A stretch of DNA of 64,000 nt. It comes from Faecalibacterium langellae. Its GTDB lineage: Bacteria; Bacillota; Clostridia; Oscillospirales; Ruminococcaceae. The DNA lies in assembly GCF_002549775.1 (NCBI RefSeq), contig NZ_NMTR01000012.1, forward strand, positions 1 through 64,000. The letters are read 5' to 3'. How positions within the stretch are numbered: the first letter of the stretch is position 1; each line of letters begins with the position of its first letter. This document shows positions 1-64,000 of this stretch, piece after piece. A program made the translations under genes and the position numbers. A model generated the notes under the pieces. It had not been told where the DNA came from and searched no databases. It saw nothing but the letters and a program-made list of their open reading frames with translations.

Positions 1-25
1 CAACCCCAAAGAGGATGGGCTCCAT

Positions 26-62
26 ACAAAAAAGCTAGCCGCTTCGCTTAACGCTTTTTTGT
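26..62. terminator. terminator-like hairpin
   Basis: Ten-base arms ACAAAAAAGC and GCTTTTTTGT enclose a 17-base loop. The T run on the plus strand would end a transcript entering from outside the window. The gene it serves is not visible. Confidence 0.45.
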
Positions 63-123
63 GTTCCGCCATTTCAAGGCCCCTCAGCCGCTGCGGCGGC
101 AGCTCCCCGCAGGGGAGCGGGTG

Positions 124-340
124 CGCCCTCTCCGTCACCTTCGGTGACACCTTGTCACCTTTTTTGTCGCTGCGCGACATCTTCCCCCGACCGGGGGAAG
201 TCTTTCAAAGGGAGAGGCAAGAAGCACTCCCATTACGCCCTTGGCTCCCTTTCAAAAGAAAAGCAAGAAGCGTGCCCTCCACGCTCTTGGCTCTCCCTTT
301 GGGAGAGCTGGCAAACCCGAAGGGTTTGACTGAGAGGGTT
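124..340. repeat. long palindromic intergenic repeat (CCCTCTC...GAGAGGG type), extended variant
   Basis: The element opens with CCCTCTCCGTCA and closes with TGACTGAGAGGG. Between these ends it holds nested inverted repeats (TTCCCCCGACCGGGGGAA, GGCTCTCCCTTTGGGAGAGC). The same outer ends recur near 1.86, 24.56, 37.12, 44.11 and 46.55 kb. A block with GTCG-CGAC and the C/G-rich hairpin is shared almost word for word only with the copy at 46.55 kb. The open reading frames across it are by-products of the repeat. The rest of positions 1-432 shows no gene. Confidence 0.75.
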
Positions 341-432
341 TGCTTCTCGCCGAGCTGCGGGTTCCCCGCTGGCGCGACGCTCCCGCAGGGAGCCAGCGAC
401 AGCAGATGCCGGTTGCCGTTACGGCCCTTCCC

Positions 433-527
433 GTGAAAAAGCAACACCGGAATGACCGCAGTCATTCCGGTGTTGCAATAAAAAATAATATTTCCACTAA
501 TATTGCCAAAGCGAACGCGTCGGCAAT
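433..527 (-). repeat. TGCG-loop hairpin element, copy A
   Basis: Read on the minus strand, this is a small hairpin (ATTGCC/GGCAAT arms), an A/T-rich spacer, a perfect 16-bp stem (arms 441-456 and 461-476) with a TGCG loop, then TTTTTCAC. It begins 10 bases after the stop of the YwaF-like gene on the same strand, so it can act as that gene's terminator. Six further copies in the window share the frame but have other stem sequences. Confidence 0.8.
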
Positions 528-536
528 TCTAAATCG

Positions 537-1292
537 TTAATGCTTTCTCCGGCCTATAACATACCACGGTAGATACATGATCACCAGTGCTGCCGCGATG
601 GCAGGCAGAAAGCCCAGGATATAATACTTCTCGCCCAGCGCGGCGGTGAACGCGCTGGTGATGACGTTGCCATAGGGGTTGTTCAGAAAATAAAAGTTCG
701 TCTGCAAGGGCTTGTTCAAAAAGTAGATGGGCAGGGCCGAACCGAACAGAAACGCCAGCACCATGGGCACCCGGCGCACGCTGGGCCGGTAGCCGCCCGC
801 CACCAGCAGCACCGGGTAGAGCACCAGCAGGGCATGGATGCTCACCGAGTGCAGGTTGATGAGGGTCCACCAGCTGGGCACGTCCCGCCAGCTGGGGCAC
901 AGCAGCGCCAGCATGGCCCCGGGGATGCACAGGGCGTAGAGCTCCTCCTTGCACCAGTTCTGGTCCGTGACGGTGCAGTACAGGCAGACGAACACATTGA
1001 TGCTGCACAGGTGCAGCGGCAGATAGCTCCAGTTCCACTGGCCGGTCAGGGCCATGCCCAGCAGCAGGGCGGCTTCGTCGGCCAGCAGGGCTGCCGTCAC
1101 GCCCACGAGGATGCGCCGCCGCGTGCGTGCCCCGGCCCGGCGGTACCACACCGCCATGCCGAGGATGAACAGCGCCGACACCGCCAGCTCCACGAGATGC
1201 ACCGTGCCGAACAGCGGGTAGCACTCGTACCCGGGGCCGAACTCGGCCGCTGTGATATCGTAAGATTTCCAGAAATCGCTCACACGTTTCAC
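537..1292 (-). CDS. YwaF/TIGR02206-like integral membrane protein
   Basis: A 251-residue protein with about seven hydrophobic segments. The polar N-terminus (SDFWKSYD) and the histidine-bearing membrane segments (SYLPLHLCSINVF, LINLHSVSIHALL) recall the YwaF/TIGR02206 family of uncharacterised membrane proteins. No enzymatic motif is visible. The gene stands alone, with a plus-strand thioesterase gene divergent from it and a TGCG-loop hairpin directly behind its stop codon. The role is unknown. The family assignment rests on recall of sequence pattern, not on a search. Confidence 0.7.
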   Translation of the reverse strand: MKRVSDFWKSYDITAAEFGPGYECYPLFGTVHLVELAVSALFILGMAVWYRRAGARTRRRILVGVTAALLADEAALLLGMALTGQWNWSYLPLHLCSINVFVCLYCTVTDQNWCKEELYALCIPGAMLALLCPSWRDVPSWWTLINLHSVSIHALLVLYPVLLVAGGYRPSVRRVPMVLAFLFGSALPIYFLNKPLQTNFYFLNNPYGNVITSAFTAALGEKYYILGFLPAIAAALVIMYLPWYVIGRRKH

Positions 1293-1447
1293 CGCCTTTT
1301 GGCCCTATCCTAGCGCACATCTCTCCAAAAGGAAAGACTTTTTTGCAAAAAAGCGCAAAAGCGGGTGCATTCTGGGCCGCAGTGTGGTATCTTATAAAAT
1401 AGTATACACAAATACGCCGCAACGGCGCACAAAGGAGAGGAAAGTAT

Positions 1448-1837
1448 ATGACACTGGAAACTGGTATCCGCGGCGAGCAGAGCGTGCTCGTCACCGCGGC
1501 CAACACTGCAAAGACCATGGGAAGCGGCACGCTGGACGTGTTCGCCACCCCCGCGCTGGTGGCTCTGGCTGAAAAGACCTGCTGGATGAGCGTGGCCGAC
1601 GCACTGGACGAAGGCAATGGCTCGGTGGGCACCAAGCTGGAGCTGGAGCACACCGCTCCCACCCCCGTGGGCATGACCGTCACCTGCGAGAGTGAGCTGG
1701 TGGCCGTGGAAGGCCGCAAGCTGACCTTCAAGGTCACCCTGCACGACGAAAAAGGCCCGGTGGGCGGCGGCACCCACGAGCGCTTTGTCATCAATAACGC
1801 CAAGTTCGCGGCGAAGGCGGAGGCGAAGAAGGGGTAA
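1448..1837 (+). CDS. FlK-like hotdog-fold acyl-CoA thioesterase
   Basis: A 129-residue single hotdog domain of the fluoroacetyl-CoA thioesterase (FlK) class. Thr34 (in FATPALVALAEK), Glu42 and His68 (in LELEHTAPTPVG) reproduce the spacing of the known FlK triad Thr42, Glu50 and His76 (8 and 26 residues apart). In most gut bacteria such proteins probably hydrolyse small acyl-CoAs; fluoroacetate resistance need not apply here. The start is preceded by AAAGGAGAGGAAAGT. A palindromic repeat follows at once. The substrate is not predictable. Confidence 0.85.
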   Translation: MTLETGIRGEQSVLVTAANTAKTMGSGTLDVFATPALVALAEKTCWMSVADALDEGNGSVGTKLELEHTAPTPVGMTVTCESELVAVEGRKLTFKVTLHDEKGPVGGGTHERFVINNAKFAAKAEAKKG

Positions 1838-1854
1838 AAAGAAAAACGCGCTCG

Positions 1855-1970
1855 CCCTCTCAGTCACCTTCGGTGCCAGCTCTCCCAAAGGGAGAGCCAC
1901 GGGCTTAGCCGTTACGCTTCTTGCCTCCCCCTTCGGGGGAGGTGGCATTGCGAAGCAATGACGGAGAGGG
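1855..1970. repeat. palindromic intergenic repeat
   Basis: The outer ends CCCTCTCAGTCA and TGACGGAGAGGG pair. Inside are GGCTCTCCC-type and CCTCCCCCTTCGGGGGAGG hairpins plus GGCATTGCGAAGCAATG. Same family as the elements at 124, 24563, 37120, 44109 and 46547. Confidence 0.8.
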
Positions 1971-2138
1971 TTATTCTTCATCCTTTTTCTCCGGTTGTCC
2001 CAACCGTATCGGCGGCAGGTCCGCGTCCAGCAGCTGCTGTTCGGCGCGCACCTGCGCGTCCTGCAAAAGCTGCGCCGCCTGCACACTGGCGCGGAACAGC
2101 TCAAAGTACATCGCTTTATAATCCGGCGCGGCGCTCAC
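1971..2138 (-). CDS. small hypothetical protein (about 55 aa)
   Basis: The frame encodes a helical, Gln/Ala-rich peptide (DYKAMYFELFRASVQAAQLL, then charged residues ending KKDEE). The pattern DYKAMYFELF is familiar from short clostridial hypothetical proteins with a single amphipathic helix. I chose a GTG start next to AGGGGG. The spacing is poor, so an internal ATG (KAMYF) or a longer form is possible. It ends exactly at the neighbouring palindromic repeat. Function unknown; it may not be expressed. Confidence 0.4.
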   Translation of the reverse strand: MSAAPDYKAMYFELFRASVQAAQLLQDAQVRAEQQLLDADLPPIRLGQPEKKDEE

Positions 2139-2223
2139 CCCCCTGCTGTGTTTGTGGGGATAGTCTTTCCCGCACAGCGGGCGGTGATGCGCCGCCGGAA
2201 ACAAGAAAAAAGAGGAATCCGTT

Positions 2224-3891
2224 ATGAAAAACAAAAATCTATCCTGGTTCGCGGCGCTGCTGGTGTTCGCGCTGCTGCTGTGGTGCACCGCTGTCACCCC
2301 CGGCAAGATCGCGGACCCGTCCACCTACACCTGCTCGGTGTACAGCACCATCTTCTCGCTGCTGCCGCCGGTGATCGCCATCGTGCTGGCGTTGAACACC
2401 AAGGAAGTCTACACCTCCCTGCTGGTGGGCATCGCGTCCGGTGCACTGCTGTACGCCAACGGCAATCTGGAGCTGGCCATCAACACCCTGTTCTTCAACG
2501 AAGACGGCGGCATGGTGGCCAAGCTTTCCGACAGCAGCAATGTGGGCATTCTGGTCTTTCTGGTCATGCTGGGCATTCTGGTGGCCCTGATGAACAAGGC
2601 CGGCGGCTCGGCGGCCTTCGGGCGCTGGGCGTCCACCCACATCCACTCCCGGGCCGGTGCGCAGTTTGCCACCCTGCTGCTGGGCGTGATGATCTTTGTG
2701 GACGACTACTTCAACTGCCTGACCGTCGGCTCTGTCATGCGCCCGGTCACCGACCGGCAGAAGGTCTCCCGCGCAAAGCTGGCCTACCTGATCGACGCCA
2801 CTGCGGCCCCGGTGTGCATCATTGCACCGGTGTCCAGCTGGGCGGCTGCCGTTACTTCCTCAGTGCCGGAAGGCTCCGGTATCAACGGCTTTACCATGTT
2901 CCTGCGCACCATTCCTTATAACTACTATGCCCTGCTCACGCTGGTGATGATCCTGTTCCTTATCTTTACCGGCACCGACTTCGGCCCCATGCAGCTCAAC
3001 GAGCGCAACGCCGTCAACGGCGACCTGTTCACCACCGCCGACCGTCCCTACGGCGACGACGTGGACGATGGCAGCTCCACGGCGGGCCATGTAGCAGACC
3101 TGATCGCCCCGGTGCTGGTGCTGATCGCGGCCTGCATCTTCGGCATGATCTACACCGGCGGCTTCTTTGAGGGCGTGGACTTCGTCACCGCCTTTGCGGA
3201 CTGCAACGCTTCGGCGGGCCTTGTGCTGGGCAGCAGCATTGCCCTGCTGTTCACCTTCATCTTCTACCGCGTGCGCAATGTGATGACCTTCCAGGACTTC
3301 GCTGCCTGCATCCCCGAGGGCTTCAAGGCCATGGTCAGCCCCATGCTGATCCTCTCCCTCGCATGGACCCTGTCCGGCATGACCGGCCTGCTGGGCGCAA
3401 AGTACTATGTTGCAAACCTGCTGAACGGCTCTGCCGCTGCCCTGCAGTACATGCTGCCGGTCATCATCTTCCTTGTGGCAGTGTTCCTTGCCTTTGCCAC
3501 CGGCACTTCCTGGGGCACCTTCTCCATCCTCATTCCCATCGTGTGCCATGCCTTCCCGGATGGTGAGATGCTGGTCATCTCCATCGCGGCCTGTCTGTCC
3601 GGCGCGGTGTGCGGTGACCACTGCTCCCCCATCTCGGATACCACCATCATGGCGTCCGCCGGTGCCCACTGCAGCCACGTGAACCATGTGTCCACCCAGC
3701 TGCCCTACGCCATCACGGCGGCAGCCTGCGCGGCGGTGTGCTATGTCATCACCGGCATTGCACAGGCATTCCTCGGTGCAAGCGCCAGCCTTGTCACCTC
3801 GCTCATCCTGCTGGCTGTGGCCATTGCAGTGGAGCTGGCCGTGCTGAGCGTCATCCGCGTGCGTACCGGCAAAGCGGCAAAGAAAGCTTGA
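2224..3891 (+). CDS. NhaC-family Na+/H+ antiporter
   Basis: A 555-residue polytopic membrane protein of about 12 transmembrane segments, typical of the NhaC/Na_H_antiporter family, which exchanges Na+ (or an organic ion pair) for H+. The acidic membrane motif MIFVDDYFNCLTVGSVM and the later stretch CGDHCSPISDTTIMASAGA are family signatures. A hydrophilic loop near residues 265-290 (DRPYGDDVDDGSS) is an insertion of moderate length. The start follows AAAGAGGAATCCGTT. A MarR regulator lies 82 bases downstream on the same strand and may control it. The exchanged substrate cannot be read from sequence. Confidence 0.9.
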   Translation: MKNKNLSWFAALLVFALLLWCTAVTPGKIADPSTYTCSVYSTIFSLLPPVIAIVLALNTKEVYTSLLVGIASGALLYANGNLELAINTLFFNEDGGMVAKLSDSSNVGILVFLVMLGILVALMNKAGGSAAFGRWASTHIHSRAGAQFATLLLGVMIFVDDYFNCLTVGSVMRPVTDRQKVSRAKLAYLIDATAAPVCIIAPVSSWAAAVTSSVPEGSGINGFTMFLRTIPYNYYALLTLVMILFLIFTGTDFGPMQLNERNAVNGDLFTTADRPYGDDVDDGSSTAGHVADLIAPVLVLIAACIFGMIYTGGFFEGVDFVTAFADCNASAGLVLGSSIALLFTFIFYRVRNVMTFQDFAACIPEGFKAMVSPMLILSLAWTLSGMTGLLGAKYYVANLLNGSAAALQYMLPVIIFLVAVFLAFATGTSWGTFSILIPIVCHAFPDGEMLVISIAACLSGAVCGDHCSPISDTTIMASAGAHCSHVNHVSTQLPYAITAAACAAVCYVITGIAQAFLGASASLVTSLILLAVAIAVELAVLSVIRVRTGKAAKKA

Positions 3892-3973
3892 CCGAGAAAG
3901 CGCAATTTCCCTTTGCGCCGCGGGCAAAACGTGGTATACTGAAAGAAAATGAACTTTCGGAGGCGCACGACCC

Positions 3974-4429
3974 ATGCTGGAACAGGCATTTCAGGACGTA
4001 TACACCAAATTCAAGCTGCATTTTTACCAGAACATTTTTCAGCGTTTTGCCACCCGGGAAGCGACCCTGACCACGGTGGAATCCTTCTGCATGGAAGGCA
4101 TCATGGCCATGGGCGAGCCCACCATTGCCGAGTTTTCGCGCATGATGCAGATCTCCACCCCCAACGCGGCGTATAAGATCGGCAGTCTGGTGAAGAAGGG
4201 CTATGTGGAAAAGATCCAGTCCACCACCGACCGGCGCGAATACAACCTGCGTCCCACCCAGAAGTATATCGATTACTACAACATCAGCTATTCCTACCTG
4301 CACACCGTAGTGGAGCGCGCCCGCGAGCGTTTCTCCCCTGAGGACTGCGCAAAGCTGGAAGAGATGCTCACCATCGTGAGCGACGAGCTGATGCCGGAAC
4401 TGGACCTGCCCAAAAAGAACGCAGAATAA
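3974..4429 (+). CDS. MarR-family transcriptional regulator
   Basis: A 151-residue winged-helix protein. The region around residues 45-110 (PTIAEFSRMMQISTPNAAYK, then a wing with TTDRREYNLRPT) has the MarR arrangement of recognition helix and DR-containing wing. N- and C-terminal helices would make the dimer interface. It is preceded by CGGAGGCGCACGACCC. It sits behind the NhaC antiporter gene and ends in a strong terminator. No ligand can be inferred. Confidence 0.85.
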   Translation: MLEQAFQDVYTKFKLHFYQNIFQRFATREATLTTVESFCMEGIMAMGEPTIAEFSRMMQISTPNAAYKIGSLVKKGYVEKIQSTTDRREYNLRPTQKYIDYYNISYSYLHTVVERARERFSPEDCAKLEEMLTIVSDELMPELDLPKKNAE

Positions 4430-4431
4430 GC

Positions 4432-4466
4432 AAAAAACCTCCCGGTCGCTGGCCGGGAGGTTTTTT
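4432..4466. terminator. bidirectional intrinsic terminator
   Basis: The stem CCTCCCGG/CCGGGAGG is flanked by six A's and six T's. It lies between the converging marR-like gene and the membrane gene on the minus strand. Confidence 0.9.
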
Positions 4467-4474
4467 GTGTATCG

Positions 4475-5227
4475 TTACTTCTGCTCTTTATCCACCACCT
4501 GGATCTTGCCCTTCTTCCACAGCACATAGGAAGTGAGGATGCCGATGGGCAGCATCACGATGATGAAGATGCCCACAAGGCCGCCCAGCGCCGCGCCGTA
4601 GCCCGCCAGACGGGCCGCGAGGGAGAGCACCGTCATGATGATGAGCACCGGCAGCACGCCCTTGATACCGCCCTTGACCACCTTATTGCCGCTGGCAGAG
4701 CTGGCGAACAGGCCCAGCGCCATGGAGCCGAACAGGGCCGGCAGCAGGTAGCCGGAAGCCGTCTTGACGGCGGGCAGCTCGAACACCGGGCTGATGAAGG
4801 AAGCGCACACCGCCGCCAGCGTCAGGATGGCAACGGTCATCAGGGACGAGACCGCCACAGCCACCGAGGCAATGGCTTCACCCTCCGGGGTGTTGGGCTG
4901 CTTCTTGGTCAGGTTCATGGCGTTGGCTGCCACGGGCAGCTTCAGGTTCATGATGTTGCCAGTGATAAAAGCCAGGTACGCCGAGCAGCCCAGAATGGGG
5001 GTGTAGCTCAGCGCTTCCGAAAAGCCCACCGGGATATAGATGAGCAGGATGGAAAAGGTGTTCACGTTGAACACCTCGCCCAGACTCGGGATGCTGTCGT
5101 AGGCGGCCAGCACCACGAAAGGCAGCGCCACCATGTAGATGAGGGCGATCAGGGTGCCCACGCGGCCCCAGCGGTGCGCCCAGCTCTGGAAGGAATCCAT
5201 TTTGGTCTCGGTCTTTGCTTTGCTCAT
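4475..5227 (-). CDS. membrane protein, second gene of a DUF5058-type pair
   Basis: A 250-residue protein with about seven hydrophobic segments and a charged C-terminal tail (KKGKIQVVDKEQK). It contains SEALSYTPILGCSAYLAFITG and a conserved-looking SASGNKVVKGG turn. It starts 13 bases after the stop of the other membrane gene, behind AAGGAGGGCAGGAAC, so the two are translated together and probably form one complex. A transporter role is likely from topology alone. I recognise no specific family or substrate. Confidence 0.7.
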   Translation of the reverse strand: MSKAKTETKMDSFQSWAHRWGRVGTLIALIYMVALPFVVLAAYDSIPSLGEVFNVNTFSILLIYIPVGFSEALSYTPILGCSAYLAFITGNIMNLKLPVAANAMNLTKKQPNTPEGEAIASVAVAVSSLMTVAILTLAAVCASFISPVFELPAVKTASGYLLPALFGSMALGLFASSASGNKVVKGGIKGVLPVLIIMTVLSLAARLAGYGAALGGLVGIFIIVMLPIGILTSYVLWKKGKIQVVDKEQK

Positions 5228-5240
5228 GTTCCTGCCCTCC

Positions 5241-5969
5241 TTACCCGAAAATGCGCACCCATGCCAGCGACGAGATCAGGCCGCCCAGCATGGAGAATGC
5301 CATCACAAAGTTGTTCAGCCACGCAAGGCCCGGGCGCTTTGCCAGCACGCCCACGCCCACTGCGATGACAAGGCCGGTGATCATGACAGCCGCCTGCACG
5401 TTATCCGTGAACAGCAGGATGGGGATGTATACGGAAAACATCACCAGCATGAACACGCCGGAGAGCACGTTTTTCCAGGTGCTGCCGCCGTTATCGGCAG
5501 CGGAGCGGTCCACGCTCTTGCACAGCTTTTTGCCGAAGGGCAGCAGGATGAGAAAGCCGCTCAGCATACCCACGCTCATCAGGATCATCACCACGCCGAA
5601 CTGGCGGCCGGTGGCGCTTTCCAGCATTTCGGCCGAGGATGCATAGCCCAGCACCTGCGCGATGGAGCTGGAGATCATGGTTTCATACGACAGCGAGCCG
5701 ATGACCGAAAGCCGCCACCATGCCCACACACTGCCCAGCACCGCAATGAGCACGAACAGGCCCACCACGATGGAAAGGCTGGGCACGATGGAAAACACAA
5801 GGCTGGATTTGATGACGTTGCTCAGCTCTTTGCGGGTGATGCCCAGTTCCAGGCAGTGGTCGTAGGCCTTTTTCAGATACACCAGCGAGAACGCCGCGAT
5901 GTAGACAAGGCCGCCGATGACCAGCGCCAGCAAAAGCGGGCTCTGGATGATGTCTTTCATGGTTGCCAT
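5241..5969 (-). CDS. DUF5058-like membrane protein
   Basis: A 242-residue polytopic membrane protein with about six to seven segments. It has a cytoplasmic loop KKAYDHCLELGITRKELSNV and a conserved stretch SYETMISSSIAQVLGYASSA. The pattern matches my memory of the uncharacterised DUF5058 family. It is the first gene of a two-gene operon with the membrane protein that follows. Two partner membrane subunits of similar size suggest a heteromeric transporter; the substrate is unknown. Confidence 0.65.
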   Translation of the reverse strand: MATMKDIIQSPLLLALVIGGLVYIAAFSLVYLKKAYDHCLELGITRKELSNVIKSSLVFSIVPSLSIVVGLFVLIAVLGSVWAWWRLSVIGSLSYETMISSSIAQVLGYASSAEMLESATGRQFGVVMILMSVGMLSGFLILLPFGKKLCKSVDRSAADNGGSTWKNVLSGVFMLVMFSVYIPILLFTDNVQAAVMITGLVIAVGVGVLAKRPGLAWLNNFVMAFSMLGGLISSLAWVRIFG

Positions 5970-6160
5970 GAGATTGTCCCTCCCTCAAATACACTCCGGA
6001 CGAAAAAAGGCGGGTGTTTTGTGCCCGCCGTCCTTGCGATACGGACAGGATACCGGAAAAAGCCGTGCTTGTCAAATAAGTAACACTAAAGCACGGGCGG
6101 TGGTTTGGGCAGATTTTTGCCGCGAAAACCGGCAAAGAAGCTTTACTGCGTTAAAATAAT

Positions 6161-6184
6161 AAAGTGATGACCGCCGGTCACTTT
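6161..6184. promoter_or_regulatory. palindromic operator candidate
   Basis: Arms AAAGTGA and TCACTTT flank TGACCGCCGG, and an inner palindrome TGACCG-C-CGGTCA overlaps them. It lies in the 405-base gap between the divergent membrane pair and azlC, upstream of both. The binding protein is unknown. Confidence 0.5.
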
Positions 6185-6257
6185 GCATCCGTTGAAAGTT
6201 GCATAAAAAACAAAGAAAAATTTTGTCGTTCTGCTGAAAACAGCGCCCGCCCGGCCC

Positions 6258-6285
6258 TTGCAAACGCCGTAAAACCTGTTATAAT
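6258..6285 (+). promoter_or_regulatory. azlCD promoter
   Basis: TTGCAA, a 16-base spacer and TATAAT, about 90 bases before the azlC start. Apart from this and the upstream palindrome, nothing else is recognisable in 5970-6374. Confidence 0.65.
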
Positions 6286-6374
6286 ACAAGCATCAACATA
6301 TCGAAGAAATGGGTTTTTCTGCGGCAGTGCGGCCGCAGCCGAAGGACCCTGCGAGATTTTTGAGGGAAAGACCA

Positions 6375-7148
6375 ATGGAACATGTGACCGAACAACAATT
6401 GACACGGCAGCAGAGCCCCGTCTGGCGGGCCCTGCGTGCCGCTGCACCCCAGACCATCCCGGTGCTGGCGGGCTATTTTGTGCTTGGCATGGGCTACGGC
6501 ATCTACGTGCAGTCGCTGGGGCTGCCGGTGTGGATGCCCATGCTCATGGGCACGGTGGTGTATGGCGGCTCGCTGGAATTTGTTCTGGCAAGCCTGCTGC
6601 TCAGCGCGTTTTCACCGCTCTCCGCCTTTTTGATGGCCCTGATGATTCAGGCCCGGCACCTGTTCTACGGCCTTGCCATGCTGGAGCGCTACAAGGGCTA
6701 CGGCCTGCGCAGCTTTTACATGATCTTTGCCATGAGTGACGAGACCTTCTCCATCACCTGCTCGGCGGAACCGCCTGCGGGGGTGGATAAGGGCTGGTTC
6801 ATGTTTTTCATCACCCTGCTGGACCAGTTCTACTGGGTGGCCAGCGCGGGCCTTGGCGCGGCGGTGGGGTCCATCCTGCCCTTCAGCACCGAGGGCGTGG
6901 ACTTCGTCATGACGGCTATGTTCACGGTCATCTTCCTCAACCAGTGGGAAAAGAGCAAGCAACACTACAGCGCCTTCATTGGCTTGGCCGCACCGCTGGT
7001 GTGCCTGGCCATTTTCGGCTCCGGCAGCTTCCTGCTGCCGTCCATGGGCTGCATTTTGGTGCTGCTGCTGGCCCTGCGCAAGCCCATTGAAAAAGCCGAG
7101 GGCACCGAGCCGGAAGCCGAAAAGAAAAACGAGGAGGTGGGCGCATGA
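6375..7148 (+). CDS. azlC: AzlC-family branched-chain amino-acid exporter, large subunit
   Basis: A 257-residue membrane protein of the AzlC/YgaZ family. With AzlD it forms an exporter for branched-chain amino acids and their analogues. Diagnostic stretches are GYFVLGMGYGIY, MGTVVYGGSLEFVLASLL and MIQARHLFYGLAMLERYKG. I chose the ATG behind GAGGGAAAGACCA rather than an upstream in-frame ATG that adds 22 unlike residues. The stop overlaps the azlD start (ATGA). The acidic, lysine-rich tail (EGTEPEAEKKNEEVGA) is cytoplasmic. Confidence 0.93.
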   Translation: MEHVTEQQLTRQQSPVWRALRAAAPQTIPVLAGYFVLGMGYGIYVQSLGLPVWMPMLMGTVVYGGSLEFVLASLLLSAFSPLSAFLMALMIQARHLFYGLAMLERYKGYGLRSFYMIFAMSDETFSITCSAEPPAGVDKGWFMFFITLLDQFYWVASAGLGAAVGSILPFSTEGVDFVMTAMFTVIFLNQWEKSKQHYSAFIGLAAPLVCLAIFGSGSFLLPSMGCILVLLLALRKPIEKAEGTEPEAEKKNEEVGA

Positions 7149-7474
7149 CCGCACTTCAGATGGGCCTGACCATTGCGGTGTGCACCGCCGCCACCATGAT
7201 CACCCGCTTTCTGCCGTTCGTGGTGTTTTCGTCCAAAGACCAGCAGCCGCCCGAGGTGGTGCGGTATCTGGGCCGGGTGCTGCCCGCCGCCATCTTCGGC
7301 ATGCTGATCGTTTACTGCCTGAAAAGCGTCACTCCGTTTGCGGGCAGCCACGGCATCCCGGAGGCCATTGCTCTGCTGGTGACGGTGGCCCTGCACAAGT
7401 GGAAGCACGAAACGCTGCTCAGCGTGGCGGGCGGCACCCTGTGCTATGTGCTGCTGGTGCAGCTGGTGTTTTGA
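7145..7474 (+). CDS. azlD: AzlD-family exporter, small subunit
   Basis: A 109-residue protein with four hydrophobic segments of the AzlD/YgaH family, the small partner of AzlC. The motif TMITRFLPFVVFS near the N-terminus and GRVLPAAIFGMLIVYCLK are typical. A 4-base start/stop overlap with azlC indicates translational coupling. The gene ends in a strong bidirectional hairpin. Confidence 0.93.
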   Translation: MTALQMGLTIAVCTAATMITRFLPFVVFSSKDQQPPEVVRYLGRVLPAAIFGMLIVYCLKSVTPFAGSHGIPEAIALLVTVALHKWKHETLLSVAGGTLCYVLLVQLVF

Positions 7475-7482
7475 AAAACGCA

Positions 7483-7530
7483 AAGCGCTGCCGCGCAGGG
7501 GAATTCCTGTACGGCAGCGCTTATTTATTT
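7483..7530. terminator. bidirectional intrinsic terminator
   Basis: The stem AAGCGCTGCCG/CGGCAGCGCTT is followed by a T-rich run on plus. It separates azlD from the convergent GNAT gene. Confidence 0.85.
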
Positions 7531-8121
7531 TGCCGGGAACTGCGCTTCGAAGTCCGCAAATTCCTGCGGGCGGGTCAGGCAGACAAAATATCCCGCCGGG
7601 TCGCGGTAGATACCGTGTTTTCCCCGCAGGAAGCCGGGCCGCAGTTCCTTTACCAGAAAATAGTCTGCCTCCGGGTCGTCGGCATAGCGGATGCCGACGG
7701 TTTTGCCCGGCACAAAGCCGGAAGGCCCGTAAAAGGCGGGATCGCCTTCCAGCACGGCTGCACCAAAACCGCGTTCCGCGGCTTTCTGCAGTGCAGTGTC
7801 CAGCAGCAGGCGGCCAAGGCCCTGCCGCTGCATCTCCGGTGCGATGCACAGCGGGCCGACATTCAGCACCGGCAGGACGCTGCCATCGTCCAGCGCCGCA
7901 TCGGCCCGGACGGCGGCAAACTGCCCAATGAGCCTGCCGTCCTGTTCCAGCACAAGGGCGAGGTCCGGCACAAAGGCCGGGTCCTGCCGCAGGCAGTGCA
8001 GAACAAAATGCTCCATACAGCCCGGGCGGTAAACATTCCAGAATGCATCCCGCACAAGGCTCTCCACGGCGCGGTAGTCGGCAGGCACTTCCTGCCGGAT
8101 GGTCATTGATGTTTGCTTCAT
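7525..8121 (-). CDS. GNAT-family N-acetyltransferase (YhbS-like)
   Basis: A 198-residue acetyltransferase. The acetyl-CoA motif is PEMQRQGLGRLLLDTALQ (R-x-x-G-x-G), preceded by the beta strand LNVGPLCIAP. Downstream, GDPAFYGPSGFVPG is characteristic of the YhbS subgroup. The start MKQTSMTIRQ follows AAGGAGGAACCCCA; an upstream ATG adds 13 unconvincing residues. The substrate, protein or small molecule, is unknown. Confidence 0.85.
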   Translation of the reverse strand: MKQTSMTIRQEVPADYRAVESLVRDAFWNVYRPGCMEHFVLHCLRQDPAFVPDLALVLEQDGRLIGQFAAVRADAALDDGSVLPVLNVGPLCIAPEMQRQGLGRLLLDTALQKAAERGFGAAVLEGDPAFYGPSGFVPGKTVGIRYADDPEADYFLVKELRPGFLRGKHGIYRDPAGYFVCLTRPQEFADFEAQFPAK

Positions 8122-8263
8122 TGGGGTTCCTCCTTTCCGTCTCTGTGCCCAGCGTAACACGCAATTCTGTATAAAAATGTACCCGCGGCATTTCCGTTTC
8201 GGGGAAATGCTGCGAGTACATTGCGGTATCGGGCAAAGCCGTGTCCTTTTTGCGGTTTTGTGC

Positions 8264-9052
8264 TTACTTGCGGCCGTAAAGAATGCCCATGCCGGAGATC
8301 ATCCACGGGGTGCGCACATAGCCGGGCACGAAGTCCAGCTTCTGTTCCAGATTGCCAATAAAGTGCACCTCGGTGATGCCCTCGGCCTGCAGCTGCTTCA
8401 CGAATTCGTCCATGTCGCCGTACAGGCCCTTCTGAGAGAACATGTCCTGGAAGGAGAATGTGCCGCCCTTTTTCACCACACGCAGCGCTTCCCGCACCAC
8501 GTCGCGCTTGTCCTTGGCGGTGCGCACCTCGTGGAACACAAAGTTGGAGACAGCGGCATCAAAGCTCTCGTCCGGGTAGGCCAGATGGGCGGCGTCGCCC
8601 TTCTCAAAGGTGATGCGGTCGGCCACGCCCTCAGCCTTGGCATTGCGCTCGCACTGGTCTTTGGCGTAGTTCCACTCGGCACCCCAGTAGTCCATGCCGG
8701 TGAGCTGTGCTTCCGGGAAGGCTTTGGCACAGCGGACGGTCAGCGCGCCGGCACCGCAGCCGATGTCCAGCAGTTTGCCCTTGCCGTCCCAGTCCAGATG
8801 CCGCACCAGATGTTCGTGGACTTTCGCCATCATGTTGCCCTTGCCGAAGGCGAACTCCTCATGGCAGCGGTACATGTAAGCGCCGTAGGCCAGCAGAATG
8901 ATGCCGAGGACTGCCAGCACCACTGCCAGCACAGTCTTGTGCAAGCCGATGCCGCAGGCAGGCCCTGCCGCCAGCAGCACCGCGCCGCCGCCGAACAGCG
9001 GCGGGAACATCTTCTCCGGGACCCAGTTGCCGTAGTTGGTTTGCGTATTCAT
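8264..9052 (-). CDS. membrane-anchored class I SAM-dependent methyltransferase
   Basis: A 262-residue protein. Two N-terminal hydrophobic segments (about residues 15-60) are followed by a Rossmann methyltransferase domain with SAM motif LLDIGCGAGALTVRCA and post-motifs GMDYWGAEWNYAKDQC and FDAAVSNFVFHEV. The ATG chosen lies seven bases after GGAGG; the ATG one codon earlier is also possible. The membrane anchor suggests a lipid or envelope substrate, but this is inference. The gene is monocistronic. Confidence 0.85.
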   Translation of the reverse strand: MNTQTNYGNWVPEKMFPPLFGGGAVLLAAGPACGIGLHKTVLAVVLAVLGIILLAYGAYMYRCHEEFAFGKGNMMAKVHEHLVRHLDWDGKGKLLDIGCGAGALTVRCAKAFPEAQLTGMDYWGAEWNYAKDQCERNAKAEGVADRITFEKGDAAHLAYPDESFDAAVSNFVFHEVRTAKDKRDVVREALRVVKKGGTFSFQDMFSQKGLYGDMDEFVKQLQAEGITEVHFIGNLEQKLDFVPGYVRTPWMISGMGILYGRK

Positions 9053-9126
9053 CATGATACCTCCCTGCTCGGTTGATATCATCATGTTAGCATAAACAAA
9101 CCGCGCTGTCAATGCCGCGCAGCGGC

Positions 9127-10134
9127 TCAGTGATAGAAGGTGTCGAAGTTTACCTGACGGTAGAAACGCTGCTGCAGCTGGTCAAAGCTTTCGCAGTTCT
9201 GGGCCAGCAGCCACATGCTCTTGGTCACCACGGCTTCAATGGTCATGTCGTGGGCCTCCAGGAAGCGGAAGCGGTTCTTCACCCGCTTGCCCACCTCGTA
9301 AACGCCCACGTCGCTGCCCTCATAGGTGACCTGGGTGGTCAGGATGAGCACCTTGCGAGTCTTGTCGTAGTCGCCCAGCCCTTCGGCAAAGGCGTCCATG
9401 AGCTGCTGCGGGATGCCGCCCACGCCAAAGCTCTCCACGATGACGCAGTCGTACAGGCGGAAAATCTCGGGGATGAGGTCCGGCGACATGCCGGGCGTCA
9501 GCTTGAGCAGGAACACCTTCGGGTCCAGTGCGCGGCCAAACTCTACCGGGCCGGTGGGCCACGGCGACGGGATATACCGCACCAGCCGGTCGCCCTGCAC
9601 CAGCGCCAACTCCGGGAAGTTGACCGAGGCAAAGGCGTCGTAGCTGATGGTCTTGTTTTTCTTGGCGCGGGTGCCCGCGATGACGTGCCCGCCGAACACC
9701 ACCATGACGCCGCGGCTGCCCGGGTCCAGCGCGCAGATGACGCTGTCGCGCAGGTTTTTCTTCGCGTCGGTGATCTCGTTGGAGATGGGCTGCTGGGCAC
9801 CGGTGAGGATGATGGGCTTGTCCGCGTTCTGGATGAGATAGGAGAGCGCCGCCGCCGAGTAGGCCAGCGTGTCGGTGCCGTGGCAGATGATGAAGCCGTC
9901 GTACAGGGCGTAGTTCTCCTGCACGGCCTTGGCCATCATGAGCCAGTGCTCCTGGCCGAGGTCGGTGCTGTCGATGCTGCACAGGGCCAGCGTTTCCGGG
10001 ACGCACAGGTCGTTCAGCTCCGGCAGGTGGGCCAGAAGTTCTTCGCTGGTGAGCACGGGCTTCAAGCCCTGCGGGGTGCGCACGCTGGCAATGGTGCCGC
10101 CGGTGGTGATGAAAAGAATGCGCTGTTTGGACAT
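9127..10134 (-). CDS. L-asparaginase (type I-like, cytoplasmic)
   Basis: A 335-residue asparaginase/glutaminase-family enzyme that hydrolyses L-asparagine to aspartate and ammonia. The first catalytic motif TGGTIAS carries Thr14, and the second, HGTDTLAYSAAAL, carries Thr87 and Asp88. There is no signal peptide, which fits the AnsA type. The start MSKQRILF follows ACGGAGGCTTTCTTTT, and I rejected a longer frame extending upstream. Some relatives act in Glu-tRNA amidation or as glutaminases, but the context gives no hint of either. Confidence 0.92.
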   Translation of the reverse strand: MSKQRILFITTGGTIASVRTPQGLKPVLTSEELLAHLPELNDLCVPETLALCSIDSTDLGQEHWLMMAKAVQENYALYDGFIICHGTDTLAYSAAALSYLIQNADKPIILTGAQQPISNEITDAKKNLRDSVICALDPGSRGVMVVFGGHVIAGTRAKKNKTISYDAFASVNFPELALVQGDRLVRYIPSPWPTGPVEFGRALDPKVFLLKLTPGMSPDLIPEIFRLYDCVIVESFGVGGIPQQLMDAFAEGLGDYDKTRKVLILTTQVTYEGSDVGVYEVGKRVKNRFRFLEAHDMTIEAVVTKSMWLLAQNCESFDQLQQRFYRQVNFDTFYH

Positions 10135-10232
10135 AAAAGAAAGCCTCCGTGGCAGAAAATCAGGTGACTCCGTAAGTATAGCACACCCTTTTCCGCTTGA
10201 AAAGTGCCCGCCTGCGGCAAAAAACAAATTTT

Positions 10233-10274
10233 TGCGACCCGGTCACAGAAGTTTGGGGGAATTTGGTGTATACT
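10233..10274 (+). promoter_or_regulatory. trxR-crp promoter with CRP-like palindrome
   Basis: TGCGA-CCCGG-TCACA (10234-10248) is centred near -41 relative to a start site expected seven bases past the -10 box TATACT (10269-10274). No good -35 box is present. The same palindrome and geometry occur before trxA at 39.57 kb. This is the layout of a class II Crp/Fnr-activated promoter. Confidence 0.65.
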
Positions 10275-10300
10275 AAAGAAAATGATAAAAGGAGAATGTT

Positions 10301-11158
10301 ATGCCCAAGATTGTGATTATCGGTTCCGGCCCGGCGGGCGTATCCGCCGCGCTGTACGCTGTCCGCGCCGGTGTGGATACCACGGTGCTCACCAAAGGCC
10401 CCGGTGCGCTGGACCGCGCCGAAAAAATTGAAAACTATTACGGCTTTGCCGAGCCGGTCTCCGGTGCGGAACTGGAACGCCGCAGCATCGAGAATGCAAA
10501 GCGCCTTGGTGTGAGATTCGTCACAGCCGAAGCCGTGGGCCTGACCTATACGGATCAACTCACCGTAGAAACAGTGGATAAAAATTACCCGGCGGACGCT
10601 GTGATCCTTGCCACGGGTGCATCCCGGGCGGTGCCGCGCATCCCGGGCCTTGCCGGGTTGGAGGGGCACGGCGTGAGCTATTGCGCCGCCTGCGACGCCT
10701 TTTTCTACCGTGGAAAGGACGTGGCGGTGCTGGGCAGCGGCGAGTACGCCCTGCACGAGGTGCAGGCTCTGCTGCCGGTGGCAAAAAGTGTTGCCCTGCT
10801 GACCAACGGCGCACCGCTGACGGTGGACTTCCCGCCGGAGGTCACAGTCTATCCGCAGGCCGTGGAGGCTGTTCTGGGCGAAACCGTTGTCACCGGCGTG
10901 CAGCTGTCCGGCGGTGTGCAGCTGCCTGTCAGCGGTGTATTTGTGGCACTGGGCGTGGCGGGCAGCACCGCACTGGCTAGGAAGATCGGCGCAGAGGTGG
11001 ACGGGAACCGCATCGTGGTGGACGAAAAAATGCAGACCACCGTGCCCGGCCTGTATGCGGCGGGCGACTGCACCGGGGGCCTTCTGCAGGTGGCAAAGGC
11101 CGTGTATGAGGGCGCGCAGGCGGGCACTGAAGCCGCCAAGGCCCTGCGGAAAGGATGA
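10301..11158 (+). CDS. thioredoxin-reductase-like FAD/NAD(P)H oxidoreductase
   Basis: A 285-residue class II pyridine nucleotide-disulphide oxidoreductase. The FAD motif GSGPAG is at residues 8-13, the redox pair CAAC at 128-131 (the TrxB position), the NAD(P) motif LGSGEYALHE near 144-153 and the second FAD motif GLYAAGDCTGG near the C-terminus. It is about 25 residues shorter than typical TrxB. The NAD(P) site has GEYA where TrxB usually has GDSA, so the electron donor or partner may differ. It overlaps the Crp/Fnr gene by ATGA, and its promoter shares an operator with trxA, which supports a thioredoxin-linked role. Confidence 0.85.
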   Translation: MPKIVIIGSGPAGVSAALYAVRAGVDTTVLTKGPGALDRAEKIENYYGFAEPVSGAELERRSIENAKRLGVRFVTAEAVGLTYTDQLTVETVDKNYPADAVILATGASRAVPRIPGLAGLEGHGVSYCAACDAFFYRGKDVAVLGSGEYALHEVQALLPVAKSVALLTNGAPLTVDFPPEVTVYPQAVEAVLGETVVTGVQLSGGVQLPVSGVFVALGVAGSTALARKIGAEVDGNRIVVDEKMQTTVPGLYAAGDCTGGLLQVAKAVYEGAQAGTEAAKALRKG

Positions 11159-11853
11159 AGTATATGCCGGAAAAAACGAATGACCACCGCGGGTGCCTTG
11201 CCTGCGGCTTCCCCTTCTGGGACGACCTGACGCCCGACGAGCAGGACATGCTCTGCCGCTATACCCGACCGGTGCACTACGCAAAAGGGGCACGGGTACA
11301 CAGTCCGCTGGAAAGCTGCGTGGGCATCCTGCTGCTGCGGTCGGGCCAGCTGCGGGCCTACCTGCTCTCGGAGGATGGGCGGGACGTGACCCTTTACCGC
11401 CTGTTCGGCGGCGAGGTGTGCATTCTGTCGGCGTCCTGCGTGATGGACTCGGTGAACATCGATCTGTACATCGACGCCGAGGAGGACACCGAGGCCTATT
11501 GCATCAGTGCAGGCGTGTTCCGCAAACTGATGCAGCAGAACGTCCATGTGCGCTGCTATGCCTACCAGATGACGGCGGAACGCTTCTCCGACAGCATGTG
11601 GACCATGCAGCAGGTGCTGTTCATGAGCGCGGACCGCAGGCTTGCCATCTTCCTTTCCGACGAGCTGGCCAAAACCGGCGGCGATGAGGTGCGCATGACC
11701 CACGACCAGATCGCAAAGTACATGGGCTCTGCCCGCGAGGTGGTGAGCCGGATGTTGAAGTATTTCGCGCAGGAAGGCTGGGTGCGCCTTTACCGCGGCG
11801 GCGTGCAGGTGCTGGATAAGAAAAAGCTGCAGCAATTGGCGAGAGGGCAGTAA
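11155..11853 (+). CDS. Crp/Fnr-family transcriptional regulator
   Basis: A 232-residue protein with an N-terminal cyclic-nucleotide-binding-like beta barrel (about 30-140) and a C-terminal winged helix (about 165-225, with MTHDQIAKYMGSAREVVSRM). The N-terminus carries CLACGFPFW (Cys14, Cys17), and another Cys follows 19 residues later. This could serve redox sensing or metal binding, but no classical Fnr four-cysteine signature is evident. It is translationally coupled to the reductase gene. I infer that it activates its own operon and trxA through the shared palindrome. Confidence 0.88.
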   Translation: MKYMPEKTNDHRGCLACGFPFWDDLTPDEQDMLCRYTRPVHYAKGARVHSPLESCVGILLLRSGQLRAYLLSEDGRDVTLYRLFGGEVCILSASCVMDSVNIDLYIDAEEDTEAYCISAGVFRKLMQQNVHVRCYAYQMTAERFSDSMWTMQQVLFMSADRRLAIFLSDELAKTGGDEVRMTHDQIAKYMGSAREVVSRMLKYFAQEGWVRLYRGGVQVLDKKKLQQLARGQ

Positions 11854-11854
11854 A

Positions 11855-11886
11855 AAAGAGGACGATGCGATGCATCGTCCTCTTTT
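11855..11886. terminator. bidirectional intrinsic terminator
   Basis: The stem GAGGACGATG/CATCGTCCTC has a five-base loop and flanking A and T runs. It separates the regulator from the convergent Ala/Pro-rich protein gene. Confidence 0.9.
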
Positions 11887-11898
11887 CACGTTTCAGGG

Positions 11899-12378
11899 TC
11901 AGCCTTTGCAGCCCTGTTCTTCCCAGTCGCCGAAATCGCTGGCGTCAGCGATCTTGGTGGGGTCGAACTTGCCGGTTTCGTCCCTGGGGGCTTCGGCGGG
12001 GCCGGCCTCCACGGGGTTCGGGTTCGGGGCCTCCGGGTCATACACCGGCTTCTCGCCGTCTTTGGCGGGCAGGGTCACCGGCTCATTTGCAGCCGGGGCA
12101 GCAGGTTCGTCCGCTGCTTCTGTGGGCGGTTCGGCAGCAGGAGCTTCCGGCGCGGCTTCTTCGGCGGGCGCAGCAGCTTCGGCCTTGGCCTCGCCCTCGG
12201 CGTAGGCTTCGGCGGTCTTTGCAGCCTCCTTGGCGTCCAGCTCGGCGTCCTCCGGGAACTCTACTTCCTCCACATGGAGCGGGTCTTTCTGGTTCAGGAT
12301 CTTGTCCAGTGCCACAATGGCAGCACCGGTAACGGCCACCGCAGCGGCCGTGCCAAGGATACGAAACAGTGTTTTCAT
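11899..12378 (-). CDS. membrane-anchored Ala/Pro/Glu-rich low-complexity protein
   Basis: A 159-residue protein. One N-terminal hydrophobic segment (about 6-25) is followed by an acidic, proline- and alanine-rich tail of about 120 residues with no recognisable domain. The hydrophobic segment and following KILNQKD suggest a single-pass anchor. The start follows AAGGAGGTCCCGGC. It lies 25 bases behind the smaller CobW-type GTPase gene on the same strand and may share its transcript. I recognise no family. Confidence 0.7.
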   Translation of the reverse strand: MKTLFRILGTAAAVAVTGAAIVALDKILNQKDPLHVEEVEFPEDAELDAKEAAKTAEAYAEGEAKAEAAAPAEEAAPEAPAAEPPTEAADEPAAPAANEPVTLPAKDGEKPVYDPEAPNPNPVEAGPAEAPRDETGKFDPTKIADASDFGDWEEQGCKG

Positions 12379-12403
12379 GCCGGGACCTCCTTGAAAGATC
12401 AGA

Positions 12404-13366
12404 TCAAGAGAATGTTACCACATCGTTCAGCGGCTTTTCGGCAGGCTCCACCGAAATGGCGGTGAGCACCGGGCCTTTGCCGCGGTAGATGTTATGGAAC
12501 TTGTAGCCTACCTTTGCGGTCACCCGCACCCATGCGCGCTGCTCCAGCGCCTTGTAGCCATCGTAGCTGCAGGGAAAGCCAACGAACTGGATGTCCTGCA
12601 CGCAGCAGGTCATGGCGAAACGGCCCGGCACGAAGCTGTTCTTGCCCGCGCGGTTGGTCTGGCACACCTGTGCCAGGAACTTGACCGTCTTGCCGGTGTA
12701 CTTCTGGGGTTCGTCCTGGCAGTCCATATACCAGATGCCAAAGTCGTCGTCCTGGATCTCGATCACGTCTGCGTTCACATCGAAGGGCAGCGGGTCGGGG
12801 ATGTCGTCGTAGGCCACGCTGCCGTCGGCGAACTCGTAGGCGATGTCGCACTTGCGGGATGCCTGACGCACCAGCTTGTGCAGCTCCTGACGGGCGGCAT
12901 CGTTGTTCACGGCCTCAGCGCGGTTGAACACGATCAGCTCACTGCGGGCGATCTTGTCCAGCAGCAGGCTGCGCATGGAGTTGTCGCGGGCATAGGTCAG
13001 GGCGGTGGTGCCGTCAGCGGTGGCGATGCACTGGTATACGATCCAGCTCTCGGGCAGGGCCTCGGCCAGGTCCTGCAGCAGCCACATGCCGTTGTACTCG
13101 ATGACCACGCGGCCTGCGCCGGATTCCTTCTCCAGCTTTGCCAGGTTCTGCGGGTTCAGCTCGGCCTTGTCCTCGATGACCTTCACGGTCACGCCGGGGA
13201 AGGCAAACTTTTTGGGGTTGTATTCTTCTTCGCCTTCCTCGCAGATCAGCAGCAGGGTCTTGTCGCCGGAGTCGAAGTTGGGGTCTTCAAAGGTCTCCTG
13301 AATGAATTTGGTCTTGCCGCTTTCCAGAAAGCCCACAAACAGGTAGACCGGAATTTCTTTTGCCAT
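12404..13366 (-). CDS. CobW/G3E-type GTPase with YcgQ-like C-terminal domain
   Basis: A 320-residue protein. The G1 motif GFLESGKT is at residues 12-19, followed by a G3E GTPase core. The motif GCICC of true CobW metallochaperones is absent. The C-terminal third (from about 195) contains YTGKTVKFLAQVCQTN and FVPGRFAMTCCVQDIQFVGF, which recall the TIGR03943/YcgQ domain that often partners YcgR-like permeases in zinc-related loci. It follows the large CobW gene by 31 bases. The two likely act together in metal homeostasis; that is inference from family and context. Confidence 0.78.
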   Translation of the reverse strand: MAKEIPVYLFVGFLESGKTKFIQETFEDPNFDSGDKTLLLICEEGEEEYNPKKFAFPGVTVKVIEDKAELNPQNLAKLEKESGAGRVVIEYNGMWLLQDLAEALPESWIVYQCIATADGTTALTYARDNSMRSLLLDKIARSELIVFNRAEAVNNDAARQELHKLVRQASRKCDIAYEFADGSVAYDDIPDPLPFDVNADVIEIQDDDFGIWYMDCQDEPQKYTGKTVKFLAQVCQTNRAGKNSFVPGRFAMTCCVQDIQFVGFPCSYDGYKALEQRAWVRVTAKVGYKFHNIYRGKGPVLTAISVEPAEKPLNDVVTFS

Positions 13367-13397
13367 AAGTGATGGTTTCTCCTTCTTATTTTAACGC

Positions 13398-14648
13398 TCA
13401 GCAGCCGAACAGCTCAGCAATGGCCTTCTCGTTCAGCTTGGAGCCGATGACGACCAGCTTGCCGCCCACGTCAGCACCGCGGGCACGCACTTCCCACTCG
13501 CCGGGCACATAGTCGAACTCCAGCCAGCCGTCGGCACCGCCGTCCACGATGCCCTTGCTGCGCAGGATCATGCCGTAAGCGCCGGTGTCCAGCTCGGTGA
13601 GGGCGTGCTCCACTTCGGCCTTGGTGAACTTGCGGGCCGTCTCGACGCCCCAGCTGGTGAACACCTCGTCGGCGTCGTGGTCATGATGATGGTGATGATG
13701 ACCGCAGCAGCAGTGGTCGCCGTGCTCGTGGTCGTGCTCGTCATGGTCATGATCTTCGTGATCGTGGTGATGATGCTCGTGCTCATCATGGTCGTCATCA
13801 TCGTCGTCGTCGTGATGATGGTGGCCGCAGCAGCAATGATCGTCGTCTTCGTCATCATGGTGGTGATGATGCTCATGCTCGTCGTGGTCATCATCCTCGT
13901 CATCGTCGTCGTCATCGTGATGATGGCCGCAGCTGCACACGCCGTTCTCATCGTAGTGATGGTGGTGGTGATGATGTTCTTCTTCCTCATCCTCGTGGGC
14001 GTGTTCCTCATTGGCCTTGGCTGCCATGGCGATCAGCTCTGCCTTGAAGTCGTCCTTGGTGGACATGGCCTTCAGGATCTGCTCACCGGTCAGGTCGTCC
14101 CATGCGGTGGTGACGATGGTAGCGGTGGGGTTCTTCTCGCGCAGCATGGCTACGGCAGCGGCGATCTTCTCCTCGCTGGCGGTCTGGGTGCGGCTGAGCA
14201 GGATGCAGCTTGCGTGGCTGATCTGGTCATCGTAGAACTCGCCGAAGTTCTTCATATACATCTTGACCTTGTTCACATCGGCCACGGTGACAAAGCTGTT
14301 CAGCTGCACGTCCAGGTGCTCGGCCACGCCTTCCACAGCGCGGGTCACGTCGGAGAGCTTGCCCACGCCGGAGGGCTCGATGACGATGCGGTCGGGGTGG
14401 TACTGCTCCACCACCTGCTGCAGAGCGGTTCGGAAGTCGCCCACCAGCGAGCAGCAGATGCAGCCGGCGTTCAGCTCGTTGATCTGGATGCCGCTTTCCT
14501 TCAAAAAGCCGCCGTCGATGCCGATCTCGCCGAACTCGTTCTCGATCAGAACGACCTGCTGGCCTGCGAAAGCCTCTTTGATGAGCTTTTTGATGAGGGT
14601 GGTTTTACCGGCACCCAGGAAGCCGGAGAAGATATCAATTTTGGTCAT
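13398..14648 (-). CDS. CobW/COG0523 metal-chaperone GTPase with giant His/Asp/Cys insert
   Basis: A 416-residue G3E GTPase. The P-loop GFLGAGKTT is at residues 9-17, the metal-binding CxCC motif GCICCS at 62-67 and the effector region ENEFGEIGIDG near 36-46. Residues 214-326 are almost entirely His, Asp and Glu with three cysteine modules: CSCGHHH at 238, CCCGHHHH at 272 and CCCGHHHHHH at 313. The ordinary CobW C-terminal domain follows. COG0523 proteins deliver or store zinc or related metals. Such a load of ligands points to metal storage or buffering. It heads a likely three-gene minus-strand operon. Confidence 0.9.
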   Translation of the reverse strand: MTKIDIFSGFLGAGKTTLIKKLIKEAFAGQQVVLIENEFGEIGIDGGFLKESGIQINELNAGCICCSLVGDFRTALQQVVEQYHPDRIVIEPSGVGKLSDVTRAVEGVAEHLDVQLNSFVTVADVNKVKMYMKNFGEFYDDQISHASCILLSRTQTASEEKIAAAVAMLREKNPTATIVTTAWDDLTGEQILKAMSTKDDFKAELIAMAAKANEEHAHEDEEEEHHHHHHHYDENGVCSCGHHHDDDDDDEDDDHDEHEHHHHHDDEDDDHCCCGHHHHDDDDDDDHDEHEHHHHDHEDHDHDEHDHEHGDHCCCGHHHHHHDHDADEVFTSWGVETARKFTKAEVEHALTELDTGAYGMILRSKGIVDGGADGWLEFDYVPGEWEVRARGADVGGKLVVIGSKLNEKAIAELFGC

Positions 14649-14810
14649 GATTCAAATGCCTCTTTCTTGTAATAGCACACAGAGCCGCAGAGTGCTGGCT
14701 CAAAAATCTTACACTCCTATTATAACAAGGCTGTCAATGGGAAAACGCCCTTTTTCAAGAAAAAATTGTAACATTTTTTGCAAATTGGCGGCATTTTGAG
14801 GGAGAATGAA

Positions 14811-14865
14811 CTCCCTCAGTCAAAACCTGACGGTTTTGCCAGCTCCCTCGGGGAGGGAGCCTCTG
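14811..14865. repeat. partial palindromic intergenic repeat
   Basis: A half element of the CCCTC..GAGGG family, with CTCCCTCAGTCAAAACC, the hairpin AAAACCTGACGGTTTT and GCTCCCTCGGGGAGGGAGC. The second half is missing. Confidence 0.6.
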
Positions 14866-14912
14866 GCGTGCCCGCAAACTTTGCGCTTACGCCGGAAACT
14901 GCAAACCCCTCT

Positions 14913-15011
14913 GGTGAAAAAGTGGTTCAGAAACGCCCGCAGGCGTTTCTGAACCACAAATATAAAAATATTTTTCCGCTGAACATGGCCAGAGCGCAAG
15001 CGGAGGCCATT
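14913..15011 (-). repeat. TGCG-loop hairpin element, copy B
   Basis: On the minus strand: ATGGCC/GGCCAT hairpin, A/T spacer with CAGCGGAAAAA, a 16-bp perfect stem (arms 14922-14937 and 14942-14957) with TGCG loop, then TTTTTCAC. No minus-strand gene lies directly upstream, so here it is not a simple gene-end terminator. Confidence 0.8.
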
Positions 15012-15130
15012 CCAAACCGTCCCGCCCCTGCATTGCAATCTTTTCGTTTGGATGATACAATAAGACACAAGAAAACACCGCCGCCGGGCGTTTTTTCCGG
15101 CTTGCGAAAAACAAAAAAGGATGCGATCGT

Positions 15131-16930
15131 ATGAGCATGAATACCGTTCCTGAGCGCCTTGCCGCCCTGCGCGCCGCCATGGCCGCAAACGGCGTGGCCG
15201 TTTATCTGATCCCCGTGGGCGACCCCCACGCCAGCGAATACCTGCCCGACCACTACACCAGCCTGACCTGGTTCTCCGGCTTCCACGGCGAAAACTCCAC
15301 CTTTGTGGTCACCCGTACCGAGAGTGCCCTGTGGGCAGATGGCCGGTACTTCGTGCAGGCCGAAAAGGAGATCGCGGGCACAGAGATCAAATTGCAGCGC
15401 ATGGGTGAGCCCGGTGTGCCCACCGTGGAGGAATACTGCGCCGCCGCCCTTTCCGAGGGCGAAGTGCTGGGCCTGTGCGGCCTGACTGCCGCCACCGCCC
15501 TCGTGGGCAAGCTGGAAAAGGCGCTGGCGAAAAAAGGCGCTTCCATCAAGACCCTGAACCTCGAGGATGAGCTGTGGACTGAGGGCCGTCCCGCCCTGCC
15601 GGACACCCCGGCGTGGATTTTGCCGAAGGAATACGCGGGCTTCTCCCCGGCCGAAAAGCTGGATCAGCTGCGCGGCAAGCTCAAAGAGCTGGGCTGCACC
15701 GCCCAGTTCGTGGGCAAGCTGGATAACCTCGCCTGGCTTTTGAACCTGCGCGCCATGGACATCGAGTGCACCCCCTACGCCATGGCCTACTGCTATGTGA
15801 CGCCCAGCCGCGCGGTACTGTTCATCAACACCGCCCGCGTCACCCCGGAAGCCAAGGCGGAGCTGGAAGCCAACGGCGTGACCCTCGCGGAGTACGACGA
15901 TGTGCTCCCCTTCCTCGCCACCGAGACCGAGCCGCAGACCGTGCTGGCCGAAGCCGCCACCGTGAACTATGCGGTGTATCAGGTGCTGGAAAAGAACCCC
16001 GCCCTCACCGTGAAGGACGGCACCGACCCGCTGCTGCTGATGAAGGGCGTGAAGAACGACACCGAGCTTGCCCACATCCGGGAAGCCCACATCCGCGACG
16101 CCGTGGCCATGGTGCGGTTCCAGATCGAGCTGGAAAGCCGTCTTGCCGCCGGGGAAACGCTGACTGAGCTGACCGTGGACGAAATTCTGCACAAGTACCG
16201 CAGCAGCACCGACAAATTCCTTGTGGAGAGCTTTGGCACCATTGCGGCCTACGGCGGCAACGCGGCCATGATGCACTACCACGCCACCCCGGAAGACCAC
16301 GCCGTGCTGCAGCCGAAGGGCTTTCTGCTGGTGGACAGCGGTGCCACCTACATGGACGGCACCACCGACATCACCCGCACCTACCCGCTGGGCGAGCTGA
16401 CCGAGGATGAGAAGCGGTTCTACACCTGGACCCTGCAGAGCCACATCGACCTTGCCAAGGCCGTCTGGCTGGATTACTGCGAGTGCAAGATGATCGACAC
16501 CATCGCCCGCGAACCGCTGTGGCGGCACCTCATCAACTACCGCTGCGGCACCGGCCACAGCGTCAGCTTCGTGGGCAATGTCCACGAAGGCCCCCACAGC
16601 CTGCGGGGTACGAACTCGGTGGTCATGCGCCCGGGCATGGTGGTCACCGATGAGCCCGGCGTCTACGAGACCGATCTCGTGGGCATCCGCATCGAGAACG
16701 AGCTGGTGTGCGTGCACAAGGCCGACAACCAGTACGGCACCTTCCTGGGCTTTGAGCCGCTGATGTTCGTGCCCATTGCCACCTCGCCCATTCTGCCCGG
16801 CGTGCTGGACAGGGACGAGATCGCCTGGCTGAACGACTACCACCGCCAGGTGTTCGCAAAGCTGGCCCCGCACCTGAACGATGCGGAGCGGGTCTGGCTG
16901 GCGGAAAAGTGCGCCGCCATCAGCTGCTGA
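15131..16930 (+). CDS. Xaa-Pro aminopeptidase P-type (M24B)
   Basis: A 599-residue three-domain aminopeptidase P that removes N-terminal residues before proline. Two creatinase-like N-terminal domains precede a pita-bread catalytic domain (from about residue 300). Metal ligands are visible in DSGATYMDGTTDITRTY (two Asp), GTGHSVSFVGNVHEGP (His), TDEPGVYE (Glu) and RIENELVCV (Glu). There is no signal peptide, so it acts in the cytosol. The length matches the eukaryote-like long form common in clostridia. It is monocistronic with its own terminator. Confidence 0.94.
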   Translation: MSMNTVPERLAALRAAMAANGVAVYLIPVGDPHASEYLPDHYTSLTWFSGFHGENSTFVVTRTESALWADGRYFVQAEKEIAGTEIKLQRMGEPGVPTVEEYCAAALSEGEVLGLCGLTAATALVGKLEKALAKKGASIKTLNLEDELWTEGRPALPDTPAWILPKEYAGFSPAEKLDQLRGKLKELGCTAQFVGKLDNLAWLLNLRAMDIECTPYAMAYCYVTPSRAVLFINTARVTPEAKAELEANGVTLAEYDDVLPFLATETEPQTVLAEAATVNYAVYQVLEKNPALTVKDGTDPLLLMKGVKNDTELAHIREAHIRDAVAMVRFQIELESRLAAGETLTELTVDEILHKYRSSTDKFLVESFGTIAAYGGNAAMMHYHATPEDHAVLQPKGFLLVDSGATYMDGTTDITRTYPLGELTEDEKRFYTWTLQSHIDLAKAVWLDYCECKMIDTIAREPLWRHLINYRCGTGHSVSFVGNVHEGPHSLRGTNSVVMRPGMVVTDEPGVYETDLVGIRIENELVCVHKADNQYGTFLGFEPLMFVPIATSPILPGVLDRDEIAWLNDYHRQVFAKLAPHLNDAERVWLAEKCAAISC

Positions 16931-16948
16931 GAGACAAAAAACGACAAA

Positions 16949-17006
16949 AACACCCGGGGCCGTGCGGGAGCCGGAGCGGCTCCCGGCAGAACTCCGGGTG
17001 CTTTTT
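16949..17006. terminator. two-tier terminator hairpin
   Basis: The outer stem CACCCGG/CCGGGTG encloses GGGAGCC-GGA-GCGGCTCCC and is followed by TTTTT. It lies between the aminopeptidase gene and the convergent glycosyltransferase gene. Confidence 0.8.
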
Positions 17007-17014
17007 GTGTCATA

Positions 17015-17920
17015 TTATAACTTGCAGAAATGCGCCTGCGGCGTGTCCAGCGGCGGCAGAGTGAACTCGTTCTCGCCAAAGGGGGAGCGCAGGACGGCAC
17101 CCCGCAGCTCGGCGGAAAGGCCTGCCTCGGCACAGAGGGTGCGGTACAGCTGCATTGCCCGCCGCCGCACCGCAAGGATGTCGGCAGTGCTCACCCGGGT
17201 GTGGGAGACGCTCTGGGGGTTCTGCAGGTAGTGGTAGCCGATGTCCGGGATGGAAACGACGGTGCGCACGAAGTGCAGGTATTCCAGGTTGAACAGCTGG
17301 TCTTCCGCGAACAGCACCTGCGGGATGCGCAGGCCGTGGGCTTCCAGCACATCCCGGCGGTAGAGCTTGTTCCACAGCACCCCGTAGAAAAAGGTGTTGG
17401 GCTTTTGGAGCAGATGCCGGAGGTAGTCCGGCAGGGCGTACACCCCGGCGGGCAGGAAGCCATAGGCCCGGGTGCGGGGCGGGTTGCGCTTGAGCACCAC
17501 GCTCACCGCCTTTTCCCAGGGGCGGGTGTGCTCCACAAAGTGCTCCGGGTAGACCATCCAGAACGGCGCGACCACCAGCTCTGCCTGGTGCTGCTCGGCG
17601 GCGGTGACCAGCTTTTCGGTAAAATCCGGGGCCAGCCAGTCGTCGCAGTCCACGAACTGGATGTACTTGCCGTGGGCCAGCCGGATGCCCTGGTTTCGGG
17701 TATCGGCTGCGCCGGTATTGGGTTTGTCGATCACGGCGATGCGGTGGTCTTGGGCGGCAAGGCGGGCGCAGACGGCAGCGGTGTCGTCGGTGGAGCCGTC
17801 GTTCAGCAGTAAAATTTCGATGCTTTTATAAGTCTGGGCGCAGAGGCTTTCCACACAGCAGGTGATGCAGCCCGCGGCGTTATACATGGGCACAAGGATG
17901 CTCACGAGAGGAAACTCCAT
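17015..17920 (-). CDS. family 2 glycosyltransferase
   Basis: A 301-residue GT-A fold glycosyltransferase. The family signature runs VSILVPMYNAAGCI, EILLLNDGSTDDT, DKPNTGAADTRNQGI and the metal/nucleotide motif QFVDCDDWLAPD. No transmembrane segment is evident. It transfers an activated sugar to an envelope glycan or cell-surface acceptor; donor and acceptor are unknown. It follows a close paralogue by 17 bases on the same strand, and a third member lies at 19.7 kb. Confidence 0.9.
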   Translation of the reverse strand: MEFPLVSILVPMYNAAGCITCCVESLCAQTYKSIEILLLNDGSTDDTAAVCARLAAQDHRIAVIDKPNTGAADTRNQGIRLAHGKYIQFVDCDDWLAPDFTEKLVTAAEQHQAELVVAPFWMVYPEHFVEHTRPWEKAVSVVLKRNPPRTRAYGFLPAGVYALPDYLRHLLQKPNTFFYGVLWNKLYRRDVLEAHGLRIPQVLFAEDQLFNLEYLHFVRTVVSIPDIGYHYLQNPQSVSHTRVSTADILAVRRRAMQLYRTLCAEAGLSAELRGAVLRSPFGENEFTLPPLDTPQAHFCKL

Positions 17921-17937
17921 AAAAACTCCTTTCGACG

Positions 17938-18810
17938 TCAGCGCAGGCTTTTGGTGCGGGCAACGGTATCGGCCAGCTTCTGCACCGGGCCGCTGGGCAG
18001 GGTGCTCTCGAACAGGCTGAGGTAGATGCCCCGCAGACGGGTGCGGTATTTTTCATACAGGCCCATTTCCCGGCACATCTGGCTGTAGATGCCGTACATG
18101 CGTTTCCGGTGCTCCAGCATGGCGCGGAGGGTGACCTGGGTGTGGCAGACGCTCTGGGGGTTCTGCACATAGCAGTAGCAGGGCTGCGCAAGAGAGACGA
18201 AGGCCCCTTCGGTGTGGTGCAGGTAGGCGGCGTTGAACTGCTGGTCTTCGGTAAAGGCCATGGCCGGAAAGCGCACCCCATGGGCGGCGATGACGTCCCG
18301 GCGGAACAGCTTGTTCCACACCACGGTGAAGTAAAAGCTGGCGGGCTGGCCGATGACCCACCACAGATAGTCGGCTTTTGTGTAGACCCCGGCGGGCAGC
18401 AGGCTGTATTCCCGGGTGTCATAGCCGCTGCCGTGAGGGATCATCATCCGGTAAGGGGCCAGCACCAGCACGGCCTTGTGCCGCCGGGCGGCGGAAACGA
18501 GGCGCTCGGTGCAGCCGGGCAGCAGGTAATCGTCGCTGTCGGCAAACTGGATGTATTCGCCCCTGGCAAGGGCCAGCCCCTGGTTGCGGGTGTCCGAAGC
18601 GCCGGAGTTGGGCTTGTCGATGAGACGGATGCGGGCATCCGCGGCCGCCAGCTCCCGGCAGACGGCCAGGGTGCCGTCCTTCGAGCCGTCATTGAGCAAA
18701 AGGATCTCCAGGTTCGGGTAGGACTGGCCGCAGATGCTTTCCACGCAGCGGCGGATGGTGTTCTGCGCGTTGTACATGGGCACGATCACACTGACGAGGG
18801 GCTGTTCCAT
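17938..18810 (-). CDS. family 2 glycosyltransferase
   Basis: A 290-residue paralogue of its downstream neighbour, with VSVIVPMYNAQNTIRRCVES, LLLNDGSKDGTLAV, KPNSGASDTRNQGL and QFADSDDYLLPG (DSD rather than DCD). The start follows GGAGACGCTTTTT. It is divergent from the LytTR regulator gene, with about 100 bases between the starts. The cluster looks like a small polysaccharide decoration locus without flippase or polymerase in view. Confidence 0.9.
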   Translation of the reverse strand: MEQPLVSVIVPMYNAQNTIRRCVESICGQSYPNLEILLLNDGSKDGTLAVCRELAAADARIRLIDKPNSGASDTRNQGLALARGEYIQFADSDDYLLPGCTERLVSAARRHKAVLVLAPYRMMIPHGSGYDTREYSLLPAGVYTKADYLWWVIGQPASFYFTVVWNKLFRRDVIAAHGVRFPAMAFTEDQQFNAAYLHHTEGAFVSLAQPCYCYVQNPQSVCHTQVTLRAMLEHRKRMYGIYSQMCREMGLYEKYRTRLRGIYLSLFESTLPSGPVQKLADTVARTKSLR

Positions 18811-18914
18811 AAAAAGCGTCTCCTTTGCGGGAAAATGGGGGAAGAATTATCCTTATGATACACGCCCTGCCGCCAAAAAGCAAGCGCGGCGGGCCGAGAA
18901 CGGAGGAAGCAGGA

Positions 18915-19634
18915 ATGATCTTTCACATCGCGGTCTGCAGCCCGGATGCTGGGCTGCGCAGCGGGCTGGAGCGGCAGTGCATGGAATACTTTGCCCGCCG
19001 GGCGGATGCGTGCATCGTGCAGCAGCTGCCGGACGCCGCTACCCTCCTGCAGCGGGACACCGCCGGGGACCGCTATGAGCTGTACCTCATCGAGCTGGCG
19101 GCGGTGGCCTCGCCCGAGGGGCTGGCGGCGGCCGCCGAGCTGCGCCGCCGGGGCCGCCGGGCACCGCTGGCCTTCGTGGCCCGCACCCCGGCCCACGCCT
19201 ACAGCGCCTTCCGGGTGGACGCGATGCAGTATCTGCTGCTGCCGGTGCACCAGCAGGAGCTTTCCGCCCTGCTGGACCGCGCCGCCGAACCGGAGTACGG
19301 CCCGGCCCTGACGGTGAACACGGCCGAGGGGCTGCGGGTGCTGGCCTATGCCGAGATCGAATATCTGGAGTGCACCCACCACATCGTCCACTTCCACCTG
19401 CTCAGCGGCGAGGACGTGACCTCTCTTTCGCTGCGGGTGCCTTTTTCGGCGGTGGCGGGGCCGCTGCTGGCGGACGGCCGCTTCCTGCAGCCCCACCGCT
19501 CCTATGTGGTCAGCCTGACTGCCGTGCGGCTGCTGAGCGCCGGAGAATTGCAGATGACCAGCGGCGCGCGGGTGCCCATCCCCCGTGGGCGGGAAGGCGC
19601 CGTGCGGGAAGCCATCCGCGCCTGGTACCGCTGA
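18915..19634 (+). CDS. LytTR-type response regulator
   Basis: A 239-residue regulator. The N-terminal receiver-like domain (about 1-120) is divergent: the loop LYLIELAAVASPEGL lacks the usual phospho-acceptor aspartate, with a Glu nearby. The C-terminal LytTR DNA-binding domain runs from about 140 to 235 (IEYLECTHHIVHFHLLSG, FLQPHRSYVVSLTAV). The start chosen follows GGAGGAAGCAGGA; an upstream in-frame ATG adds 30 unlike residues. No histidine kinase is adjacent. Position between glycosyltransferase genes suggests it controls surface glycan or quorum functions. Confidence 0.82.
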   Translation: MIFHIAVCSPDAGLRSGLERQCMEYFARRADACIVQQLPDAATLLQRDTAGDRYELYLIELAAVASPEGLAAAAELRRRGRRAPLAFVARTPAHAYSAFRVDAMQYLLLPVHQQELSALLDRAAEPEYGPALTVNTAEGLRVLAYAEIEYLECTHHIVHFHLLSGEDVTSLSLRVPFSAVAGPLLADGRFLQPHRSYVVSLTAVRLLSAGELQMTSGARVPIPRGREGAVREAIRAWYR

Positions 19635-19644
19635 GGAACACAGC

Positions 19645-19675
19645 AAAAAAGAGCCGCTTCGGGCGGCTCTTTTTT
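19645..19675. terminator. bidirectional intrinsic terminator
   Basis: The stem AGAGCCGC/GCGGCTCT has a UUCG-like loop flanked by A and T runs. It lies between the LytTR gene and the convergent glycosyltransferase gene. Confidence 0.92.
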
Positions 19676-19691
19676 CGTGTGCAAAGGTGGT

Positions 19692-20750
19692 TTATTCAGG
19701 CTTTGGGTCCAGCTTTTTCCTGCGGGAGGCCCGGGCCGGTTTTGCCGGGCGGCTGGCGGCGTCTGTCTCCTGGACCGGCACCGAGGAAGCGTCCAGCCCG
19801 GTCAGGCTGCCCCAGTAGGATGCGGCGTCGTCGATGGCGCGCTGCAGCAGGCTGGAGGGCGAAACGTTCTCGGAAAAAGCCACCAGCGACTTGTACAGCC
19901 GGGGCTGTGCTTCGTCGTAGATGCCCAGCTTTGTGAACAGCTCTTTGTAATAGCGCAGCATCTGCAGCTTGTTCTGCATCACGGTGCCGGCGGTGAGCTG
20001 GGTGTGGCAGATGCCCTGGGGGTTCTGGATGTAATAATAGCCGGGGGTGTCGATGGAAGCAATGACCTTGGCGTATTGCAGGTAGCGCACATTGAACTGC
20101 TGATCCTCGGCGTAGAGCAGGTCGTTGGTGAACCAGAGGTCCACGGCTTCCAGCAGCTGGCGGCGGTAGAGCTTGTTCCACACCACGTTGAAGTAGAAGG
20201 TGGCGGGCTTTTCGATCAGCTGCATCGCGTAGGCACGCTGGTCGTAGACCCCGGCGGGCAGAAAGCCGTATTGGCGCACCTTATAGCCGCGGCGGTCGGT
20301 GACGGAGGGGTCCTCCAGGAAAAGCTTTGCGTCCGGGGCCAGTTTTTCCCCTTCGCCGGGATTCACCATCTCCGGCGGCAGGGCCATCCAGTAGGGCGAG
20401 ATGACAAGGTCGGCGCTGTTGGCCTCGGCCGCGCGGACCATATTTTCCGTAAAATCGGGCTCCAGCAGGTCGTCGCTGTCCACGAACTGGACGTACTTGC
20501 CTTTGGCCACCTTCATGCCATCGTTGCGGGTCATGGAAAGCCCGGCATTGGGCTTGTCGATCAGGGTGATGCGGGGGTCTTTGCGGCGGAACTGCTCGCA
20601 GATGGCAAGGCTGCCGTCTGTGGAGCCGTCGTTCAGCACGATGACTTCGATCTCTTTCCAGGTCTGCGCAAGGACACTTTCCAGACACCGGGCAACACTA
20701 TTCTGCACGTTATACACAGGCACGATAATGCTGACGAGCGGATTGTTCAT
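19692..20750 (-). CDS. family 2 glycosyltransferase with basic tail
   Basis: A 352-residue third member of the local GT2 group, with VSIIVPVYNVQNSVARCLES, EVIVLNDGSTDGSLA, KPNAGLSMTRNDG and QFVDSDDLLEPDF. It is longer than its paralogues because of a C-terminal extension rich in Arg, Lys, Pro and Ala (ASRPAKPARASRRKKLDPKP), probably disordered and perhaps membrane- or partner-binding. The start follows AGGAGACCCCTTGTC. The upstream 225 bases are AT-rich and carry no recognisable gene. Confidence 0.9.
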   Translation of the reverse strand: MNNPLVSIIVPVYNVQNSVARCLESVLAQTWKEIEVIVLNDGSTDGSLAICEQFRRKDPRITLIDKPNAGLSMTRNDGMKVAKGKYVQFVDSDDLLEPDFTENMVRAAEANSADLVISPYWMALPPEMVNPGEGEKLAPDAKLFLEDPSVTDRRGYKVRQYGFLPAGVYDQRAYAMQLIEKPATFYFNVVWNKLYRRQLLEAVDLWFTNDLLYAEDQQFNVRYLQYAKVIASIDTPGYYYIQNPQGICHTQLTAGTVMQNKLQMLRYYKELFTKLGIYDEAQPRLYKSLVAFSENVSPSSLLQRAIDDAASYWGSLTGLDASSVPVQETDAASRPAKPARASRRKKLDPKPE

Positions 20751-20975
20751 GACAAGGGGTCTCCTATTCCTTCTCTGTTCTCGATCAAGATACGATCGGC
20801 TGTACCAGAATCGCGCGGAATGCGCGTTTTGTTCATAAAATGGAAACTTTTGATAATAGAATCGTCTGATTTATATTATCATACACTTTTCGCCTGTAAA
20901 AAGCAAGCAAAATAAAAGGCAAGAAAGAACCGCACAAGGCAGTTCCTCCGGCGGCAGAAAACGCGGCGGCGCGGT

Positions 20976-21626
20976 TCACGCGCGGGTCCAGTCCAGCGCG
21001 CTCCATGCGGGCAGGAACTGGTCACACACCCGGCGCATCTGTGCTTCGTCGGCGGCAGAGGCCGGGTCTGCGATGCCGATGACGTAATACCCGGCTTTTT
21101 GGGCGGTGGAGGCGGCGTAAATGGCGTCCTCGCACACGGCGCAGGCGGCAGGGTCTGCTCCGCCCAGCCGCTCCATGCACTGGGCGAACACCTCCGGGCG
21201 GCTCTTGTGCAGCGCACCCTGGGCTTCCACGATGAACTCAAAATCGTCCAGCACGCCCAGCCTCCTCAGCACCGTGCGGCACTGGTCGGCCCAGGTGTTG
21301 GAACAAAGGCAGATGCGGGCCCCTTCGGCCCTGAGCCGGGCCAGCATCTCCCGCACGCCGGGTTTCAGCTCCACGGTCTCGTACAGCTCGGCAATGACCT
21401 CGCGCATCACGCCGTAGTATTCATCTTCGCTCAGCGGCAGGTCATACTCCCGGATGAGGTACTGCGCGCCCTCTTGCATCCCCATGGTGAGCAGGGCCGA
21501 GCGCAGGTTTTCCTTCGGGGTGCGGCCGTAGCGGCGCAGCAGAGCGTCGGGTGCGCCCTCCCACACCACGCCCATGCTGTCGGTGAGGGTGCCGTCCATA
21601 TCAAAGATCCATTGCCTGCAGTGCAT
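20976..21626 (-). CDS. HAD-superfamily phosphatase (beta-phosphoglucomutase-like)
   Basis: A 216-residue HAD hydrolase of subfamily IA. Motif I is IFDMDGTLTDS (nucleophile Asp9, general acid Asp11), motif II ICLCSNTW, motif III the lysine of HKSRPEVFAQC and motif IV CAVCEDAIYAAST. A helical cap lies at about 20-85. The substrate may be a sugar phosphate or phosphoglycolate; cap sequence alone does not decide. The start follows AAGGAGGCATTCTC. Confidence 0.88.
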   Translation of the reverse strand: MHCRQWIFDMDGTLTDSMGVVWEGAPDALLRRYGRTPKENLRSALLTMGMQEGAQYLIREYDLPLSEDEYYGVMREVIAELYETVELKPGVREMLARLRAEGARICLCSNTWADQCRTVLRRLGVLDDFEFIVEAQGALHKSRPEVFAQCMERLGGADPAACAVCEDAIYAASTAQKAGYYVIGIADPASAADEAQMRRVCDQFLPAWSALDWTRA

Positions 21627-21727
21627 GAGAATGCCTCCTTGTAAAATATCTCACTAAGTATATCATGTTTCTTAGCCGGGAGAAAGCCGTTTATTTACAA
21701 AAACCGGGAGAATTTTTGCGGGAAATA

Positions 21728-21736
21728 TGCTATAAT
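21728..21736 (+). promoter_or_regulatory. extended -10 promoter of patatin/EI-like operon
   Basis: TGC-TATAAT forms an extended -10 element about 40 bases before the patatin start. No clear -35 is present. Confidence 0.55.
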
Positions 21737-21775
21737 CGAACAAAACAGCAGGCATCGACAGAGGAGGCGGAGACC

Positions 21776-22960
21776 ATGGAACAACGGCAGAAAGCGCTGG
21801 TGCTGGCAGGCGGCGGTGCCCGGGGCAGCTATCAGGTGGGCGTGTGGCGCGCATTGATGGAGCTGGACTGGCACCCGCAGATCATCACCGGCACGAGCGT
21901 CGGCAGCCTGAACGGGGCGATGTTCGTGCTGGACCTGTACGAGACGGCCCGGGACATGTGGCTGACCATCCGCAGCCGGGACGTGATGGAGCTGCCGGAC
22001 GAGGGTGCCGACCTCTCGGCCCTGCACCAGTTCCTGCGCAGCGTGGTCAAGGCCGGCGGCATGGATGTTTCCCCGCTGGAAGACATCGTGGAGCGGGTGC
22101 TGGACGAGGACGCCCTGCGGGCTGCACCCACCCGCTTCGGCCTTGTCACGGTGGAGAGCCGGGGCCTGAAGCCCCGGGAGCTGACGCTGGACGAAATTCC
22201 GGAAGGCCGGGTGAAAGACTACCTGATGGCATCGGCCGCCTGCTTCCCGGCGCTGCGGGCGCGGGACATCGACGGCAAAAAGTTTCTGGACGGCGGCTAC
22301 AGCGACAACATGCCCACCGGCCTTGCCAAGAAAATGGGCGCGGAAGAACTGGTGTGCGTGGACCTGGAGGGCGTGGGCATCACCCGCCCGAACCTGACCG
22401 GCCTGCCCACCGTGATGGTGCGCAGCTACTGGGAGCTGGGCGATATCCTCCACTTTGACCCGGACACCGCCCGCCGCAACATGGAGCTGGGCTATTACGA
22501 TACCCGCCGCGCCATGGGGTATCTGCGGGGCTGTGCCTATGCGGTTTCCACCAGCGCGGAGAGCTGTGAGGATGCCGCCGCCTTTGCGTGGAAATTCCAG
22601 CAGGTGCAGAAGGCCGTGCGGGAAAAGTACCCCGTCACCCTGACGGCAGATGCGGCCCTTCTGCTGGCCAAGATGAAGGATGCGGACCTTGCCCCGCTGG
22701 AAGCGGCGGCCGAGGACGCGGGCGTGGACCCGACAAAATTCTACACGACCCACACGCTGGCAGATGCATTCCTCGCCACCTGCGATCAGGCGCGGATGCA
22801 GAGCTTTGCGCCGCTGTTCGAGGGCAGCGCGGATGCTGCCCGTGCGGCACTGGCAGCGCTGGTGCCCAATACCTTTTTGCAGGCGCTGGTCTGGTACACC
22901 CTGACCGCGCCGGAGAAAACGCCCATTCTGCCGGAGGTGACAGACGATGAAGGTGTATAA
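21776..22960 (+). CDS. patatin-like phospholipase
   Basis: A 394-residue serine lipase or acyl hydrolase. The oxyanion loop GGGARGSYQVG is at 12-22, the nucleophile Ser41 in GTSVGSLNG and the dyad aspartate in FLDGGYSDNMP. The C-terminal 130 residues form an uncharacterised helical region. The start ATG follows GAGGAGGCGGAGACC; a longer upstream frame lacks a good ribosome site. Its last 14 bases overlap the start of the EI-like gene, so the two are co-translated. Why a lipase is paired with a PEP-using enzyme is unclear. Confidence 0.9.
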   Translation: MEQRQKALVLAGGGARGSYQVGVWRALMELDWHPQIITGTSVGSLNGAMFVLDLYETARDMWLTIRSRDVMELPDEGADLSALHQFLRSVVKAGGMDVSPLEDIVERVLDEDALRAAPTRFGLVTVESRGLKPRELTLDEIPEGRVKDYLMASAACFPALRARDIDGKKFLDGGYSDNMPTGLAKKMGAEELVCVDLEGVGITRPNLTGLPTVMVRSYWELGDILHFDPDTARRNMELGYYDTRRAMGYLRGCAYAVSTSAESCEDAAAFAWKFQQVQKAVREKYPVTLTADAALLLAKMKDADLAPLEAAAEDAGVDPTKFYTTHTLADAFLATCDQARMQSFAPLFEGSADAARAALAALVPNTFLQALVWYTLTAPEKTPILPEVTDDEGV

Positions 22961-24554
22961 GGGAGCTTCGGCTTCGCCGGGGCTGGTGCTGGGACAGGTG
23001 AGCCGGCTGGAACATCATGTGGAAACGGCCACGGCCGGTCCCTTCAACCCTGCGCGGGAGCTGCGGCTGCTCACCGACGCCATCCACACCGCCCAGAGCG
23101 AGCTGGAATCCATGGCGGACCGGGCCGCGCCCACTGAACAGGCCATCTTCCAGTTCCAGAGCATGATGCTGGACGACGAGGGCATGATGAACGAGGTGCG
23201 TTTCTGCATCAATGCGGGCATCGGCGCGGCGGCGGCCATGAACCAGGTGGGCCAGCGCTATGCCGACCAGCTGGCCAACATGAAGGATAACCCCTACATG
23301 CAGCTGCGCAGCGTGGATATTCTGGATGCCACCCGCCGGGTCATCAATATCCTCACGAACCGCCCCCGCATGTGGCTGGCGCTGGACCACCCGGTGATCC
23401 TGGCGGCCGACCGGCTCATGCCCACCGACCTGTTCAGCGTGCCCTCCGGCATGATCCTGGGCATCATCACGGCCGAAGGCAGCGGCCAGAGCCACGCCGC
23501 CATCATTGCCCGGGCAATGAACATCCCGGGCCTTGTGCAGGTGGGGCGGGATTTTCTGGACGACTGCGACGGACGCACCGTCATTCTGGACGCCACCAAG
23601 GGCGAGTGCACCCTGGACCCGGACGCCGTCGTCCGCCAGCAGGCGGAGACCCGCATCTGTGAGCTGCAGCGCGAAAACGCCGAGATGCAGCGGCTGAGTG
23701 CCCTGCCCAACCGCACGAAGAACGGCCAGCCCTTTGAACTGCTGGCCAACTGCTTCGGCCCCGAGGACATCGACACGGCCATGCAGTCCGGTGCCCGGGG
23801 CGTGGGCCTGCTGCGCAGCAGCTATATGATGCTGCCGGGCCGCATCCTGGACGAACAGGAGCAGTATTTCTTCTACAGCTCCTGCCTTGCCGCGGCCAAG
23901 GGCTGCCCGGTGACCGTGCGCACCTTTGATTTTGGGGCCGACCGCACCATGGCCGACGCCTATCAGGGCCTGCAGTCCTCGAAGCTGGGCCTGCGGGGCA
24001 TCCGCAACAGCCTGCGCCAGCCCCGCCAGTTTGAAACGCAGATCTGTGCACTGCTGCGTGCGGCCGCCCGCGGCCCGCTGCGGGTGATGTTCCCCATGGT
24101 GACGAATGTGGAGGACTGGGACGCAGCCATGCGTGTGGTGGAGCGCTGCCGCGAACACCTGCGGGAGCGCGGCGTAGCGTTCAACGAAGATACCAAGTTC
24201 GGCGTGATGCTCAGCGTGCCCGCTGCCTGCCTGACCGCTGAGGAATTTGTAGAGCACGGGGTCGATTTTCTTGTGATCGGCACCAACGACCTGACCCAGT
24301 ACACCCACGCGGCGGACCGCGAGCTTGCCAGCGCCGAGCACTACTACCGCCCGGCCAGCAAGGCCATGAAAAAGCTCATCACCATGGTGATGGATGCCGC
24401 AAAGGTGCGCAATGTGCCGGTGACCATCTGCGGCCTTGCCGTGGGCAACCCGGCCAACACGGTGCAGTATCTGCAGCTGGGCCTGCGCAGCTTTTCGGTG
24501 AGCCCGCAGAACCTGCTGGGCACAAAGAAGGCTTTGCTGGAAGCGGAGACGTGA
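22947..24554 (+). CDS. phosphoenolpyruvate-protein phosphotransferase (PTS enzyme I-like), divergent
   Basis: A 535-residue enzyme I homologue that would pass phosphate from PEP to HPr. The N-terminal swivelling domain has phospho-His183 in GSGQSHAAIIARA. The PEP barrel shows Arg290, Arg325, IGTNDLTQYTHAADR (Asp448) and Cys495 in TICG. Two conserved features differ: LLRTEF reads LLRSSY, and the Mg2+ ligand Glu of GIMIEIPAA (Glu431 in E. coli) is Ser423 in GVMLSVPAA. It is about 40 residues shorter than standard EI. No other PTS gene is nearby. It may be a paralogue with altered chemistry. Confidence 0.82.
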   Translation: MKVYKGASASPGLVLGQVSRLEHHVETATAGPFNPARELRLLTDAIHTAQSELESMADRAAPTEQAIFQFQSMMLDDEGMMNEVRFCINAGIGAAAAMNQVGQRYADQLANMKDNPYMQLRSVDILDATRRVINILTNRPRMWLALDHPVILAADRLMPTDLFSVPSGMILGIITAEGSGQSHAAIIARAMNIPGLVQVGRDFLDDCDGRTVILDATKGECTLDPDAVVRQQAETRICELQRENAEMQRLSALPNRTKNGQPFELLANCFGPEDIDTAMQSGARGVGLLRSSYMMLPGRILDEQEQYFFYSSCLAAAKGCPVTVRTFDFGADRTMADAYQGLQSSKLGLRGIRNSLRQPRQFETQICALLRAAARGPLRVMFPMVTNVEDWDAAMRVVERCREHLRERGVAFNEDTKFGVMLSVPAACLTAEEFVEHGVDFLVIGTNDLTQYTHAADRELASAEHYYRPASKAMKKLITMVMDAAKVRNVPVTICGLAVGNPANTVQYLQLGLRSFSVSPQNLLGTKKALLEAET

Positions 24555-24562
24555 TCTTATAA

Positions 24563-24636
24563 CCCTCTCAGGCGCTGACGCGCCAGCTCCCCCGAAAGGG
24601 GGAGCTGGCATCGCGCAGCGATGACTGAGAGGATTT
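24563..24636. repeat. short palindromic intergenic repeat
   Basis: CCTCTCAGGCGCTGACGCGCC opens and GATGACTGAGAGG closes the element, with GCTCCCCCGAAAGGGGGAGC at its centre. Same family as the longer elements in the window. The CTGAGAGG here is not part of a TPP riboswitch. Confidence 0.75.
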
Positions 24637-24649
24637 TGAGCATAAAAAC

Positions 24650-24694
24650 AAAGGCATCTGCATGGTTTCAGTGGAACCGGTGCAGATGCCTTTT
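24650..24694. terminator. terminator between EI-like gene and rsmE
   Basis: The stem AAAGGCATCTGCA/TGCAGATGCCTTT has an 18-base loop and T run. It serves both converging genes. Confidence 0.85.
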
Positions 24695-24712
24695 GCATTC
24701 TATAAAAGAAAA

Positions 24713-25456
24713 TTACTCTAAGTTCCCCGTCAGGGTCATCACCGACGCCAGCACGGCCAGCGGCGCGGTCTCGCACCGCAGGATGCGGGGGCCAAGGCCC
24801 ACCGTTCTGGCACCGGCCTTTGCGGCCATCTCGGCTTCCTCGGCGGCAAAGCCGCCCTCGGCACCAGTCACGATGGCGATTTTCAGTTTTTCGCCGTCGG
24901 CAGGCGCGGTCTCTGCCAGCAGCTGGCGCAGGGGCGCGCCGCCGCACTCATAGCAGAACAGCACAAGGTCGTACTGTGCAAAGGTGCGGCACACGGCCCC
25001 GAAGTTCGGCAGCGGCAGGGCTACATCCGGCAGCACGCCCCGGCCGCACTGCTTGGCGGCTTCCAGCGCGATGCGGTTGTAGCGCTCGTTCTTCTGCTCC
25101 TCTTTTTTGGGCGCTGCCACGCAGTATCGGCTGAAGAAGGGCACGATGTGGGCCGCGCCCAGCTCCACGCCGTGCTTGATGATCTGCTCCAGCTTATCCT
25201 GCTTCGGGTAGCCCGCCAGCAGGGTGACTTCCACGCTGGGTTCGGCGGCGCTGGGATAGCCCGGCTCCACGCTGAACTCCACGCAGTCGTCGCCGAAGCC
25301 GGTGATGGACGCGGTGTACTCCACGGCATTGCCGTCGCACAGAATGACGGTCTCGCCCAGGCGTGCCCGCATCACCCGGGCAAGGTGGTGGGCGTCGGCC
25401 CCGCGCAGCACGGCGGTGCCGTCAGAAATTTCAGTGGTAAAATAACGGTGCGGCAT
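24713..25456 (-). CDS. rsmE: 16S rRNA (uracil(1498)-N(3))-methyltransferase
   Basis: A 247-residue SPOUT-class methyltransferase that methylates N3 of U1498 in 16S rRNA. It begins MPHRYFTT, has an N-terminal PUA-like domain (HHLARVMRARLGETVILCDG) and the C-terminal trefoil knot with AIVTGAEGGFAAEEAEMA and LGPRILRCETAPLAVLASV. Length and motifs fit RsmE. It follows prmA by 9 bases, a common clostridial pairing of ribosome-modifying enzymes. Confidence 0.95.
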   Translation of the reverse strand: MPHRYFTTEISDGTAVLRGADAHHLARVMRARLGETVILCDGNAVEYTASITGFGDDCVEFSVEPGYPSAAEPSVEVTLLAGYPKQDKLEQIIKHGVELGAAHIVPFFSRYCVAAPKKEEQKNERYNRIALEAAKQCGRGVLPDVALPLPNFGAVCRTFAQYDLVLFCYECGGAPLRQLLAETAPADGEKLKIAIVTGAEGGFAAEEAEMAAKAGARTVGLGPRILRCETAPLAVLASVMTLTGNLE

Positions 25457-25465
25457 AGTGGCTCC

Positions 25466-26380
25466 TTACGCTTTCTTACAAACAATGCACTCCCAGCCGC
25501 GCTTTTCCTTCACTTCCACGACGGCGAGACCGGCCTTTTCCAATCCGGCAATGACTTCATCCTTGCGGCTGTCGATGATGCCGCTGGCGATGAAAGCTGC
25601 GCCCTCGGCCATCAGGCCGGGCACAGCCGGTGCCAGAGACAGGATGGCGTTGGCCACGATGTTGGCGGTGATGATGTCGTACTGGCCGCTGGCCTTGTCC
25701 GAAAGATCACCCACCAGCACGGTCAGCTTGTCCTGCACGCCGTTCAGGGCGGCGTTCTCCCCGGCGGTGCGCACGGCCACGGGGTCGATGTCCACGCCCT
25801 CGGCCACGGCCGCGCCCAGCTTCAGCGCCGCAATGGCCAGGATGCCGCTGCCGGTGCCGATGTCCAGCACCCGCTCGCCGCCCTTCACCCGCTCATCCAG
25901 TGCTTCCATGCACAGGCTGGTGGTCTCGTGGCCGCCGGTGCCGAAGGCAAGACCCGGGTCCAAAATCAGCTTCACGCGGTCGGTATTATACTCCTGCCAG
26001 GAGGGCACCACGGCCAGCCGCTTGCCGATCTCCATGGGGTGGTAATACTTGCGCCAGCCGTTCTGCCAGTCCTCCTGCTCCACGCCCTCGGTCTCGACGG
26101 TGTAGGCGATGCCGGCGGCTTCCATGCGGGCGGCAATGAGGGCCAGCGTTTCCACGGGGGATGCGCCCGGCTCCAGATACATGTGGATGATGACGGTGTC
26201 GCGGGGCTTATCCAGCAATTCCTGCTCGATCAGGTCCACATGGGCGATCTCGGCCACCTGCTGCTCAATGTCGCTGTAGTCTTCGATATAGATGCCGCCC
26301 TCGGCGATCATGGTGGCAACGGCTTCGGCGTTGTCGGCGTCGGCCTTGGCCACGGTCAGGCGGATGTCGGTCCATTCCAT
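25466..26380 (-). CDS. prmA: ribosomal protein L11 methyltransferase
   Basis: A 304-residue SAM-dependent methyltransferase that trimethylates lysines and the N-terminus of ribosomal protein L11. PrmA signatures are LDPGLAFGTGGHETTSLCME, VLDIGTGSGILAIAALKLGA and ITANIVANAILSLAP. The start MEWTDIRL follows AAGGAGGTTTCTTTTT; the upstream in-frame ATG adds 25 residues unlike the family. First gene of the prmA-rsmE operon. Confidence 0.95.
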   Translation of the reverse strand: MEWTDIRLTVAKADADNAEAVATMIAEGGIYIEDYSDIEQQVAEIAHVDLIEQELLDKPRDTVIIHMYLEPGASPVETLALIAARMEAAGIAYTVETEGVEQEDWQNGWRKYYHPMEIGKRLAVVPSWQEYNTDRVKLILDPGLAFGTGGHETTSLCMEALDERVKGGERVLDIGTGSGILAIAALKLGAAVAEGVDIDPVAVRTAGENAALNGVQDKLTVLVGDLSDKASGQYDIITANIVANAILSLAPAVPGLMAEGAAFIASGIIDSRKDEVIAGLEKAGLAVVEVKEKRGWECIVCKKA

Positions 26381-26541
26381 AAAAAGAAACCTCCTTCGGG
26401 TCTTCGCGTATTCTATAATAGTATAGTACCCGATTCGGCGGTGGGATGCAAGCATTTACAGCGTTTTTGCGTTCTGATGTGGGATGTGCTATACTTATTT
26501 TATAAAAAGCACGGCGGGCACCACCCCGGGAGGAGAAATCG

Positions 26542-27141
26542 ATGAGCAAAGCATACAGCTGGAGGAAACTGAACGAAAAAGAGCTGACGCGGGTCTATCT
26601 GGACGAGATGCGCCGGGACTTCCCGCCCACAGAGCTGAAACCCCTGAGCATGATCCTGAACAGCGAAGCGGACGGCACGGCCCACACCTGGGGCGTGTTT
26701 GACGGCGAACAGCTGGCGGCATACCTGCTCATGGTGCGCCCGGCGGGCAGTAAGGTGAGCCAGCTGGATTACTTTGCGGTGCTGCCCGCCTACCGGGCGC
26801 AGGGCCTTGGCGCAAAACTGCTGGCGGCCCTGCCGGAATACGAGAAGGACGCACAGGCCATTTTGATCGAAGCTGAGGCGCCGGACAAGGCCGAGGACGA
26901 AGCCATGGCCGTGCGGCGGCTGGGCTTTTACGCCCGGTGCGGGGCCCGGGACACCGGCTTCACCGAGCATTTGTTCGACGCCTGGTTCCGCATTCTGGTG
27001 CTGGACTGCCCCGGCCCCGGCACCTTTGCTGACCGGCAGGCCGTGGACGCGCTGGTGGACTGCTACCGCCGCGCCATCAGCGAGACCGAGTGGCAGAAGT
27101 ATGTGCAGTTCTACTGCCCGGACGGCACGAAATACTGCTGA
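26542..27141 (+). CDS. GNAT-family acetyltransferase
   Basis: A 199-residue GNAT protein. The acetyl-CoA loop is LDYFAVLPAYRAQGLGAKLLAAL (Q/R-x-x-G-x-G), with a following strand AILIEAEAPD. The N-terminal part (LTRVYLDEMRRDFPPTELKP) and the region VRRLGFYARCGARDTGF recall uncharacterised clostridial GNATs that follow a phenylalanine/proline-rich entry motif. The start follows GGAGGAGAAATCG. Substrate unknown. Confidence 0.85.
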   Translation: MSKAYSWRKLNEKELTRVYLDEMRRDFPPTELKPLSMILNSEADGTAHTWGVFDGEQLAAYLLMVRPAGSKVSQLDYFAVLPAYRAQGLGAKLLAALPEYEKDAQAILIEAEAPDKAEDEAMAVRRLGFYARCGARDTGFTEHLFDAWFRILVLDCPGPGTFADRQAVDALVDCYRRAISETEWQKYVQFYCPDGTKYC

Positions 27142-27197
27142 AGGCTTCTCCCCCCTGTGCAAATTGAGTGCGCAGGGGGATTTTTGGCGGATTTTGG

Positions 27198-27225
27198 TTG
27201 ACAGAACTCCAAAATGTGGTACGCT
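27198..27225 (+). promoter_or_regulatory. promoter of Tat-type lipoprotein gene
   Basis: TTGACA, 16 bases, TACGCT, about 30 bases before the ATG. Confidence 0.6.
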
Positions 27226-27260
27226 AAAGGCACAGAATACGGCAAGAGGAGGTTTTTCGT

Positions 27261-27722
27261 ATGGCTGAAACAATGACCCGCCGCACCTTCCTGAAGGGTG
27301 CGGCCGCAGCGGCCGTGGCCGTTTCGCTGGCCGGCTGCGGCGGTGGCAGCACCGTCGGTGAGTTCCGCGTTTATTTTAATGGAAATCCGGAGTTTGGCAG
27401 GATGATCAGCGGCGACTACGGATTTGTGAAACTCAATATCGGAATCAAAGGCGTGGAAAACGGCATCACCTTCAGTAAGAAGTACAGTGATGTCTTTTCT
27501 GCGGAAGTGAACGGCCAAAAGCTTGAACTGCAGAATGGCAGCACCGGCATCCTGTGGCAGGGTTCCACGAAGGATTGCGAGCTGGAATTCAGAATTGCTG
27601 ATAAAGAGACCGTCGATGCACTTGCAAGTGGTGCACAGACGCTGGATCTGACCATCACGCTGTCCACGGTTTCCCGGCTGTTTGTGCTGGACCTGAAAAA
27701 CAAGACGGTCACCCCGCAGTAA
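27261..27722 (+). CDS. small Tat-type lipoprotein
   Basis: A 153-residue exported protein. The signal MTRRTFLKGAAAAAVAVSLAGCGGG has a twin-arginine pattern (TRRTFLK) and a lipobox LAGC, so it should leave folded and be lipid-anchored at Cys29 or nearby. The mature domain is about 120 residues of beta-rich sequence (FRVYFNGNPEFGRM, LDLTITLSTVSRLFVLDL) without recognisable motifs. Three other short Tat-signal proteins at 52.8, 53.5 and 58.6 kb have similar layout. Function unknown. Confidence 0.75.
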   Translation: MAETMTRRTFLKGAAAAAVAVSLAGCGGGSTVGEFRVYFNGNPEFGRMISGDYGFVKLNIGIKGVENGITFSKKYSDVFSAEVNGQKLELQNGSTGILWQGSTKDCELEFRIADKETVDALASGAQTLDLTITLSTVSRLFVLDLKNKTVTPQ

Positions 27723-27745
27723 AAACAAAACAGAAGGAACTTTAT

Positions 27746-27781
27746 GCCCCGGGCACTCTTTGCGAGCGCCCGGGGCTTTTT
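27746..27781 (+). terminator. intrinsic terminator
   Basis: The stem GCCCCGGGC/GCCCGGGGC is followed by TTTTT and ends the lipoprotein transcript. The rest of the gap to pstS (27782-28033) shows a TACAAT box near 27954 and no recognisable Pho box. Confidence 0.88.
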
Positions 27782-28033
27782 GCCGCTTTGCCCAACCAGA
27801 AAATGGTATTTTCGGCACATTTTCGGGCAATGTAAAATCCAGGTACAGGGTTTTCATCCCGGCTTTACGCAGAGATGACACAGCGGCAAAACCCTGCCCA
27901 AAAGATTTACCTCCATTTTGCACGGGGCTGGTCGCAGCGGGGGCGGCGGCGCGGTACAATAAAGCCGTTCCCAGGAAAAGCACAACAAAAAATGCCCGGG
28001 CAGACGGCCCGGACCTGTTTGGAGGAAATAAAG

Positions 28034-28927
28034 ATGAAAAAGATCACCCGTCGTTCGTTTATCACTGTCTGCGGTGCTGCTGCTGCCGCCATGGCCCTGA
28101 CCGCATGCGGCGGTTCCGCATCTTCCACCGTGGCTTCTTCTGCCGCTGAGTCCACCGCTTCTTCCGCTGCCGAGAGCGTGGCCGCCGGCACCCTGTCCGG
28201 CAACGTTGCAACCGGCGGTTCCACTTCCATGAAGAACGTCATCGCTGCCCTGACCGAAGGCTTTGCCGAGGTGGAGCCGGGCGTCACCGTCAGCTACGAC
28301 CCCACCGGCTCCGGCGCAGGCATCACCGGTGCCACCGACAAGACCCTAGACATCGGCCTGTCCTCCCGCGCCCTGAAGGACGACGAGAAGAACGATGTGG
28401 ACGGCACCACCGTGGCGCTGGACGGCATCGCCATCATCGTGAACAAGGACAGCAAGGTGGCCGACCTGACCGTGGACCAGCTGAAGCAGATGTTCACCGG
28501 TGAGATCACCGACTGGTCCGAAGTCGGCGGCGACGCAGGCGAGATCGTGCTGATCGGCCGCGAGGCCGGTTCCGGCACCCGCGACGGCTTTGAGAGCATC
28601 GTGGACGTGAAGGACAGCTGCAAGTACGCACAGGAGCTGACCGCTACCGGCGCTGTCATCAGCGCTGTGGAGGCAAACCCGCTGGCAGTCGGCTACGCAT
28701 CCCTGTCCGCTGTGGGCGACACCGTTGCCATGGTCACCGTGGAGGGTGTGGAGTGCAGCGAGGATACCGTCAAGGATGGCAGCTACAAGATCCAGCGTCC
28801 CTTCGTGTTCGTCACCAACAAGAGCGTGACCCTGTCGGAGCAGGCACAGGCTTTCGTGGACTTTGCCACCAGCAAGGACGCTGCCGACCTCATCCGCACC
28901 GCAGGCGCTGTGCCGGTGAATGAGTAA
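28034..28927 (+). CDS. pstS: phosphate ABC transporter substrate-binding lipoprotein
   Basis: A 297-residue periplasmic-type binding protein that captures phosphate for PstCAB. The signal MKKITRRSFITVCGAAAAAM ends in lipobox TACG, and the RR-x-F pattern looks like a Tat signal, unusual for PstS. Phosphate-binding signatures are GSTSMKNVIAALTEGF, YDPTGSGAGITG, DIGLSSRALK and GREAGSGTRDGFE. A Ser/Ala-rich linker follows the lipidated Cys. The start follows GGAGGAAATAAAG. First gene of the pst operon. Confidence 0.95.
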   Translation: MKKITRRSFITVCGAAAAAMALTACGGSASSTVASSAAESTASSAAESVAAGTLSGNVATGGSTSMKNVIAALTEGFAEVEPGVTVSYDPTGSGAGITGATDKTLDIGLSSRALKDDEKNDVDGTTVALDGIAIIVNKDSKVADLTVDQLKQMFTGEITDWSEVGGDAGEIVLIGREAGSGTRDGFESIVDVKDSCKYAQELTATGAVISAVEANPLAVGYASLSAVGDTVAMVTVEGVECSEDTVKDGSYKIQRPFVFVTNKSVTLSEQAQAFVDFATSKDAADLIRTAGAVPVNE

Positions 28928-28983
28928 AAGATGATCGCAGAAGCCTTTCCCCAAGGGGGAAGCCTTTGCAAAACAACCCCACC

Positions 28984-29022
28984 GCGCCGACCTGCCCCGA
29001 AACGGTACGGGTCGGCGCTTTT
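28984..29022 (+). terminator. intercistronic terminator-like hairpin (pstS-pstC)
   Basis: GCGCCGACC/GGTCGGCGC plus TTTT lies between pstS and pstC. It probably acts as a partial terminator or mRNA stabiliser that raises PstS above the membrane subunits. Confidence 0.7.
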
Positions 29023-29037
29023 CGTAAGGATCCTGCT

Positions 29038-29952
29038 ATGAACAAAAAATCGTCTTATCTGCGCCGTGTCCAGCTGCCGCGCACCCCCGCCGAATGGCTG
29101 GAAGCGGTGATGAACTTCATCTTCTTCCTGTGCGGTATGCTGGCGGTGGGCTGCGTGGTGCTCATCACGGTGTACATGATCATCTCCGGTGTGCCGGCCA
29201 TCCGCAAGATCGGCCTGTTCAAGTTCCTGCTGGGCACTGAGTGGGCCTCCACGGCGGCCGACCCGAAATTTGGCATCCTGCCCTTCATCCTGTCCAGCAT
29301 CTACGGCACCCTGGGGGCCACCCTCATCGGTGTGCCCGTCGGCCTGCTGACGGCGGTGTTTCTCTCCAAGGCGGCGGACCCCAAAGTGCGCACGGTGGTG
29401 GTCACGGCCATTGAGCTGCTCGCCGGCATCCCCAGTGTGGTGTTCGGCCTGCTGGGCATGCAGGTGCTGGTGCCTGCCGTAGCAAAGACCTTCGGCAAGG
29501 CTTCCGGTGCCTGCCTGCTGTCGGCCATCGTGGTGCTGTCCGTCATGATTTTGCCCAGCATCGTGTCGGTGTCGGTCACGGCGCTCAACGCGGTGCCGCC
29601 GGAGTATGAGCAGGGCAGTCTGGCGCTGGGTGCCACCGACACCGAAACGTGGTTCAAGATCAGCGTGCCCGCCGCCAAAAGCGGCATTGCCGCCGGCATC
29701 GTGCTGGGCATCGGCCGCGCCATCGGCGAAGCCATGGCTGTGATGATGGTGGCCGGCAACAGCCCCAACATGCCGGACAGCCTGTTCCGCAGCGTCACCT
29801 TCCTGACCACGGCCATTGCCAAGGAGATGAGCTACGCGGGCGGCCTGCAGCGGCAGGCGCTGTTCAGCATCGCGCTGGTGCTGTTCGTGTTCATCATGCT
29901 CATCAATATCGTTCTGAACGTCGTCCTGAAGGGAGGCAGCCGCGATGAATAA
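29038..29952 (+). CDS. pstC: phosphate ABC transporter permease PstC
   Basis: A 304-residue permease with six predicted transmembrane helices. PstC features include GIPSVVFGLLGMQVLVP, MILPSIVSVSVTALNAVPPEY and the EAA loop ALGATDTETWFKISVPAAKSG, followed by GRAIGEAMAVMMVAGN. I chose the ATG MNKKSSYL behind TAAGGATCCTGCT, not an upstream ATG within the intercistronic hairpin. It pairs with PstA and overlaps it by 8 bases. Confidence 0.95.
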   Translation: MNKKSSYLRRVQLPRTPAEWLEAVMNFIFFLCGMLAVGCVVLITVYMIISGVPAIRKIGLFKFLLGTEWASTAADPKFGILPFILSSIYGTLGATLIGVPVGLLTAVFLSKAADPKVRTVVVTAIELLAGIPSVVFGLLGMQVLVPAVAKTFGKASGACLLSAIVVLSVMILPSIVSVSVTALNAVPPEYEQGSLALGATDTETWFKISVPAAKSGIAAGIVLGIGRAIGEAMAVMMVAGNSPNMPDSLFRSVTFLTTAIAKEMSYAGGLQRQALFSIALVLFVFIMLINIVLNVVLKGGSRDE

Positions 29953-30802
29953 GGGCTTTTCCCCCTCCCGCCGGGCGTGGAACCGCGTGATGAACGCGCT
30001 GGTGTGGGCCGCCGCCATCCTTGTGATGGTGCTGGTGGCGGGCATCATCGGCATGGTGCTGGTGCGCGGCGTCCCGCACATCAGCTGGAAATTCCTCACC
30101 ACCACCGCCAGCGTGCTGAAAAAGACCGACGGCATCCTGCCTGCCATTCTCAACACGCTGTATGTCATCCTGCTGACACTCCTCATCGTATTGCCGCTGG
30201 GCGTGGGTGCGGCGGTCTACCTGACCGAATACGCTTCCAACCGGCGGCTCATCGAGGTCATCGAGTTCACCAACGAGACGCTGGCAGGCATCCCCAGCAT
30301 CATCTACGGTCTGGTGGGGATGCTGGTGTTCAGTCAGGCGCTGGGCTTTCAGACCTGTCTTTTGTCCGGCAGCCTGACGCTGGTGGTGATGAACCTGCCC
30401 ACCATCATCCGCACCACGCAGGAATCCCTCAAAACCGTGCCGCAGGGCTACCGTGAGGGTGCCATGGGTCTGGGCGCGGGCAAGTGGCACATCATCCGCA
30501 CCATCGTGCTGCCCTGCAGCATCGACGGCATCGTCACCGGCTGCATCCTGGCTGTGGGCCGCATCGTGGGCGAAAGCGCCGCCCTGCTGTTCACCGCCGG
30601 TGCGGCCGAGGTCATCGCCAAGGGTGTGGTGAAAGCCTACACCTCCAACGGCGCAACGCTTTCGGTGCTGCTGTACCTGCGCGCCTTTGAGGACGGCGAC
30701 TTTGCCTCTGCATGGGGCATTGGCGCGGTGCTGCTGGTGCTGGTGCTGGCCATCAATCTGGCGGCGCGGCTGGCGAAGGATAAACTGAAACAGAAACAGT
30801 GA
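29945..30802 (+). CDS. pstA: phosphate ABC transporter permease PstA
   Basis: A 285-residue permease with six helices. It contains GIPSIIYGLVGMLVFSQALG, TLVVMNLPTIIRTTQESLKT, the EAA loop AMGLGAGKWHIIRTIVLP and GRIVGESAALLFTAGAAE, typical of PstA. Start overlaps the end of pstC. A TGCG-loop repeat of 300 bases separates it from pstB. Confidence 0.95.
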   Translation: MNKGFSPSRRAWNRVMNALVWAAAILVMVLVAGIIGMVLVRGVPHISWKFLTTTASVLKKTDGILPAILNTLYVILLTLLIVLPLGVGAAVYLTEYASNRRLIEVIEFTNETLAGIPSIIYGLVGMLVFSQALGFQTCLLSGSLTLVVMNLPTIIRTTQESLKTVPQGYREGAMGLGAGKWHIIRTIVLPCSIDGIVTGCILAVGRIVGESAALLFTAGAAEVIAKGVVKAYTSNGATLSVLLYLRAFEDGDFASAWGIGAVLLVLVLAINLAARLAKDKLKQKQ

Positions 30803-30840
30803 AATTTGATTTTACTGTTTCCAGAGCATAACCATTTGAA

Positions 30841-31052
30841 ATGGCCTCCGCTTATCGGGTTGCGGCCCCCAGCATCCGCATCGTGCCTTGGGCGGCACTT
30901 GCGTCTTGCTGGCCGCTGCCCCAACAACTCCTCCCTGTTTCCGCCACTGGCGGCGGTCGTCGTTGTTGCGCTCTGGCCATGAATAGCGGAAAAATTATTT
31001 TTAATTTCGTAGATTTGAAAAATCTGCGGATTTTTCAAATCTACATTTTCAC
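30841..31052 (+). repeat. TGCG-loop hairpin element, copy C (inside pst operon)
   Basis: Same frame as the other copies: ATGGCCTCCGC at 30841 and GCGCTCTGGCCAT near 30969, then TAGCGGAAAAATTATT, a perfect 16-bp stem (31009-31024 and 31029-31044) with TGCG loop, then ATTTTCAC. About 110 extra bases with their own small hairpins sit in the first loop. It separates pstA from pstB, so it can end or process the operon mRNA. No gene is visible in 30803-31105. Confidence 0.78.
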
Positions 31053-31105
31053 AGGAAGGGTCGAAACGGTAAACTTCCTGTTGAAATTCAACAATGAGGT
31101 ACTCT

Positions 31106-31873
31106 ATGGAAAACACGAACATGCCGGTCATCTCGGCAAAAAACCTGAACCTCTGGTACGGCGACTTCAAGGCGCTGAAAAATATCTCGCTGGACGTGGG
31201 CGAGCGGGAGATCACCGCCCTCATCGGCCCTTCCGGCTGCGGCAAATCCACCTTTTTGAAAACTCTCAACCGCATGAACGACCTGGTGCCCAATGTGCGC
31301 ATCGAGGGCGATGTGCGGCTGAAGGGCGAGGACATCTTCGCCCGGGAAATGCAGCTCACCGACCTGCGCCGCCGCGTGGGCATGGTGTTCCAGAAGGCAA
31401 ACCCCTTCCCCATGAGCATCTACGATAACATCACCTACGGCCCCAAGCTCCACGGCGTGCGCAATAAAGCCGAGCTGGATGAGCTGGTGGAAAGCTCGCT
31501 GCGGGGTGCGGCCCTCTGGGACGAAGTGAAGGACCGCCTGAAAAAGAGCGCGCTGGGCCTTTCCGGCGGCCAGCAGCAGCGCCTTTGCATCGCCCGGGCT
31601 CTGGCGGTGAAGCCCGAAGTGCTGCTGATGGACGAGCCCACCAGCGCACTGGACCCCGGCTCCACCATGAAGGTGGAGGAGCTGATGAGCGAGCTGAAGA
31701 AGAACTACACCGTGGTCATTGTCACCCACAACATGCAGCAGGCGGCCCGCATCAGCGACCGCACCGCCTTCTTCCTGCTGGGAGAACTGGTGGAAGTGGG
31801 CCCCACGGCACAGATCTTCAGTGCGCCGCAGGATAAGCGCACCGAGGACTACATCTCCGGCCGGTTCGGCTAA
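31106..31873 (+). CDS. pstB: phosphate ABC transporter ATPase PstB
   Basis: A 255-residue ATPase that powers phosphate uptake. Walker [11 protein letters not shown]-loop [15 protein letters not shown] (PstB-specific), signature [15 protein letters not shown], Walker [14 protein letters not shown] and the H-loop VTHNMQQA are all present. The PstB start motif [16 protein letters not shown] is clear. I chose the ATG after GAGGTACTCT; an in-frame ATG four codons upstream lacks spacing to a ribosome site. Confidence 0.96.
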
Positions 31874-31893
31874 ACTGAGGAGGGACAAAACCA

Positions 31894-32562
31894 ATGAGCA
31901 TCCGCAAACAATACGATACCGATCTGGAAGCCCTCAAGGCGGCTCTGGTGGAGATGGGCAACAACTCCGCCGAGGCCGTGGAGGCCGCGCTGGAAGCGCT
32001 GTGCACCGCCGACGCCGACGCGGCCAAGAGCATCGTGAAGGGCGACAGCCGCATCAACAACATGGAGAGGGACATCGAGCACCGCTGCATGACCCTGCTG
32101 CTGCGCCAGCAGCCGGTGGCGGGCGACCTGCGCCGCATCTCCACTGCCATGAAGGTGGTCACCGACATTGAGCGCATCGGCGACCATGCCGCCGACATCG
32201 CCGAGATCATCCCGCACCTCGTCACCGTCCGCAAGGAAGGCGACCCCGCCGTCAGCCAGGCCATCGCCATGGGCCGCAAGGCGTACCAGATGATTTTGGA
32301 CGCCCTGGCCGCGCTGACCAACGAGGACGAGCTGGCCGCCCGGCAGGTCATTGCCGCCGACGACGCGGTGGACTACGACTTCAACGCCATCAAGCACACC
32401 CTGGCGCAGGAGATCGCGGCCAACCCCGCCAAAGTGGACGCTGCGCTGGACCTGCTGATGGTCATCAAGTATCTGGAGCGCATCGGCGATCACGCCGTGA
32501 ATGTGGCCGAGTGGGTGCAGTTCGTGCGCAGCGGCAGATACAAGGACGAGAGTATGTTCTAA
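31894..32562 (+). CDS. phoU: phosphate uptake regulator PhoU
   Basis: A 222-residue protein of two three-helix bundles that links Pst transport to phosphate signalling. PhoU metal motifs E-R-I-G-D-H-A appear twice (VVTDIERIGDHAADI and IKYLERIGDHAVNVAEW). It starts 20 bases after pstB behind AGGAGGGACAAAACC. No PhoR/PhoB pair is in view, so its partner kinase must lie elsewhere. Confidence 0.96.
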   Translation: MSIRKQYDTDLEALKAALVEMGNNSAEAVEAALEALCTADADAAKSIVKGDSRINNMERDIEHRCMTLLLRQQPVAGDLRRISTAMKVVTDIERIGDHAADIAEIIPHLVTVRKEGDPAVSQAIAMGRKAYQMILDALAALTNEDELAARQVIAADDAVDYDFNAIKHTLAQEIAANPAKVDAALDLLMVIKYLERIGDHAVNVAEWVQFVRSGRYKDESMF

Positions 32563-32614
32563 AGTCTTTCTCCACCTCATTTTTGAGGGTTTCGTGTTTT
32601 CTTTATTTCTCCTG

Positions 32615-32651
32615 AAAAAGGCCGTTTCTGCGCTGCAGAGGCGGCCTTTTT
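32615..32651 (+). terminator. intrinsic terminator after phoU
   Basis: AAAAAGGCCG pairs with CGGCCTTTTT around an inner TTCTGC/GCAGAG stem. It ends the pst-phoU transcript. Confidence 0.85.
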
Positions 32652-32832
32652 CGGTGGGACGAAATTCGTGGACGGCAAATAACAAAAAAATTTTAGCTTT
32701 TTTGCAATATTCTGCCCGGGCAGTTCGTATAGAGAGTGTAAGGTTCCTCAAAAACCTGCGAACCCTGTGCGGCGGGCGTCCGGCTTTCTCCCCCAGTCCC
32801 CGCCCGCCGCACCCTTTACGGAGGAAATTTAT

Positions 32833-33222
32833 ATGGCACAGTGTAAGGATATCCCGCTGGAAGCCCGCGCCGAGATGGTCAGCCGTGAAGCGCTGGTGCA
32901 GGCGGCGCTGAAAGAAATCACCCAAAACTACCGCGAAGCCAGCCTGTCCAATGTGGCGCGAGCCTACGGCGTCTCGCTGGCCTACGTCAGCGAGTGCGTG
33001 CGGGCCCAGACCGGCCGCACCTACAAGGAGCTGCTACAGAAGCACCGCATGGAAACGGCGGCGCGCCTTCTGCGCCGCAGCGACATGAACATCCAGCAGA
33101 TCATCACGCTGGTGGGCTACGAGAACACCAGCTATTTCTACCGCCTGTTCCACGAGCGCTACGGCCTGAGCCCGCGGGAGTACCGCCAGGTGCGCGCCGC
33201 CCGCGTGCGCACCAGCGCATGA
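32833..33222 (+). CDS. stand-alone AraC-type DNA-binding protein
   Basis: A 129-residue protein consisting of the AraC double helix-turn-helix alone: first HTH ASLSNVARAYGVSLAYVSEC, second HTH NIQQIITLVGYENTSYFYRLF ending GLSPREYRQVR. No effector-binding domain is present. The start follows ACGGAGGAAATTTAT. It lies after the phoU terminator and could be a small local regulator or a SoxS/MarA-like activator. Targets unknown. ACGAA-A-TTCGT, near 32660 upstream, is a possible operator. Confidence 0.87.
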   Translation: MAQCKDIPLEARAEMVSREALVQAALKEITQNYREASLSNVARAYGVSLAYVSECVRAQTGRTYKELLQKHRMETAARLLRRSDMNIQQIITLVGYENTSYFYRLFHERYGLSPREYRQVRAARVRTSA

Positions 33223-33401
33223 AAAAGCTTCATTCCCCCATCGGCAGGACACGGCCCCGGCTGTGCCCTGCTTTTTTGGCGTTTCGGGGCGTTTTGCGGG
33301 CGGCTGGCGCAAGAACTGGATTTTTCTGGTAAAATGTAGTACAATAAGGCAAATCCCAGCCGTGCCGGAAGGGTGCGGCGCAGTCGAAAGAGGTGGAATG
33401 A

Positions 33402-33905
33402 ATGTTTCGTGGTGCAGTCAGAGGGGACCTGCCGCAGATCCTGAAAATCTACGACCATGCACGCGCTGCCATGAAGGGATCGGGCAACCCGACCCAGTGG
33501 GGCGACAACTACCCTCCGCAGGAGATGCTGGAGGAGGATATCGACTCGAACCGTCTGTTCGTCTATGTGGTCAACGGCCAGATCGAGGCCGTGTTCGCCT
33601 TCATTCTGGGTGCAGACCCGACCTATGCCGTCATTGAGGACGGCCGGTGGCTGAACGATACGCTGCCTTATGGCACGGTGCACCGGCTGGCTTCGGCCGG
33701 CAGGCAGAAGGGCGTCGCTTCGGCGGTGCTGGAGTGGAGCCTGGAACACTGCCAGAGCCTGCGGGCCGATACCCACGCCGACAACAAGATCATGCAGCAC
33801 CTGCTGGAAAAGAACGGCTTCACCCGCTGCGGCATCATCCATGTACGGGATGGTTCGCCGCGCTACGCCTACCAGAAGCTGGCCGCGACCCAGCCGCTGG
33901 AATAA
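33402..33905 (+). CDS. GNAT-family acetyltransferase
   Basis: A 167-residue GNAT protein. It begins FRGAVRGDLPQILKIYDHAR, has TVHRLASAGRQKGVASAVLEW as the acetyl-CoA loop (here RQKGVAS replaces the usual R-x-x-G-x-G/A) and LRADTHADNKIMQHLLEKNGF, a stretch typical of one clostridial GNAT clade. The start follows GAAAGAGGTGGAATGA. Substrate unknown. Confidence 0.85.
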   Translation: MFRGAVRGDLPQILKIYDHARAAMKGSGNPTQWGDNYPPQEMLEEDIDSNRLFVYVVNGQIEAVFAFILGADPTYAVIEDGRWLNDTLPYGTVHRLASAGRQKGVASAVLEWSLEHCQSLRADTHADNKIMQHLLEKNGFTRCGIIHVRDGSPRYAYQKLAATQPLE

Positions 33906-33910
33906 GCTGC

Positions 33911-33953
33911 AAAATGCCTGTGCACCGGGTCCGCCCGTGCGCGGGCATTTTTT
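33911..33953 (+). terminator. intrinsic terminator
   Basis: AAATGCC/GGGCATTT arms enclose a GC-rich inner stem and end in a run of six T's. Confidence 0.75.
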
Positions 33954-34070
33954 CTGGAAAAATTTCGGAGCCCCTGCAATTTGGCGCCGCGCTCCTTCGT
34001 GTTCCAGATGACGAGACAAAACCGGGCACCCGGCCCGGAAACAATATGGATAAAAGAAGGAAATCTTTCT

Positions 34071-34781
34071 ATGAAAAAGATGGTTTCGGTCTGCATGACG
34101 GCAGTCATGGCCCTTTCCCTGCTGGCAGGCGGCACGGTGCAGGCGTCGGCCCTTTCGGCACAGGCGGCAAAGACGGCAGAGCCTGCCGCGGCGGTCAGCG
34201 AGGAAAACTGCATTTCCGGCAATTGGAAGCGTGCCGCCGACCCGGCCCTCACCGACACGGTGCGCAAGGTGTTCGACAAGGCCTTTGACGGGCTGGAAGG
34301 CGTTTCCTATACGCCCTATGCCCTGCTGGCCAGCCGCACCACCGCCTCCGGCAGGCAGTACCGCATCCTGTGCAAGGCCACGGTGGTGTACCCGGGCGCG
34401 CAGGAGGAATATGTGGTGGCCACGGTGAGCAAGAACTGGCTGGGCAGGGCCGAGATCGTGGAGATCGGCGATGCGCTCTGCCTGACCGATCTGGACTATG
34501 AGGAAGGCGCTGTGGGCGCATGGCAGGAAGCGGAGTCTCCGGCCCTGACCGGGGAAGCGCAGGCAGCCTTTAACAAGGCCACGGCAGGCTTTGTGGGTGT
34601 GGATTATGTGCCGGTGGCCCTGCTGAGCACCCAGACCGTGGCGGGCACCAACTATCGCATCCTGTGCGAAGCGACGGTGGTGTACCCGGGAGCAGAGATG
34701 CACTATGCGGTGGTGGATGTGTACGAAAGCCTGGAGGGCAACGCCAACATCATCAGCGCGACCGATGGGTATGTGAGCTGA
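34071..34781 (+). CDS. secreted protein with two cystatin-like repeats
   Basis: A 236-residue protein with a Sec signal (about 1-25). Two homologous repeats lie at about 48-137 and 149-232. Each has an N-terminal helix (DTVRKVFDKAF; GEAQAAFNKAT), then YxPxALLxxxT and YRILCxATVVYPGA. The second repeat reads STQTVAGTNYRI. This matches the QxVxG-plus-TNY hairpin of cystatin protease inhibitors; the first has RTTASGRQYRI. One Cys per repeat falls on the same strand. The fold inference is mine from motif and layout. Target protease, if any, is unknown. Confidence 0.72.
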   Translation: MKKMVSVCMTAVMALSLLAGGTVQASALSAQAAKTAEPAAAVSEENCISGNWKRAADPALTDTVRKVFDKAFDGLEGVSYTPYALLASRTTASGRQYRILCKATVVYPGAQEEYVVATVSKNWLGRAEIVEIGDALCLTDLDYEEGAVGAWQEAESPALTGEAQAAFNKATAGFVGVDYVPVALLSTQTVAGTNYRILCEATVVYPGAEMHYAVVDVYESLEGNANIISATDGYVS

Positions 34782-34795
34782 AATTTTTATTTTGA

Positions 34796-34834
34796 AAAGC
34801 CGGAGCGGTCAAAGCCGTTCCGGCTTTATTTTTT
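34796..34834 (+). terminator. intrinsic terminator
   Basis: AAAGCCGGAGCGG/CCGTTCCGGCTTT stem followed by a T-rich tract. Confidence 0.85.
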
Positions 34835-34927
34835 CGGAAAAACAAAACTGTCCTTGCTACAAATACAGTTCAGCAGAAAACCCCTATGGGCACCGACCTG
34901 AACGCAAATTTGTGAACGAAAAATGTC

Positions 34928-34965
34928 TGAAAACGCTTTCAATTCTTTGCCGTATGTGCTATAAT
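34928..34965 (+). promoter_or_regulatory. sstT promoter with catabolite-responsive element
   Basis: TGAAAACGCTTTCA (34928-34941) fits the cre consensus TGWAANCGNTNWCA at every fixed position. It overlaps the -35 region of a promoter with extended -10 TGC-TATAAT (34957-34965). CcpA binding there would repress sstT. Confidence 0.7.
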
Positions 34966-35036
34966 AACACCCGTCCTTGTGTAAGAGACAGGAAACTGTG
35001 CGCCACTGGCGTACGATAGGAAAGAGGAGTGTCTAT

Positions 35037-36293
35037 ATGAAAACGTTGAACAAGGCAGTTGCCCGCTACAACGGCATCAGCCTGATCGTTCGCATCCTGA
35101 TCGGCCTGATCGTCGGCGCTGTGCTGGCGCTGGTGGCCCCGGGTGCCGGCTGGGTGGGCGAATTTGGCAACCTGTTCGTCGGCGCACTGAAGGGCATCGC
35201 CCCGGTGCTGGTGTTCGTCATCGTGGCAAGTGCCCTGGCACAGGGTTCTTCCAAGCTGGACCGCCGCTTCGGCACGGTCATCTGGCTGTACATGCTCACC
35301 ACCTTCCTGGCGGCGGCCATCGCGGTCGTCACCAGCTTCCTGTTCCCGGTCACCGTCGTGCTGGCAGACGCTGCCCAGTCCGACGTGGTGCCTCAGGGTC
35401 TGGGCGAAGTGATGGGCACCCTGCTGACGAACTTTGTGGCAAACCCCGTCAGCGCCATCATGAACGGCAACTACATCGGCATCCTGTTCTGGGCCTGCAT
35501 GTTCGGCGTGGCCATGAAGAAGATCGGCACCGGGAGCACCAAGGCTTTTCTGGCAGACACCGCTGACGCCGTTTCCCAGATCGTGCGCTGGATCATCAAT
35601 CTGGCACCCTTCGGCATCATGGGTCTGGTCTATACCAATGTTTCCGGCAACGGTCTGGCCATCTTCACCCAGTACGGCAAGCTGCTGGCCCTGCTGGTGG
35701 GCACCATGCTGTTCATGGCCCTCATCGTCTCCCCCTTCATCATGTTCATCTACCTGGGCTGCAACCCGTACCCGCTGGTGTTCCGCTGCCTGCGTGAGTC
35801 CGGCCTGACCGCCTTCTTCACCCGCAGTTCCGCCGCCAACATCCCCGTGAACATGGCCCTGTGCGAAAAGCTGGGTCTGGACAAAGATATGTACTCCGTG
35901 TCCATCCCGCTGGGCGCTACCATCAACATGGACGGTGCCGCCATCACCATCACCATCATGACCCTGGCCGCAGCCAACACCCTGGGCATTCAGGTGTCCC
36001 TGCCTGCCGCCATCGTGCTGAGCGCCATGAGCGCTCTGGGTGCCTGCGGTGCTTCCGGCGTGGCCGGCGGCTCCCTGCTGCTCATCCCCATGGCCTGCTC
36101 TCTGTTCGGCATCTCCAACGACGTTGCCATGCAGATGGTGGGCGTCGGCTTCATCATCGGTGTGGTGCAGGACTCTGTGGAGACTGCCCTGAACTCTGCC
36201 GGTGACGTGGAGTTTGCCGCCACCGCCGAGTATCACCAGTGGCTCAAGCAGGGCAAGCCCCTGCCGGAGTTCCTGACCGGTAAGAAGAACTGA
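35037..36293 (+). CDS. sstT: Na+/serine-threonine symporter
   Basis: A 418-residue member of the dicarboxylate/amino acid:cation symporter family. The serine-rich re-entrant loop FFTRSSAANIPVNMALCEKLGL, the helix SVSIPLGATINMDGAAITITIM and ALGACGASGVAGGSLLLIPMA match SstT, which imports serine and threonine with Na+. The start follows GAAAGAGGAGTGTCTAT. It is monocistronic and ends in TGCG-loop copy F. A cre site at its promoter suggests carbon catabolite repression. Confidence 0.93.
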   Translation: MKTLNKAVARYNGISLIVRILIGLIVGAVLALVAPGAGWVGEFGNLFVGALKGIAPVLVFVIVASALAQGSSKLDRRFGTVIWLYMLTTFLAAAIAVVTSFLFPVTVVLADAAQSDVVPQGLGEVMGTLLTNFVANPVSAIMNGNYIGILFWACMFGVAMKKIGTGSTKAFLADTADAVSQIVRWIINLAPFGIMGLVYTNVSGNGLAIFTQYGKLLALLVGTMLFMALIVSPFIMFIYLGCNPYPLVFRCLRESGLTAFFTRSSAANIPVNMALCEKLGLDKDMYSVSIPLGATINMDGAAITITIMTLAAANTLGIQVSLPAAIVLSAMSALGACGASGVAGGSLLLIPMACSLFGISNDVAMQMVGVGFIIGVVQDSVETALNSAGDVEFAATAEYHQWLKQGKPLPEFLTGKKN

Positions 36294-36298
36294 TTGAA

Positions 36299-36392
36299 AA
36301 TGGTCTCCGCGATGCTCTGACCAATTTCAAAGGATTTGATTTTTAACTGCGAACCGGCAAAGCCTGCGGGCTTTGCCGGTTCGCTTTTTTAC
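36299..36392 (+). repeat. TGCG-loop hairpin element, copy F
   Basis: TGGTCTCCGC..GCTCTGACCA, a T-rich spacer, then a 16-bp perfect stem (36349-36364 and 36369-36384) with TGCG loop and TTTTTTAC. It starts three bases after the sstT stop and has the form of a strong intrinsic terminator. Confidence 0.82.
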
Positions 36393-36440
36393 GGGAAAAG
36401 ATGTAACGGGCAGCAGGGCACTTTCATTACGGCCTCTCCT

Positions 36441-36539
36441 GTGAAAAAACAGAACAGCAGCGGCCGCAGCCGCTGCTGTTCTGTAATAATATAAAAATAA
36501 AAGTTCCGCTGTTTATGCCCAGAGCGAAGCGGAGGGCAT
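36441..36539 (-). repeat. TGCG-loop hairpin element, copy D
   Basis: On the minus strand: ATGCCCTCCGC..GCTCTGGGCAT, CAGCGGAA spacer, 16-bp stem (36449-36464 and 36469-36484) with TGCG loop, TTTTTTCAC. It lies 14 bases behind the stop of the ECF gene and faces copy F. Confidence 0.82.
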
Positions 36540-36552
36540 TTTAAATAGTAAC

Positions 36553-37089
36553 TTAGTCAATAACCTTTGCCTTCTGCAAAGCGGTCAGGATCAGCGGGAT
36601 GAGGATCAGCTGGGCCACGATGCCCGGCACGGCGGTGAGCAGGGCACCGGACAAAAAGGCGCTGAACGGGAAGCTGGAACCGGTCAGGCCTGCCAGCACG
36701 AAGCGCACTGCGCCCCACACCAGGCGGCCCGCCACCATGGCGGTGACGAGGGCGGCGTACATCATGGGCAGGGTGTGCTTCACCTTGCGCCAGACGAGGC
36801 CGGACACAAGGCCGTAGGCGGCCAGCTCAAAGGCCATGGAGATGGCGATGGGGAACATCGGCGGCATGCCGAACAGCACCGAGCGCAGCAGCGGGGCCAC
36901 GAAGCCCACGGCCAGGCCCCACGGCCCGCCCAGCACGAAGCCGCACAACAGAATGGGGAAATGCATCGGGCAAAGCATGTTGCCCACCTGCGGCACATGG
37001 CCGGTGACCATGGGCAGCACGAAGGCCAGTGCCAGGAACAGCGCCGCCAGCACGATGCTGCGGGTGGTGGAATTGGTTTTGGTTTTCAT
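36553..37089 (-). CDS. ECF transporter substrate-binding (S) component
   Basis: A 178-residue membrane protein with six hydrophobic segments. It starts with a short basic N-terminus (MKTKTNSTTRSIVLAALFLA), as ECF S components do. The stretches GNMLCPMHFPILLCGFVLGG and VGFVAPLLRSVLFGMPPMFP are typical of one clostridial S-component group. It would bind a vitamin or precursor and work with a shared energizing EcfAAT module elsewhere. Substrate not assigned. The start follows AAGGAGGAAGCTTTC. A 366-base leader with its own terminator precedes it. Confidence 0.85.
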   Translation of the reverse strand: MKTKTNSTTRSIVLAALFLALAFVLPMVTGHVPQVGNMLCPMHFPILLCGFVLGGPWGLAVGFVAPLLRSVLFGMPPMFPIAISMAFELAAYGLVSGLVWRKVKHTLPMMYAALVTAMVAGRLVWGAVRFVLAGLTGSSFPFSAFLSGALLTAVPGIVAQLILIPLILTALQKAKVID

Positions 37090-37119
37090 GAAAGCTTCCT
37101 CCTTTGATTCCATTGCTTC

Positions 37120-37240
37120 TTGCCTCTCCCCTTGGGAGAGGTGGCATTGCGCAGCAATGACGGAGAGGGCGAATGCGTGTCGTTTGAAGCGGCCTCGCCC
37201 TCTCAGGCGCTGACGCGCCAGCTCCCCCTTTGGGGGAGCC
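37120..37240. repeat. palindromic intergenic repeat
   Basis: Contains GCCTCTCCCCTTGGGAGAGG, GGCATTGCGCAGCAATGACGGAGAGGG, CCCTCTCAGGCGCTGACGCGCC and GCTCCCCCTTTGGGGGAGC. Two half elements lie head to head between the leader terminator and the ECF start codon. Confidence 0.8.
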
Positions 37241-37243
37241 AAG

Positions 37244-37285
37244 AAAAAAGGGTCTGCCTTTGGTGTTCGCACCAAAAGCAGACCC
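37244..37285 (-). terminator. leader terminator (attenuator) of ECF gene
   Basis: GGGTCTGC-TTTTGGTG-CGAA-CACCAAAG-GCAGACCC followed by TTTTTTC on the minus strand, a near-perfect 16-bp stem. Its place inside the 5' leader implies conditional termination. Confidence 0.8.
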
Positions 37286-37484
37286 CTTCGTGGCGTCTGT
37301 AAATAATAAAAGAGCAGTGCCGGAAAACCTGCCGGGGCTTTCGGCGCGCTGCGGCGCTGCGCACAAAGGGCGCAGACACGCGTTTTGGATAAATGCTCCA
37401 TCGGGATGGAGAAAACGAGCTTCGACCCGCACACCCGGCTTCGTGCCGGAAATCTGTGAAAAATATAGCAGATGTGCCCGGCCT

Positions 37485-37708
37485 TGTCAAGATGCGGCAA
37501 AAAGCCTGCATTTTGACCAAAAAGCGGCCAATTTCCACGGATATTTCCCCGTGTATGTACATTTTGCATGAAGGAACTTGACCTTTTTGCATAGAATAGC
37601 TAATATAAACTTGAAAAAGAGTGCGCTGCTGGGACACACCTGCCCGGCAGGGCGTAAAACGGCTTTTTTGAACGCTTGCAATTCTGAGGTTCATACGGGA
37701 GGACCATC
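37485..37708. other. gap between divergent ECF leader and transketolase genes
   Basis: The -35 box of the ECF promoter is at its left edge. The rest is AT-rich. I see no gene and no clear plus-strand promoter. Confidence 0.4.
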
Positions 37709-38515
37709 ATGACAAATGCAGAAAAACTCACCCTGGCAAAGCACGCCTGTCACATCCGCATGGGCGTGATCGAGGGCACGCACAGCGCAAAGTGCGGTCA
37801 TCCGGGCGGCAGTCTGGACATCGCCGAACTGCTGAGCTACCTCTATTTCGTGGAAATGAACATTGACCCGAAGGACCCGAAGAAGGCCGACCGCGACCGT
37901 CTGGTGCTGTCCAAGGGCCATGCCGCCCCGGCACTGTATGCAGCGCTGGCCGAGCGCGGCTACTTCCCGGTGGAAGACCTCAAGACCCTGCGCAAGATCG
38001 GCAGCTATCTGCAGGGCCACCCCAACATGAACGAGACCCCGGGCGTGGATATGTCCACCGGCAGCCTGGGCCAGGGCATCTCCGCCGCCTGCGGCATGGC
38101 CCTGGGTGCCAAGCACGCGGGCAAGCCCATCAACGTCTTCGCCATCGTGGGCGACGGCGAGGTGGAGGAAGGCGAGTGCTGGGAGGCCTTCATGTTTGCC
38201 GCCCACTATAAGCTTTCCAACCTGTGCGTGTTCCTGGACCGCAACCGCCTGCAGATCGACGGCAGCACCGAGACGGTCATGAGCAGCGAGCCGCTGGAAG
38301 ACAAGATGAAGGCCTTCAACTTCAACGTGCTGACCATCGACGGCCACGACTACGACCAGATCGAGGCCGCCGTGAACGCCTTCCACGCCGAAAGCGAAAA
38401 GCCCACCTGTGTCATCATGGACACCACCAAGGGCAAGGGCGTTTCCTTCATGACCAACTCGGTGGACTGGCACGGCAAGGGCCCCAATGACGACGAGTAC
38501 AAGATCGCAATTTAG
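37709..38515 (+). CDS. transketolase, N-terminal (TPP-binding) subunit, with early TAG
   Basis: A 268-residue subunit of split transketolase. Thiamine diphosphate and substrate residues are seen in HPGGSLD, SKGHAAPALYA, LGQGISAACGMALG and the TPP/Mg2+ motif GDGEVEEGECWEA..NLCVFLDRNRLQ. The frame stops at TAG (38513-38515) but continues open for 14 codons as ELNAAYAALEQEDK to a TAA at 38560, one base before the next gene. That tail looks like the normal family C-terminus and also contains the ribosome-binding site AGGAGG of the next gene. The TAG is therefore probably a nonsense change, a sequencing error or a read-through codon. Confidence 0.93.
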   Translation: MTNAEKLTLAKHACHIRMGVIEGTHSAKCGHPGGSLDIAELLSYLYFVEMNIDPKDPKKADRDRLVLSKGHAAPALYAALAERGYFPVEDLKTLRKIGSYLQGHPNMNETPGVDMSTGSLGQGISAACGMALGAKHAGKPINVFAIVGDGEVEEGECWEAFMFAAHYKLSNLCVFLDRNRLQIDGSTETVMSSEPLEDKMKAFNFNVLTIDGHDYDQIEAAVNAFHAESEKPTCVIMDTTKGKGVSFMTNSVDWHGKGPNDDEYKIAI

Positions 38516-38561
38516 GAGCTGAACGCCGCATACGCCGCGCTGGAACAGGAGGATAAGTAAG

Positions 38562-39509
38562 ATGGCAGACGTGAAGAAGATCGCTACCCGTGAAAGCTAC
38601 GGCAACACCCTGAAGGAGCTGGCCGCCGAAGGCCACGACGAGCTGGTGGTGCTGGACGCAGACCTTGCTGCCGCCACCAAGACCGGCATGTTCCGCAAGG
38701 CATACCCGGACCGCCACTTTGACTGCGGCATCGCCGAGGGCAACATGATGGGCGTGGCCGCCGGCCTGTCCACCATGGGCTATGTGCCCTTTGTTTCCAG
38801 CTTTGCCATGTTCGCCGCTGGCCGTGCCTTTGAGCAGGTGCGCAACTCCATCGGCTACCCCCACCTGAACGTGAAGATCGGCGCCACCCACGGCGGCATC
38901 TCCGTGGGTGAGGACGGTGCTTCCCACCAGTGCTGCGAGGACTTTGCCCTCATGCGTAGCATCCCCGGCATGACCGTCATCTGCCCTGCCGATGACGTGG
39001 AAGCTCGCGCCGCCGTGCGCGCCGCCTTTGCCATGGAAGGCCCCGTCTACCTGCGCTTTGGCCGTCTGGCTGTGCCTGTGTTCCACGATGCAGAGAACTA
39101 TCACTTTGAGATCGGCAAGGGTGAGCAGATCACCGATGGCAGCGACATTGCCATCATCGCCACCGGCCTGATGGTCAACGAGGCCCGCATCGCCGCCGAA
39201 CAGCTGGCCGCCGAGGGTATCCATGCCCGGGTCATCAACATCCACACCATCAAGCCTCTGGACGAGGAGATCATCCTCAAGGCTGCCAAGGACTGCGGCA
39301 AGGTCATCACTGCCGAGGAGCACAACGTCATCGGCGGTCTGGGCGAAGCTGTGTGCGCCGTGCTGAGCGAAAAGCTGCCCACCCCCGTGCGCCGCGTGGG
39401 CGTGCAGGACAAGTTCGGCTGCTCCGGCCCGGCCTGGGACCTGCTGCGTGAGTACGGCCTGGATGCCGCCACCATCTGCAAGACCGCTCATGAAATACTG
39501 AATAAATAA
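38562..39509 (+). CDS. transketolase, C-terminal subunit
   Basis: A 315-residue partner subunit. It carries the pyrimidine-binding region (DADLAAATKTGMFRKAYPDRHFDCGIAEGNMMGVAAGLS, FASFAMFAAGRAFEQVRNS-like stretch) with the catalytic glutamate in IAEGN, then a C-terminal transketolase domain. It starts one base after the in-frame TAA that ends the extended N subunit. The two chains form the active enzyme of the non-oxidative pentose phosphate pathway. Confidence 0.94.
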   Translation: MADVKKIATRESYGNTLKELAAEGHDELVVLDADLAAATKTGMFRKAYPDRHFDCGIAEGNMMGVAAGLSTMGYVPFVSSFAMFAAGRAFEQVRNSIGYPHLNVKIGATHGGISVGEDGASHQCCEDFALMRSIPGMTVICPADDVEARAAVRAAFAMEGPVYLRFGRLAVPVFHDAENYHFEIGKGEQITDGSDIAIIATGLMVNEARIAAEQLAAEGIHARVINIHTIKPLDEEIILKAAKDCGKVITAEEHNVIGGLGEAVCAVLSEKLPTPVRRVGVQDKFGCSGPAWDLLREYGLDAATICKTAHEILNK

Positions 39510-39524
39510 ACCGCAAAACATTAC

Positions 39525-39558
39525 GGCCCGCTGGACATCTGCGTTCGGCGGGCTTTTT
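39525..39558 (+). terminator. intrinsic terminator after transketolase
   Basis: GGCCCGC/GCGGGCT stem followed by TTTTT. Confidence 0.8.
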
Positions 39559-39567
39559 GCATCGTTG

Positions 39568-39610
39568 TGTGACCCGGTCACGGAAAATAGTGCCGGTTTT
39601 GGGGTATACT
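39568..39610 (+). promoter_or_regulatory. trxA promoter with CRP-like palindrome
   Basis: TGTGA-CCCGG-TCACG (39568-39582) is centred near -42 relative to a start expected seven bases past TATACT (39605-39610). There is no -35 box. Both site and geometry match the promoter of the thioredoxin reductase-like/Crp operon. Confidence 0.65.
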
Positions 39611-39658
39611 GATGCCATCATCAAATGAAAAGACACCCTTTTTCAGGAGGTAAACAAT

Positions 39659-39967
39659 ATGGCAGTTGTAACCATCACGAAGGAAAACTTTGCGCAGGAA
39701 GTGCTGCAGAGCGAAAAGCCCGTTCTGCTGGACTTCTGGGCCAGCTGGTGCGGCCCCTGCCGCATGCTCAGCCCCATCGTGGACGAGGTGGCCGAGGAGC
39801 GCACCGATGTGAAGGTGGGCAAGGTGAACGTGGACGAGCAGCCGGAACTGGCCGGTGAGTTCGGCGTCATGAGCATCCCCACCCTGCTGGTGTTCAAAGG
39901 CGGCAAGCTGGTGAATCAGGCCGTGGGTGCCCGCCCGAAGTCTGGCGTGCTGCAGCTGCTGGGCTGA
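39659..39967 (+). CDS. trxA: thioredoxin
   Basis: A 102-residue thioredoxin with the active site [14 protein letters not shown] and cis-proline [11 protein letters not shown]. It reduces protein disulphides using electrons from a thioredoxin reductase, plausibly the enzyme encoded at 10.3 kb, whose promoter shares its operator. The start follows CAGGAGGTAAACAAT. It is monocistronic and ends in a long hairpin terminator. Confidence 0.96.
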
Positions 39968-39980
39968 ATCATTGTTTTAA

Positions 39981-40030
39981 AAAAAGGGTACAGCGGAACG
40001 CCTGCGGGCGTTCCGCTGTACCCTTTTTAC
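39981..40030 (+). repeat. TGCG-loop hairpin element, copy G (terminator of trxA)
   Basis: Inner 16-bp stem (39987-40002 and 40007-40022) with TGCG loop, extended by G:C and five A:T pairs, then TTTTTAC. It has the loop, stem length and 3' flank of the family but lacks the upstream CTCCGC..GCTCTG hairpin. Confidence 0.72.
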
Positions 40031-40043
40031 GGAAATGGCGGCA

Positions 40044-40706
40044 TCAATTCAAAAAAATCATACACGCTTCTGCAAATGGAACCACAAAACCAAAACAAAA
40101 GAAAAACAGAAGATCCAGTACGCCCTTCAGCCATCTGGCAGAGCGTGTGCCAAAGGACATGGCATGAATGATGAAAGGGTTGATCTCACCCGAGCGGCGA
40201 TAATAGCCCGTCTGTTCAAAACTGTTCCAGATCTCCAGCGATAAAAATTCAATGCCAGCACACAACGGGAAAATGACGAAAGAAGGCATCCAGCCGTCTG
40301 CCTGAAAAGAACCATCGCCGAGACCACGCCAGTGCACAGCGATCCTGCCGGGACAGGCCAAAACACCCCACACGGCAAGTGCAATGCTCAGCCCAAGCAG
40401 AGCGGTGCGCACAGAATGCCAATCTACGGTGTGCTGTCGGCGCAGCATGGTAAAGAAATCATCCAACTGGATGGTCGGTGCGGCATCGGCTTCTTCCGGA
40501 ACGCGGCAATGCATCAGGTCGGCAAGTGTCAATCCCAACGCATCTGCCAGCGGTTCCAGTGTGTTGATATCCGGCAGACCGATGCCCCGCTCCCAGCGGC
40601 TGACAGCCTTGTCGGTAACGTGCAGCTGTTCCGCCAGTTCAGCCTGTGTCAGCCCCTGCGCTTTACGCATCCGGCTCAGATAATTTCCGAAAGTTCTGGC
40701 ATCCAT
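40044..40706 (-). CDS. XRE-family regulator with membrane domain
   Basis: A 220-residue protein. The N-terminal Cro/C1 HTH (about 5-62) reads LSRMRKAQGLTQAELAEQLHVTDKAVSRWERGIGLPDI. The C-terminal half (about 95-220) has three to four hydrophobic segments, with a DUF1648-like stretch PGRIAVHWRGLGDGS. Membrane-tethered XRE regulators of this kind sense envelope or transport states. Target unknown. The start MDARTF follows AAGGGAGTTGATAAA. Confidence 0.85.
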   Translation of the reverse strand: MDARTFGNYLSRMRKAQGLTQAELAEQLHVTDKAVSRWERGIGLPDINTLEPLADALGLTLADLMHCRVPEEADAAPTIQLDDFFTMLRRQHTVDWHSVRTALLGLSIALAVWGVLACPGRIAVHWRGLGDGSFQADGWMPSFVIFPLCAGIEFLSLEIWNSFEQTGYYRRSGEINPFIIHAMSFGTRSARWLKGVLDLLFFFCFGFVVPFAEACMIFLN

Positions 40707-41071
40707 TTTATCAACTCCCTTGGAAAAAAGCATAGCATAAGGCAGAATAAAACACAATCAACGCTCTGTTTACCCGGGCAAAAACCCACGCTGCTGCCAC
40801 AATATAAGAAACAGAACGGCGCTGGCTGTAAATATGGTCAGCGCTTCCCCCAGATCATGTCAAAAGATCGGCCGCACGGTTACAGAGAAGAACCGCGGCG
40901 GTTCATTTTTGGCAATAAAATGCCCGTCTGAGGTTCGAGCAGGACAAAATGGTGCGGCTGTTTTTTCTCTGCATCATCTGACCTTCCCAGCGCGTGAAAA
41001 AATTTCGCCTTCCTGTACAAACACACTGAAAAAATGTAGGATAAGAATGGAAATCACCGTCACTTTCACGC
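40707..41071. other. intergenic region upstream of his promoter
   Basis: About 365 AT-richer bases. Short frames occur in all directions, but none has a ribosome site or recognisable product. It includes the probable promoter of the minus-strand XRE gene. Confidence 0.35.
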
Positions 41072-41100
41072 TTTACAACTTTACCTAGATAAAGTAAAAT
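41072..41100 (+). promoter_or_regulatory. histidine operon promoter with internal operator
   Basis: TTTACA (41072-41077), 17 bases, TAAAAT (41095-41100). The spacer is itself an inverted repeat, ACTTTA-CCTAGA-TAAAGT (41078-41095), with a CTAG core as seen in TrpR-type operators. A repressor bound there would block the promoter. TrpR-like HisR/YerC is my guess from family knowledge. Confidence 0.65.
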
Positions 41101-41125
41101 AAAAACAGAAGCCTTTCATTCTATG

Positions 41126-41155
41126 GGCGCGGAGGATGCCGCGCCGGATGTTTTT
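41126..41155 (+). promoter_or_regulatory. attenuator-like hairpin in his leader
   Basis: GGCGCGG-AGGATG-CCGCGCC followed by GGATGTTTTTG, in the 120-base leader of hisZG. No T-box motif and no His-rich leader peptide were found. Confidence 0.35.
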
Positions 41156-41222
41156 GTGTATAGAGACACCGGAATGCGCCGGTGCAGGGAAAGAAACAAG
41201 GGAAAGGAAACGAGGAAGCGAA

Positions 41223-42821
41223 ATGGAGTTCAGTCTGGAGCATCTGCAGCCAAAGGAGCGCGCCTCCTTTGCGCTGCGCAGCCTGTACGAGACGGCGGGC
41301 TGCCGCAAGTACCACATGGGCCGCTTTGAGGAGTACGGCCTGTATCAGGAGAACCGCAGCTTTTTGTCGTCGGAGCAGGTCATCACCTTCACCGACCTGG
41401 ACGGCCGTCTGCTGGCCCTCAAGCCGGACGTGACCCTGTCCATTGCCAAGACGGCCCAGCCCGCCCCCGGCGAGACCCTGCGCTACTACTACCACGAAAA
41501 TGTCTACCGTCCCTCGGCCGAGAGCCACACCTTCAAGGAAATCAGCCAGATGGGCCTTGAGGTCATCGGCAAAGTGGGCGAAGCTGAGGTGCAGCAGGCC
41601 GTGTGTCTGGCGGCACAGTCGCTGGACGCGCTGGGTGCTGAATGGGTGCTGGAAGTCAGCCACATGGGCTATCTGTTCGGCCTGTTCGATGCGCTGGGCG
41701 TGCCAGACGCCGCCCGGGCAAAGCTGCTGGAAAAGCTGCGCGAGAAAAACGCCCATGAGCTGCGGGCCGCCGCCCTCGCTGCCGGGCTGGACGACACCGC
41801 CGCCGACACTCTGTGCAGCGTGCTGAACCTCTCCGGCAGCTACGCCGAAACACTGGAAAAAGCCGCAGCCCTTAGCCAGAACGCCGCCATGGGAGCCGCC
41901 GTGGCCGAGCTGACCGCGCTGGCGGCCCCGCTTGCCAAGGCAGGCGGCAGCATCCGGCTGGATATGACCCTGGCCGGTGAGATGGAATACTACAACGGCC
42001 TTGTGTTCCAGGGCTACCTGAAGGCCCTGCCCCGTCCCCTGCTCAAGGGCGGCCGCTACGACCTGCTGCTGCAGAAGTTCACCCCCGGTGCCGGTGCCAT
42101 CGGCTTTGCGGTCTATCTGGACGAGCTGGACCGTCTGAGCGCCCCGCTGCCGCCGGTGCAGAAACACAGCACCGACAAGGTGATGCTCAATGTGGCTTTG
42201 CCGAAGGGCCGTCTCGGCGACAAGGTGTATAACCTGCTGGCGGGCATCGGCTACGGCTGCCCGGAGGACTACAACGCCACCCGCAAGCTGGTGGTGGAAA
42301 ACCCGGAAGCGGGCATCCGGTACTTCCTCGTCAAGCCCAGCGACGTTGCCATCTACGTGGAGCACGGCGCGGCGGATGTGGGCATCGTGGGCAAGGACAT
42401 CCTCACCGAGGCGGAAGCCGACGTGTACGAGCTGCTGGACACCGGCCTTGGCAAATGCCGCATGTGCGTGGCGGCCCCGGCCGATTATCAGGACGACCCC
42501 AGCCGCCCGGTGCGGGTAGCCACCAAATTCGTCAACATTGCAAAAGCCTACTACGCCTCGCAGGGGCGGGACATCGATATCATCAAGCTGAACGGCTCCA
42601 TTGAGCTGGCACCCATTCTGGGCCTTTCGGATGTCATCGTGGATATCGTGGAGACCGGCACCACCCTGCGGGAGAACGGCCTGAAGGTCGTCACCGAGTT
42701 TATGCCCATCTCGGCCCGGTTCATTGCCAACAAGGCCAGCTACCAGTTCAAGCACGCCGAGATGGACACCATGCTGGAAAAGCTGCGGGCGGAACTGCAG
42801 AACAAGGAGGAAGCAAAATGA
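41223..42821 (+). CDS. hisZG: HisZ-HisG fusion: ATP phosphoribosyltransferase, regulatory and catalytic parts in one chain
   Basis: A 532-residue protein. Residues 1-320 are HisZ, a histidyl-tRNA synthetase-like regulatory domain (TFTDLDGRLLALKPDVTLSIAK, GRYDLLLQKFTPGAGAIGFA). Residues about 328-532 are the short-form catalytic HisG (NVALPKGRLGDKVYNLL, LDTGLGKCRMCVA, DIVETGTTLRENGLKV). The usual HisG and HisZ are separate subunits of a hetero-octamer, so one chain is unusual. It catalyses the first, feedback-controlled step of histidine synthesis. The start follows GAGGAAGCGAA. It overlaps hisD by 4 bases. Confidence 0.93.
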   Translation: MEFSLEHLQPKERASFALRSLYETAGCRKYHMGRFEEYGLYQENRSFLSSEQVITFTDLDGRLLALKPDVTLSIAKTAQPAPGETLRYYYHENVYRPSAESHTFKEISQMGLEVIGKVGEAEVQQAVCLAAQSLDALGAEWVLEVSHMGYLFGLFDALGVPDAARAKLLEKLREKNAHELRAAALAAGLDDTAADTLCSVLNLSGSYAETLEKAAALSQNAAMGAAVAELTALAAPLAKAGGSIRLDMTLAGEMEYYNGLVFQGYLKALPRPLLKGGRYDLLLQKFTPGAGAIGFAVYLDELDRLSAPLPPVQKHSTDKVMLNVALPKGRLGDKVYNLLAGIGYGCPEDYNATRKLVVENPEAGIRYFLVKPSDVAIYVEHGAADVGIVGKDILTEAEADVYELLDTGLGKCRMCVAAPADYQDDPSRPVRVATKFVNIAKAYYASQGRDIDIIKLNGSIELAPILGLSDVIVDIVETGTTLRENGLKVVTEFMPISARFIANKASYQFKHAEMDTMLEKLRAELQNKEEAK

Positions 42822-44095
42822 TTAAGCTGTATAACTTCGACGAGCTGAAGCCCGAAGAAATCCTGAACCGCGACATCCGCGCCGAAAAGAACGTGGAGGA
42901 TGTGGTGGACGGCATCATTTCCGATGTGCGTGCCCGGGGCGACGAAGCACTGAAAGACTACGCCCTGAAATTTGACGGCGCGAAGATCGACGACCTGCAG
43001 GTGACGCAGGCCGAGATCGACGAAGCGTTTGCCAATATGGACCCCTACTTCCTTGAGACCCTGCGCGAGGCCGCTGCCAACATCGAGAGCTTCCACCGCC
43101 AGCAGGTGCACAAGAATTTTGTGGTGAATGATAAGCCCGGCATCGTGCTGGGACAGAAATACACCCCCATTGAAAAGGCGGGTGTGTATGTGCCCGGCGG
43201 CACGGCGGCGTACCCGTCCACTGTGCTGATGGATGTTATCCCTGCCAAGGTGGCAGGCGTGTCGGAGATCGTCATGACCACCCCCGCCGGTAAGGACGGC
43301 AAGGTGAACCCGGTCATCCTCGCCGCCGCCGCCACCGCAGGCGTGACCAAAATCTTCAAGACCGGCGGCGCACAGGCCGTGGCAGCCCTCGCCTACGGCA
43401 CCCAGAGTATTCCCGCTGTGGATAAGATCGTCGGCCCCGGCAACATTTACGTTGCCACCGCCAAGCGCAAGGTGTTCGGCAAGGTGGGCATTGATATGAT
43501 CGCCGGCCCCAGCGAAATTCTGGTGCTGGCCGACGGCGGCTGCAACCCGGCCTGGGTGGCTGCCGACCTGCTGAGCCAGGCCGAGCACGACAAGCTGGCA
43601 AGCCCGGTGCTCGTTACCGACAGCGCGGAGCTGGCCAAGGCCGTGCAGGCCGAACTGGAAGTGCAGATCCCCCAGCTGCCCCGCGCCGCCATTGCCCGGG
43701 CCAGCGTGGACGACAACGGCAAGATCATCCTCTGCACCGACCTGCACAAGGCCATTGAAGCCTGCAACATCATTGCACCGGAACATCTGGAAGTGTGCGT
43801 GGAGGATCCCTTCGGCGTGCTGAACGAGATCAAAAATGCAGGCAGCATCTTCCTTGGCCGCAACGTGCCGGAAGCGCTGGGCGATTACTTTGCAGGCCCC
43901 AACCACACCCTGCCCACCAGCGGCACCGCCCGCTTCTCAAGCCCCTTGGGCGTAGACGACTTTGTAAAGAAGTCCAGCTTCCTCTACTACACCCGGGAAG
44001 CGCTGGGCGAAGTAGCCCCCCGCATCGCCGATTTTGCCGAGCGCGAGGGCCTGCACGCCCACGCAAAGAGCGTGACCATCCGGTACGAGAAGTAA
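42818..44095 (+). CDS. hisD: histidinol dehydrogenase
   Basis: A 425-residue zinc enzyme that oxidises histidinol to histidine in the last two steps. It shows GVYVPGGTAAYPSTVLMDVIPAKVAG, the FKTGGAQAVAALAYGTQSIP and DKIVGPGNIYVATAKRKVFG motifs, DMIAGPSEILVLAD, ADLLSQAEHD (Zn ligands) and FAGPNHTLPTSGTARFSSPL. Start overlaps the hisZG stop (ATGA). Confidence 0.96.
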   Translation: MIKLYNFDELKPEEILNRDIRAEKNVEDVVDGIISDVRARGDEALKDYALKFDGAKIDDLQVTQAEIDEAFANMDPYFLETLREAAANIESFHRQQVHKNFVVNDKPGIVLGQKYTPIEKAGVYVPGGTAAYPSTVLMDVIPAKVAGVSEIVMTTPAGKDGKVNPVILAAAATAGVTKIFKTGGAQAVAALAYGTQSIPAVDKIVGPGNIYVATAKRKVFGKVGIDMIAGPSEILVLADGGCNPAWVAADLLSQAEHDKLASPVLVTDSAELAKAVQAELEVQIPQLPRAAIARASVDDNGKIILCTDLHKAIEACNIIAPEHLEVCVEDPFGVLNEIKNAGSIFLGRNVPEALGDYFAGPNHTLPTSGTARFSSPLGVDDFVKKSSFLYYTREALGEVAPRIADFAEREGLHAHAKSVTIRYEK

Positions 44096-44108
44096 ATGAG
44101 GAAGCGAT

Positions 44109-44231
44109 TCGCCCTCTCAGTCAAAGCCTTACGGCTTTGCCAGCTCTCCCAAAGGGAGAGCCGAGAATCCGGGCACAGCGTTTCTTGGCTCCCCCTTTGG
44201 GGGAGCTGGACGCGAAGCGGCCTGAGAGGAC
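44109..44231. repeat. palindromic intergenic repeat between hisD and hisC
   Basis: CCCTCTCAGTCAAAGCC, hairpin GGCTCTCCC-type, GCTCCCCCTTTGGGGGAGC and GCGGCCTGAGAGG. A full element of the family sits inside the operon and occupies most of the gap. Confidence 0.8.
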
Positions 44232-44270
44232 GAGGATGTTTATCATAAAAGAAAACTGGAGGATTATTTC

Positions 44271-45332
44271 ATGAGCCGTTTTCTTTCCCCCACGCTGGCC
44301 GCTGTCACCCCCTACACCCCGGGTGAGCAGCCGCAGGATCAGCAGTACATCAAACTGAACACCAACGAAAGCCCCTATCTGCCCTCCCCGGCGGTGATCG
44401 CCGCCGTGAGCGAGCACGAGGTGGAAAAGCTGCGCCTTTACTCCGACCCCGCCTGTGCCGACCTGCTCAAGGCGGCCGCAGCCCACTTCGGTTTGCAGCC
44501 GGAGCAGATCATGCCCGGCAATGGCAGCGACGAGAACCTCTTCTTTGCGCTGCGTGCCTTCTGCGACGCAGACCACCCGCTGGCCTATGCCGACATTACC
44601 TACGGCTGCTACGGTGTGTGGTGCGGACTGATGCACATTCCCAGCCACATCATCCCGCTGAAAGAGGATTTCACCCTTGACCCGAAGGACTACTACGGCC
44701 TGAACCAGACCATCGTCCTTGCAAACCCCAACGCCCCCACCGGCATTGCACTGCCCCGGGCGGAAATTGAGGGCATCTTAAAGGCGAACCCGAACAACGT
44801 GGTCATTGTGGACGAGGCCTATGTGGACTTTGGCGGCGAGAGCTGCGTGCCCCTCATCGACCGGTACGAAAACCTGCTGGTGGTGCAGACCTTCTCGAAA
44901 TCCCGCCAGCTGGCCGGTGCGCGGCTGGGCCTTGCCATGGGCAATGCAAAGCTCATTGCTGACCTGAACCGGGTCAAGTTCAGCCTGAACCCCTACAACA
45001 TCAACCGCCTGACCCTGAAAGCCGGGCAGGCCGCGCTGGAAGATACGGCTTATTTCGATAAGACTCGCGCCGCCATCGTGGAGACCCGCGCATGGACAAA
45101 ACAGCAGCTGGAGAGCCGTGGCTTTGCCGTGCTGGACAGCCGCTCCAACTTCCTGTTTGCAAGTACCAATCGGAAAGACGGCGGAACACTCTACAAGGAG
45201 TTGAAACAAAACGGCATTCTGGTGCGCCATTTCGATGCACCCCGCATCTCGAACTGGCTGCGCATCACCATTGGCACCCCGGAACAGATGAAGATATTCG
45301 TGAACACACTGGATAAGATCATGGAGGAATGA
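44271..45332 (+). CDS. hisC: histidinol-phosphate aminotransferase
   Basis: A 353-residue PLP enzyme of fold type I that makes histidinol phosphate. It shows KLNTNESPYLPSP, the GNGSDENLFFALRAF motif, NPNAPTGIALP, VDEAYVDFGGESC and the PLP lysine in TFSKSRQLAGARLG. The start follows CTGGAGGATTATTTC. It is the third gene of the his operon. Confidence 0.95.
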   Translation: MSRFLSPTLAAVTPYTPGEQPQDQQYIKLNTNESPYLPSPAVIAAVSEHEVEKLRLYSDPACADLLKAAAAHFGLQPEQIMPGNGSDENLFFALRAFCDADHPLAYADITYGCYGVWCGLMHIPSHIIPLKEDFTLDPKDYYGLNQTIVLANPNAPTGIALPRAEIEGILKANPNNVVIVDEAYVDFGGESCVPLIDRYENLLVVQTFSKSRQLAGARLGLAMGNAKLIADLNRVKFSLNPYNINRLTLKAGQAALEDTAYFDKTRAAIVETRAWTKQQLESRGFAVLDSRSNFLFASTNRKDGGTLYKELKQNGILVRHFDAPRISNWLRITIGTPEQMKIFVNTLDKIMEE

Positions 45333-45335
45333 ACC

Positions 45336-45932
45336 ATGCCGAACCGAATGATCTCGCTGGAACGCAACACCAACGAAACGCAGATCGACCTCACCCTTGA
45401 TCTGGACGGCACTGGCCGCTATGAGGTGGACACCGGGTGCGGCTTTCTGAACCACATGCTGGAACTGTTCGCCCGCCATGGCCGTTTTGACTTGGTGCTC
45501 ACCTGCCACGGTGACGTGGAGGTGGATTACCACCACACCACCGAGGACGTGGGCATTGCGCTGGGACAGGCCTTTGCCCGGGCACTGGGCGATATGCGCG
45601 GCATCCAGCGCTATGGCAGCTTCTACCTGCCCATGGACGAAGCGCTGATTTTGTGTGCTGTTGACCTGTCTGGAAGATGTACCTTGAACTGGGATATCCA
45701 CTGCCAGACCGAAAAGGTGGGCGATTTTGACGTGGAGTGCGCCAAGGAGTTCTGGCTGGGCTTTGCCCGCAGCGTGCCCGCCACCGTCCACTTTGTACAG
45801 TTTGCAGGTGAAAATACCCATCACATCCTTGAAGCCTGCTTCAAGGGCGCGGGCCATGCGCTGGGCATTGCCGTGAAGATCGACGCAGCCCACAAGGACG
45901 AAATTCCTTCCACGAAAGGACTGCTGGTATGA
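45336..45932 (+). CDS. hisB: imidazoleglycerol-phosphate dehydratase
   Basis: A 198-residue monofunctional dehydratase. The two manganese-binding His clusters are GCGFLNHMLELFARHGRFDL..DYHHTTEDVGIALG and FVQFAGENTHHILEACFKGAGHALG. There is no phosphatase domain; that activity is supplied by the PHP-type gene at the operon end. Three bases separate it from hisC, and it overlaps hisH by 4 bases. Confidence 0.96.
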   Translation: MPNRMISLERNTNETQIDLTLDLDGTGRYEVDTGCGFLNHMLELFARHGRFDLVLTCHGDVEVDYHHTTEDVGIALGQAFARALGDMRGIQRYGSFYLPMDEALILCAVDLSGRCTLNWDIHCQTEKVGDFDVECAKEFWLGFARSVPATVHFVQFAGENTHHILEACFKGAGHALGIAVKIDAAHKDEIPSTKGLLV

Positions 45933-46537
45933 TCGCGATCATTGATTACGGCGTGGGCAACCTGTTCAGCCTGAAATCCAGCTTAAAACAGCTGGGGCTG
46001 GAAGCCGTCGTCACGGCAGATGCGGATACCATCCGCAAAGCTGACCGGCTCATCCTGCCGGGCGTGGGCGCATTCGCTGACGCCATGGCCAAGCTGGAAG
46101 CAACGGGACTTGTGCCGGTCATCAAGACGGAAGCCGAAAAGAAGCCGCTGCTGGGCATCTGCCTTGGCATGCAGCTGCTGTTCGAAAAGAGCTATGAGTA
46201 CGGCGAGCATGCGGGCCTGGGCTTTGTAAAAGGCGAGGTTTGCCCGCTGGAACCTGACCTTGCGGACAAGAGCCTGAAAGTGCCGCAGATCGGCTGGAAC
46301 GCCCTGCACATCGTCAAGGACGACCCGCTGTTCCAGTACATCCGCGAGGGCGAGTACGTTTATTACGTCCACAGCTACTACGGCAAGAACTGTGCCGAGA
46401 GTACACTTGCCGTGAGCGATTATTCCATCCCCGTCACCGGCGCGGTGCGGGCAGGCAAGGTGTACGGCACCCAGTTCCACCCGGAAAAGAGCGGAGACAC
46501 CGGTCTGCGCATTCTTAAAGCGTTCAGCGAATTGTAA
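45929..46537 (+). CDS. hisH: imidazole glycerol phosphate synthase, glutaminase subunit
   Basis: A 202-residue class I glutamine amidotransferase. It has the nucleophile Cys in LLGICLGMQLLFE and the His/Glu pair in YGTQFHPEKSG. It delivers ammonia to HisF. The start overlaps the hisB stop. Confidence 0.96.
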   Translation: MIAIIDYGVGNLFSLKSSLKQLGLEAVVTADADTIRKADRLILPGVGAFADAMAKLEATGLVPVIKTEAEKKPLLGICLGMQLLFEKSYEYGEHAGLGFVKGEVCPLEPDLADKSLKVPQIGWNALHIVKDDPLFQYIREGEYVYYVHSYYGKNCAESTLAVSDYSIPVTGAVRAGKVYGTQFHPEKSGDTGLRILKAFSEL

Positions 46538-46546
46538 GGCGGCTCG

Positions 46547-46710
46547 CCCTCTCCGTCATTGCTGACGCAATGCCACCTTGTCCCCTTTTTGTCGTTACGC
46601 GACATCTTCCCCCGGCCGGGGGAAGTCTTTCAAAGGGAGAGGCGAGAACTTGACAGTAACGCTTCTTGGCTCTCCCTTTGGGAGAGCTGGCGCGATAGCG
46701 CCTGAGAGGG
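46547..46710. repeat. palindromic intergenic repeat between hisH and hisA, extended variant
   Basis: CCCTCTCCGTCA at the left, GCCTGAGAGGG at the right, with CATTGCTGACGCAATG, GTCG..CGAC, TTCCCCCGGCCGGGGGAA and GCTCTCCCTTTGGGAGAGC inside. Nearly the same as the element at 124-340. Confidence 0.8.
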
Positions 46711-46735
46711 CGAAGATGCTATAAGGAGAACAACC

Positions 46736-47455
46736 ATGCAATTATTTCCAGCCATTGACCTGCGGGGCGGCAAGGTGGTGCGCCTGACGCAGGGCGACTA
46801 CGACCGCATGACCGTTTACGGCGAGGACCCCTGCGCGCAGGCGCGCCAGTTCCTTGCCGCGGGTGCAAAGAACCTTCACGTCGTCGATCTGGACGGCGCA
46901 AAGGACGGCACCCTTTCCAATTACGATACCATTGCCGCGCTGGCAAAGCAGGGCGGTTTGTACATTGAGGTGGGCGGTGGCATCCGCACCGAGGAGCGCA
47001 TTGAAAAATACCTCTCTCTCGGCGTGGGCCGCTGCATCCTCGGCAGCGTGGCCGTGACGGATTTTGATTTCACTGCCCGGATGCTGCAAAAATACGGCGA
47101 CAAAATTGCCGTGGGCGTGGATGCCAAGGACGGCTATGTGGCCATCCATGGCTGGAAGGAAGTGAGCGCCGAGCCGGGCGTGGACTTCTGCAAACGTCTG
47201 GCCGACGCCGGATGCACTGCCATCATCTACACCGACATTGCCTGTGATGGTGCCATGAAAGGCACGAACCTCGGCCTGTACCGCACCCTTGCCAAAGAGG
47301 TGCCCGGCGTGGCCTTCACGGCCAGTGGCGGCATCTCGTCGGAAGCCGAGCTGCTGGAACTCAAAGAGATGGGCACCGCAGCGGCCATTCTGGGCAAGAG
47401 CCTCTACACCGGCGCACTGAACCTGAAACGCTGTGTAGAATTGGTGCAGGATTGA
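46736..47455 (+). CDS. hisA: ProFAR isomerase
   Basis: A 239-residue TIM-barrel isomerase with catalytic Asp in FPAIDLRGGKVVRLTQGDYDRM and the second phosphate-binding half IIYTDIACDGAMKGTNL, ASGGISSEAELLEL. The start follows AAGGAGAACAACC. A repeat element separates it from hisH. Confidence 0.95.
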   Translation: MQLFPAIDLRGGKVVRLTQGDYDRMTVYGEDPCAQARQFLAAGAKNLHVVDLDGAKDGTLSNYDTIAALAKQGGLYIEVGGGIRTEERIEKYLSLGVGRCILGSVAVTDFDFTARMLQKYGDKIAVGVDAKDGYVAIHGWKEVSAEPGVDFCKRLADAGCTAIIYTDIACDGAMKGTNLGLYRTLAKEVPGVAFTASGGISSEAELLELKEMGTAAAILGKSLYTGALNLKRCVELVQD

Positions 47456-47472
47456 ACGGGGAGGAATGACAG

Positions 47473-48228
47473 ATGATCACCAAACGCATTATCCCCTGTC
47501 TTGATGTGCGCAACGGCCGCGTGGTCAAGGGCACGAATTTTGAGGGCATCAGGGATGTGGCCGACCCGGTGGAGATGGCCCGCCTGTACAACGCTGCCGG
47601 TGCCGATGAACTGGTGTTCTACGATATCACCGCAAGCTTTGAGGGCCGGGCACTGTTCACCGACATTCTGACGCAGGTCGCCAGCGAAATTTTCATCCCG
47701 CTCACCGTGGGCGGCGGCATCAACACGCTGGAAGATTTTGACCGTGTGCTCAAGTGCGGCGCGGATAAGGTCAGCGTCAACTCGGGCGCACTCAAGAACC
47801 CCGACCTCATCCCGGCAGCGGCACAGCGCTACGGCAACCAGTGCGTGGTGCTCTCCGCCGACGTGAAGCGTGTGGACGGCCAGTTCCGGGTGTTCGCCAA
47901 GGGCGGCCGCGAAGACACCGGCCGGGATGCGCTGGACTGGATATCCTGGTGCGTAGACCACGGCGCCGGTGAGATCTGCCTGAACAGCATCGACACCGAT
48001 GGCGTGCGCAATGGCTTTGATCTGGAAATGCTGGACGCCGTGGCGGCACGGGTGAACGTGCCCATCATCGCCAGCGGCGGCGCAGGCAAAAAAGAAGATT
48101 TTCTCGAGCTGTTCCACCACAAGGGCATCGACGCAGGCCTTGCCGCCGGCATCTTCCACCAGAAGCTGCTGACCATCCGGGATCTGAAGGAATACCTCAA
48201 CGCAAACGGCGTGGAGATGCGGCTGTAA
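47473..48228 (+). CDS. hisF: imidazole glycerol phosphate synthase, cyclase subunit
   Basis: A 251-residue TIM-barrel cyclase. It has RIIPCLDVRNGRVVKGTNFEGIRDVADPVEMA with catalytic Asp11, ELVFYDITAS, GGGINTLEDFDRVLKCGADKVSVNS and the second catalytic Asp in NSIDTDGVRNGFDL. Works with HisH. Confidence 0.96.
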   Translation: MITKRIIPCLDVRNGRVVKGTNFEGIRDVADPVEMARLYNAAGADELVFYDITASFEGRALFTDILTQVASEIFIPLTVGGGINTLEDFDRVLKCGADKVSVNSGALKNPDLIPAAAQRYGNQCVVLSADVKRVDGQFRVFAKGGREDTGRDALDWISWCVDHGAGEICLNSIDTDGVRNGFDLEMLDAVAARVNVPIIASGGAGKKEDFLELFHHKGIDAGLAAGIFHQKLLTIRDLKEYLNANGVEMRL

Positions 48229-48305
48229 CGCCGGGGCATTTCTCCCCGGCGCGGGGAGAAGCCGTAACGCGAAACTGGATTTCCGCAAAAACAACCCGCA
48301 AACTC

Positions 48306-48334
48306 TTGCGTTTGCGCACCGAATACGCTAAACT
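48306..48334 (+). promoter_or_regulatory. possible internal promoter before hisIE
   Basis: TTGCGT, 17 bases, TAAACT in the 139-base hisF-hisIE gap. A CGCCGGGG/CCCCGGCG hairpin just after hisF precedes it, so hisIE and the phosphatase may be expressed separately too. Confidence 0.45.
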
Positions 48335-48367
48335 AGTAATATCCCCATCCGGGGAGGGAGAACCGTT

Positions 48368-49003
48368 ATGAATCTGAAATTTGATGAAAAGGGCCTGATC
48401 CCTGCCATCGTGCAGGACCACTACACCAAAAAGGTGCTCACCCTCGCATACATGAACGCCGAGACGCTGGCGCTCACCATTGCCGAGGGCCGCACTGTGT
48501 TCTGGAGCCGCAGCCGTCAGGAGATCTGGCGTAAGGGCGAGACCAGCGGCAATGTGCAGCGGGTGGTGTCCATCACTGCCGACTGCGATGCCGATGCTCT
48601 GGTGGTGGAAGTGGTCAAATCCGGCCCCGCCTGCCACACCGGCGCCGAGAGCTGCTTCTTCAACGAAGTATACGTCTCGCCGGAGCTGAAGCAGTTCAGC
48701 TGGCAGGGCCTGTACCAGCTCATCAAGGGCCGCAAGGATAGCCCCAAGGAGGGCAGCTATACCACCTACCTGTTCGAGAAGGGCAAGGAGAAGATCCTGA
48801 AAAAGGTGGGCGAAGAGTGCACCGAGGTCATCATTGCGGGCGAAAAAGAGGATAAGGAAGAGACCGTTTACGAGATCAGCGATCTTGCCTACCATGTTCT
48901 GGTGCTGATGGTCAGCGCCGGCATCACGGTGGAGGATGTGACCCGTGAACTGGAAAAACGTCACGTCATTGACCACAAGGTCAAACAGGAAAGGATGCAG
49001 TGA
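48368..49003 (+). CDS. hisIE: bifunctional PRA-CH / PRA-PH
   Basis: A 211-residue fusion. The N-terminal phosphoribosyl-AMP cyclohydrolase has [33 protein letters not shown] and the metal cysteines in [11 protein letters not shown] and [10 protein letters not shown]. The C-terminal phosphoribosyl-ATP pyrophosphatase (from about 110) has [33 protein letters not shown]. Catalyses steps two and three. The start follows GGGGAGGGAGAACCGTT. Confidence 0.95.
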
Positions 49004-49010
49004 ATTATCT

Positions 49011-49835
49011 ATGGCAGATTATAAGAAGTCCAGTGTCCATTGCCACTCCACTATGTGCGATGGCAAAAATACCTTGCAGGATATGGCAAGTGCTGCATGT
49101 GCGCAGGGCCTGACCACGCTGGGCTTCACCGGCCATAGCTACACCCAGCGCGACCGCGAATACTGCATGAGCCCCAGCCGCACCGCCCAGTACAAGGCCA
49201 CCATTGCCAAGCTTAAGACCGAGTACAAGGGCAAGGTGGATATCCTGTGCGGCATCGAGTGGGATATCCTGAGCGAGGATAAGCGCACCGGCTACGATTA
49301 CTGGATCGGCAGCGCACACCACCTGTACGGCAAGAACACCGGAAAGTATTACGAGATCGATTTCCGTCCGCAGGACCTGTGGGACTGCATCAACGATGAT
49401 TTTGATGCAGACCCCCTTGCCGCTGTGGAAGCCTACTTTGCCGAGGTGGAAAAGGTGGCCGCCCTCAAGCCGGACATTCTGGCCCACATCGACCTGATCA
49501 AGAAGCTGAACGCCAACGGCGAGTTCTTCGACGAGGAATCGCCCCGCTACAAAGCCGCTGCCCTCAAGGCCCTGCAGGCCGCCAAGGACAACGACTGCCT
49601 GCTGGAGGTGAACACCGGCGGCGTCTACCGCGGCTACCGCAAGGACTTCTACCCCGGCGCATGGCTGCTGGGCGAGTGGCAGAAGATGGGCGGCAAAGTT
49701 ATTATTACGTCCGATTCCCACGACATCAACAGCCTGACCTTCGGCTTTGACGAAGCTGCTGCTGCCATCAAGGCAGCGGGCTTTACCAGCGTGCAGGTGC
49801 TCACCGGAAACGGCTTTGAGACGCAGGAGCTGTAA
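49011..49835 (+). CDS. hisK: PHP-type histidinol-phosphatase
   Basis: A 274-residue PHP metal-dependent phosphatase. It has the entry motif SVHCHSTMCDGKNTLQDMA (HxH), GFTGHSYTQ, GIEWDILSEDKRTGYDYWIGSAHH, LAHIDLIKKL, EVNTGG and the closing ITSDSHDI. It should remove phosphate from histidinol phosphate, the function missing from the monofunctional HisB. It lies 7 bases after hisIE and ends the operon; TGCG-loop copy E follows. Confidence 0.9.
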   Translation: MADYKKSSVHCHSTMCDGKNTLQDMASAACAQGLTTLGFTGHSYTQRDREYCMSPSRTAQYKATIAKLKTEYKGKVDILCGIEWDILSEDKRTGYDYWIGSAHHLYGKNTGKYYEIDFRPQDLWDCINDDFDADPLAAVEAYFAEVEKVAALKPDILAHIDLIKKLNANGEFFDEESPRYKAAALKALQAAKDNDCLLEVNTGGVYRGYRKDFYPGAWLLGEWQKMGGKVIITSDSHDINSLTFGFDEAAAAIKAAGFTSVQVLTGNGFETQEL

Positions 49836-49844
49836 CGATTTAGA

Positions 49845-49942
49845 ATCACCTCCGCTTGCGCTCTGGTGATTTTCAGCGGAAAAATTATTTTTATATTTAC
49901 AAATCTGGAAAATCTGCGGATTTTCCAGATTTGTCTTTTCAC
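49845..49942 (+). repeat. TGCG-loop hairpin element, copy E (end of his operon)
   Basis: ATCACCTCCGC..GCTCTGGTGAT, TCAGCGGAAAAATTATT, 16-bp perfect stem (49899-49914 and 49919-49934), TGCG loop, CTTTTCAC. It starts nine bases after the last his gene. Confidence 0.85.
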
Positions 49943-50061
49943 GAGAGGGGCTGCAATGGGCGGCTTCATCGGAAAAAGCAACAGTATCATACCGCAAACA
50001 AGGGGCTGACTTTTGCGCAGTCCCTTGTTTTGCGGTAAAAACACAACATTGGAGGACCCCT

Positions 50062-51438
50062 ATGACCCAAGCGCAGCCCCGGAAGAAACAACTTTTCAAT
50101 ATGAACGTAGACCTGATGCACGGGCCGATTTTAAAGAGCCTGCTGCTGTTCATGCTGCCCATCCTCGTCTCCAACCTGTTCCAGCAGCTCTACAACACGG
50201 TGGACACCATGATCGTGGGCAATGTGCTGGGCGACACCGCCCTTGCCGCCATTGGCTCCTGCGGCTCCATCTACGAGCTTCTGGTGGGCTTCGGCATCGG
50301 TATCGGCAACGGCCTTGCCATCGTGGCAGCGCGCTCCTACGGCGCGCAGGACGAGGACCTGCTCAAGCGCACCGTGACGGGCTCCATCGTCATCGGCCTC
50401 ATCGCGTCGCTGGTCATCACCACGGCGGGCTTCTTCGGCCTGCGTCCCCTGCTGCAGCTGCTGGACACCCCGGCGGAGATTTTAGAGGACGCCTACCGCT
50501 ACATCATTGTGATTGACCTCGGCGTTGTGGTCATGTTTCTGTATAACCTCTGCGCGGGCCTGCTGCGCGCCATCGGCAACAGCGTGATGCCGCTGGTGTT
50601 CCTGCTCATCAGCTCGGTGCTGAACGTGGGGCTGGATCTATGGTTCATTGCCGGTATCGGCATGGGCGTGCGGGGCGCAGCTGTGGCAACGGTGATTGCG
50701 CAGGGCATCTCGGTGGTGCTGTGCGTTCTGTACGTGCTGGCAAGGGTGCGCATCCTCATCCCGGAGAAAAAGCATTTCGCCGTGGGCAGTCATCTCTACT
50801 GGGAGCTGTTCAGCCAGAGCATCTCCATGGGCCTGATGAGCAGCATCGTGTCCGCCGGTTCGGTGGTGCTGCAGTACGGCATCAACGGCCTGGGCACGCT
50901 CACCATCGCGGGCCACACAGCCGCCCGCAAGCTGTTCGCTTTCACGGATATGCCGCTCATCTCCATGGCGAATGCAGGCTCCACCTTCGTCTCCCAGAAC
51001 CGCGGCGCAAACCAGCCCGACCGTGTGCGCAGGGGAATGCGGCAGATGTACCTGTACTCGGTGGTGGTGATGATCGCTGCCGTGGCGCTGATGCAGCTCG
51101 GGGCCCCGTGGCTCGTCAAGCTCATCTCCGGCTCGTCGGAGCCCATCGTGCTGGAAAACGGTGCCCGCTACCTGCGCTGGAACGCACCCTTCTACGCGGT
51201 GCTGGGCGTGCTGCTGTGCACCCGCTATGCCCTGCAGAGCCTGGGCCAGAAGGTGCTGCCGCTGTTCTCCAGTGTCATCGAGCTGGTGGGCAAGGTGATC
51301 TTTGTGCTGGTGTTCATCCCGAAGTTTGCCTACAATGCGGTCATCCTGTGCGAGCCCATCATCTGGTGCTTCATGGCGGCATATCTCGTGTTTGTGTATC
51401 TGCACGAGCCGTTTGTGTTCCCGAAAAAGAAGAAGTAA
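50062..51438 (+). CDS. MATE-family efflux transporter
   Basis: A 458-residue multidrug and toxin extrusion protein with twelve predicted helices in two homologous halves. Typical stretches are LMLPILVSNLFQQLYNTVDTMIVGNVLG, LDLWFIAGIGMGVRGAAVATVIAQ and a second-half repeat. It would export cationic drugs or metabolites in exchange for Na+ or H+. The start follows TTGGAGGACCCCT. Ends in a hairpin terminator. Confidence 0.93.
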   Translation: MTQAQPRKKQLFNMNVDLMHGPILKSLLLFMLPILVSNLFQQLYNTVDTMIVGNVLGDTALAAIGSCGSIYELLVGFGIGIGNGLAIVAARSYGAQDEDLLKRTVTGSIVIGLIASLVITTAGFFGLRPLLQLLDTPAEILEDAYRYIIVIDLGVVVMFLYNLCAGLLRAIGNSVMPLVFLLISSVLNVGLDLWFIAGIGMGVRGAAVATVIAQGISVVLCVLYVLARVRILIPEKKHFAVGSHLYWELFSQSISMGLMSSIVSAGSVVLQYGINGLGTLTIAGHTAARKLFAFTDMPLISMANAGSTFVSQNRGANQPDRVRRGMRQMYLYSVVVMIAAVALMQLGAPWLVKLISGSSEPIVLENGARYLRWNAPFYAVLGVLLCTRYALQSLGQKVLPLFSSVIELVGKVIFVLVFIPKFAYNAVILCEPIIWCFMAAYLVFVYLHEPFVFPKKKK

Positions 51439-51439
51439 A

Positions 51440-51481
51440 AACAGGGCTTTGCAGCGATAAAAGCGACTGCAAAGCCCTGTT
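51440..51481 (+). terminator. intrinsic terminator after MATE gene
   Basis: AACAGGGCTTTGCAG/CTGCAAAGCCCTGTT, 15 bp, with a T-rich tail that overlaps the next promoter. Confidence 0.8.
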
Positions 51482-51508
51482 GTGTTTTGATGAAAAGTAT
51501 GCTATCAT
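51480..51508 (+). promoter_or_regulatory. promoter of putative toxin mRNA
   Basis: TTGTGT, 17 bases, TATCAT. It would give a leader of about 140 bases with hairpins (GCCGCTTTGGCGGC; AGAGATTTTTCTTGAAATCTC) before the toxin start, as in structured type I toxin mRNAs. Confidence 0.6.
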
Positions 51509-51654
51509 AAAACTGCCGCTTTGGCGGCAGGGCGCTGTGCCACAAACACAGGCGGCTTTTTTCTCCTTACCGGCACCTGAGCGCGCCGGGTAAAGAGATT
51601 TTTCTTGAAATCTCGCTCCCCCGGACGCTTGAGGGCGGAAAGGGGGGATGCACC

Positions 51655-51765
51655 ATGACGTTTGAACAGGTCGTATTGCTGCTCACGCTTCTCGGCGGAG
51701 CGATCTACGTTACGTTCGAAATTACATGGACTGTTTCTCACAGCGATAGACGCAAGAAAAAATGA
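51655..51765 (+). CDS. 36-aa hydrophobic peptide, putative type I (holin-like) toxin
   Basis: MTFEQVVLLLTLLGGAIYVT begins a peptide with one hydrophobic segment and the basic end SDRRKKK. The layout matches the Firmicute putative holin-like toxin family: MTTFE-type N-terminus, one membrane span, lysine tail. The start lies after AAAGGGGGGATGCACC. The 3' end runs into a bidirectional terminator, and an antisense promoter lies behind it. I infer a membrane-acting peptide silenced by the antisense RNA. Toxicity is not shown by sequence. Confidence 0.7.
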   Translation: MTFEQVVLLLTLLGGAIYVTFEITWTVSHSDRRKKK

Positions 51766-51800
51766 CCGCCTCCAGCTACCAACTTGAACGGTCATTTTTC
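51755..51800. terminator. shared bidirectional terminator of toxin and antisense RNA
   Basis: Stem ATGACCG/CGGTCAT with six A's on one side and five T's on the other, so it works on both strands. It overlaps the last ten bases of the toxin gene. Confidence 0.82.
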
Positions 51801-51849
51801 TTGATCTGATTCAGTAAGGAGCGAGCCGTTTGCGGGCCAGCGCCTTTCT
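51755..51849 (-). ncRNA. putative antisense antitoxin RNA (about 95 nt)
   Basis: Predicted from the promoter at 51856-51884 and the bidirectional terminator at 51755-51800 on the minus strand. It overlaps about 45 bases of the 3' end of the toxin mRNA, as the RatA/TxpA type does. The free part holds GCGCTGGCCCGCAAACGG. Not proven to be transcribed. Confidence 0.62.
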
Positions 51850-51855
51850 ATTTAT

Positions 51856-51884
51856 AGTATAATCATTTCACAAGGGGCTGTCAA
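51856..51884 (-). promoter_or_regulatory. strong promoter for antisense RNA
   Basis: On minus: TTGACA, exactly 17 bases, TATACT. It is the best sigma-A match in this part of the window, and no minus-strand gene follows it for several hundred bases. Confidence 0.8.
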
Positions 51885-51916
51885 GGGCGCATCCGTGAGC
51901 ACTTGACAGCCTTTTT
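51877..51916 (+). terminator. hairpin with T run
   Basis: GGCTGTCAAG/CTTGACAGCC followed by TTTTT on plus. Its left arm contains the -35 box of the antisense promoter. Confidence 0.6.
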
Positions 51917-51919
51917 ACG

Positions 51920-52555
51920 TTACAGCGCCGAATAGCCGAAGCTGTTCACCAGCGCATCGATGTGCTGGCCGGCCTTGCACATGGGGCACTCGCGGCTGTC
52001 GTAGCTGGAATAATCCGGCAGGCTGGCGGGGTCAAAGATGGACGTGACCGGGTAGCCCATGCACTCGTGGGTGGTGGCGAAAATGGCCGAAAGGCCCGCC
52101 ACGGTGCCGCCGTAGTAATCCACGGCCTGCACAGCGGCCTGCACGGTGTAGCCGGTGGTGATGGAAGCCGCCAGAATGAGCACATGCTTGCCCTTCACCA
52201 TGGGGGCCAGGTTGTCGCGCAGGATGATCTGGCTGCCGGTGGTGTACTCCGGGGTGACGACGTAGATGGTCTGGTGGGCGTTCATGTTGGCAAAGCCGTC
52301 CTTCGTCAGCTCGTTGGCAAGGCAGGTGCCGATGACCTGGGTGCCGTCCAGACAGAGCACGGTGTCCACGATGGTGTTGTGCTGGTAAGCCGCCACCAGT
52401 TCTTTTGCCACGGCCTTTGCCTCGGAAAGGCGGGCCTTTTGGGTGGTGACGTCGATGTAATAATTGATATGGCTGTGGCTGGTGGCAAAATGACCCTTTG
52501 CCACGCGCAGGAACAAGTTGCTTTTCTTGGTGGGAAGCTTTACCATGTTGATCAT
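51920..52555 (-). CDS. orotate-phosphoribosyltransferase-like protein
   Basis: A 211-residue type I PRTase fold. It has HFATSHSHINYYIDVTTQKA near the start, a central CLDGTQVIGTCLANEL and the PRPP loop LILAASITTGYTVQAAV. In active enzymes that loop reads hydrophobic-(D/E)-D before xxTTG; here both acidic residues are replaced by Ala-Ala-Ser. A C-terminal CPMCKAGQ has a CxxC. The changes suggest altered ligand binding, perhaps regulatory or with another substrate. Clostridial relatives are annotated as phosphoribosyltransferases without assay. The start follows AAAGGAGTGCTGTTTCG. Confidence 0.75.
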   Translation of the reverse strand: MINMVKLPTKKSNLFLRVAKGHFATSHSHINYYIDVTTQKARLSEAKAVAKELVAAYQHNTIVDTVLCLDGTQVIGTCLANELTKDGFANMNAHQTIYVVTPEYTTGSQIILRDNLAPMVKGKHVLILAASITTGYTVQAAVQAVDYYGGTVAGLSAIFATTHECMGYPVTSIFDPASLPDYSSYDSRECPMCKAGQHIDALVNSFGYSAL

Positions 52556-52744
52556 CGAAACAGCACTCCTTTACAGCGTTTTCGGGGGTTCCCTCAAAAT
52601 ACAAAACATCGCGGCGACTGCTCTGCCGCGATGCACCTGTACGATCTGATAACCTTATTGTACCGGAAAACACCACTGTGCACAAGGCACAAAACAACTA
52701 AAAAACTTTGCTCTGTTTGCGGCAGGATGCCAAAAACTGGGATA

Positions 52745-52780
52745 CAAAAAGGCCCGCACCCTTTTGCAGGTGCGGGCCTT
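52745..52780 (-). terminator. intrinsic terminator
   Basis: AAGGCCCGCACC/GGTGCGGGCCTT with TTTTT on the minus strand. Ends the gene that follows to the right. Confidence 0.85.
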
Positions 52781-52793
52781 GAATGCTTTTTGG

Positions 52794-53372
52794 TTAATCC
52801 TTGATGACGCTGGTGATGTCCCAGGTTGCATAGACGTCAGAATAAGCATCGTTCTCGTTGCCCAGGGCATTGTGACGGGGGAAATACTGGATGTAGACAT
52901 TCTTAGCAGCTTGCAGAGCGTTATTGTCCAGATTGCTGATGGTCAGAGTGACCTTAGAGGTCTCGTTGGCCTTCAGGCCTTCGCCGCCGCCAGCAGCAAC
53001 AAAGCTGCTGCTGGGAGAAACATAATGTGCAGTACCGTCAGCGTCGATATATTTCAGCTGATAGTGAGAAAAAGTATCGCTGGTGCCCTCGGAAACAGGA
53101 GTATGCTCGAAGTAGCAGACCAAAGCACCAGTGACTGCTACAGTATAAGAGGCACCGGCTTTCAGGACGTGCTTATCGTGAGAAGCGCCAATACCCAGGA
53201 AACCGCCGGAAGAACCACCGAAAGTCAGGGCGCTGTCATTGTTCACATTGTAGACAGCACTGGGCTGGTTCGGGTTGCCGCTGCAGCCGGTGAACATACC
53301 GGCGCTGGCAACTGCCACTGCGGTGAGGGCAGTGTATTTCATAAAATCACGACGGGAGAAAGTGTAAGACAT
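52794..53372 (-). CDS. Tat-type lipoprotein
   Basis: A 192-residue exported protein. The signal MSYTFSRRDFMKYTALTAVA has the twin-arginine motif SRRDFMK and lipobox FTGC. The mature part is Ser/Gly-rich at first, then a beta-type domain (KAGASYTVAVTGALVCYFEH, KVTLTISNLDNNALQAAKN). No enzyme motif. The start follows AAAGGAGGAACGATT. A perfect 16-base palindrome lies upstream at 53509. Codon use is less GC-rich than that of its neighbours. Confidence 0.78.
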   Translation of the reverse strand: MSYTFSRRDFMKYTALTAVAVASAGMFTGCSGNPNQPSAVYNVNNDSALTFGGSSGGFLGIGASHDKHVLKAGASYTVAVTGALVCYFEHTPVSEGTSDTFSHYQLKYIDADGTAHYVSPSSSFVAAGGGEGLKANETSKVTLTISNLDNNALQAAKNVYIQYFPRHNALGNENDAYSDVYATWDITSVIKD

Positions 53373-53508
53373 AATCGTTCCTCCTTTAAAGGCAGATACA
53401 TTCAAAAAGCCTTGCGGCGTTTACTTATAAAATAGGCGAAACCGGTGGAAATGTCAATGCCTTTTGCAAAAATAAATTCTGCAAAAAACAGGATGCTGCG
53501 CGGGTTTT

Positions 53509-53524
53509 GGACGAAATTTCGTCC
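53509..53524. promoter_or_regulatory. perfect palindrome GGACGAAATTTCGTCC
   Basis: A 16-base perfect palindrome in the gap between two Tat-lipoprotein genes. It shares the half site AAATTTCGTC with the region in front of the XRE regulator at 55.1 kb. Probably an operator. Confidence 0.55.
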
Positions 53525-53537
53525 CGCTTGCGGGGCA

Positions 53538-54152
53538 TCAGGCGCGGGTGACGTCGGCGGCCTTCATGGTAAAGGTGAGGGTCTTGTCGGCCACGAAGGT
53601 GGGCATGTAAGTAACTTCCAGCTCTTTCCAGCCCTTGGGCACCATCAGCAGCATCTGGACATAGCCGCTGCCCTGCGGGGGCAGGGTGGTGGAGTCCGAG
53701 AAGCTCTGGGAGTTCTGGTTGTACAGCGAGATGGTGGCGGTGCACTCGACGGTCTGGCCGTCGCAGGAAGCCACAAAGTCGGTGGTGTCGGCAGCCAGTG
53801 CGTGGAAGTTTGCGTCCACGTTGCTTGCCGGGGGCACCGGGTAGGCGGCGTCGATGGCGTCCACATTCTGTGCGCCGATGGTGAAGGTCTGATCCTTGGT
53901 GCGGTTCACCACGGTGACCAGAACTGCCAGATATTCATAACCCTCCTGCTGGGGAGCGGTGTCAACGCCGAACAGGCTGGAGAGCTGAACGCCCAGACCG
54001 TTCCAGTTGCTTACCTTATCGCCGACCTTGACGGAAACGACGGTGGAGCTGCCGTTCTGCTTGCAGCCGGCCAGCATGCCGGATGCGCCCAGAGCCACCA
54101 CAGAAGCACCGGCACCCTTCAGAAAAGCGCGGCGGGAAATGCAGTTGGACAT
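53538..54152 (-). CDS. Tat-type lipoprotein, paralogue of the 58.6 kb gene
   Basis: A 204-residue exported protein. The signal MSNCISRRAFLKGAGASVVA has SRRAFLK and lipobox LAGC. The mature domain reads YEYLAVLVTVVNRTKDQTFT and GWKELEVTYMPTFVADKTLTF, resembling DUF4352-like immunoglobulin folds that bind or present ligands outside the cell. The C-terminal strand aligns with WQTLELTWHPDFAAGRSETF of the Tat protein at 58.6 kb. The start follows AAGGAGGATTTATT. Confidence 0.8.
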   Translation of the reverse strand: MSNCISRRAFLKGAGASVVALGASGMLAGCKQNGSSTVVSVKVGDKVSNWNGLGVQLSSLFGVDTAPQQEGYEYLAVLVTVVNRTKDQTFTIGAQNVDAIDAAYPVPPASNVDANFHALAADTTDFVASCDGQTVECTATISLYNQNSQSFSDSTTLPPQGSGYVQMLLMVPKGWKELEVTYMPTFVADKTLTFTMKAADVTRA

Positions 54153-54275
54153 AATAAATCCTCCTTAAAACGTGTGGAAAGCCAGCTTTCCAGAATCTAC
54201 TATTCTGTTTATACCCTTTCCGGCACAAAAGTGCAAGCCTTTTGGGCGAAAAATCACCTGTTTTTCACAGGAATA

Positions 54276-54971
54276 TCACCCTTCCGGCGAGATGCCCTTG
54301 ACGTGGGTCTCGCTGGTCTTGACCAGATTCAACAGGCTGGGGGTGTACAGCGGGAACTCCCGGGTCAGGCTTTCGGTGGTCATGGCAAGGCAGGCGGGGT
54401 CCTTCACGCCCTCGCCGCCGTTCACGTCCTGCCCGGCCAGCAGCGCTTCCACATTGGCCTCAGACATGCACATCACGGCGTCGGAATAGCCGCGCCAGCG
54501 GTAGGCGTCGATGCTGAACATGCTGGCGGCGTTGTGGGGCTCGGCCGAGTAGAGGTGGCGGAACATCTTGGCCACCGCCATCATCAGGTAGGAGCTCACC
54601 TCGGTGGTCAGGGCCTTGCTGTGGCACTGGCCGATCTTGGCGTACAGCACGTTCAGGCTGTTGGAGATCAGCTTTTTGTTCATGGTGGGCAGCACGCTGC
54701 CGTGGTAGACGTTATCCTTCATCTTATCCGGGTTCGGGATATCTTCGGCCGAAAGCATCATGCCGTTGCGCTCGGCACTGCGGCCCAGCAGGTAATCGCA
54801 GGAAACATTATAATAATCGGCCACCCGCACCACGAAGTCCAGGCCGCACTCGCGGATGCCTTTTTCATAGTGGGACAGCAGCGCCTGCGAGACGCCCAGG
54901 TCTTCGGCGGCCTGCTTCTGGGTGATGCCGCGCTCTTTGCGCAGCAGCTTGATGATACGGTTGAATTCCAT
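54276..54971 (-). CDS. XRE-family transcriptional regulator
   Basis: A 231-residue regulator. The N-terminal Cro/C1 HTH (about 6-62) is RIIKLLRKERGITQKQAAEDLGVSQALLSHYEKG..DYLLGRS. A long helical C-terminal region follows, with no known domain. It is divergent from the receptor kinase. The shared intergenic region has an inverted repeat AAAAATGACGA/TCGTCATTTTT. It may control itself, the kinase and the Tat-lipoprotein genes. Confidence 0.87.
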   Translation of the reverse strand: MEFNRIIKLLRKERGITQKQAAEDLGVSQALLSHYEKGIRECGLDFVVRVADYYNVSCDYLLGRSAERNGMMLSAEDIPNPDKMKDNVYHGSVLPTMNKKLISNSLNVLYAKIGQCHSKALTTEVSSYLMMAVAKMFRHLYSAEPHNAASMFSIDAYRWRGYSDAVMCMSEANVEALLAGQDVNGGEGVKDPACLAMTTESLTREFPLYTPSLLNLVKTSETHVKGISPEG

Positions 54972-55070
54972 GATACTGACTCCTCAATGCGTCGGATGGT
55001 TGGGGGACATCCTGATTTTTGGTTTACAACAGGTTGATTATACACAGCGGAAAACGACTTGTAAAGCAAG

Positions 55071-55148
55071 AAAAATGACGATATTTTTCATCAAATTTCG
55101 TCATTTTTGTCAAAACCATTGCACCGGATACCATATCTATGCTAAACT
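55071..55148 (+). promoter_or_regulatory. kinase promoter and inverted-repeat operator
   Basis: The inverted repeat AAAAATGACGA (55071-55081) / TCGTCATTTTT (55098-55108) precedes TTGCAC (55119-55124), 18 bases, TAAACT (55143-55148). It lies between the XRE gene and the kinase gene. Confidence 0.55.
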
Positions 55149-55291
55149 GAAAGCATCAGCGCATACATTTAGTGGCGCGCGATTTGCGGAAAAACCAAAA
55201 AATTCGGCGCTTTGGCACGGTCTGCAGCCGTTTGCCGGGCATTCTGGCCAAAAACAGCGCTGCAAGCAGAAAAATAAGACGAGGGATCAGC

Positions 55292-57736
55292 ATGGAAAAC
55301 GAGTATTACAAGCGGTATGAGCCGTTCTTCGGCGAGTGGCGCATCAAGCGCTTCATCGGCGCAGGCAGCTACGGCAGGGTGTTCGAGATCGAGCGCCGGG
55401 ATGAGTTCGACACCGTGTACACCGGTGCGCTCAAGGCCGTGACCATCCCGTCCAGCCAGGGGGAGCTGGACGAGATCCTGGCCGACGGCATGGACATGAA
55501 CGGCGCTTCCACCTACTTCCGGGATTACGTCAAGGAGCTCAACCGGGAGATCGCCCTCATGAGCAAGCTCAAGGGCCACAGCAACATCGTGAGCTACGAG
55601 GACCACAAGATGTTCCCCCACGAAGACGGTGTGGGCTGGGATATCCTCATCCGCATGGAGCTGCTCACCCCCATCACCAGCTACCTGAAGCAGAACCACA
55701 CCTTCACCCGCCGCGAGGTCATCCAGCTGGGCATGGACCTGTGCAAGGCGCTGGAAATTTGCCAGCGGTACAACATCATCCACCGCGACATCAAGCCCGC
55801 CAACATCTTCATCTCGGAGACCGAGGACTTCAAGCTGGGCGATTTCGGCGTGGCGCGCATCGCCAGCGCGTCCACCGGCGCTTCCACCCGTGCGGGCACC
55901 GTGAACTATATGGCCCCGGAGGTCTTCCGGGGTGAAAAGTACACCAGCAATGTGGACATTTACTCGCTGGGCCTTGTGATGTACCAGCTGCTGAACAACA
56001 ACCGGATGCCGCTTTACCCGCCCTACCCCCAGCCCATCACCCCGTCCAGCCGGGAACGGGCCCAGGCCCAGCGGCTTTCCGGCGCGGCCCTGCCGCCCCC
56101 GGCCAACGCCGAAGGCCGTCTGGCCGAGATCGTGCTCAAAGCCTGCGCGCCGGACCCGGCCCAGCGCTACGACAGTCCCACCGTGATGCGGCAGGCGCTG
56201 GAAGCCATCCTCTACACCGAGGGCGAGGCGAAGATGATCTACCCGGAGGGCGACACCGTGCCCGTGCCCAGCACCAGCGGCGCGGCCGCCCCGGAGGAAA
56301 ATGACCCCAACGGAGAGACGGAGCGCCCAGTGTGGGGAAAGGCGCACGCCGACAGCGAGAAACCCGCCAAAGCGGAGAAAGACCTGCCGGAATGCCTGAA
56401 AAACGCAAGGGATGACGCCCCGCTGGAACAGCAGTTCTCCCTGCGGGAGCTTTCCGGCCTGAGCAAAGAGGAAGCCGACGCGCTGGACCTCACCCTGAAA
56501 CCGATGCCGCAGCCTGCCCCGGCGGCAGAACCGGCAGCACCTGTCGTGCCGCAGGAGCCCGCAGCGGACCAGACCGTGCGGGTGGAAACGGCCCAGCCCG
56601 CCGCCCCGGCCGACGACAGCACCGTGCGGCTGATGCCCGGCGCAGTGCCGGTGCAGACCCCGGCGGAGGACCACACCGAGCGCGTGGCCGCGCCGGTGCA
56701 GCCGGTGCAGAATGTGCAGGAGAGCGACAAGACCACCTTCCTGTTCGAAGCGCAGGCCGAGAAGCGCCGTCAGGAGCAGCAGGCCAAGCGGGAAGCGGAG
56801 GAAGCCGCCCGCCGCAAGGCCGCTGAAGAAAAGGAAGCGGAGCTGGCCCGCATCCGCGCCGAGAAGCGCGCGGCCGAGCAGGCCGCCGCCGAGGAAGCCG
56901 CCCGCAAGGCAGAAGCCGAACAGGCCGTTGCGGCGCAGGCAGCCCAGCAGCAGGCGGAACCCGCCGTCTCCCAGAAGAAGGGCAGCAAGCTGCCGCTGGC
57001 GATCGGCGGCGTGGCCGTTGCCGCCGTGGTGGCCGTGGGCGGCTTCGCTCTGGCTGGGCGGGGCGGTGCATCCAGCACAGCAGCTGCCAGCACGGCAGAT
57101 GCCATCTATACGGCGGGCACCTACACGGCCACGGCCGAGGGCTGTCTGAGCGATGTGACCGTGACGGTGACCGTCAGCGATAAAGCCATCACCGATGTGC
57201 GGGTGGACGCTTCCGGCGAGACGGCAGAGCTGGGCGGCAAGGCCGCAGAAGAACTGCCGAGCGAGATCATCCGCAGCCAGAGCACCGATGTGGACGGCTA
57301 TACCGGTGCCACTCTCACCAGCGACGCCATCAAGAAGGCTGCTGCAGACTGCATTGCACAGGCTTCCGGTAAAAAGGCGGCGTCCAGTCAGGCGGCAAGT
57401 GCAGCGGCTTCCAGTACCGCCAGCGAGGAAAGTGCTTCCGCCAGCGTGGCCGAAAGTGCCGCCGCAAGTTCGGAAAGCGAAAAGCCGGTGAGCAGTTCCA
57501 GCTCTGTGAGTTCGTCCAGCGCGGTAAGCAGTTCAAAAGCGGCGAGTTCGTCTAGCAAAGCTAAAGGTTCAAAGGGAGCCAACTCGTCCCGGAAAGCATC
57601 AACATCATCCAGTAGTGTTGCGGTGTCTAGTTCTTCTGAGGTTGATGAAGAGATATCTTCTGATACAGAATCCGACACAGAGCAAGAGGTGCTGGACGAG
57701 GGAGTAGAGGACTGGTGGGCATCCCTGTGGGAGTGA
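55292..57736 (+). CDS. receptor Ser/Thr protein kinase with extracellular FMN-binding domain
   Basis: An 814-residue protein. The kinase domain (about 15-300) has GAGSYGRV (23-30), Lys48, HRDIKPAN (164-171), DFG (184-186) and APE (208-210). An acidic, proline-rich linker follows, then a charged coiled coil (about 485-563), one transmembrane helix (about 567-590) and an FMN_bind domain (about 605-695). The last holds DGYTGATLTSDAI (from 668), where Thr674 fits the residue flavinylated by ApbE. A Ser-rich tail ends in an acidic region. Hanks kinases usually carry PASTA domains here, so an exported flavin suggests redox sensing. The start follows GAGGGATCAGC. Confidence 0.88.
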   Translation: MENEYYKRYEPFFGEWRIKRFIGAGSYGRVFEIERRDEFDTVYTGALKAVTIPSSQGELDEILADGMDMNGASTYFRDYVKELNREIALMSKLKGHSNIVSYEDHKMFPHEDGVGWDILIRMELLTPITSYLKQNHTFTRREVIQLGMDLCKALEICQRYNIIHRDIKPANIFISETEDFKLGDFGVARIASASTGASTRAGTVNYMAPEVFRGEKYTSNVDIYSLGLVMYQLLNNNRMPLYPPYPQPITPSSRERAQAQRLSGAALPPPANAEGRLAEIVLKACAPDPAQRYDSPTVMRQALEAILYTEGEAKMIYPEGDTVPVPSTSGAAAPEENDPNGETERPVWGKAHADSEKPAKAEKDLPECLKNARDDAPLEQQFSLRELSGLSKEEADALDLTLKPMPQPAPAAEPAAPVVPQEPAADQTVRVETAQPAAPADDSTVRLMPGAVPVQTPAEDHTERVAAPVQPVQNVQESDKTTFLFEAQAEKRRQEQQAKREAEEAARRKAAEEKEAELARIRAEKRAAEQAAAEEAARKAEAEQAVAAQAAQQQAEPAVSQKKGSKLPLAIGGVAVAAVVAVGGFALAGRGGASSTAAASTADAIYTAGTYTATAEGCLSDVTVTVTVSDKAITDVRVDASGETAELGGKAAEELPSEIIRSQSTDVDGYTGATLTSDAIKKAAADCIAQASGKKAASSQAASAAASSTASEESASASVAESAAASSESEKPVSSSSSVSSSSAVSSSKAASSSSKAKGSKGANSSRKASTSSSSVAVSSSSEVDEEISSDTESDTEQEVLDEGVEDWWASLWE

Positions 57737-57791
57737 AATTTACTGGTTGGTGAAAAACAATGAACCAATCAACTACTACGACTGACCCCGG

Positions 57792-57820
57792 TTTTCAAAA
57801 GCGGCTTTTTGTGCTATAAT
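57792..57820 (+). promoter_or_regulatory. promoter of histidine phosphatase gene
   Basis: Extended -10 TGC-TATAAT with TTTTCA 17 bases upstream. Confidence 0.6.
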
Positions 57821-57885
57821 AAAAATTCAGCGCCCGTCCGCAGTTTGCCGGGCGGGGCATTCCCCAAACGATACGAGGTGTTTTC

Positions 57886-58560
57886 ATGAAAACCTTTAAG
57901 CTTCATCTCATCCGCCACGGCATGACCGCCGGCAACCTGCAGGGCCTTTACATCGGCAGCGGCACCGACATCCCGCTGTGCGACGAGGGCCGTGCCCAGC
58001 TGGCCGAGCTGAAGGAGCGGTTCGAGTACCCGCAGGTGGACACCGTGTTCTCCTCTCCCCTGCTGCGCGCGGTGGAAACGGCGAACATCCTGTTCCCGGA
58101 CGCAAAGCACACCTTCACCGTCCACGACCTGCGGGAGGCGGGCTTCGGCAAGTTTGAGAACAAGCCCGTGAAGGAACTGGTGCACGACGAGGACTTCAAA
58201 AAGTGGATCACCCCCGGCTCCGGCTATGTGCCCGAGGGGGCCGAGCCCACCGACCAGTTCCACGCCCGCTGCGCCGAAAGCCTGATGAAGCTGTTCGAGT
58301 ATATGATCCGCATGGATGTGACCGAGGCCGCCTGCGTGACCCACGGCGGCGTCATCATGAGCATGCTCAGCCAGCGTGCCGTGCCCACCCGCCGCCCCGA
58401 GCAGTGGATGGCCGACCCCGGCTGCGGCTACACCGTGCAGACCGATGTGCAGCTGTGGATGCGCGACCGTCTGGTGGAGGCCATCGACATCGTGCCCTTC
58501 GGCTACGCCGATACCCTGCGCGGCCAGGCCGAGACCGAGGAAAACGAGGCCTTTGAGTAA
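57886..58560 (+). CDS. histidine phosphatase (phosphoglycerate mutase-like)
   Basis: A 224-residue branch 1 histidine phosphatase. The phospho-His is His11 in LIRHGMTAGN; SSPLLRAVETANIL, the acid residue in LREAGFGKFENK and CVTHGGVIM complete the site. It is probably a broad phosphatase rather than a glycolytic mutase, because the cofactor-dependent mutase C-terminus is absent. The start follows ACGAGGTGTTTTC. It follows the kinase but has its own promoter. Confidence 0.9.
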   Translation: MKTFKLHLIRHGMTAGNLQGLYIGSGTDIPLCDEGRAQLAELKERFEYPQVDTVFSSPLLRAVETANILFPDAKHTFTVHDLREAGFGKFENKPVKELVHDEDFKKWITPGSGYVPEGAEPTDQFHARCAESLMKLFEYMIRMDVTEAACVTHGGVIMSMLSQRAVPTRRPEQWMADPGCGYTVQTDVQLWMRDRLVEAIDIVPFGYADTLRGQAETEENEAFE

Positions 58561-58588
58561 GGATTCGGTTACAATCCCGGCCCATCCC

Positions 58589-58617
58589 TTGACAGAACCC
58601 GCGCAATCCTTTATTGT
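58589..58617 (+). promoter_or_regulatory. promoter of Tat-signal protein gene
   Basis: TTGACA, 17 bases, TATTGT, about 30 bases before the start codon. Confidence 0.7.
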
Positions 58618-58648
58618 ATAAAGGAACGATTTTTGAGGAGGAAGCCCC

Positions 58649-59254
58649 ATGTCCCAGTCCATTTCCCGCCGGTCATTCCTGAAATGTGCCGGTTCCGGTG
58701 CGGTCAGCCTTGCCGCTGCCCTGCTCACCGGTGTTTCCGCTGCGGCGCAGCAGCCGCGTCTTGCGGGCGAGCCTGCCCTGCTGGACGGCAAGGCCGCTGT
58801 GGAGCTGCTGGGCTATGCCCCTGCGCCGGAAATGGGCAATGTGCTGGTGTACCTCTCGGTGGAGAACCTTTCGGCTTCCTCCCTGCCCGTGGACGCCAGC
58901 TACCTGCAGAGCCGCGAGGTGCGCACCCTGGCGGACCTGTACAGCATGGGCACCGGCTTTTCCGCCGTGTGCGACGGCACCGCCGTGCGCTGCGGCAGCT
59001 TTGCCGCCCCGCTCTACGGCGAGAACGCGGCGGATGCTTCGGTGTTCACCCTGAACCTTGCCGCAGGCAGGGGCGCGCTGGTGCACTGCTTCTGCGCCGT
59101 GCCGGAAAACTGGCAGACGCTGGAGCTGACCTGGCACCCGGACTTTGCTGCAGGCCGCAGCGAGACCTTCACGGTGCACCGCGGCACCGACGAGGTGGCC
59201 CTGGGCGCTGTGCCCTCCTGCCCCGCCGAGGTGGGCAGCGTGGTGGACCTGTAA
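58649..59254 (+). CDS. Tat-signal exported protein
   Basis: A 201-residue protein. The signal MSQSISRRSFLKCAGSGAVS has SRRSFLK but ends LLTGVSAAAQ with no lipobox, so it is probably cleaved and released rather than lipidated. The mature domain (VLVYLSVENLSASSLPVDAS, WQTLELTWHPDFAAGRSETF) is a divergent paralogue of the lipoprotein at 53.5 kb. Function unknown. The start follows TTGAGGAGGAAGCCCC. Confidence 0.8.
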   Translation: MSQSISRRSFLKCAGSGAVSLAAALLTGVSAAAQQPRLAGEPALLDGKAAVELLGYAPAPEMGNVLVYLSVENLSASSLPVDASYLQSREVRTLADLYSMGTGFSAVCDGTAVRCGSFAAPLYGENAADASVFTLNLAAGRGALVHCFCAVPENWQTLELTWHPDFAAGRSETFTVHRGTDEVALGAVPSCPAEVGSVVDL

Positions 59255-59391
59255 AAGGGGCCCTCTCAGGCAGCCGGTTTTCTGCAGGGAGCGGGTTCAT
59301 CTGCTCCGCAGGTAGACGGCATTTGCCGGGACGGGAGCGAAACGCATGAATGTGTTCCCTACACCCGGGCGGAAAGAACGCAAAACATAAG

Positions 59392-59431
59392 AAAAGCCAT
59401 CTGTGACGGTTGAAGTCGCAGATGGCTTTTT
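59392..59431. terminator. bidirectional intrinsic terminator
   Basis: AAAAGCCATCTGTGAC/GTCGCAGATGGCTTTTT (one G-T pair) between converging genes. Confidence 0.88.
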
Positions 59432-59437
59432 GCGTTG

Positions 59438-60547
59438 TTATGCGGCGGCGTGTGCCAGCAGTTCTTCCCCGGCCGAGCTCTGCACGGCCAGTTCGTCGCC
59501 GGTGACGCTGGATACCAGTGCCAGATAGCTGCGGCCGGTGCAAAGGCTCAGCTGCCGGCCGTCGGAGTCGTAGAACAAAAAGGTGGAGTCGGTGCCCTGG
59601 GTCCAGGTGATGTGCCACAGGCGGCCGCCGTTGAGCCACACGCCGCCGCCAAGGGTCAGGTCGTAATCCAGCGTGCGGCCATCGTCCCGCAGGGTGGACG
59701 AGCTGAACAGGATGAGCAGGTTGTCGAACTGGGCCTGGGTGCCGGTGTTGGCGTCCAGCTGGGCGGTGCCGTCGGCGTGCAGCATGCCGTAGGTGCCGCT
59801 TTCGGCGCTGTAAGCAAAGGCTGTGGTGCTCTGGGTGCCGAAGTGCATCTGCACGGCGGCGGCGTCCTCGGCGTCCGGCTCCGGCAGGCGGGGCTCTGCC
59901 TTTTGGGGCAGCAGCGCCGGAAGGGTGGGCAGAACGGTGTCCGCCCCGGTGCTGTCGGACGTCACCGCCGACGAGGCCGACGCCGCCAGCTCATCCAGCT
60001 GGCTGGAGAGGTTCAGGCTGTCCAGCACGCCCAGCACCGCCTTGCCGCTGGTGCGCCACAGCGGGGCGCTGCTCCAGTCGGCGTCGCAGGTGAAGGCGTT
60101 GCGCCCCACCTCCAGCGCGTCCACGGCGCGGAGATTGTAGTAATCCAGATAGTTGCGGGCGAACTGGCCTGCGCCCCGCTGCACCGGCAGCACCTGCTGG
60201 CCGCTGAGCAGCCGCCAGTACAGGTCCTGTCCCAGGGTCACCGGGCCCACCGTGGGCATGGCGCTCACTGCAGGGTACGCCAGGCACAGGCTGGTGGGAG
60301 CGTCGGCCTCGGTCTGGGCCTCCAGCACCACCGATGCGCTGCCGATGCCCCACTGCACGGTGCTGGCCGGGGCGTTGTCGATGACCACGGCAGCGGCGCG
60401 CTCGCCGGGGTATTGCAGCGCCTGCCCGGTGAGCGGGTCGGAGGGCGCGGAATGGTCGGAGAGGATCTCCGACGAAAAGGAACAGCCGCTCAACAATACG
60501 GCGCACAGCGCGGCGGCCGCCGCTGCCCGGGTCCAGATGCGTTTCAT
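59438..60547 (-). CDS. DUF3048-family lipoprotein
   Basis: A 369-residue exported protein. The Sec-type lipoprotein signal MKRIWTRAAAAAALCAVLLS ends with lipobox LSGC. The mature part has the DUF3048 layout (DPLTGQALQYPGERAAAVVIDN, QWGIGSASVVLEAQTEAD, PTVGPVTLGQDLYWRLL) seen in YerB-like proteins, but the central GG/ITR motif is degenerate. It follows its paralogue by 13 bases. Function unknown, probably envelope-related. Confidence 0.82.
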   Translation of the reverse strand: MKRIWTRAAAAAALCAVLLSGCSFSSEILSDHSAPSDPLTGQALQYPGERAAAVVIDNAPASTVQWGIGSASVVLEAQTEADAPTSLCLAYPAVSAMPTVGPVTLGQDLYWRLLSGQQVLPVQRGAGQFARNYLDYYNLRAVDALEVGRNAFTCDADWSSAPLWRTSGKAVLGVLDSLNLSSQLDELAASASSAVTSDSTGADTVLPTLPALLPQKAEPRLPEPDAEDAAAVQMHFGTQSTTAFAYSAESGTYGMLHADGTAQLDANTGTQAQFDNLLILFSSSTLRDDGRTLDYDLTLGGGVWLNGGRLWHITWTQGTDSTFLFYDSDGRQLSLCTGRSYLALVSSVTGDELAVQSSAGEELLAHAAA

Positions 60548-60560
60548 GGCGTTTCCTCGT

Positions 60561-61778
60561 TTACTGATAGCTGAAGTTGGACCACTCGTCGTCGTCCACG
60601 ATGGCAAGGTAGGTCTTGCCGCGGTTGAAGATGAGCTCGGCCCCGCTCTCGTCGAACAGGCGCAGCGGGTGCTCGGGCGAAGCCTTCTGCCAGGTGCCGC
60701 GCACCATGCCGCCCCGGCTGAAGAAATAGACCTCGCCGCCGGAGATGTAGCTCACCTGCTGCACGTCGCCGGAGTCGCCGGGGTAAGCCGCGATGGGCGC
60801 AAAGCAGACGGCCAGGTTGTCGAAGCTGAGCTGCTTGCCGGTGAGCTCGTCCACCGCCTTCTCGAACTGGCCGGAGATGCGGCTGTACATCTGCATTTTA
60901 TAGGTGTGGTCGAACCAGTTGTAGCTGAAGCTGGTCTTGTAGTGGTCCGAGTGCACGATGCTGACGCTCTTGCCGGAGGCGGTGCCCTTCATGGCGTTCT
61001 CGGCGCCGGTGCGGTAGTCCGCAAAGCGGAAGAAGGTGGTGTCGCAGGCGTAGTCCAGGCCGATGCCTGCGTTGGCGGCAGCCTGCTTGATCTCGGTGCC
61101 GGAGGTGAACTCGGTGTGCTCGTAGGCCACGTCCCGGCCGCGGCTGTCGCGGTGGGCCACATGGGGGTGGACCGGGGTGTTGAAGTAGCTCTTGCCGCCG
61201 ATGTTCAGGCCGGAGTAATCGTACACGCTGATGAACTTGGTGCAGGCGGCGCTCTCGCCGTCGTGGTAGTACAGCGCCTGATACGGCATCAGCAGCTGCA
61301 GGAACTGGTCGCGGCCGGAGCGCAGCGGGCCGATCTCCGGGATGGCGTCGGCGTCGTGGAACACCGCGCAGAAGCGGGTGATGCCGCCCTCCACCTTGCA
61401 CTCGATGAGCACGTCCGCCGAACCGATGCCGCGCTGCGGGCGGGCGTTCTGGCGGGAGGTGTTGGAGATGTTGTTCACCATCACGCCCACGATGCGCCCG
61501 CCGCTGCGCCGGGCCTCGCCGGTGAGCGGGTCGGCGTCGTAAGCGGGGGTCACGGCAAAGCCGGGGTCCAGCTGTTCCCCTTCCGGCAGCGGCGAGACGA
61601 CCAGATCGGACGCAGCATCGCTGGATGCGGCGGACGAGGCAGAGCCGCCCAGCGTTTTTTGGAGCCAGGCGGAGAAGTTGCTGCCCAGAATGGTGCCGCT
61701 TGCGCTGCAGCTGGACAAAGCCAGCGAGGCGGCAGCGGCACCGGTAAGGCGAAGAACGGCACGGCGCGTGATCTTCAT
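60561..61778 (-). CDS. DUF3048-family Tat-type lipoprotein
   Basis: A 405-residue exported protein. The signal MKITRRAVLRLTGAAAASLA has the twin-arginine pair and lipobox LSSC. The DUF3048 core is well kept: DPLTGEARRSGGRIVGVMVNN, QRGIGSADVLIECKVEGGITRF, IGPLRSGRDQFLQLLMPYQALYYHDG and a C-terminal DUF3048_C-like domain (TYLAIVDDDEWSNF). The start follows AGGAGGTTTTTCCT. First gene of a two-gene operon. Confidence 0.87.
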   Translation of the reverse strand: MKITRRAVLRLTGAAAASLALSSCSASGTILGSNFSAWLQKTLGGSASSAASSDAASDLVVSPLPEGEQLDPGFAVTPAYDADPLTGEARRSGGRIVGVMVNNISNTSRQNARPQRGIGSADVLIECKVEGGITRFCAVFHDADAIPEIGPLRSGRDQFLQLLMPYQALYYHDGESAACTKFISVYDYSGLNIGGKSYFNTPVHPHVAHRDSRGRDVAYEHTEFTSGTEIKQAAANAGIGLDYACDTTFFRFADYRTGAENAMKGTASGKSVSIVHSDHYKTSFSYNWFDHTYKMQMYSRISGQFEKAVDELTGKQLSFDNLAVCFAPIAAYPGDSGDVQQVSYISGGEVYFFSRGGMVRGTWQKASPEHPLRLFDESGAELIFNRGKTYLAIVDDDEWSNFSYQ

Positions 61779-62334
61779 AGGAAAAACCTCCTGCACAAAA
61801 AGCTCGGCCCGGCACAGCGCCGGAGCCGCAAAAAACACGGCAGACACGGCGCACCGGTGAGGCCCGGCGCACCGCAAACGGATTTGATTTGATTGTAACG
61901 ATTCTTGCCGGTTTTGTAAAGAGGAACTTGTCGGGGCGGGGCCCCTCCATCTTGCTTGCGCAAGACCGTTCGGTCGCTTAAAAGCCCCACTGGGGCTTTC
62001 ATTGTTCCGCTTCGCTCCACAAACGCGAACTTGTCGGGGCGGGGCCTCTCCATCTTGCCTTTGGCAAGACCGTTCGGTCGCTTAAAGTCCCCGCTGGGGA
62101 CTTCATTGTTCCGCTGCGCTCCACAAACGCGAAGTTGTCGGGGATGACGCGCCGGGAGTTTTTAGGGCTGTTCCCGGTGCGGGTGCCCTGCCCAGGCACT
62201 GTGAAAAAAGCTGCCGTACCGGCGCAGCAGAACGGGAAATTTGCGCTGTTTGCGCCTTTTTGCCCGGGAACCCTTGCTTTTTGCGCAAAGTTGTGGTAAT
62301 ATTATTCGGCGGTATTGTTTTGCCGCAGGAATAT
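61779..62334. other. 556-base gap holding tandem repeats
   Basis: Contains the tandem repeat at 61923-62146. The remaining sequence before the tRNA is unremarkable apart from the probable tRNA promoter region near 62300. No gene is supported. Confidence 0.5.
61923..62146. repeat. two-copy tandem repeat of about 104-105 bp plus partial third
   Basis: Units begin GAACTTGTCGGGGCGGGGCC at 61923 and 62028, and a partial third at 62132 begins GAAGTTGTCGGGG. Each holds a TCTTGC..GCAAGA hairpin and AAGCCCC..GGGGCTT (first) or AAGTCCCC..GGGGACTT (second). The difference is compensated on both arms. Confidence 0.85.
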
Positions 62335-62410
62335 GCGCTCGTAGCTCAGCCGGTAGAGCATCTGACTTTTAATCAGAGGGCCAGGGATTCGAGTTCCCTC
62401 GAGCGCACCA
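62335..62410 (+). tRNA. tRNA-Lys (anticodon TTT)
   Basis: A 76-base cloverleaf. The acceptor stem is GCGCTCG/CGAGCGC, the D arm GCTC..GAGC, the anticodon stem TCTGA-CTTTTAA-TCAGA, the T arm AGGGA-TTCGAGT-TCCCT, the discriminator A, and CCA is encoded. Reads AAA and AAG lysine codons. Confidence 0.97.
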
Positions 62411-62456
62411 AAAGGACGATAAATCGTTGAAAGAAACGGTTTGTCGTCTTTTTTGT
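62410..62456 (+). terminator. terminator after tRNA-Lys
   Basis: AAAAGGACGA/TCGTCTTTTT hairpin with inner AAACCG-type pairing and a T run. Confidence 0.7.
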
Positions 62457-62574
62457 TTTATGCGGGCTTTTTGGTTTGTACCTGTGATTTTTTCAAAAAA
62501 TGCAGAGATCAGAGGGACAAAATTAGAAAAGCACAGACGGATTTGCTTCGCAAAGCAGACGTGTTTGGCGAAAA

Positions 62575-63159
62575 TCAGAACCGCAGTACCCGTGCGTTAT
62601 TGCGGGGCTTTGCCTGCGGATGGGCGTCACCGGGGCGGGGGTAACCGAGAAGCAGCTGCATCACGGCGTAGTAATCGGTGCGGATGCCCCATTGCCGCAG
62701 GATATCCTGCCCGTAGGGGGCAGCAAAGGCGGTCCAACCCTGGCCGATATAGCAGCTGCCCACGCCCAGCGCATCCGCCGCCAGCATCATGTTTTCGGCG
62801 GCCACGGCGCAGTCCTCTGCCGCAAAGAGAAAATCTTTCGGGGCGAACAGGGTGATGACCGTGGGCGCATCGTAAAAAGCGTTGGTCAGCTTTGCGTCGT
62901 CCACGATGCTGGGCTGCTCGCGGGAAACATAGCGCGTGGCGGTGGACATCCGAAAATAGGAATTGGCCCGCTTGATCTTGCCCAGCCGCTCGTTGACTTC
63001 CCGATTCTGGCTGACCGCAAAAATTACGCCCTGCCGTCCGCCTGCGCTGGGCGCATACAGCCCGGCCTGCAAAATTTTCTGGAGGGTTTCTTCTTCGATC
63101 TGGCGCGTATCGAACCGCCGGATGGAGCGGCGGTGGAGAATCGTCTGCAAAATATCCAT
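62575..63159 (-). CDS. nitroreductase-family flavoprotein
   Basis: A 194-residue NfsB/FRP-like FMN oxidoreductase. It has the N-terminal FMN-binding motif HRRSIRRFDTRQI, APSAGGRQGVIFAVSQN, AAENMMLAADALGVGSCYIG and the C-terminal QLLLGYPRPGD. It starts one base after the stop of the radical SAM gene, behind AAGGAGGTAATTTAAT, so the two are co-expressed. In RiPP clusters such enzymes can act as peptide dehydrogenases; a general nitro or quinone reductase role is equally possible. Confidence 0.9.
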   Translation of the reverse strand: MDILQTILHRRSIRRFDTRQIEEETLQKILQAGLYAPSAGGRQGVIFAVSQNREVNERLGKIKRANSYFRMSTATRYVSREQPSIVDDAKLTNAFYDAPTVITLFAPKDFLFAAEDCAVAAENMMLAADALGVGSCYIGQGWTAFAAPYGQDILRQWGIRTDYYAVMQLLLGYPRPGDAHPQAKPRNNARVLRF

Positions 63160-63160
63160 A

Positions 63161-64000
63161 TTAAATTACCTCCTTCCAGCACTGCGGGTCGGCGGCGTAG
63201 AAGTCGCCGCTCTTGCCGCTGGCTACAGCCGGGCAGCCCCGGCAGAAGGCCAGCAGTTCACACTTGGAGCATTTGGCAAAGCGGGCGTAGTCCCGGTACT
63301 GCTCCATCTGGCAGACCCACACATCGGCCAGCCGATCCTCGAACACATTGCCCACCCTGCTGTTCTGCACCCGGCGGCAGGCATACACATCGCCCGTGGG
63401 CAAGATGGTCAGATGGCAGTTGCCGCAGTTGCAGCCGCCATAGATCATGCCGTCCTCGTAGACTCCATCCAGCGTGAATGCCCCCGTCTCGTACTCGTAC
63501 AGCGTCCAGAGGTGGTCTTTCTTGTTGAAATAGGTGGTGCATCCGGCGGCTTCATATTCCTTGAACTTTTTATCGCAGTCGGCCAGAAGCTGGCGGTAGC
63601 GCAGGGGCGCGATGCCGGTGTCCTTCTCCCCGCTGGTGGGGCAGTAGCGGGCAAAGGCGAATACGTTCGCGCCTGCGGCCACCACCGCGTCAATGATGCC
63701 GGGCACTTCGTCGATGTTCTTGCCGGAAACCGTGGTCATGACCACCGAGCGGATGCCCGCCCGGTTGATGCAGCCGATCTTCTCCAAGGTCGTGTCAAAG
63801 CTGCCCGGCTTGCGGAACTAGTCGTGGGTCTCGCGCAGGCCGTCAATGGACAGCTGGTACTTCTCGCAGCCGTAGTTCTTCAGCCGCTGGCAGACGGCAT
63901 CGTTCAGGTGGAACGGATTGCCCAGAATCGTGAAGGGGATGCTGTGTGTTTTGAGCAGCTCCAGCAGCTGCCAGAAATCCGGGTGCAGGATCGGGTCACC
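63161..64000 (-). CDS. radical SAM/SPASM enzyme, 5' part outside window, interrupted by TAG
   Basis: About 279 codons are visible. The 5' portion with the CxxxCxxC cluster lies beyond the right edge. Frame 64000-63821 gives GDPILHPDFWQLLELLKTHS and ends LSIDGLRETHD; then TAG (63818-63820), then FRKPGSFDTTLEKI in the same frame. The C-terminal SPASM region has YGGCNCGNCHLTILPTGDVYACRR and CSKCELLAFCRGCPA. This resembles RiPP-maturing SPASM enzymes, perhaps the ACGX-repeat type (from memory). The TAG is a nonsense change, an error or a sense codon. Overlap with the nitroreductase implies one operon. Confidence 0.82.

Follow-up and report, generated by a model that had tools for sequence, protein, structure and literature searches.

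A Hanks-type Ser/Thr kinase of Faecalibacterium langellae fused to an FMN-binding domain with a predicted flavinylation site outside the membrane

In Faecalibacterium langellae, a single open reading frame joins a Hanks-type Ser/Thr kinase to an FMN_bind domain that is predicted to lie outside the cell and to be a target of ApbE. We analysed the gene within a stretch of 64,000 nucleotides, referred to below as the window. Judged by sequence, the kinase is intact, one membrane helix follows it and the FMN_bind domain carries an ApbE motif; the genome encodes an ApbE and paralogues of the kinase with varied outer domains, the boundaries of a segment swap can be read from DNA matches, and the corresponding sites in the congeners examined lack the gene. 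Tentatively, we favour a receptor kinase that would use an outer domain flavinylated by ApbE to report redox state or electron flow outside the cytosol and would act on a phospho-Thr/FHA network. The fusion of a kinase to FMN_bind is thus confirmed as an observation from the sequence; its function, including flavinylation, redox control and a T7SS role of the window copy, we infer. The features of the window that enter the argument are the following.

54276 to 54971, minus strand: flanking HTH (XRE-type) regulator (PF01381, 7.2e-15)
55182 to 57884, no strand: stretch without DNA match at the syntenic site in congeners, a gene insertion (8 of 8 congener loci)
55292 to 57736, plus strand: kinase, linker, TM, FMN_bind and Ser-rich tail in a single open frame of 814 aa
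55340 to 56191, plus strand: Hanks-type Ser/Thr kinase domain, aa 17-300 (Pfam PF00069, 3.9e-40, above cut-off)
56567 to 56740, plus strand: linker with four acidic-x-Thr motifs, candidate FHA docking sites (DQTVR 426, DSTVR 442, DHTER 460, DKTTF 479)
56744 to 56971, plus strand: long charged segment rich in Glu, Ala and Arg, a probable coil, aa ~485-560 (by eye)
56996 to 57052, plus strand: predicted membrane helix, aa 569-587 (hydropathy 2.37)
57061 to 57418, plus strand: segment missing from the nearest paralogue, L054:11878-14310, and holding the FMN domain (DNA match stops at 57060, 93.9% over 522 bp, and restarts at 57419, 97.1% over 102 bp)
57149 to 57355, plus strand: FMN_bind domain, aa 620-688 (PF04205, 7.4e-14, above cut-off)
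57293 to 57313, plus strand: flavinylation motif D668-GYTGA-T674, with the predicted FMN-Thr codon at 57311-57313
57368 to 57709, plus strand: Ser-rich tail (residues 693-814 are 37% Ser)
57710 to 57733, plus strand: C-terminal DWWASLWE, aa 807-814, in common with the genome's PASTA kinase (DWWASLWG)
57886 to 58560, plus strand: flanking gene of the histidine phosphatase superfamily (PF00300, 9.4e-31)

In translation, the only stop of the 814-aa frame is the terminal one, and a GAGGGA-like ribosome site precedes the ATG (by eye). With Pkinase and FMN_bind both above their Pfam cut-offs in this one frame, the kinase–FMN_bind fusion claimed in the original prediction holds. A frameshift between the two parts, which that prediction had named as a possible refutation, is not present in this assembly because the whole frame is open; an assembly artefact at the junction is likewise ruled out by the open frame and by a paralogue that is collinear on either side of the FMN segment, one assembly spanning the whole gene. 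The catalytic motifs are all there (GAGSYG 23-28, ALK 46-48, HRDIKPAN 164-171, DFG 184-186 and APE 208-210), and with P-loop, Lys, HRD, DFG and APE the protein qualifies, by its motifs, as a Hanks-type Ser/Thr kinase. Between the kinase domain and the charged coil lies an Ala/Pro-rich linker. Residues 569-587 form the sole 19-aa stretch with a hydropathy above 1.6, and lysines flank this helix on its N-terminal (kinase) side. Hydropathy thus suggests the topology that had been claimed, with a single membrane helix, the kinase inside and FMN_bind outside.

The decapeptide DGYTGATLTS spans residues 668-677 and fits the flavinylation motif D-x-x-[S/T]-G-A-[S/T], as defined in the available text of PMC12052999, so that T674 is the predicted FMN-Thr. 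This is the threonine after GA that had earlier been singled out as the expected ApbE target, and it sits in a full D-x-x-[S/T]-G-A-T motif within FMN_bind. By chance, such a motif appeared in 202 of 20000 shuffles of the 861-aa stop-to-stop frame; the real one falls inside the FMN_bind domain. When aligned with five other FMN domains of the same genome, the window domain keeps all 25 invariant columns. It matches chain E of PDB 8p2b (CbFMN4 domain 1; E 9.1e-12) and, weakly, PDB 3o6u (E 0.0016), while a single-sequence AlphaFold model of the domain was of low confidence (pLDDT 56.5, pTM 0.47). For the protein of 8p2b, the accessible part of PMC10339131 reports covalent FMN, and it places the companion SaFMN3 at -184 mV. 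The window kinase has the domain and the D-x-x-[S/T]-G-A-T motif in common with ApbE-flavinylated FMN_bind proteins (RnfG, NqrC, flavinylated reductases and CbFMN4 domain 1), and the topology predicted from hydropathy would also place its domain outside the cytosol. Whereas the known proteins of this kind serve electron transfer or reduction, the window domain is joined to a kinase.

The enzyme on which the predicted modification depends is encoded in the genome: one ApbE was found (E 8.3e-68 in a genome search and 1.4e-67 in a second profile search), with a lipobox-like N-terminus, LAGC (by eye). The extracytosolic electron-transfer genes that the original prediction suggested looking for are there as well. 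An RnfG-like FMN_bind protein lies within an Rnf cluster (RnfD 1.8e-100; the remaining Rnf genes by eye), and an operon encodes two FMN_bind proteins beside a NapH-like Fer4_5 (4Fe-4S) protein. Altogether FMN_bind gives 12 matches in 11 ORFs of the genome. Besides those just named, these ORFs include fusions of FMN_bind to flavoproteins of the FAD type (by eye), a 118-aa FMN_bind protein with a single N-terminal helix, and the window kinase itself. This supply of further FMN_bind carriers and flavoproteins, along with the role of FMN_bind proteins as electron carriers in the systems described in the available text of PMC8238504, would suit a protein in which the kinase merely anchors the flavin, the outer domain being a cell-surface electron relay of the Rnf or NapH-like system and the kinase not being regulated. 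We consider such a relay unlikely. The window gene is not clustered with electron-transfer genes, and a full kinase with intact motifs, from a family with variable outer domains, makes an odd anchor, because anchoring could be left to the genome's short FMN_bind proteins with one helix (L014:6160-6627 and L017:5884-6240).

The matches listed include seven kinases of the window type in this genome: besides the window copy, four lie at C2:80.6-90.9 kb and C6 carries two more. The four C2 paralogues, a tandem array, sit in a T7SS locus together with an FHA-FtsK ATPase (FtsK 4.1e-52, FHA 1.8e-14), a YukD-like protein (0.0017, below cut-off), a WXG100-like protein (5e-4, below cut-off), a VWA-FHA protein, two PP2C genes and a zinc-ribbon-LRR-MORN protein. 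The outer ends of the paralogues are TPR/NPCBM-like, without a domain, unassigned and LRR_5. What the paralogues have in common is the kinase, and the closest ones also the linker and the helix; the outer domains differ. The window copy itself adjoins no T7SS, PP2C, FHA or ApbE gene between 47 and 64 kb of the window. These comparisons identify the window gene as a relocated paralogue of the tandem kinase array in the T7SS locus.

The closest paralogue among the matches listed, L054:11878-14310, is 84% identical at residues 1-359 and 89% identical in the linker; its outer end appears CAP-like by eye, and Pfam gives no outer domain. At the DNA level it matches the window gene over 999 bp (87.8%), 522 bp (93.9%) and 102 bp (97.1%). 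The FMN domain lies precisely in the gap between the 522-bp and 102-bp matches and is thus a segment exchange on a common kinase-linker-TM-Ser scaffold. Outer segments evolve quickly among the paralogues; with flanks 94-97% identical in DNA the swap is recent, and it is known from one species; and DNA comparison with the loci collected yielded no near-identical donor of the FMN segment (best 76.5% over 149 bp). All this could mean that FMN_bind is a chance outer spacer, unflavinylated or with an irrelevant flavin, on a receptor that senses something else or nothing. We hold this to be improbable, as the FMN domain is complete, with its full motif and every invariant column kept, and as the ApbE present would be expected to act on every exported D-x-x-[S/T]-G-A-T site within its reach. 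Since the fusion is found in one species only, conservation offers no argument for the flavin site.

The fusion also stands alone among the kinase ORFs read. We collected 116 ORFs of this kinase family with a score >120 and a length >250 aa; they come from 85 source loci, with any duplicates between collections kept, and 20 of them are cut at the C-end. An HMM built from eight FMN sequences, applied to 88 of these ORFs and to the other 28, detected FMN_bind in just one, the window ORF, and a scan for the flavinylation motif over all 116 likewise found it in the window ORF alone. A Pfam census of 80 post-kinase regions returned most often LRR_8 (17), Sel1 (8), TPR_14 (8), SH3_3 (7), NPCBM (5) and PASTA (4); 25 of its 73 families were listed, so the uniqueness of FMN_bind is taken from the HMM and the motif scan instead. 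Such variety of outer domains across the family (LRR, Sel1, TPR, SH3, NPCBM, PASTA) is as expected of sensors. Kinases of the window type occur in 18 of 396 sampled genomes of the family (E<=1e-30), in 29 of 394 of the order (E<=1e-50) and, among the matches listed, in 4 of 31 of the genus. A scan of genome contigs gave 37 loci, 31 of which (L069-L099) hold relatives at 35-55% identity, mostly in clostridial MAGs; the other six are remote.

Within the genus, the T7SS ATPase is present in 5 of the 31 genomes, and all four kinase carriers listed are among these five, with both genes on the same contig. If genomes are taken as independent and the relatedness of species is ignored, the chance of this is 1.6e-4. 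The fifth ATPase genome, G016, has no such kinase within the 19 kb read. Outside the genus, the T7SS link of the kinase family is weak: at 31 loci, many on short contigs, PP2C was found in eight, some EssC/FHA-type hit in five and a full-length EssC ATPase in one. T7SS subtypes with a membrane kinase, a PPM phosphatase and FHA parts have been described, and phospho-threonine control has been suggested for them, in the available text of Garrett et al. 2024 (PMC11217815). As described there, the kinases TscD, TsdD, TseD and TsjD have an N-terminal cytoplasmic kinase of the active type, a TM helix and a variable outer C-terminal region, which is also the layout of the window kinase. Moreover, the FHA-FtsK ATPase, YukD-like, WXG100-like, PP2C and FHA proteins of the TsxD-type loci in that text are found beside the paralogues. 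Unlike TscD, TsdD, TseD and TsjD, which we compared by description only, the window copy is not encoded in a T7SS locus, and its outer domain is FMN_bind. The home locus on C2 differs in its VWA-FHA protein, in place of TseJ/TsjJ (DUF6382-FHA), and in its several tandem kinases; set against the available descriptions, it resembles the TsxD-bearing subtypes and matches none of them exactly. That the covalent outer flavin is the kinase input and feeds a T7SS-associated phospho-threonine/FHA network, which would couple the secretion of proteins against neighbours to redox conditions in the gut lumen or mucosa, is a rather doubtful extension of the reading that we favour.

At all eight congener loci compared, DNA matches to the window stop at 55151-55181 and restart at 57866-57885 with no kinase match between. 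In place of the kinase gene, the three closest species have 130-134 bp, three others 60-92 bp, and two ~790 bp of other sequence. Of 31 genus genomes, 30 have the downstream histidine phosphatase gene, and the region around it was compared in eight. A second strain, represented by MT839777.1 (human faeces, Mexico, 4034 bp), has the same locus and the first 170 kinase codons, all open; the record stops at codon 170 and so covers the kinase part and not the FMN part. Its flanks are 98.2-98.8% identical to the window, and its kinase part is more diverged than the flanks, differing at 21 of 510 nt, with 9 replacement and 8 silent codon changes. These counts over 170 codons provide no argument for strong constraint, and we weighed them against function. 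Together with the absence of the gene at the syntenic site in the eight congeners, they would suit a young duplicate heading for loss, with no selected function. This we regard as very improbable, given that the 814 codons are fully open, that the catalytic and flavinylation motifs are intact, and that a different sample yielded a second strain with the gene, whose frame is open up to where the record stops.

A phage origin was considered and rejected. The best record filed as phage, MT839777.1, is an unverified metagenomic contig that represents the chromosomal neighbourhood, 98-99% identical to the window, and it is for this reason uninformative on phage carriage. Of 23 further phage records, the 19 listed match at the level of the kinase, with <34% identity, and two scans of viral contigs confirmed no relatives. 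The anti-phage kinases MADS6 and PD-T4-6 are also kinase-domain matches only (mad6 6.6e-53, aa 5-314, profile 42-321 of 659).

The original prediction had set the protein beside the Hanks-type kinases of Gram-positives, whose outer part usually has PASTA repeats that sense muropeptides. The PASTA kinase is not the closest relative, since the window kinase belongs to another family, one with varied outer domains and with its closest members in a T7SS locus. Like the window kinase, the PASTA kinases PrkC, IreK and Stk1/PknB are single-pass Hanks-type receptor kinases of Gram-positives, and a Ser-rich segment and an aromatic C-tail are found in the window kinase as in the PASTA kinases of this genus. 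The window kinase differs in having no PASTA repeats, for which Pfam gave no hit in it, and in its kinase clade. Against the PASTA kinase equivalog NF033483 it scores 134 bits, where the cut-off is 450, and in the kinase domain the genome's own PASTA kinase is only ~30% identical to it. These two values rule out a PASTA kinase that lost its outer part.

The two proteins have a C-terminal tail in common. Both the window kinase and the PASTA kinase end in DWWASLW plus one residue; these are the two occurrences of DWWASLW in the genome, and 30 other genus genomes have none. It is missing from the nearest paralogue, L054:11878-14310. Among 25 PASTA kinases (the genome's own and 24 of congeners), the tail is DWW-type in 13, WPW-type in nine and neither in three. 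The common tail might lead both kinases to the same envelope partner, so that the window kinase would work with the PASTA-kinase (cell envelope) pathway and not with the T7SS. We judge this quite unlikely: the low identity of the kinase domains speaks against it, and the tail is only 8 residues long and has a similar counterpart on a third exported protein, since a looser tail pattern also picks out DWWTSLFG at the end of a C39-peptidase-like protein (L198) in G003.

By eye, acidic-x-Thr motifs like those of the window kinase also occur in the linkers of two paralogues, and the VWA-FHA and zinc-ribbon proteins have the comparable DATVR and DATVF. A count across 70 linkers gave 27 such motifs against a shuffle mean of 4.8 and a maximum of 13, the motif having been picked after the sequences had been read; only ten of the 70 linkers carry any. 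We therefore treat these motifs as candidates for phospho-Thr/FHA docking and no more.

A receptor of the kind that we tentatively favour could have arisen and could work as follows. A kinase of the T7SS-linked family would recently have been copied elsewhere in the chromosome, with the FMN_bind domain taking the place of part of its outer segment. Outside the membrane, ApbE would attach FMN to T674. The flavin would accept electrons from donors in the envelope (Rnf, the NapH-like/FMN_bind cluster, or flavins and thiols in solution) and pass them on to acceptors. Changes in redox state or occupancy of the flavin may alter the association of outer domains and, via the coil, kinase activity. Once active, the kinase would phosphorylate the acidic-x-Thr sites of its linker as well as those of shared partners, for example the VWA-FHA protein and the T7SS ATPase with its FHA domain; the two PP2C phosphatases would reset these sites. 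Extracytosolic redox conditions would thereby enter the same phospho-Thr/FHA network as the signals of the other paralogues.

The roles described for flavins attached by ApbE are those of electron carrier and enzyme cofactor, and, to our knowledge, few bacterial receptor Ser/Thr kinases have a known signal. A flavin module is coupled to a Ser/Thr kinase in the phototropin LOV kinases, and PknG is a redox-linked Ser/Thr kinase with a rubredoxin domain. Both resemble the window kinase in the way they work, by joining a flavin or redox module to a Ser/Thr kinase, but their modules are cytoplasmic, have no ApbE-linked FMN and belong to folds unrelated to that of the window domain. For the window kinase, a role in sensing light was considered and set aside. 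The literature searched, in which subscription journals are sparsely covered, showed no Ser/Thr kinase of bacteria whose outer domain is flavinylated, and one search brought up two plant papers, on AGC kinases and on phototropin, and a heme review instead; because most of these journals lie outside the coverage, this is weak evidence of novelty. The main flavinylation survey was filtered for signal peptides or lipidation, and the word kinase is missing from its available text (PMC8238504), as it is from that of PMC11334425 (0 occurrences). A flavinylated receptor kinase, if true, would have an input that is settable by redox dyes, visible by fluorescence and removable by changing one residue (T674A). 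More generally, this kinase family, linked to the T7SS locus in the genus, retains its kinase, linker and membrane helix but exchanges the outer domains through recombination, and such swapping on a constant kinase scaffold offers a natural receptor set for finding what kinases of this type sense.

The FMN domain of the FMN kinase has two cysteines, residues 618 and 687 of the window protein, in common with its near relative L017:5884-6240, the first lying in GCLSDV and the second being the C of DC. Of these, the second alone is present in the other four FMN domains of the same genome that were aligned with them. The pair could possibly form a redox disulfide.

At its C-terminus, the FMN kinase carries an aromatic tail, as does one exported C39-peptidase-like protein. 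Such a conserved tail, DWWxSxLx or IWPWDWF-like, follows Ser-rich stretches and was seen in 22 of the 25 PASTA kinases of the genus that were read.

Window 57710-57733: aromatic tail of the FMN kinase
L059 (PASTA kinase), L160-L179, L050-L053, L198: loci compared for the aromatic tail

The site of the FMN kinase gene is flanked on both sides by small exported proteins, three in all, with Tat-like N-termini (RRxFLK); the DUF4352 match of one was at the cut-off.

Window 52794-54152 and 58649-59254: small exported proteins flanking the site

Elsewhere in the genome, a T7SS locus combines a VWA-FHA protein, two PP2C and receptor kinases in tandem.

L062:13990-18648 and L054:2-16482: T7SS locus in G000:C2

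In the congener G022, contig C7 (L066/L067) has the same gene order but one kinase. The G000 locus matches none of subtypes T7SSc-j exactly, as far as the portion of PMC11217815 consulted describes them. Directly 3' of its full FHA-FtsK ATPase lies a shorter, EssC C-terminal-like ORF (L054:2-808), 35% identical to ATPase residues 1263-1551, which is perhaps a substrate-specificity module.

Kinases of the FMN-kinase type also form long tandem arrays in MAGs of uncultured Clostridiales from insect guts or elsewhere (L089, L078, L095, L073), and most of the contigs concerned lack T7SS genes. The C-ends of these arrayed kinases are often alike, for example LPNCxxxF.
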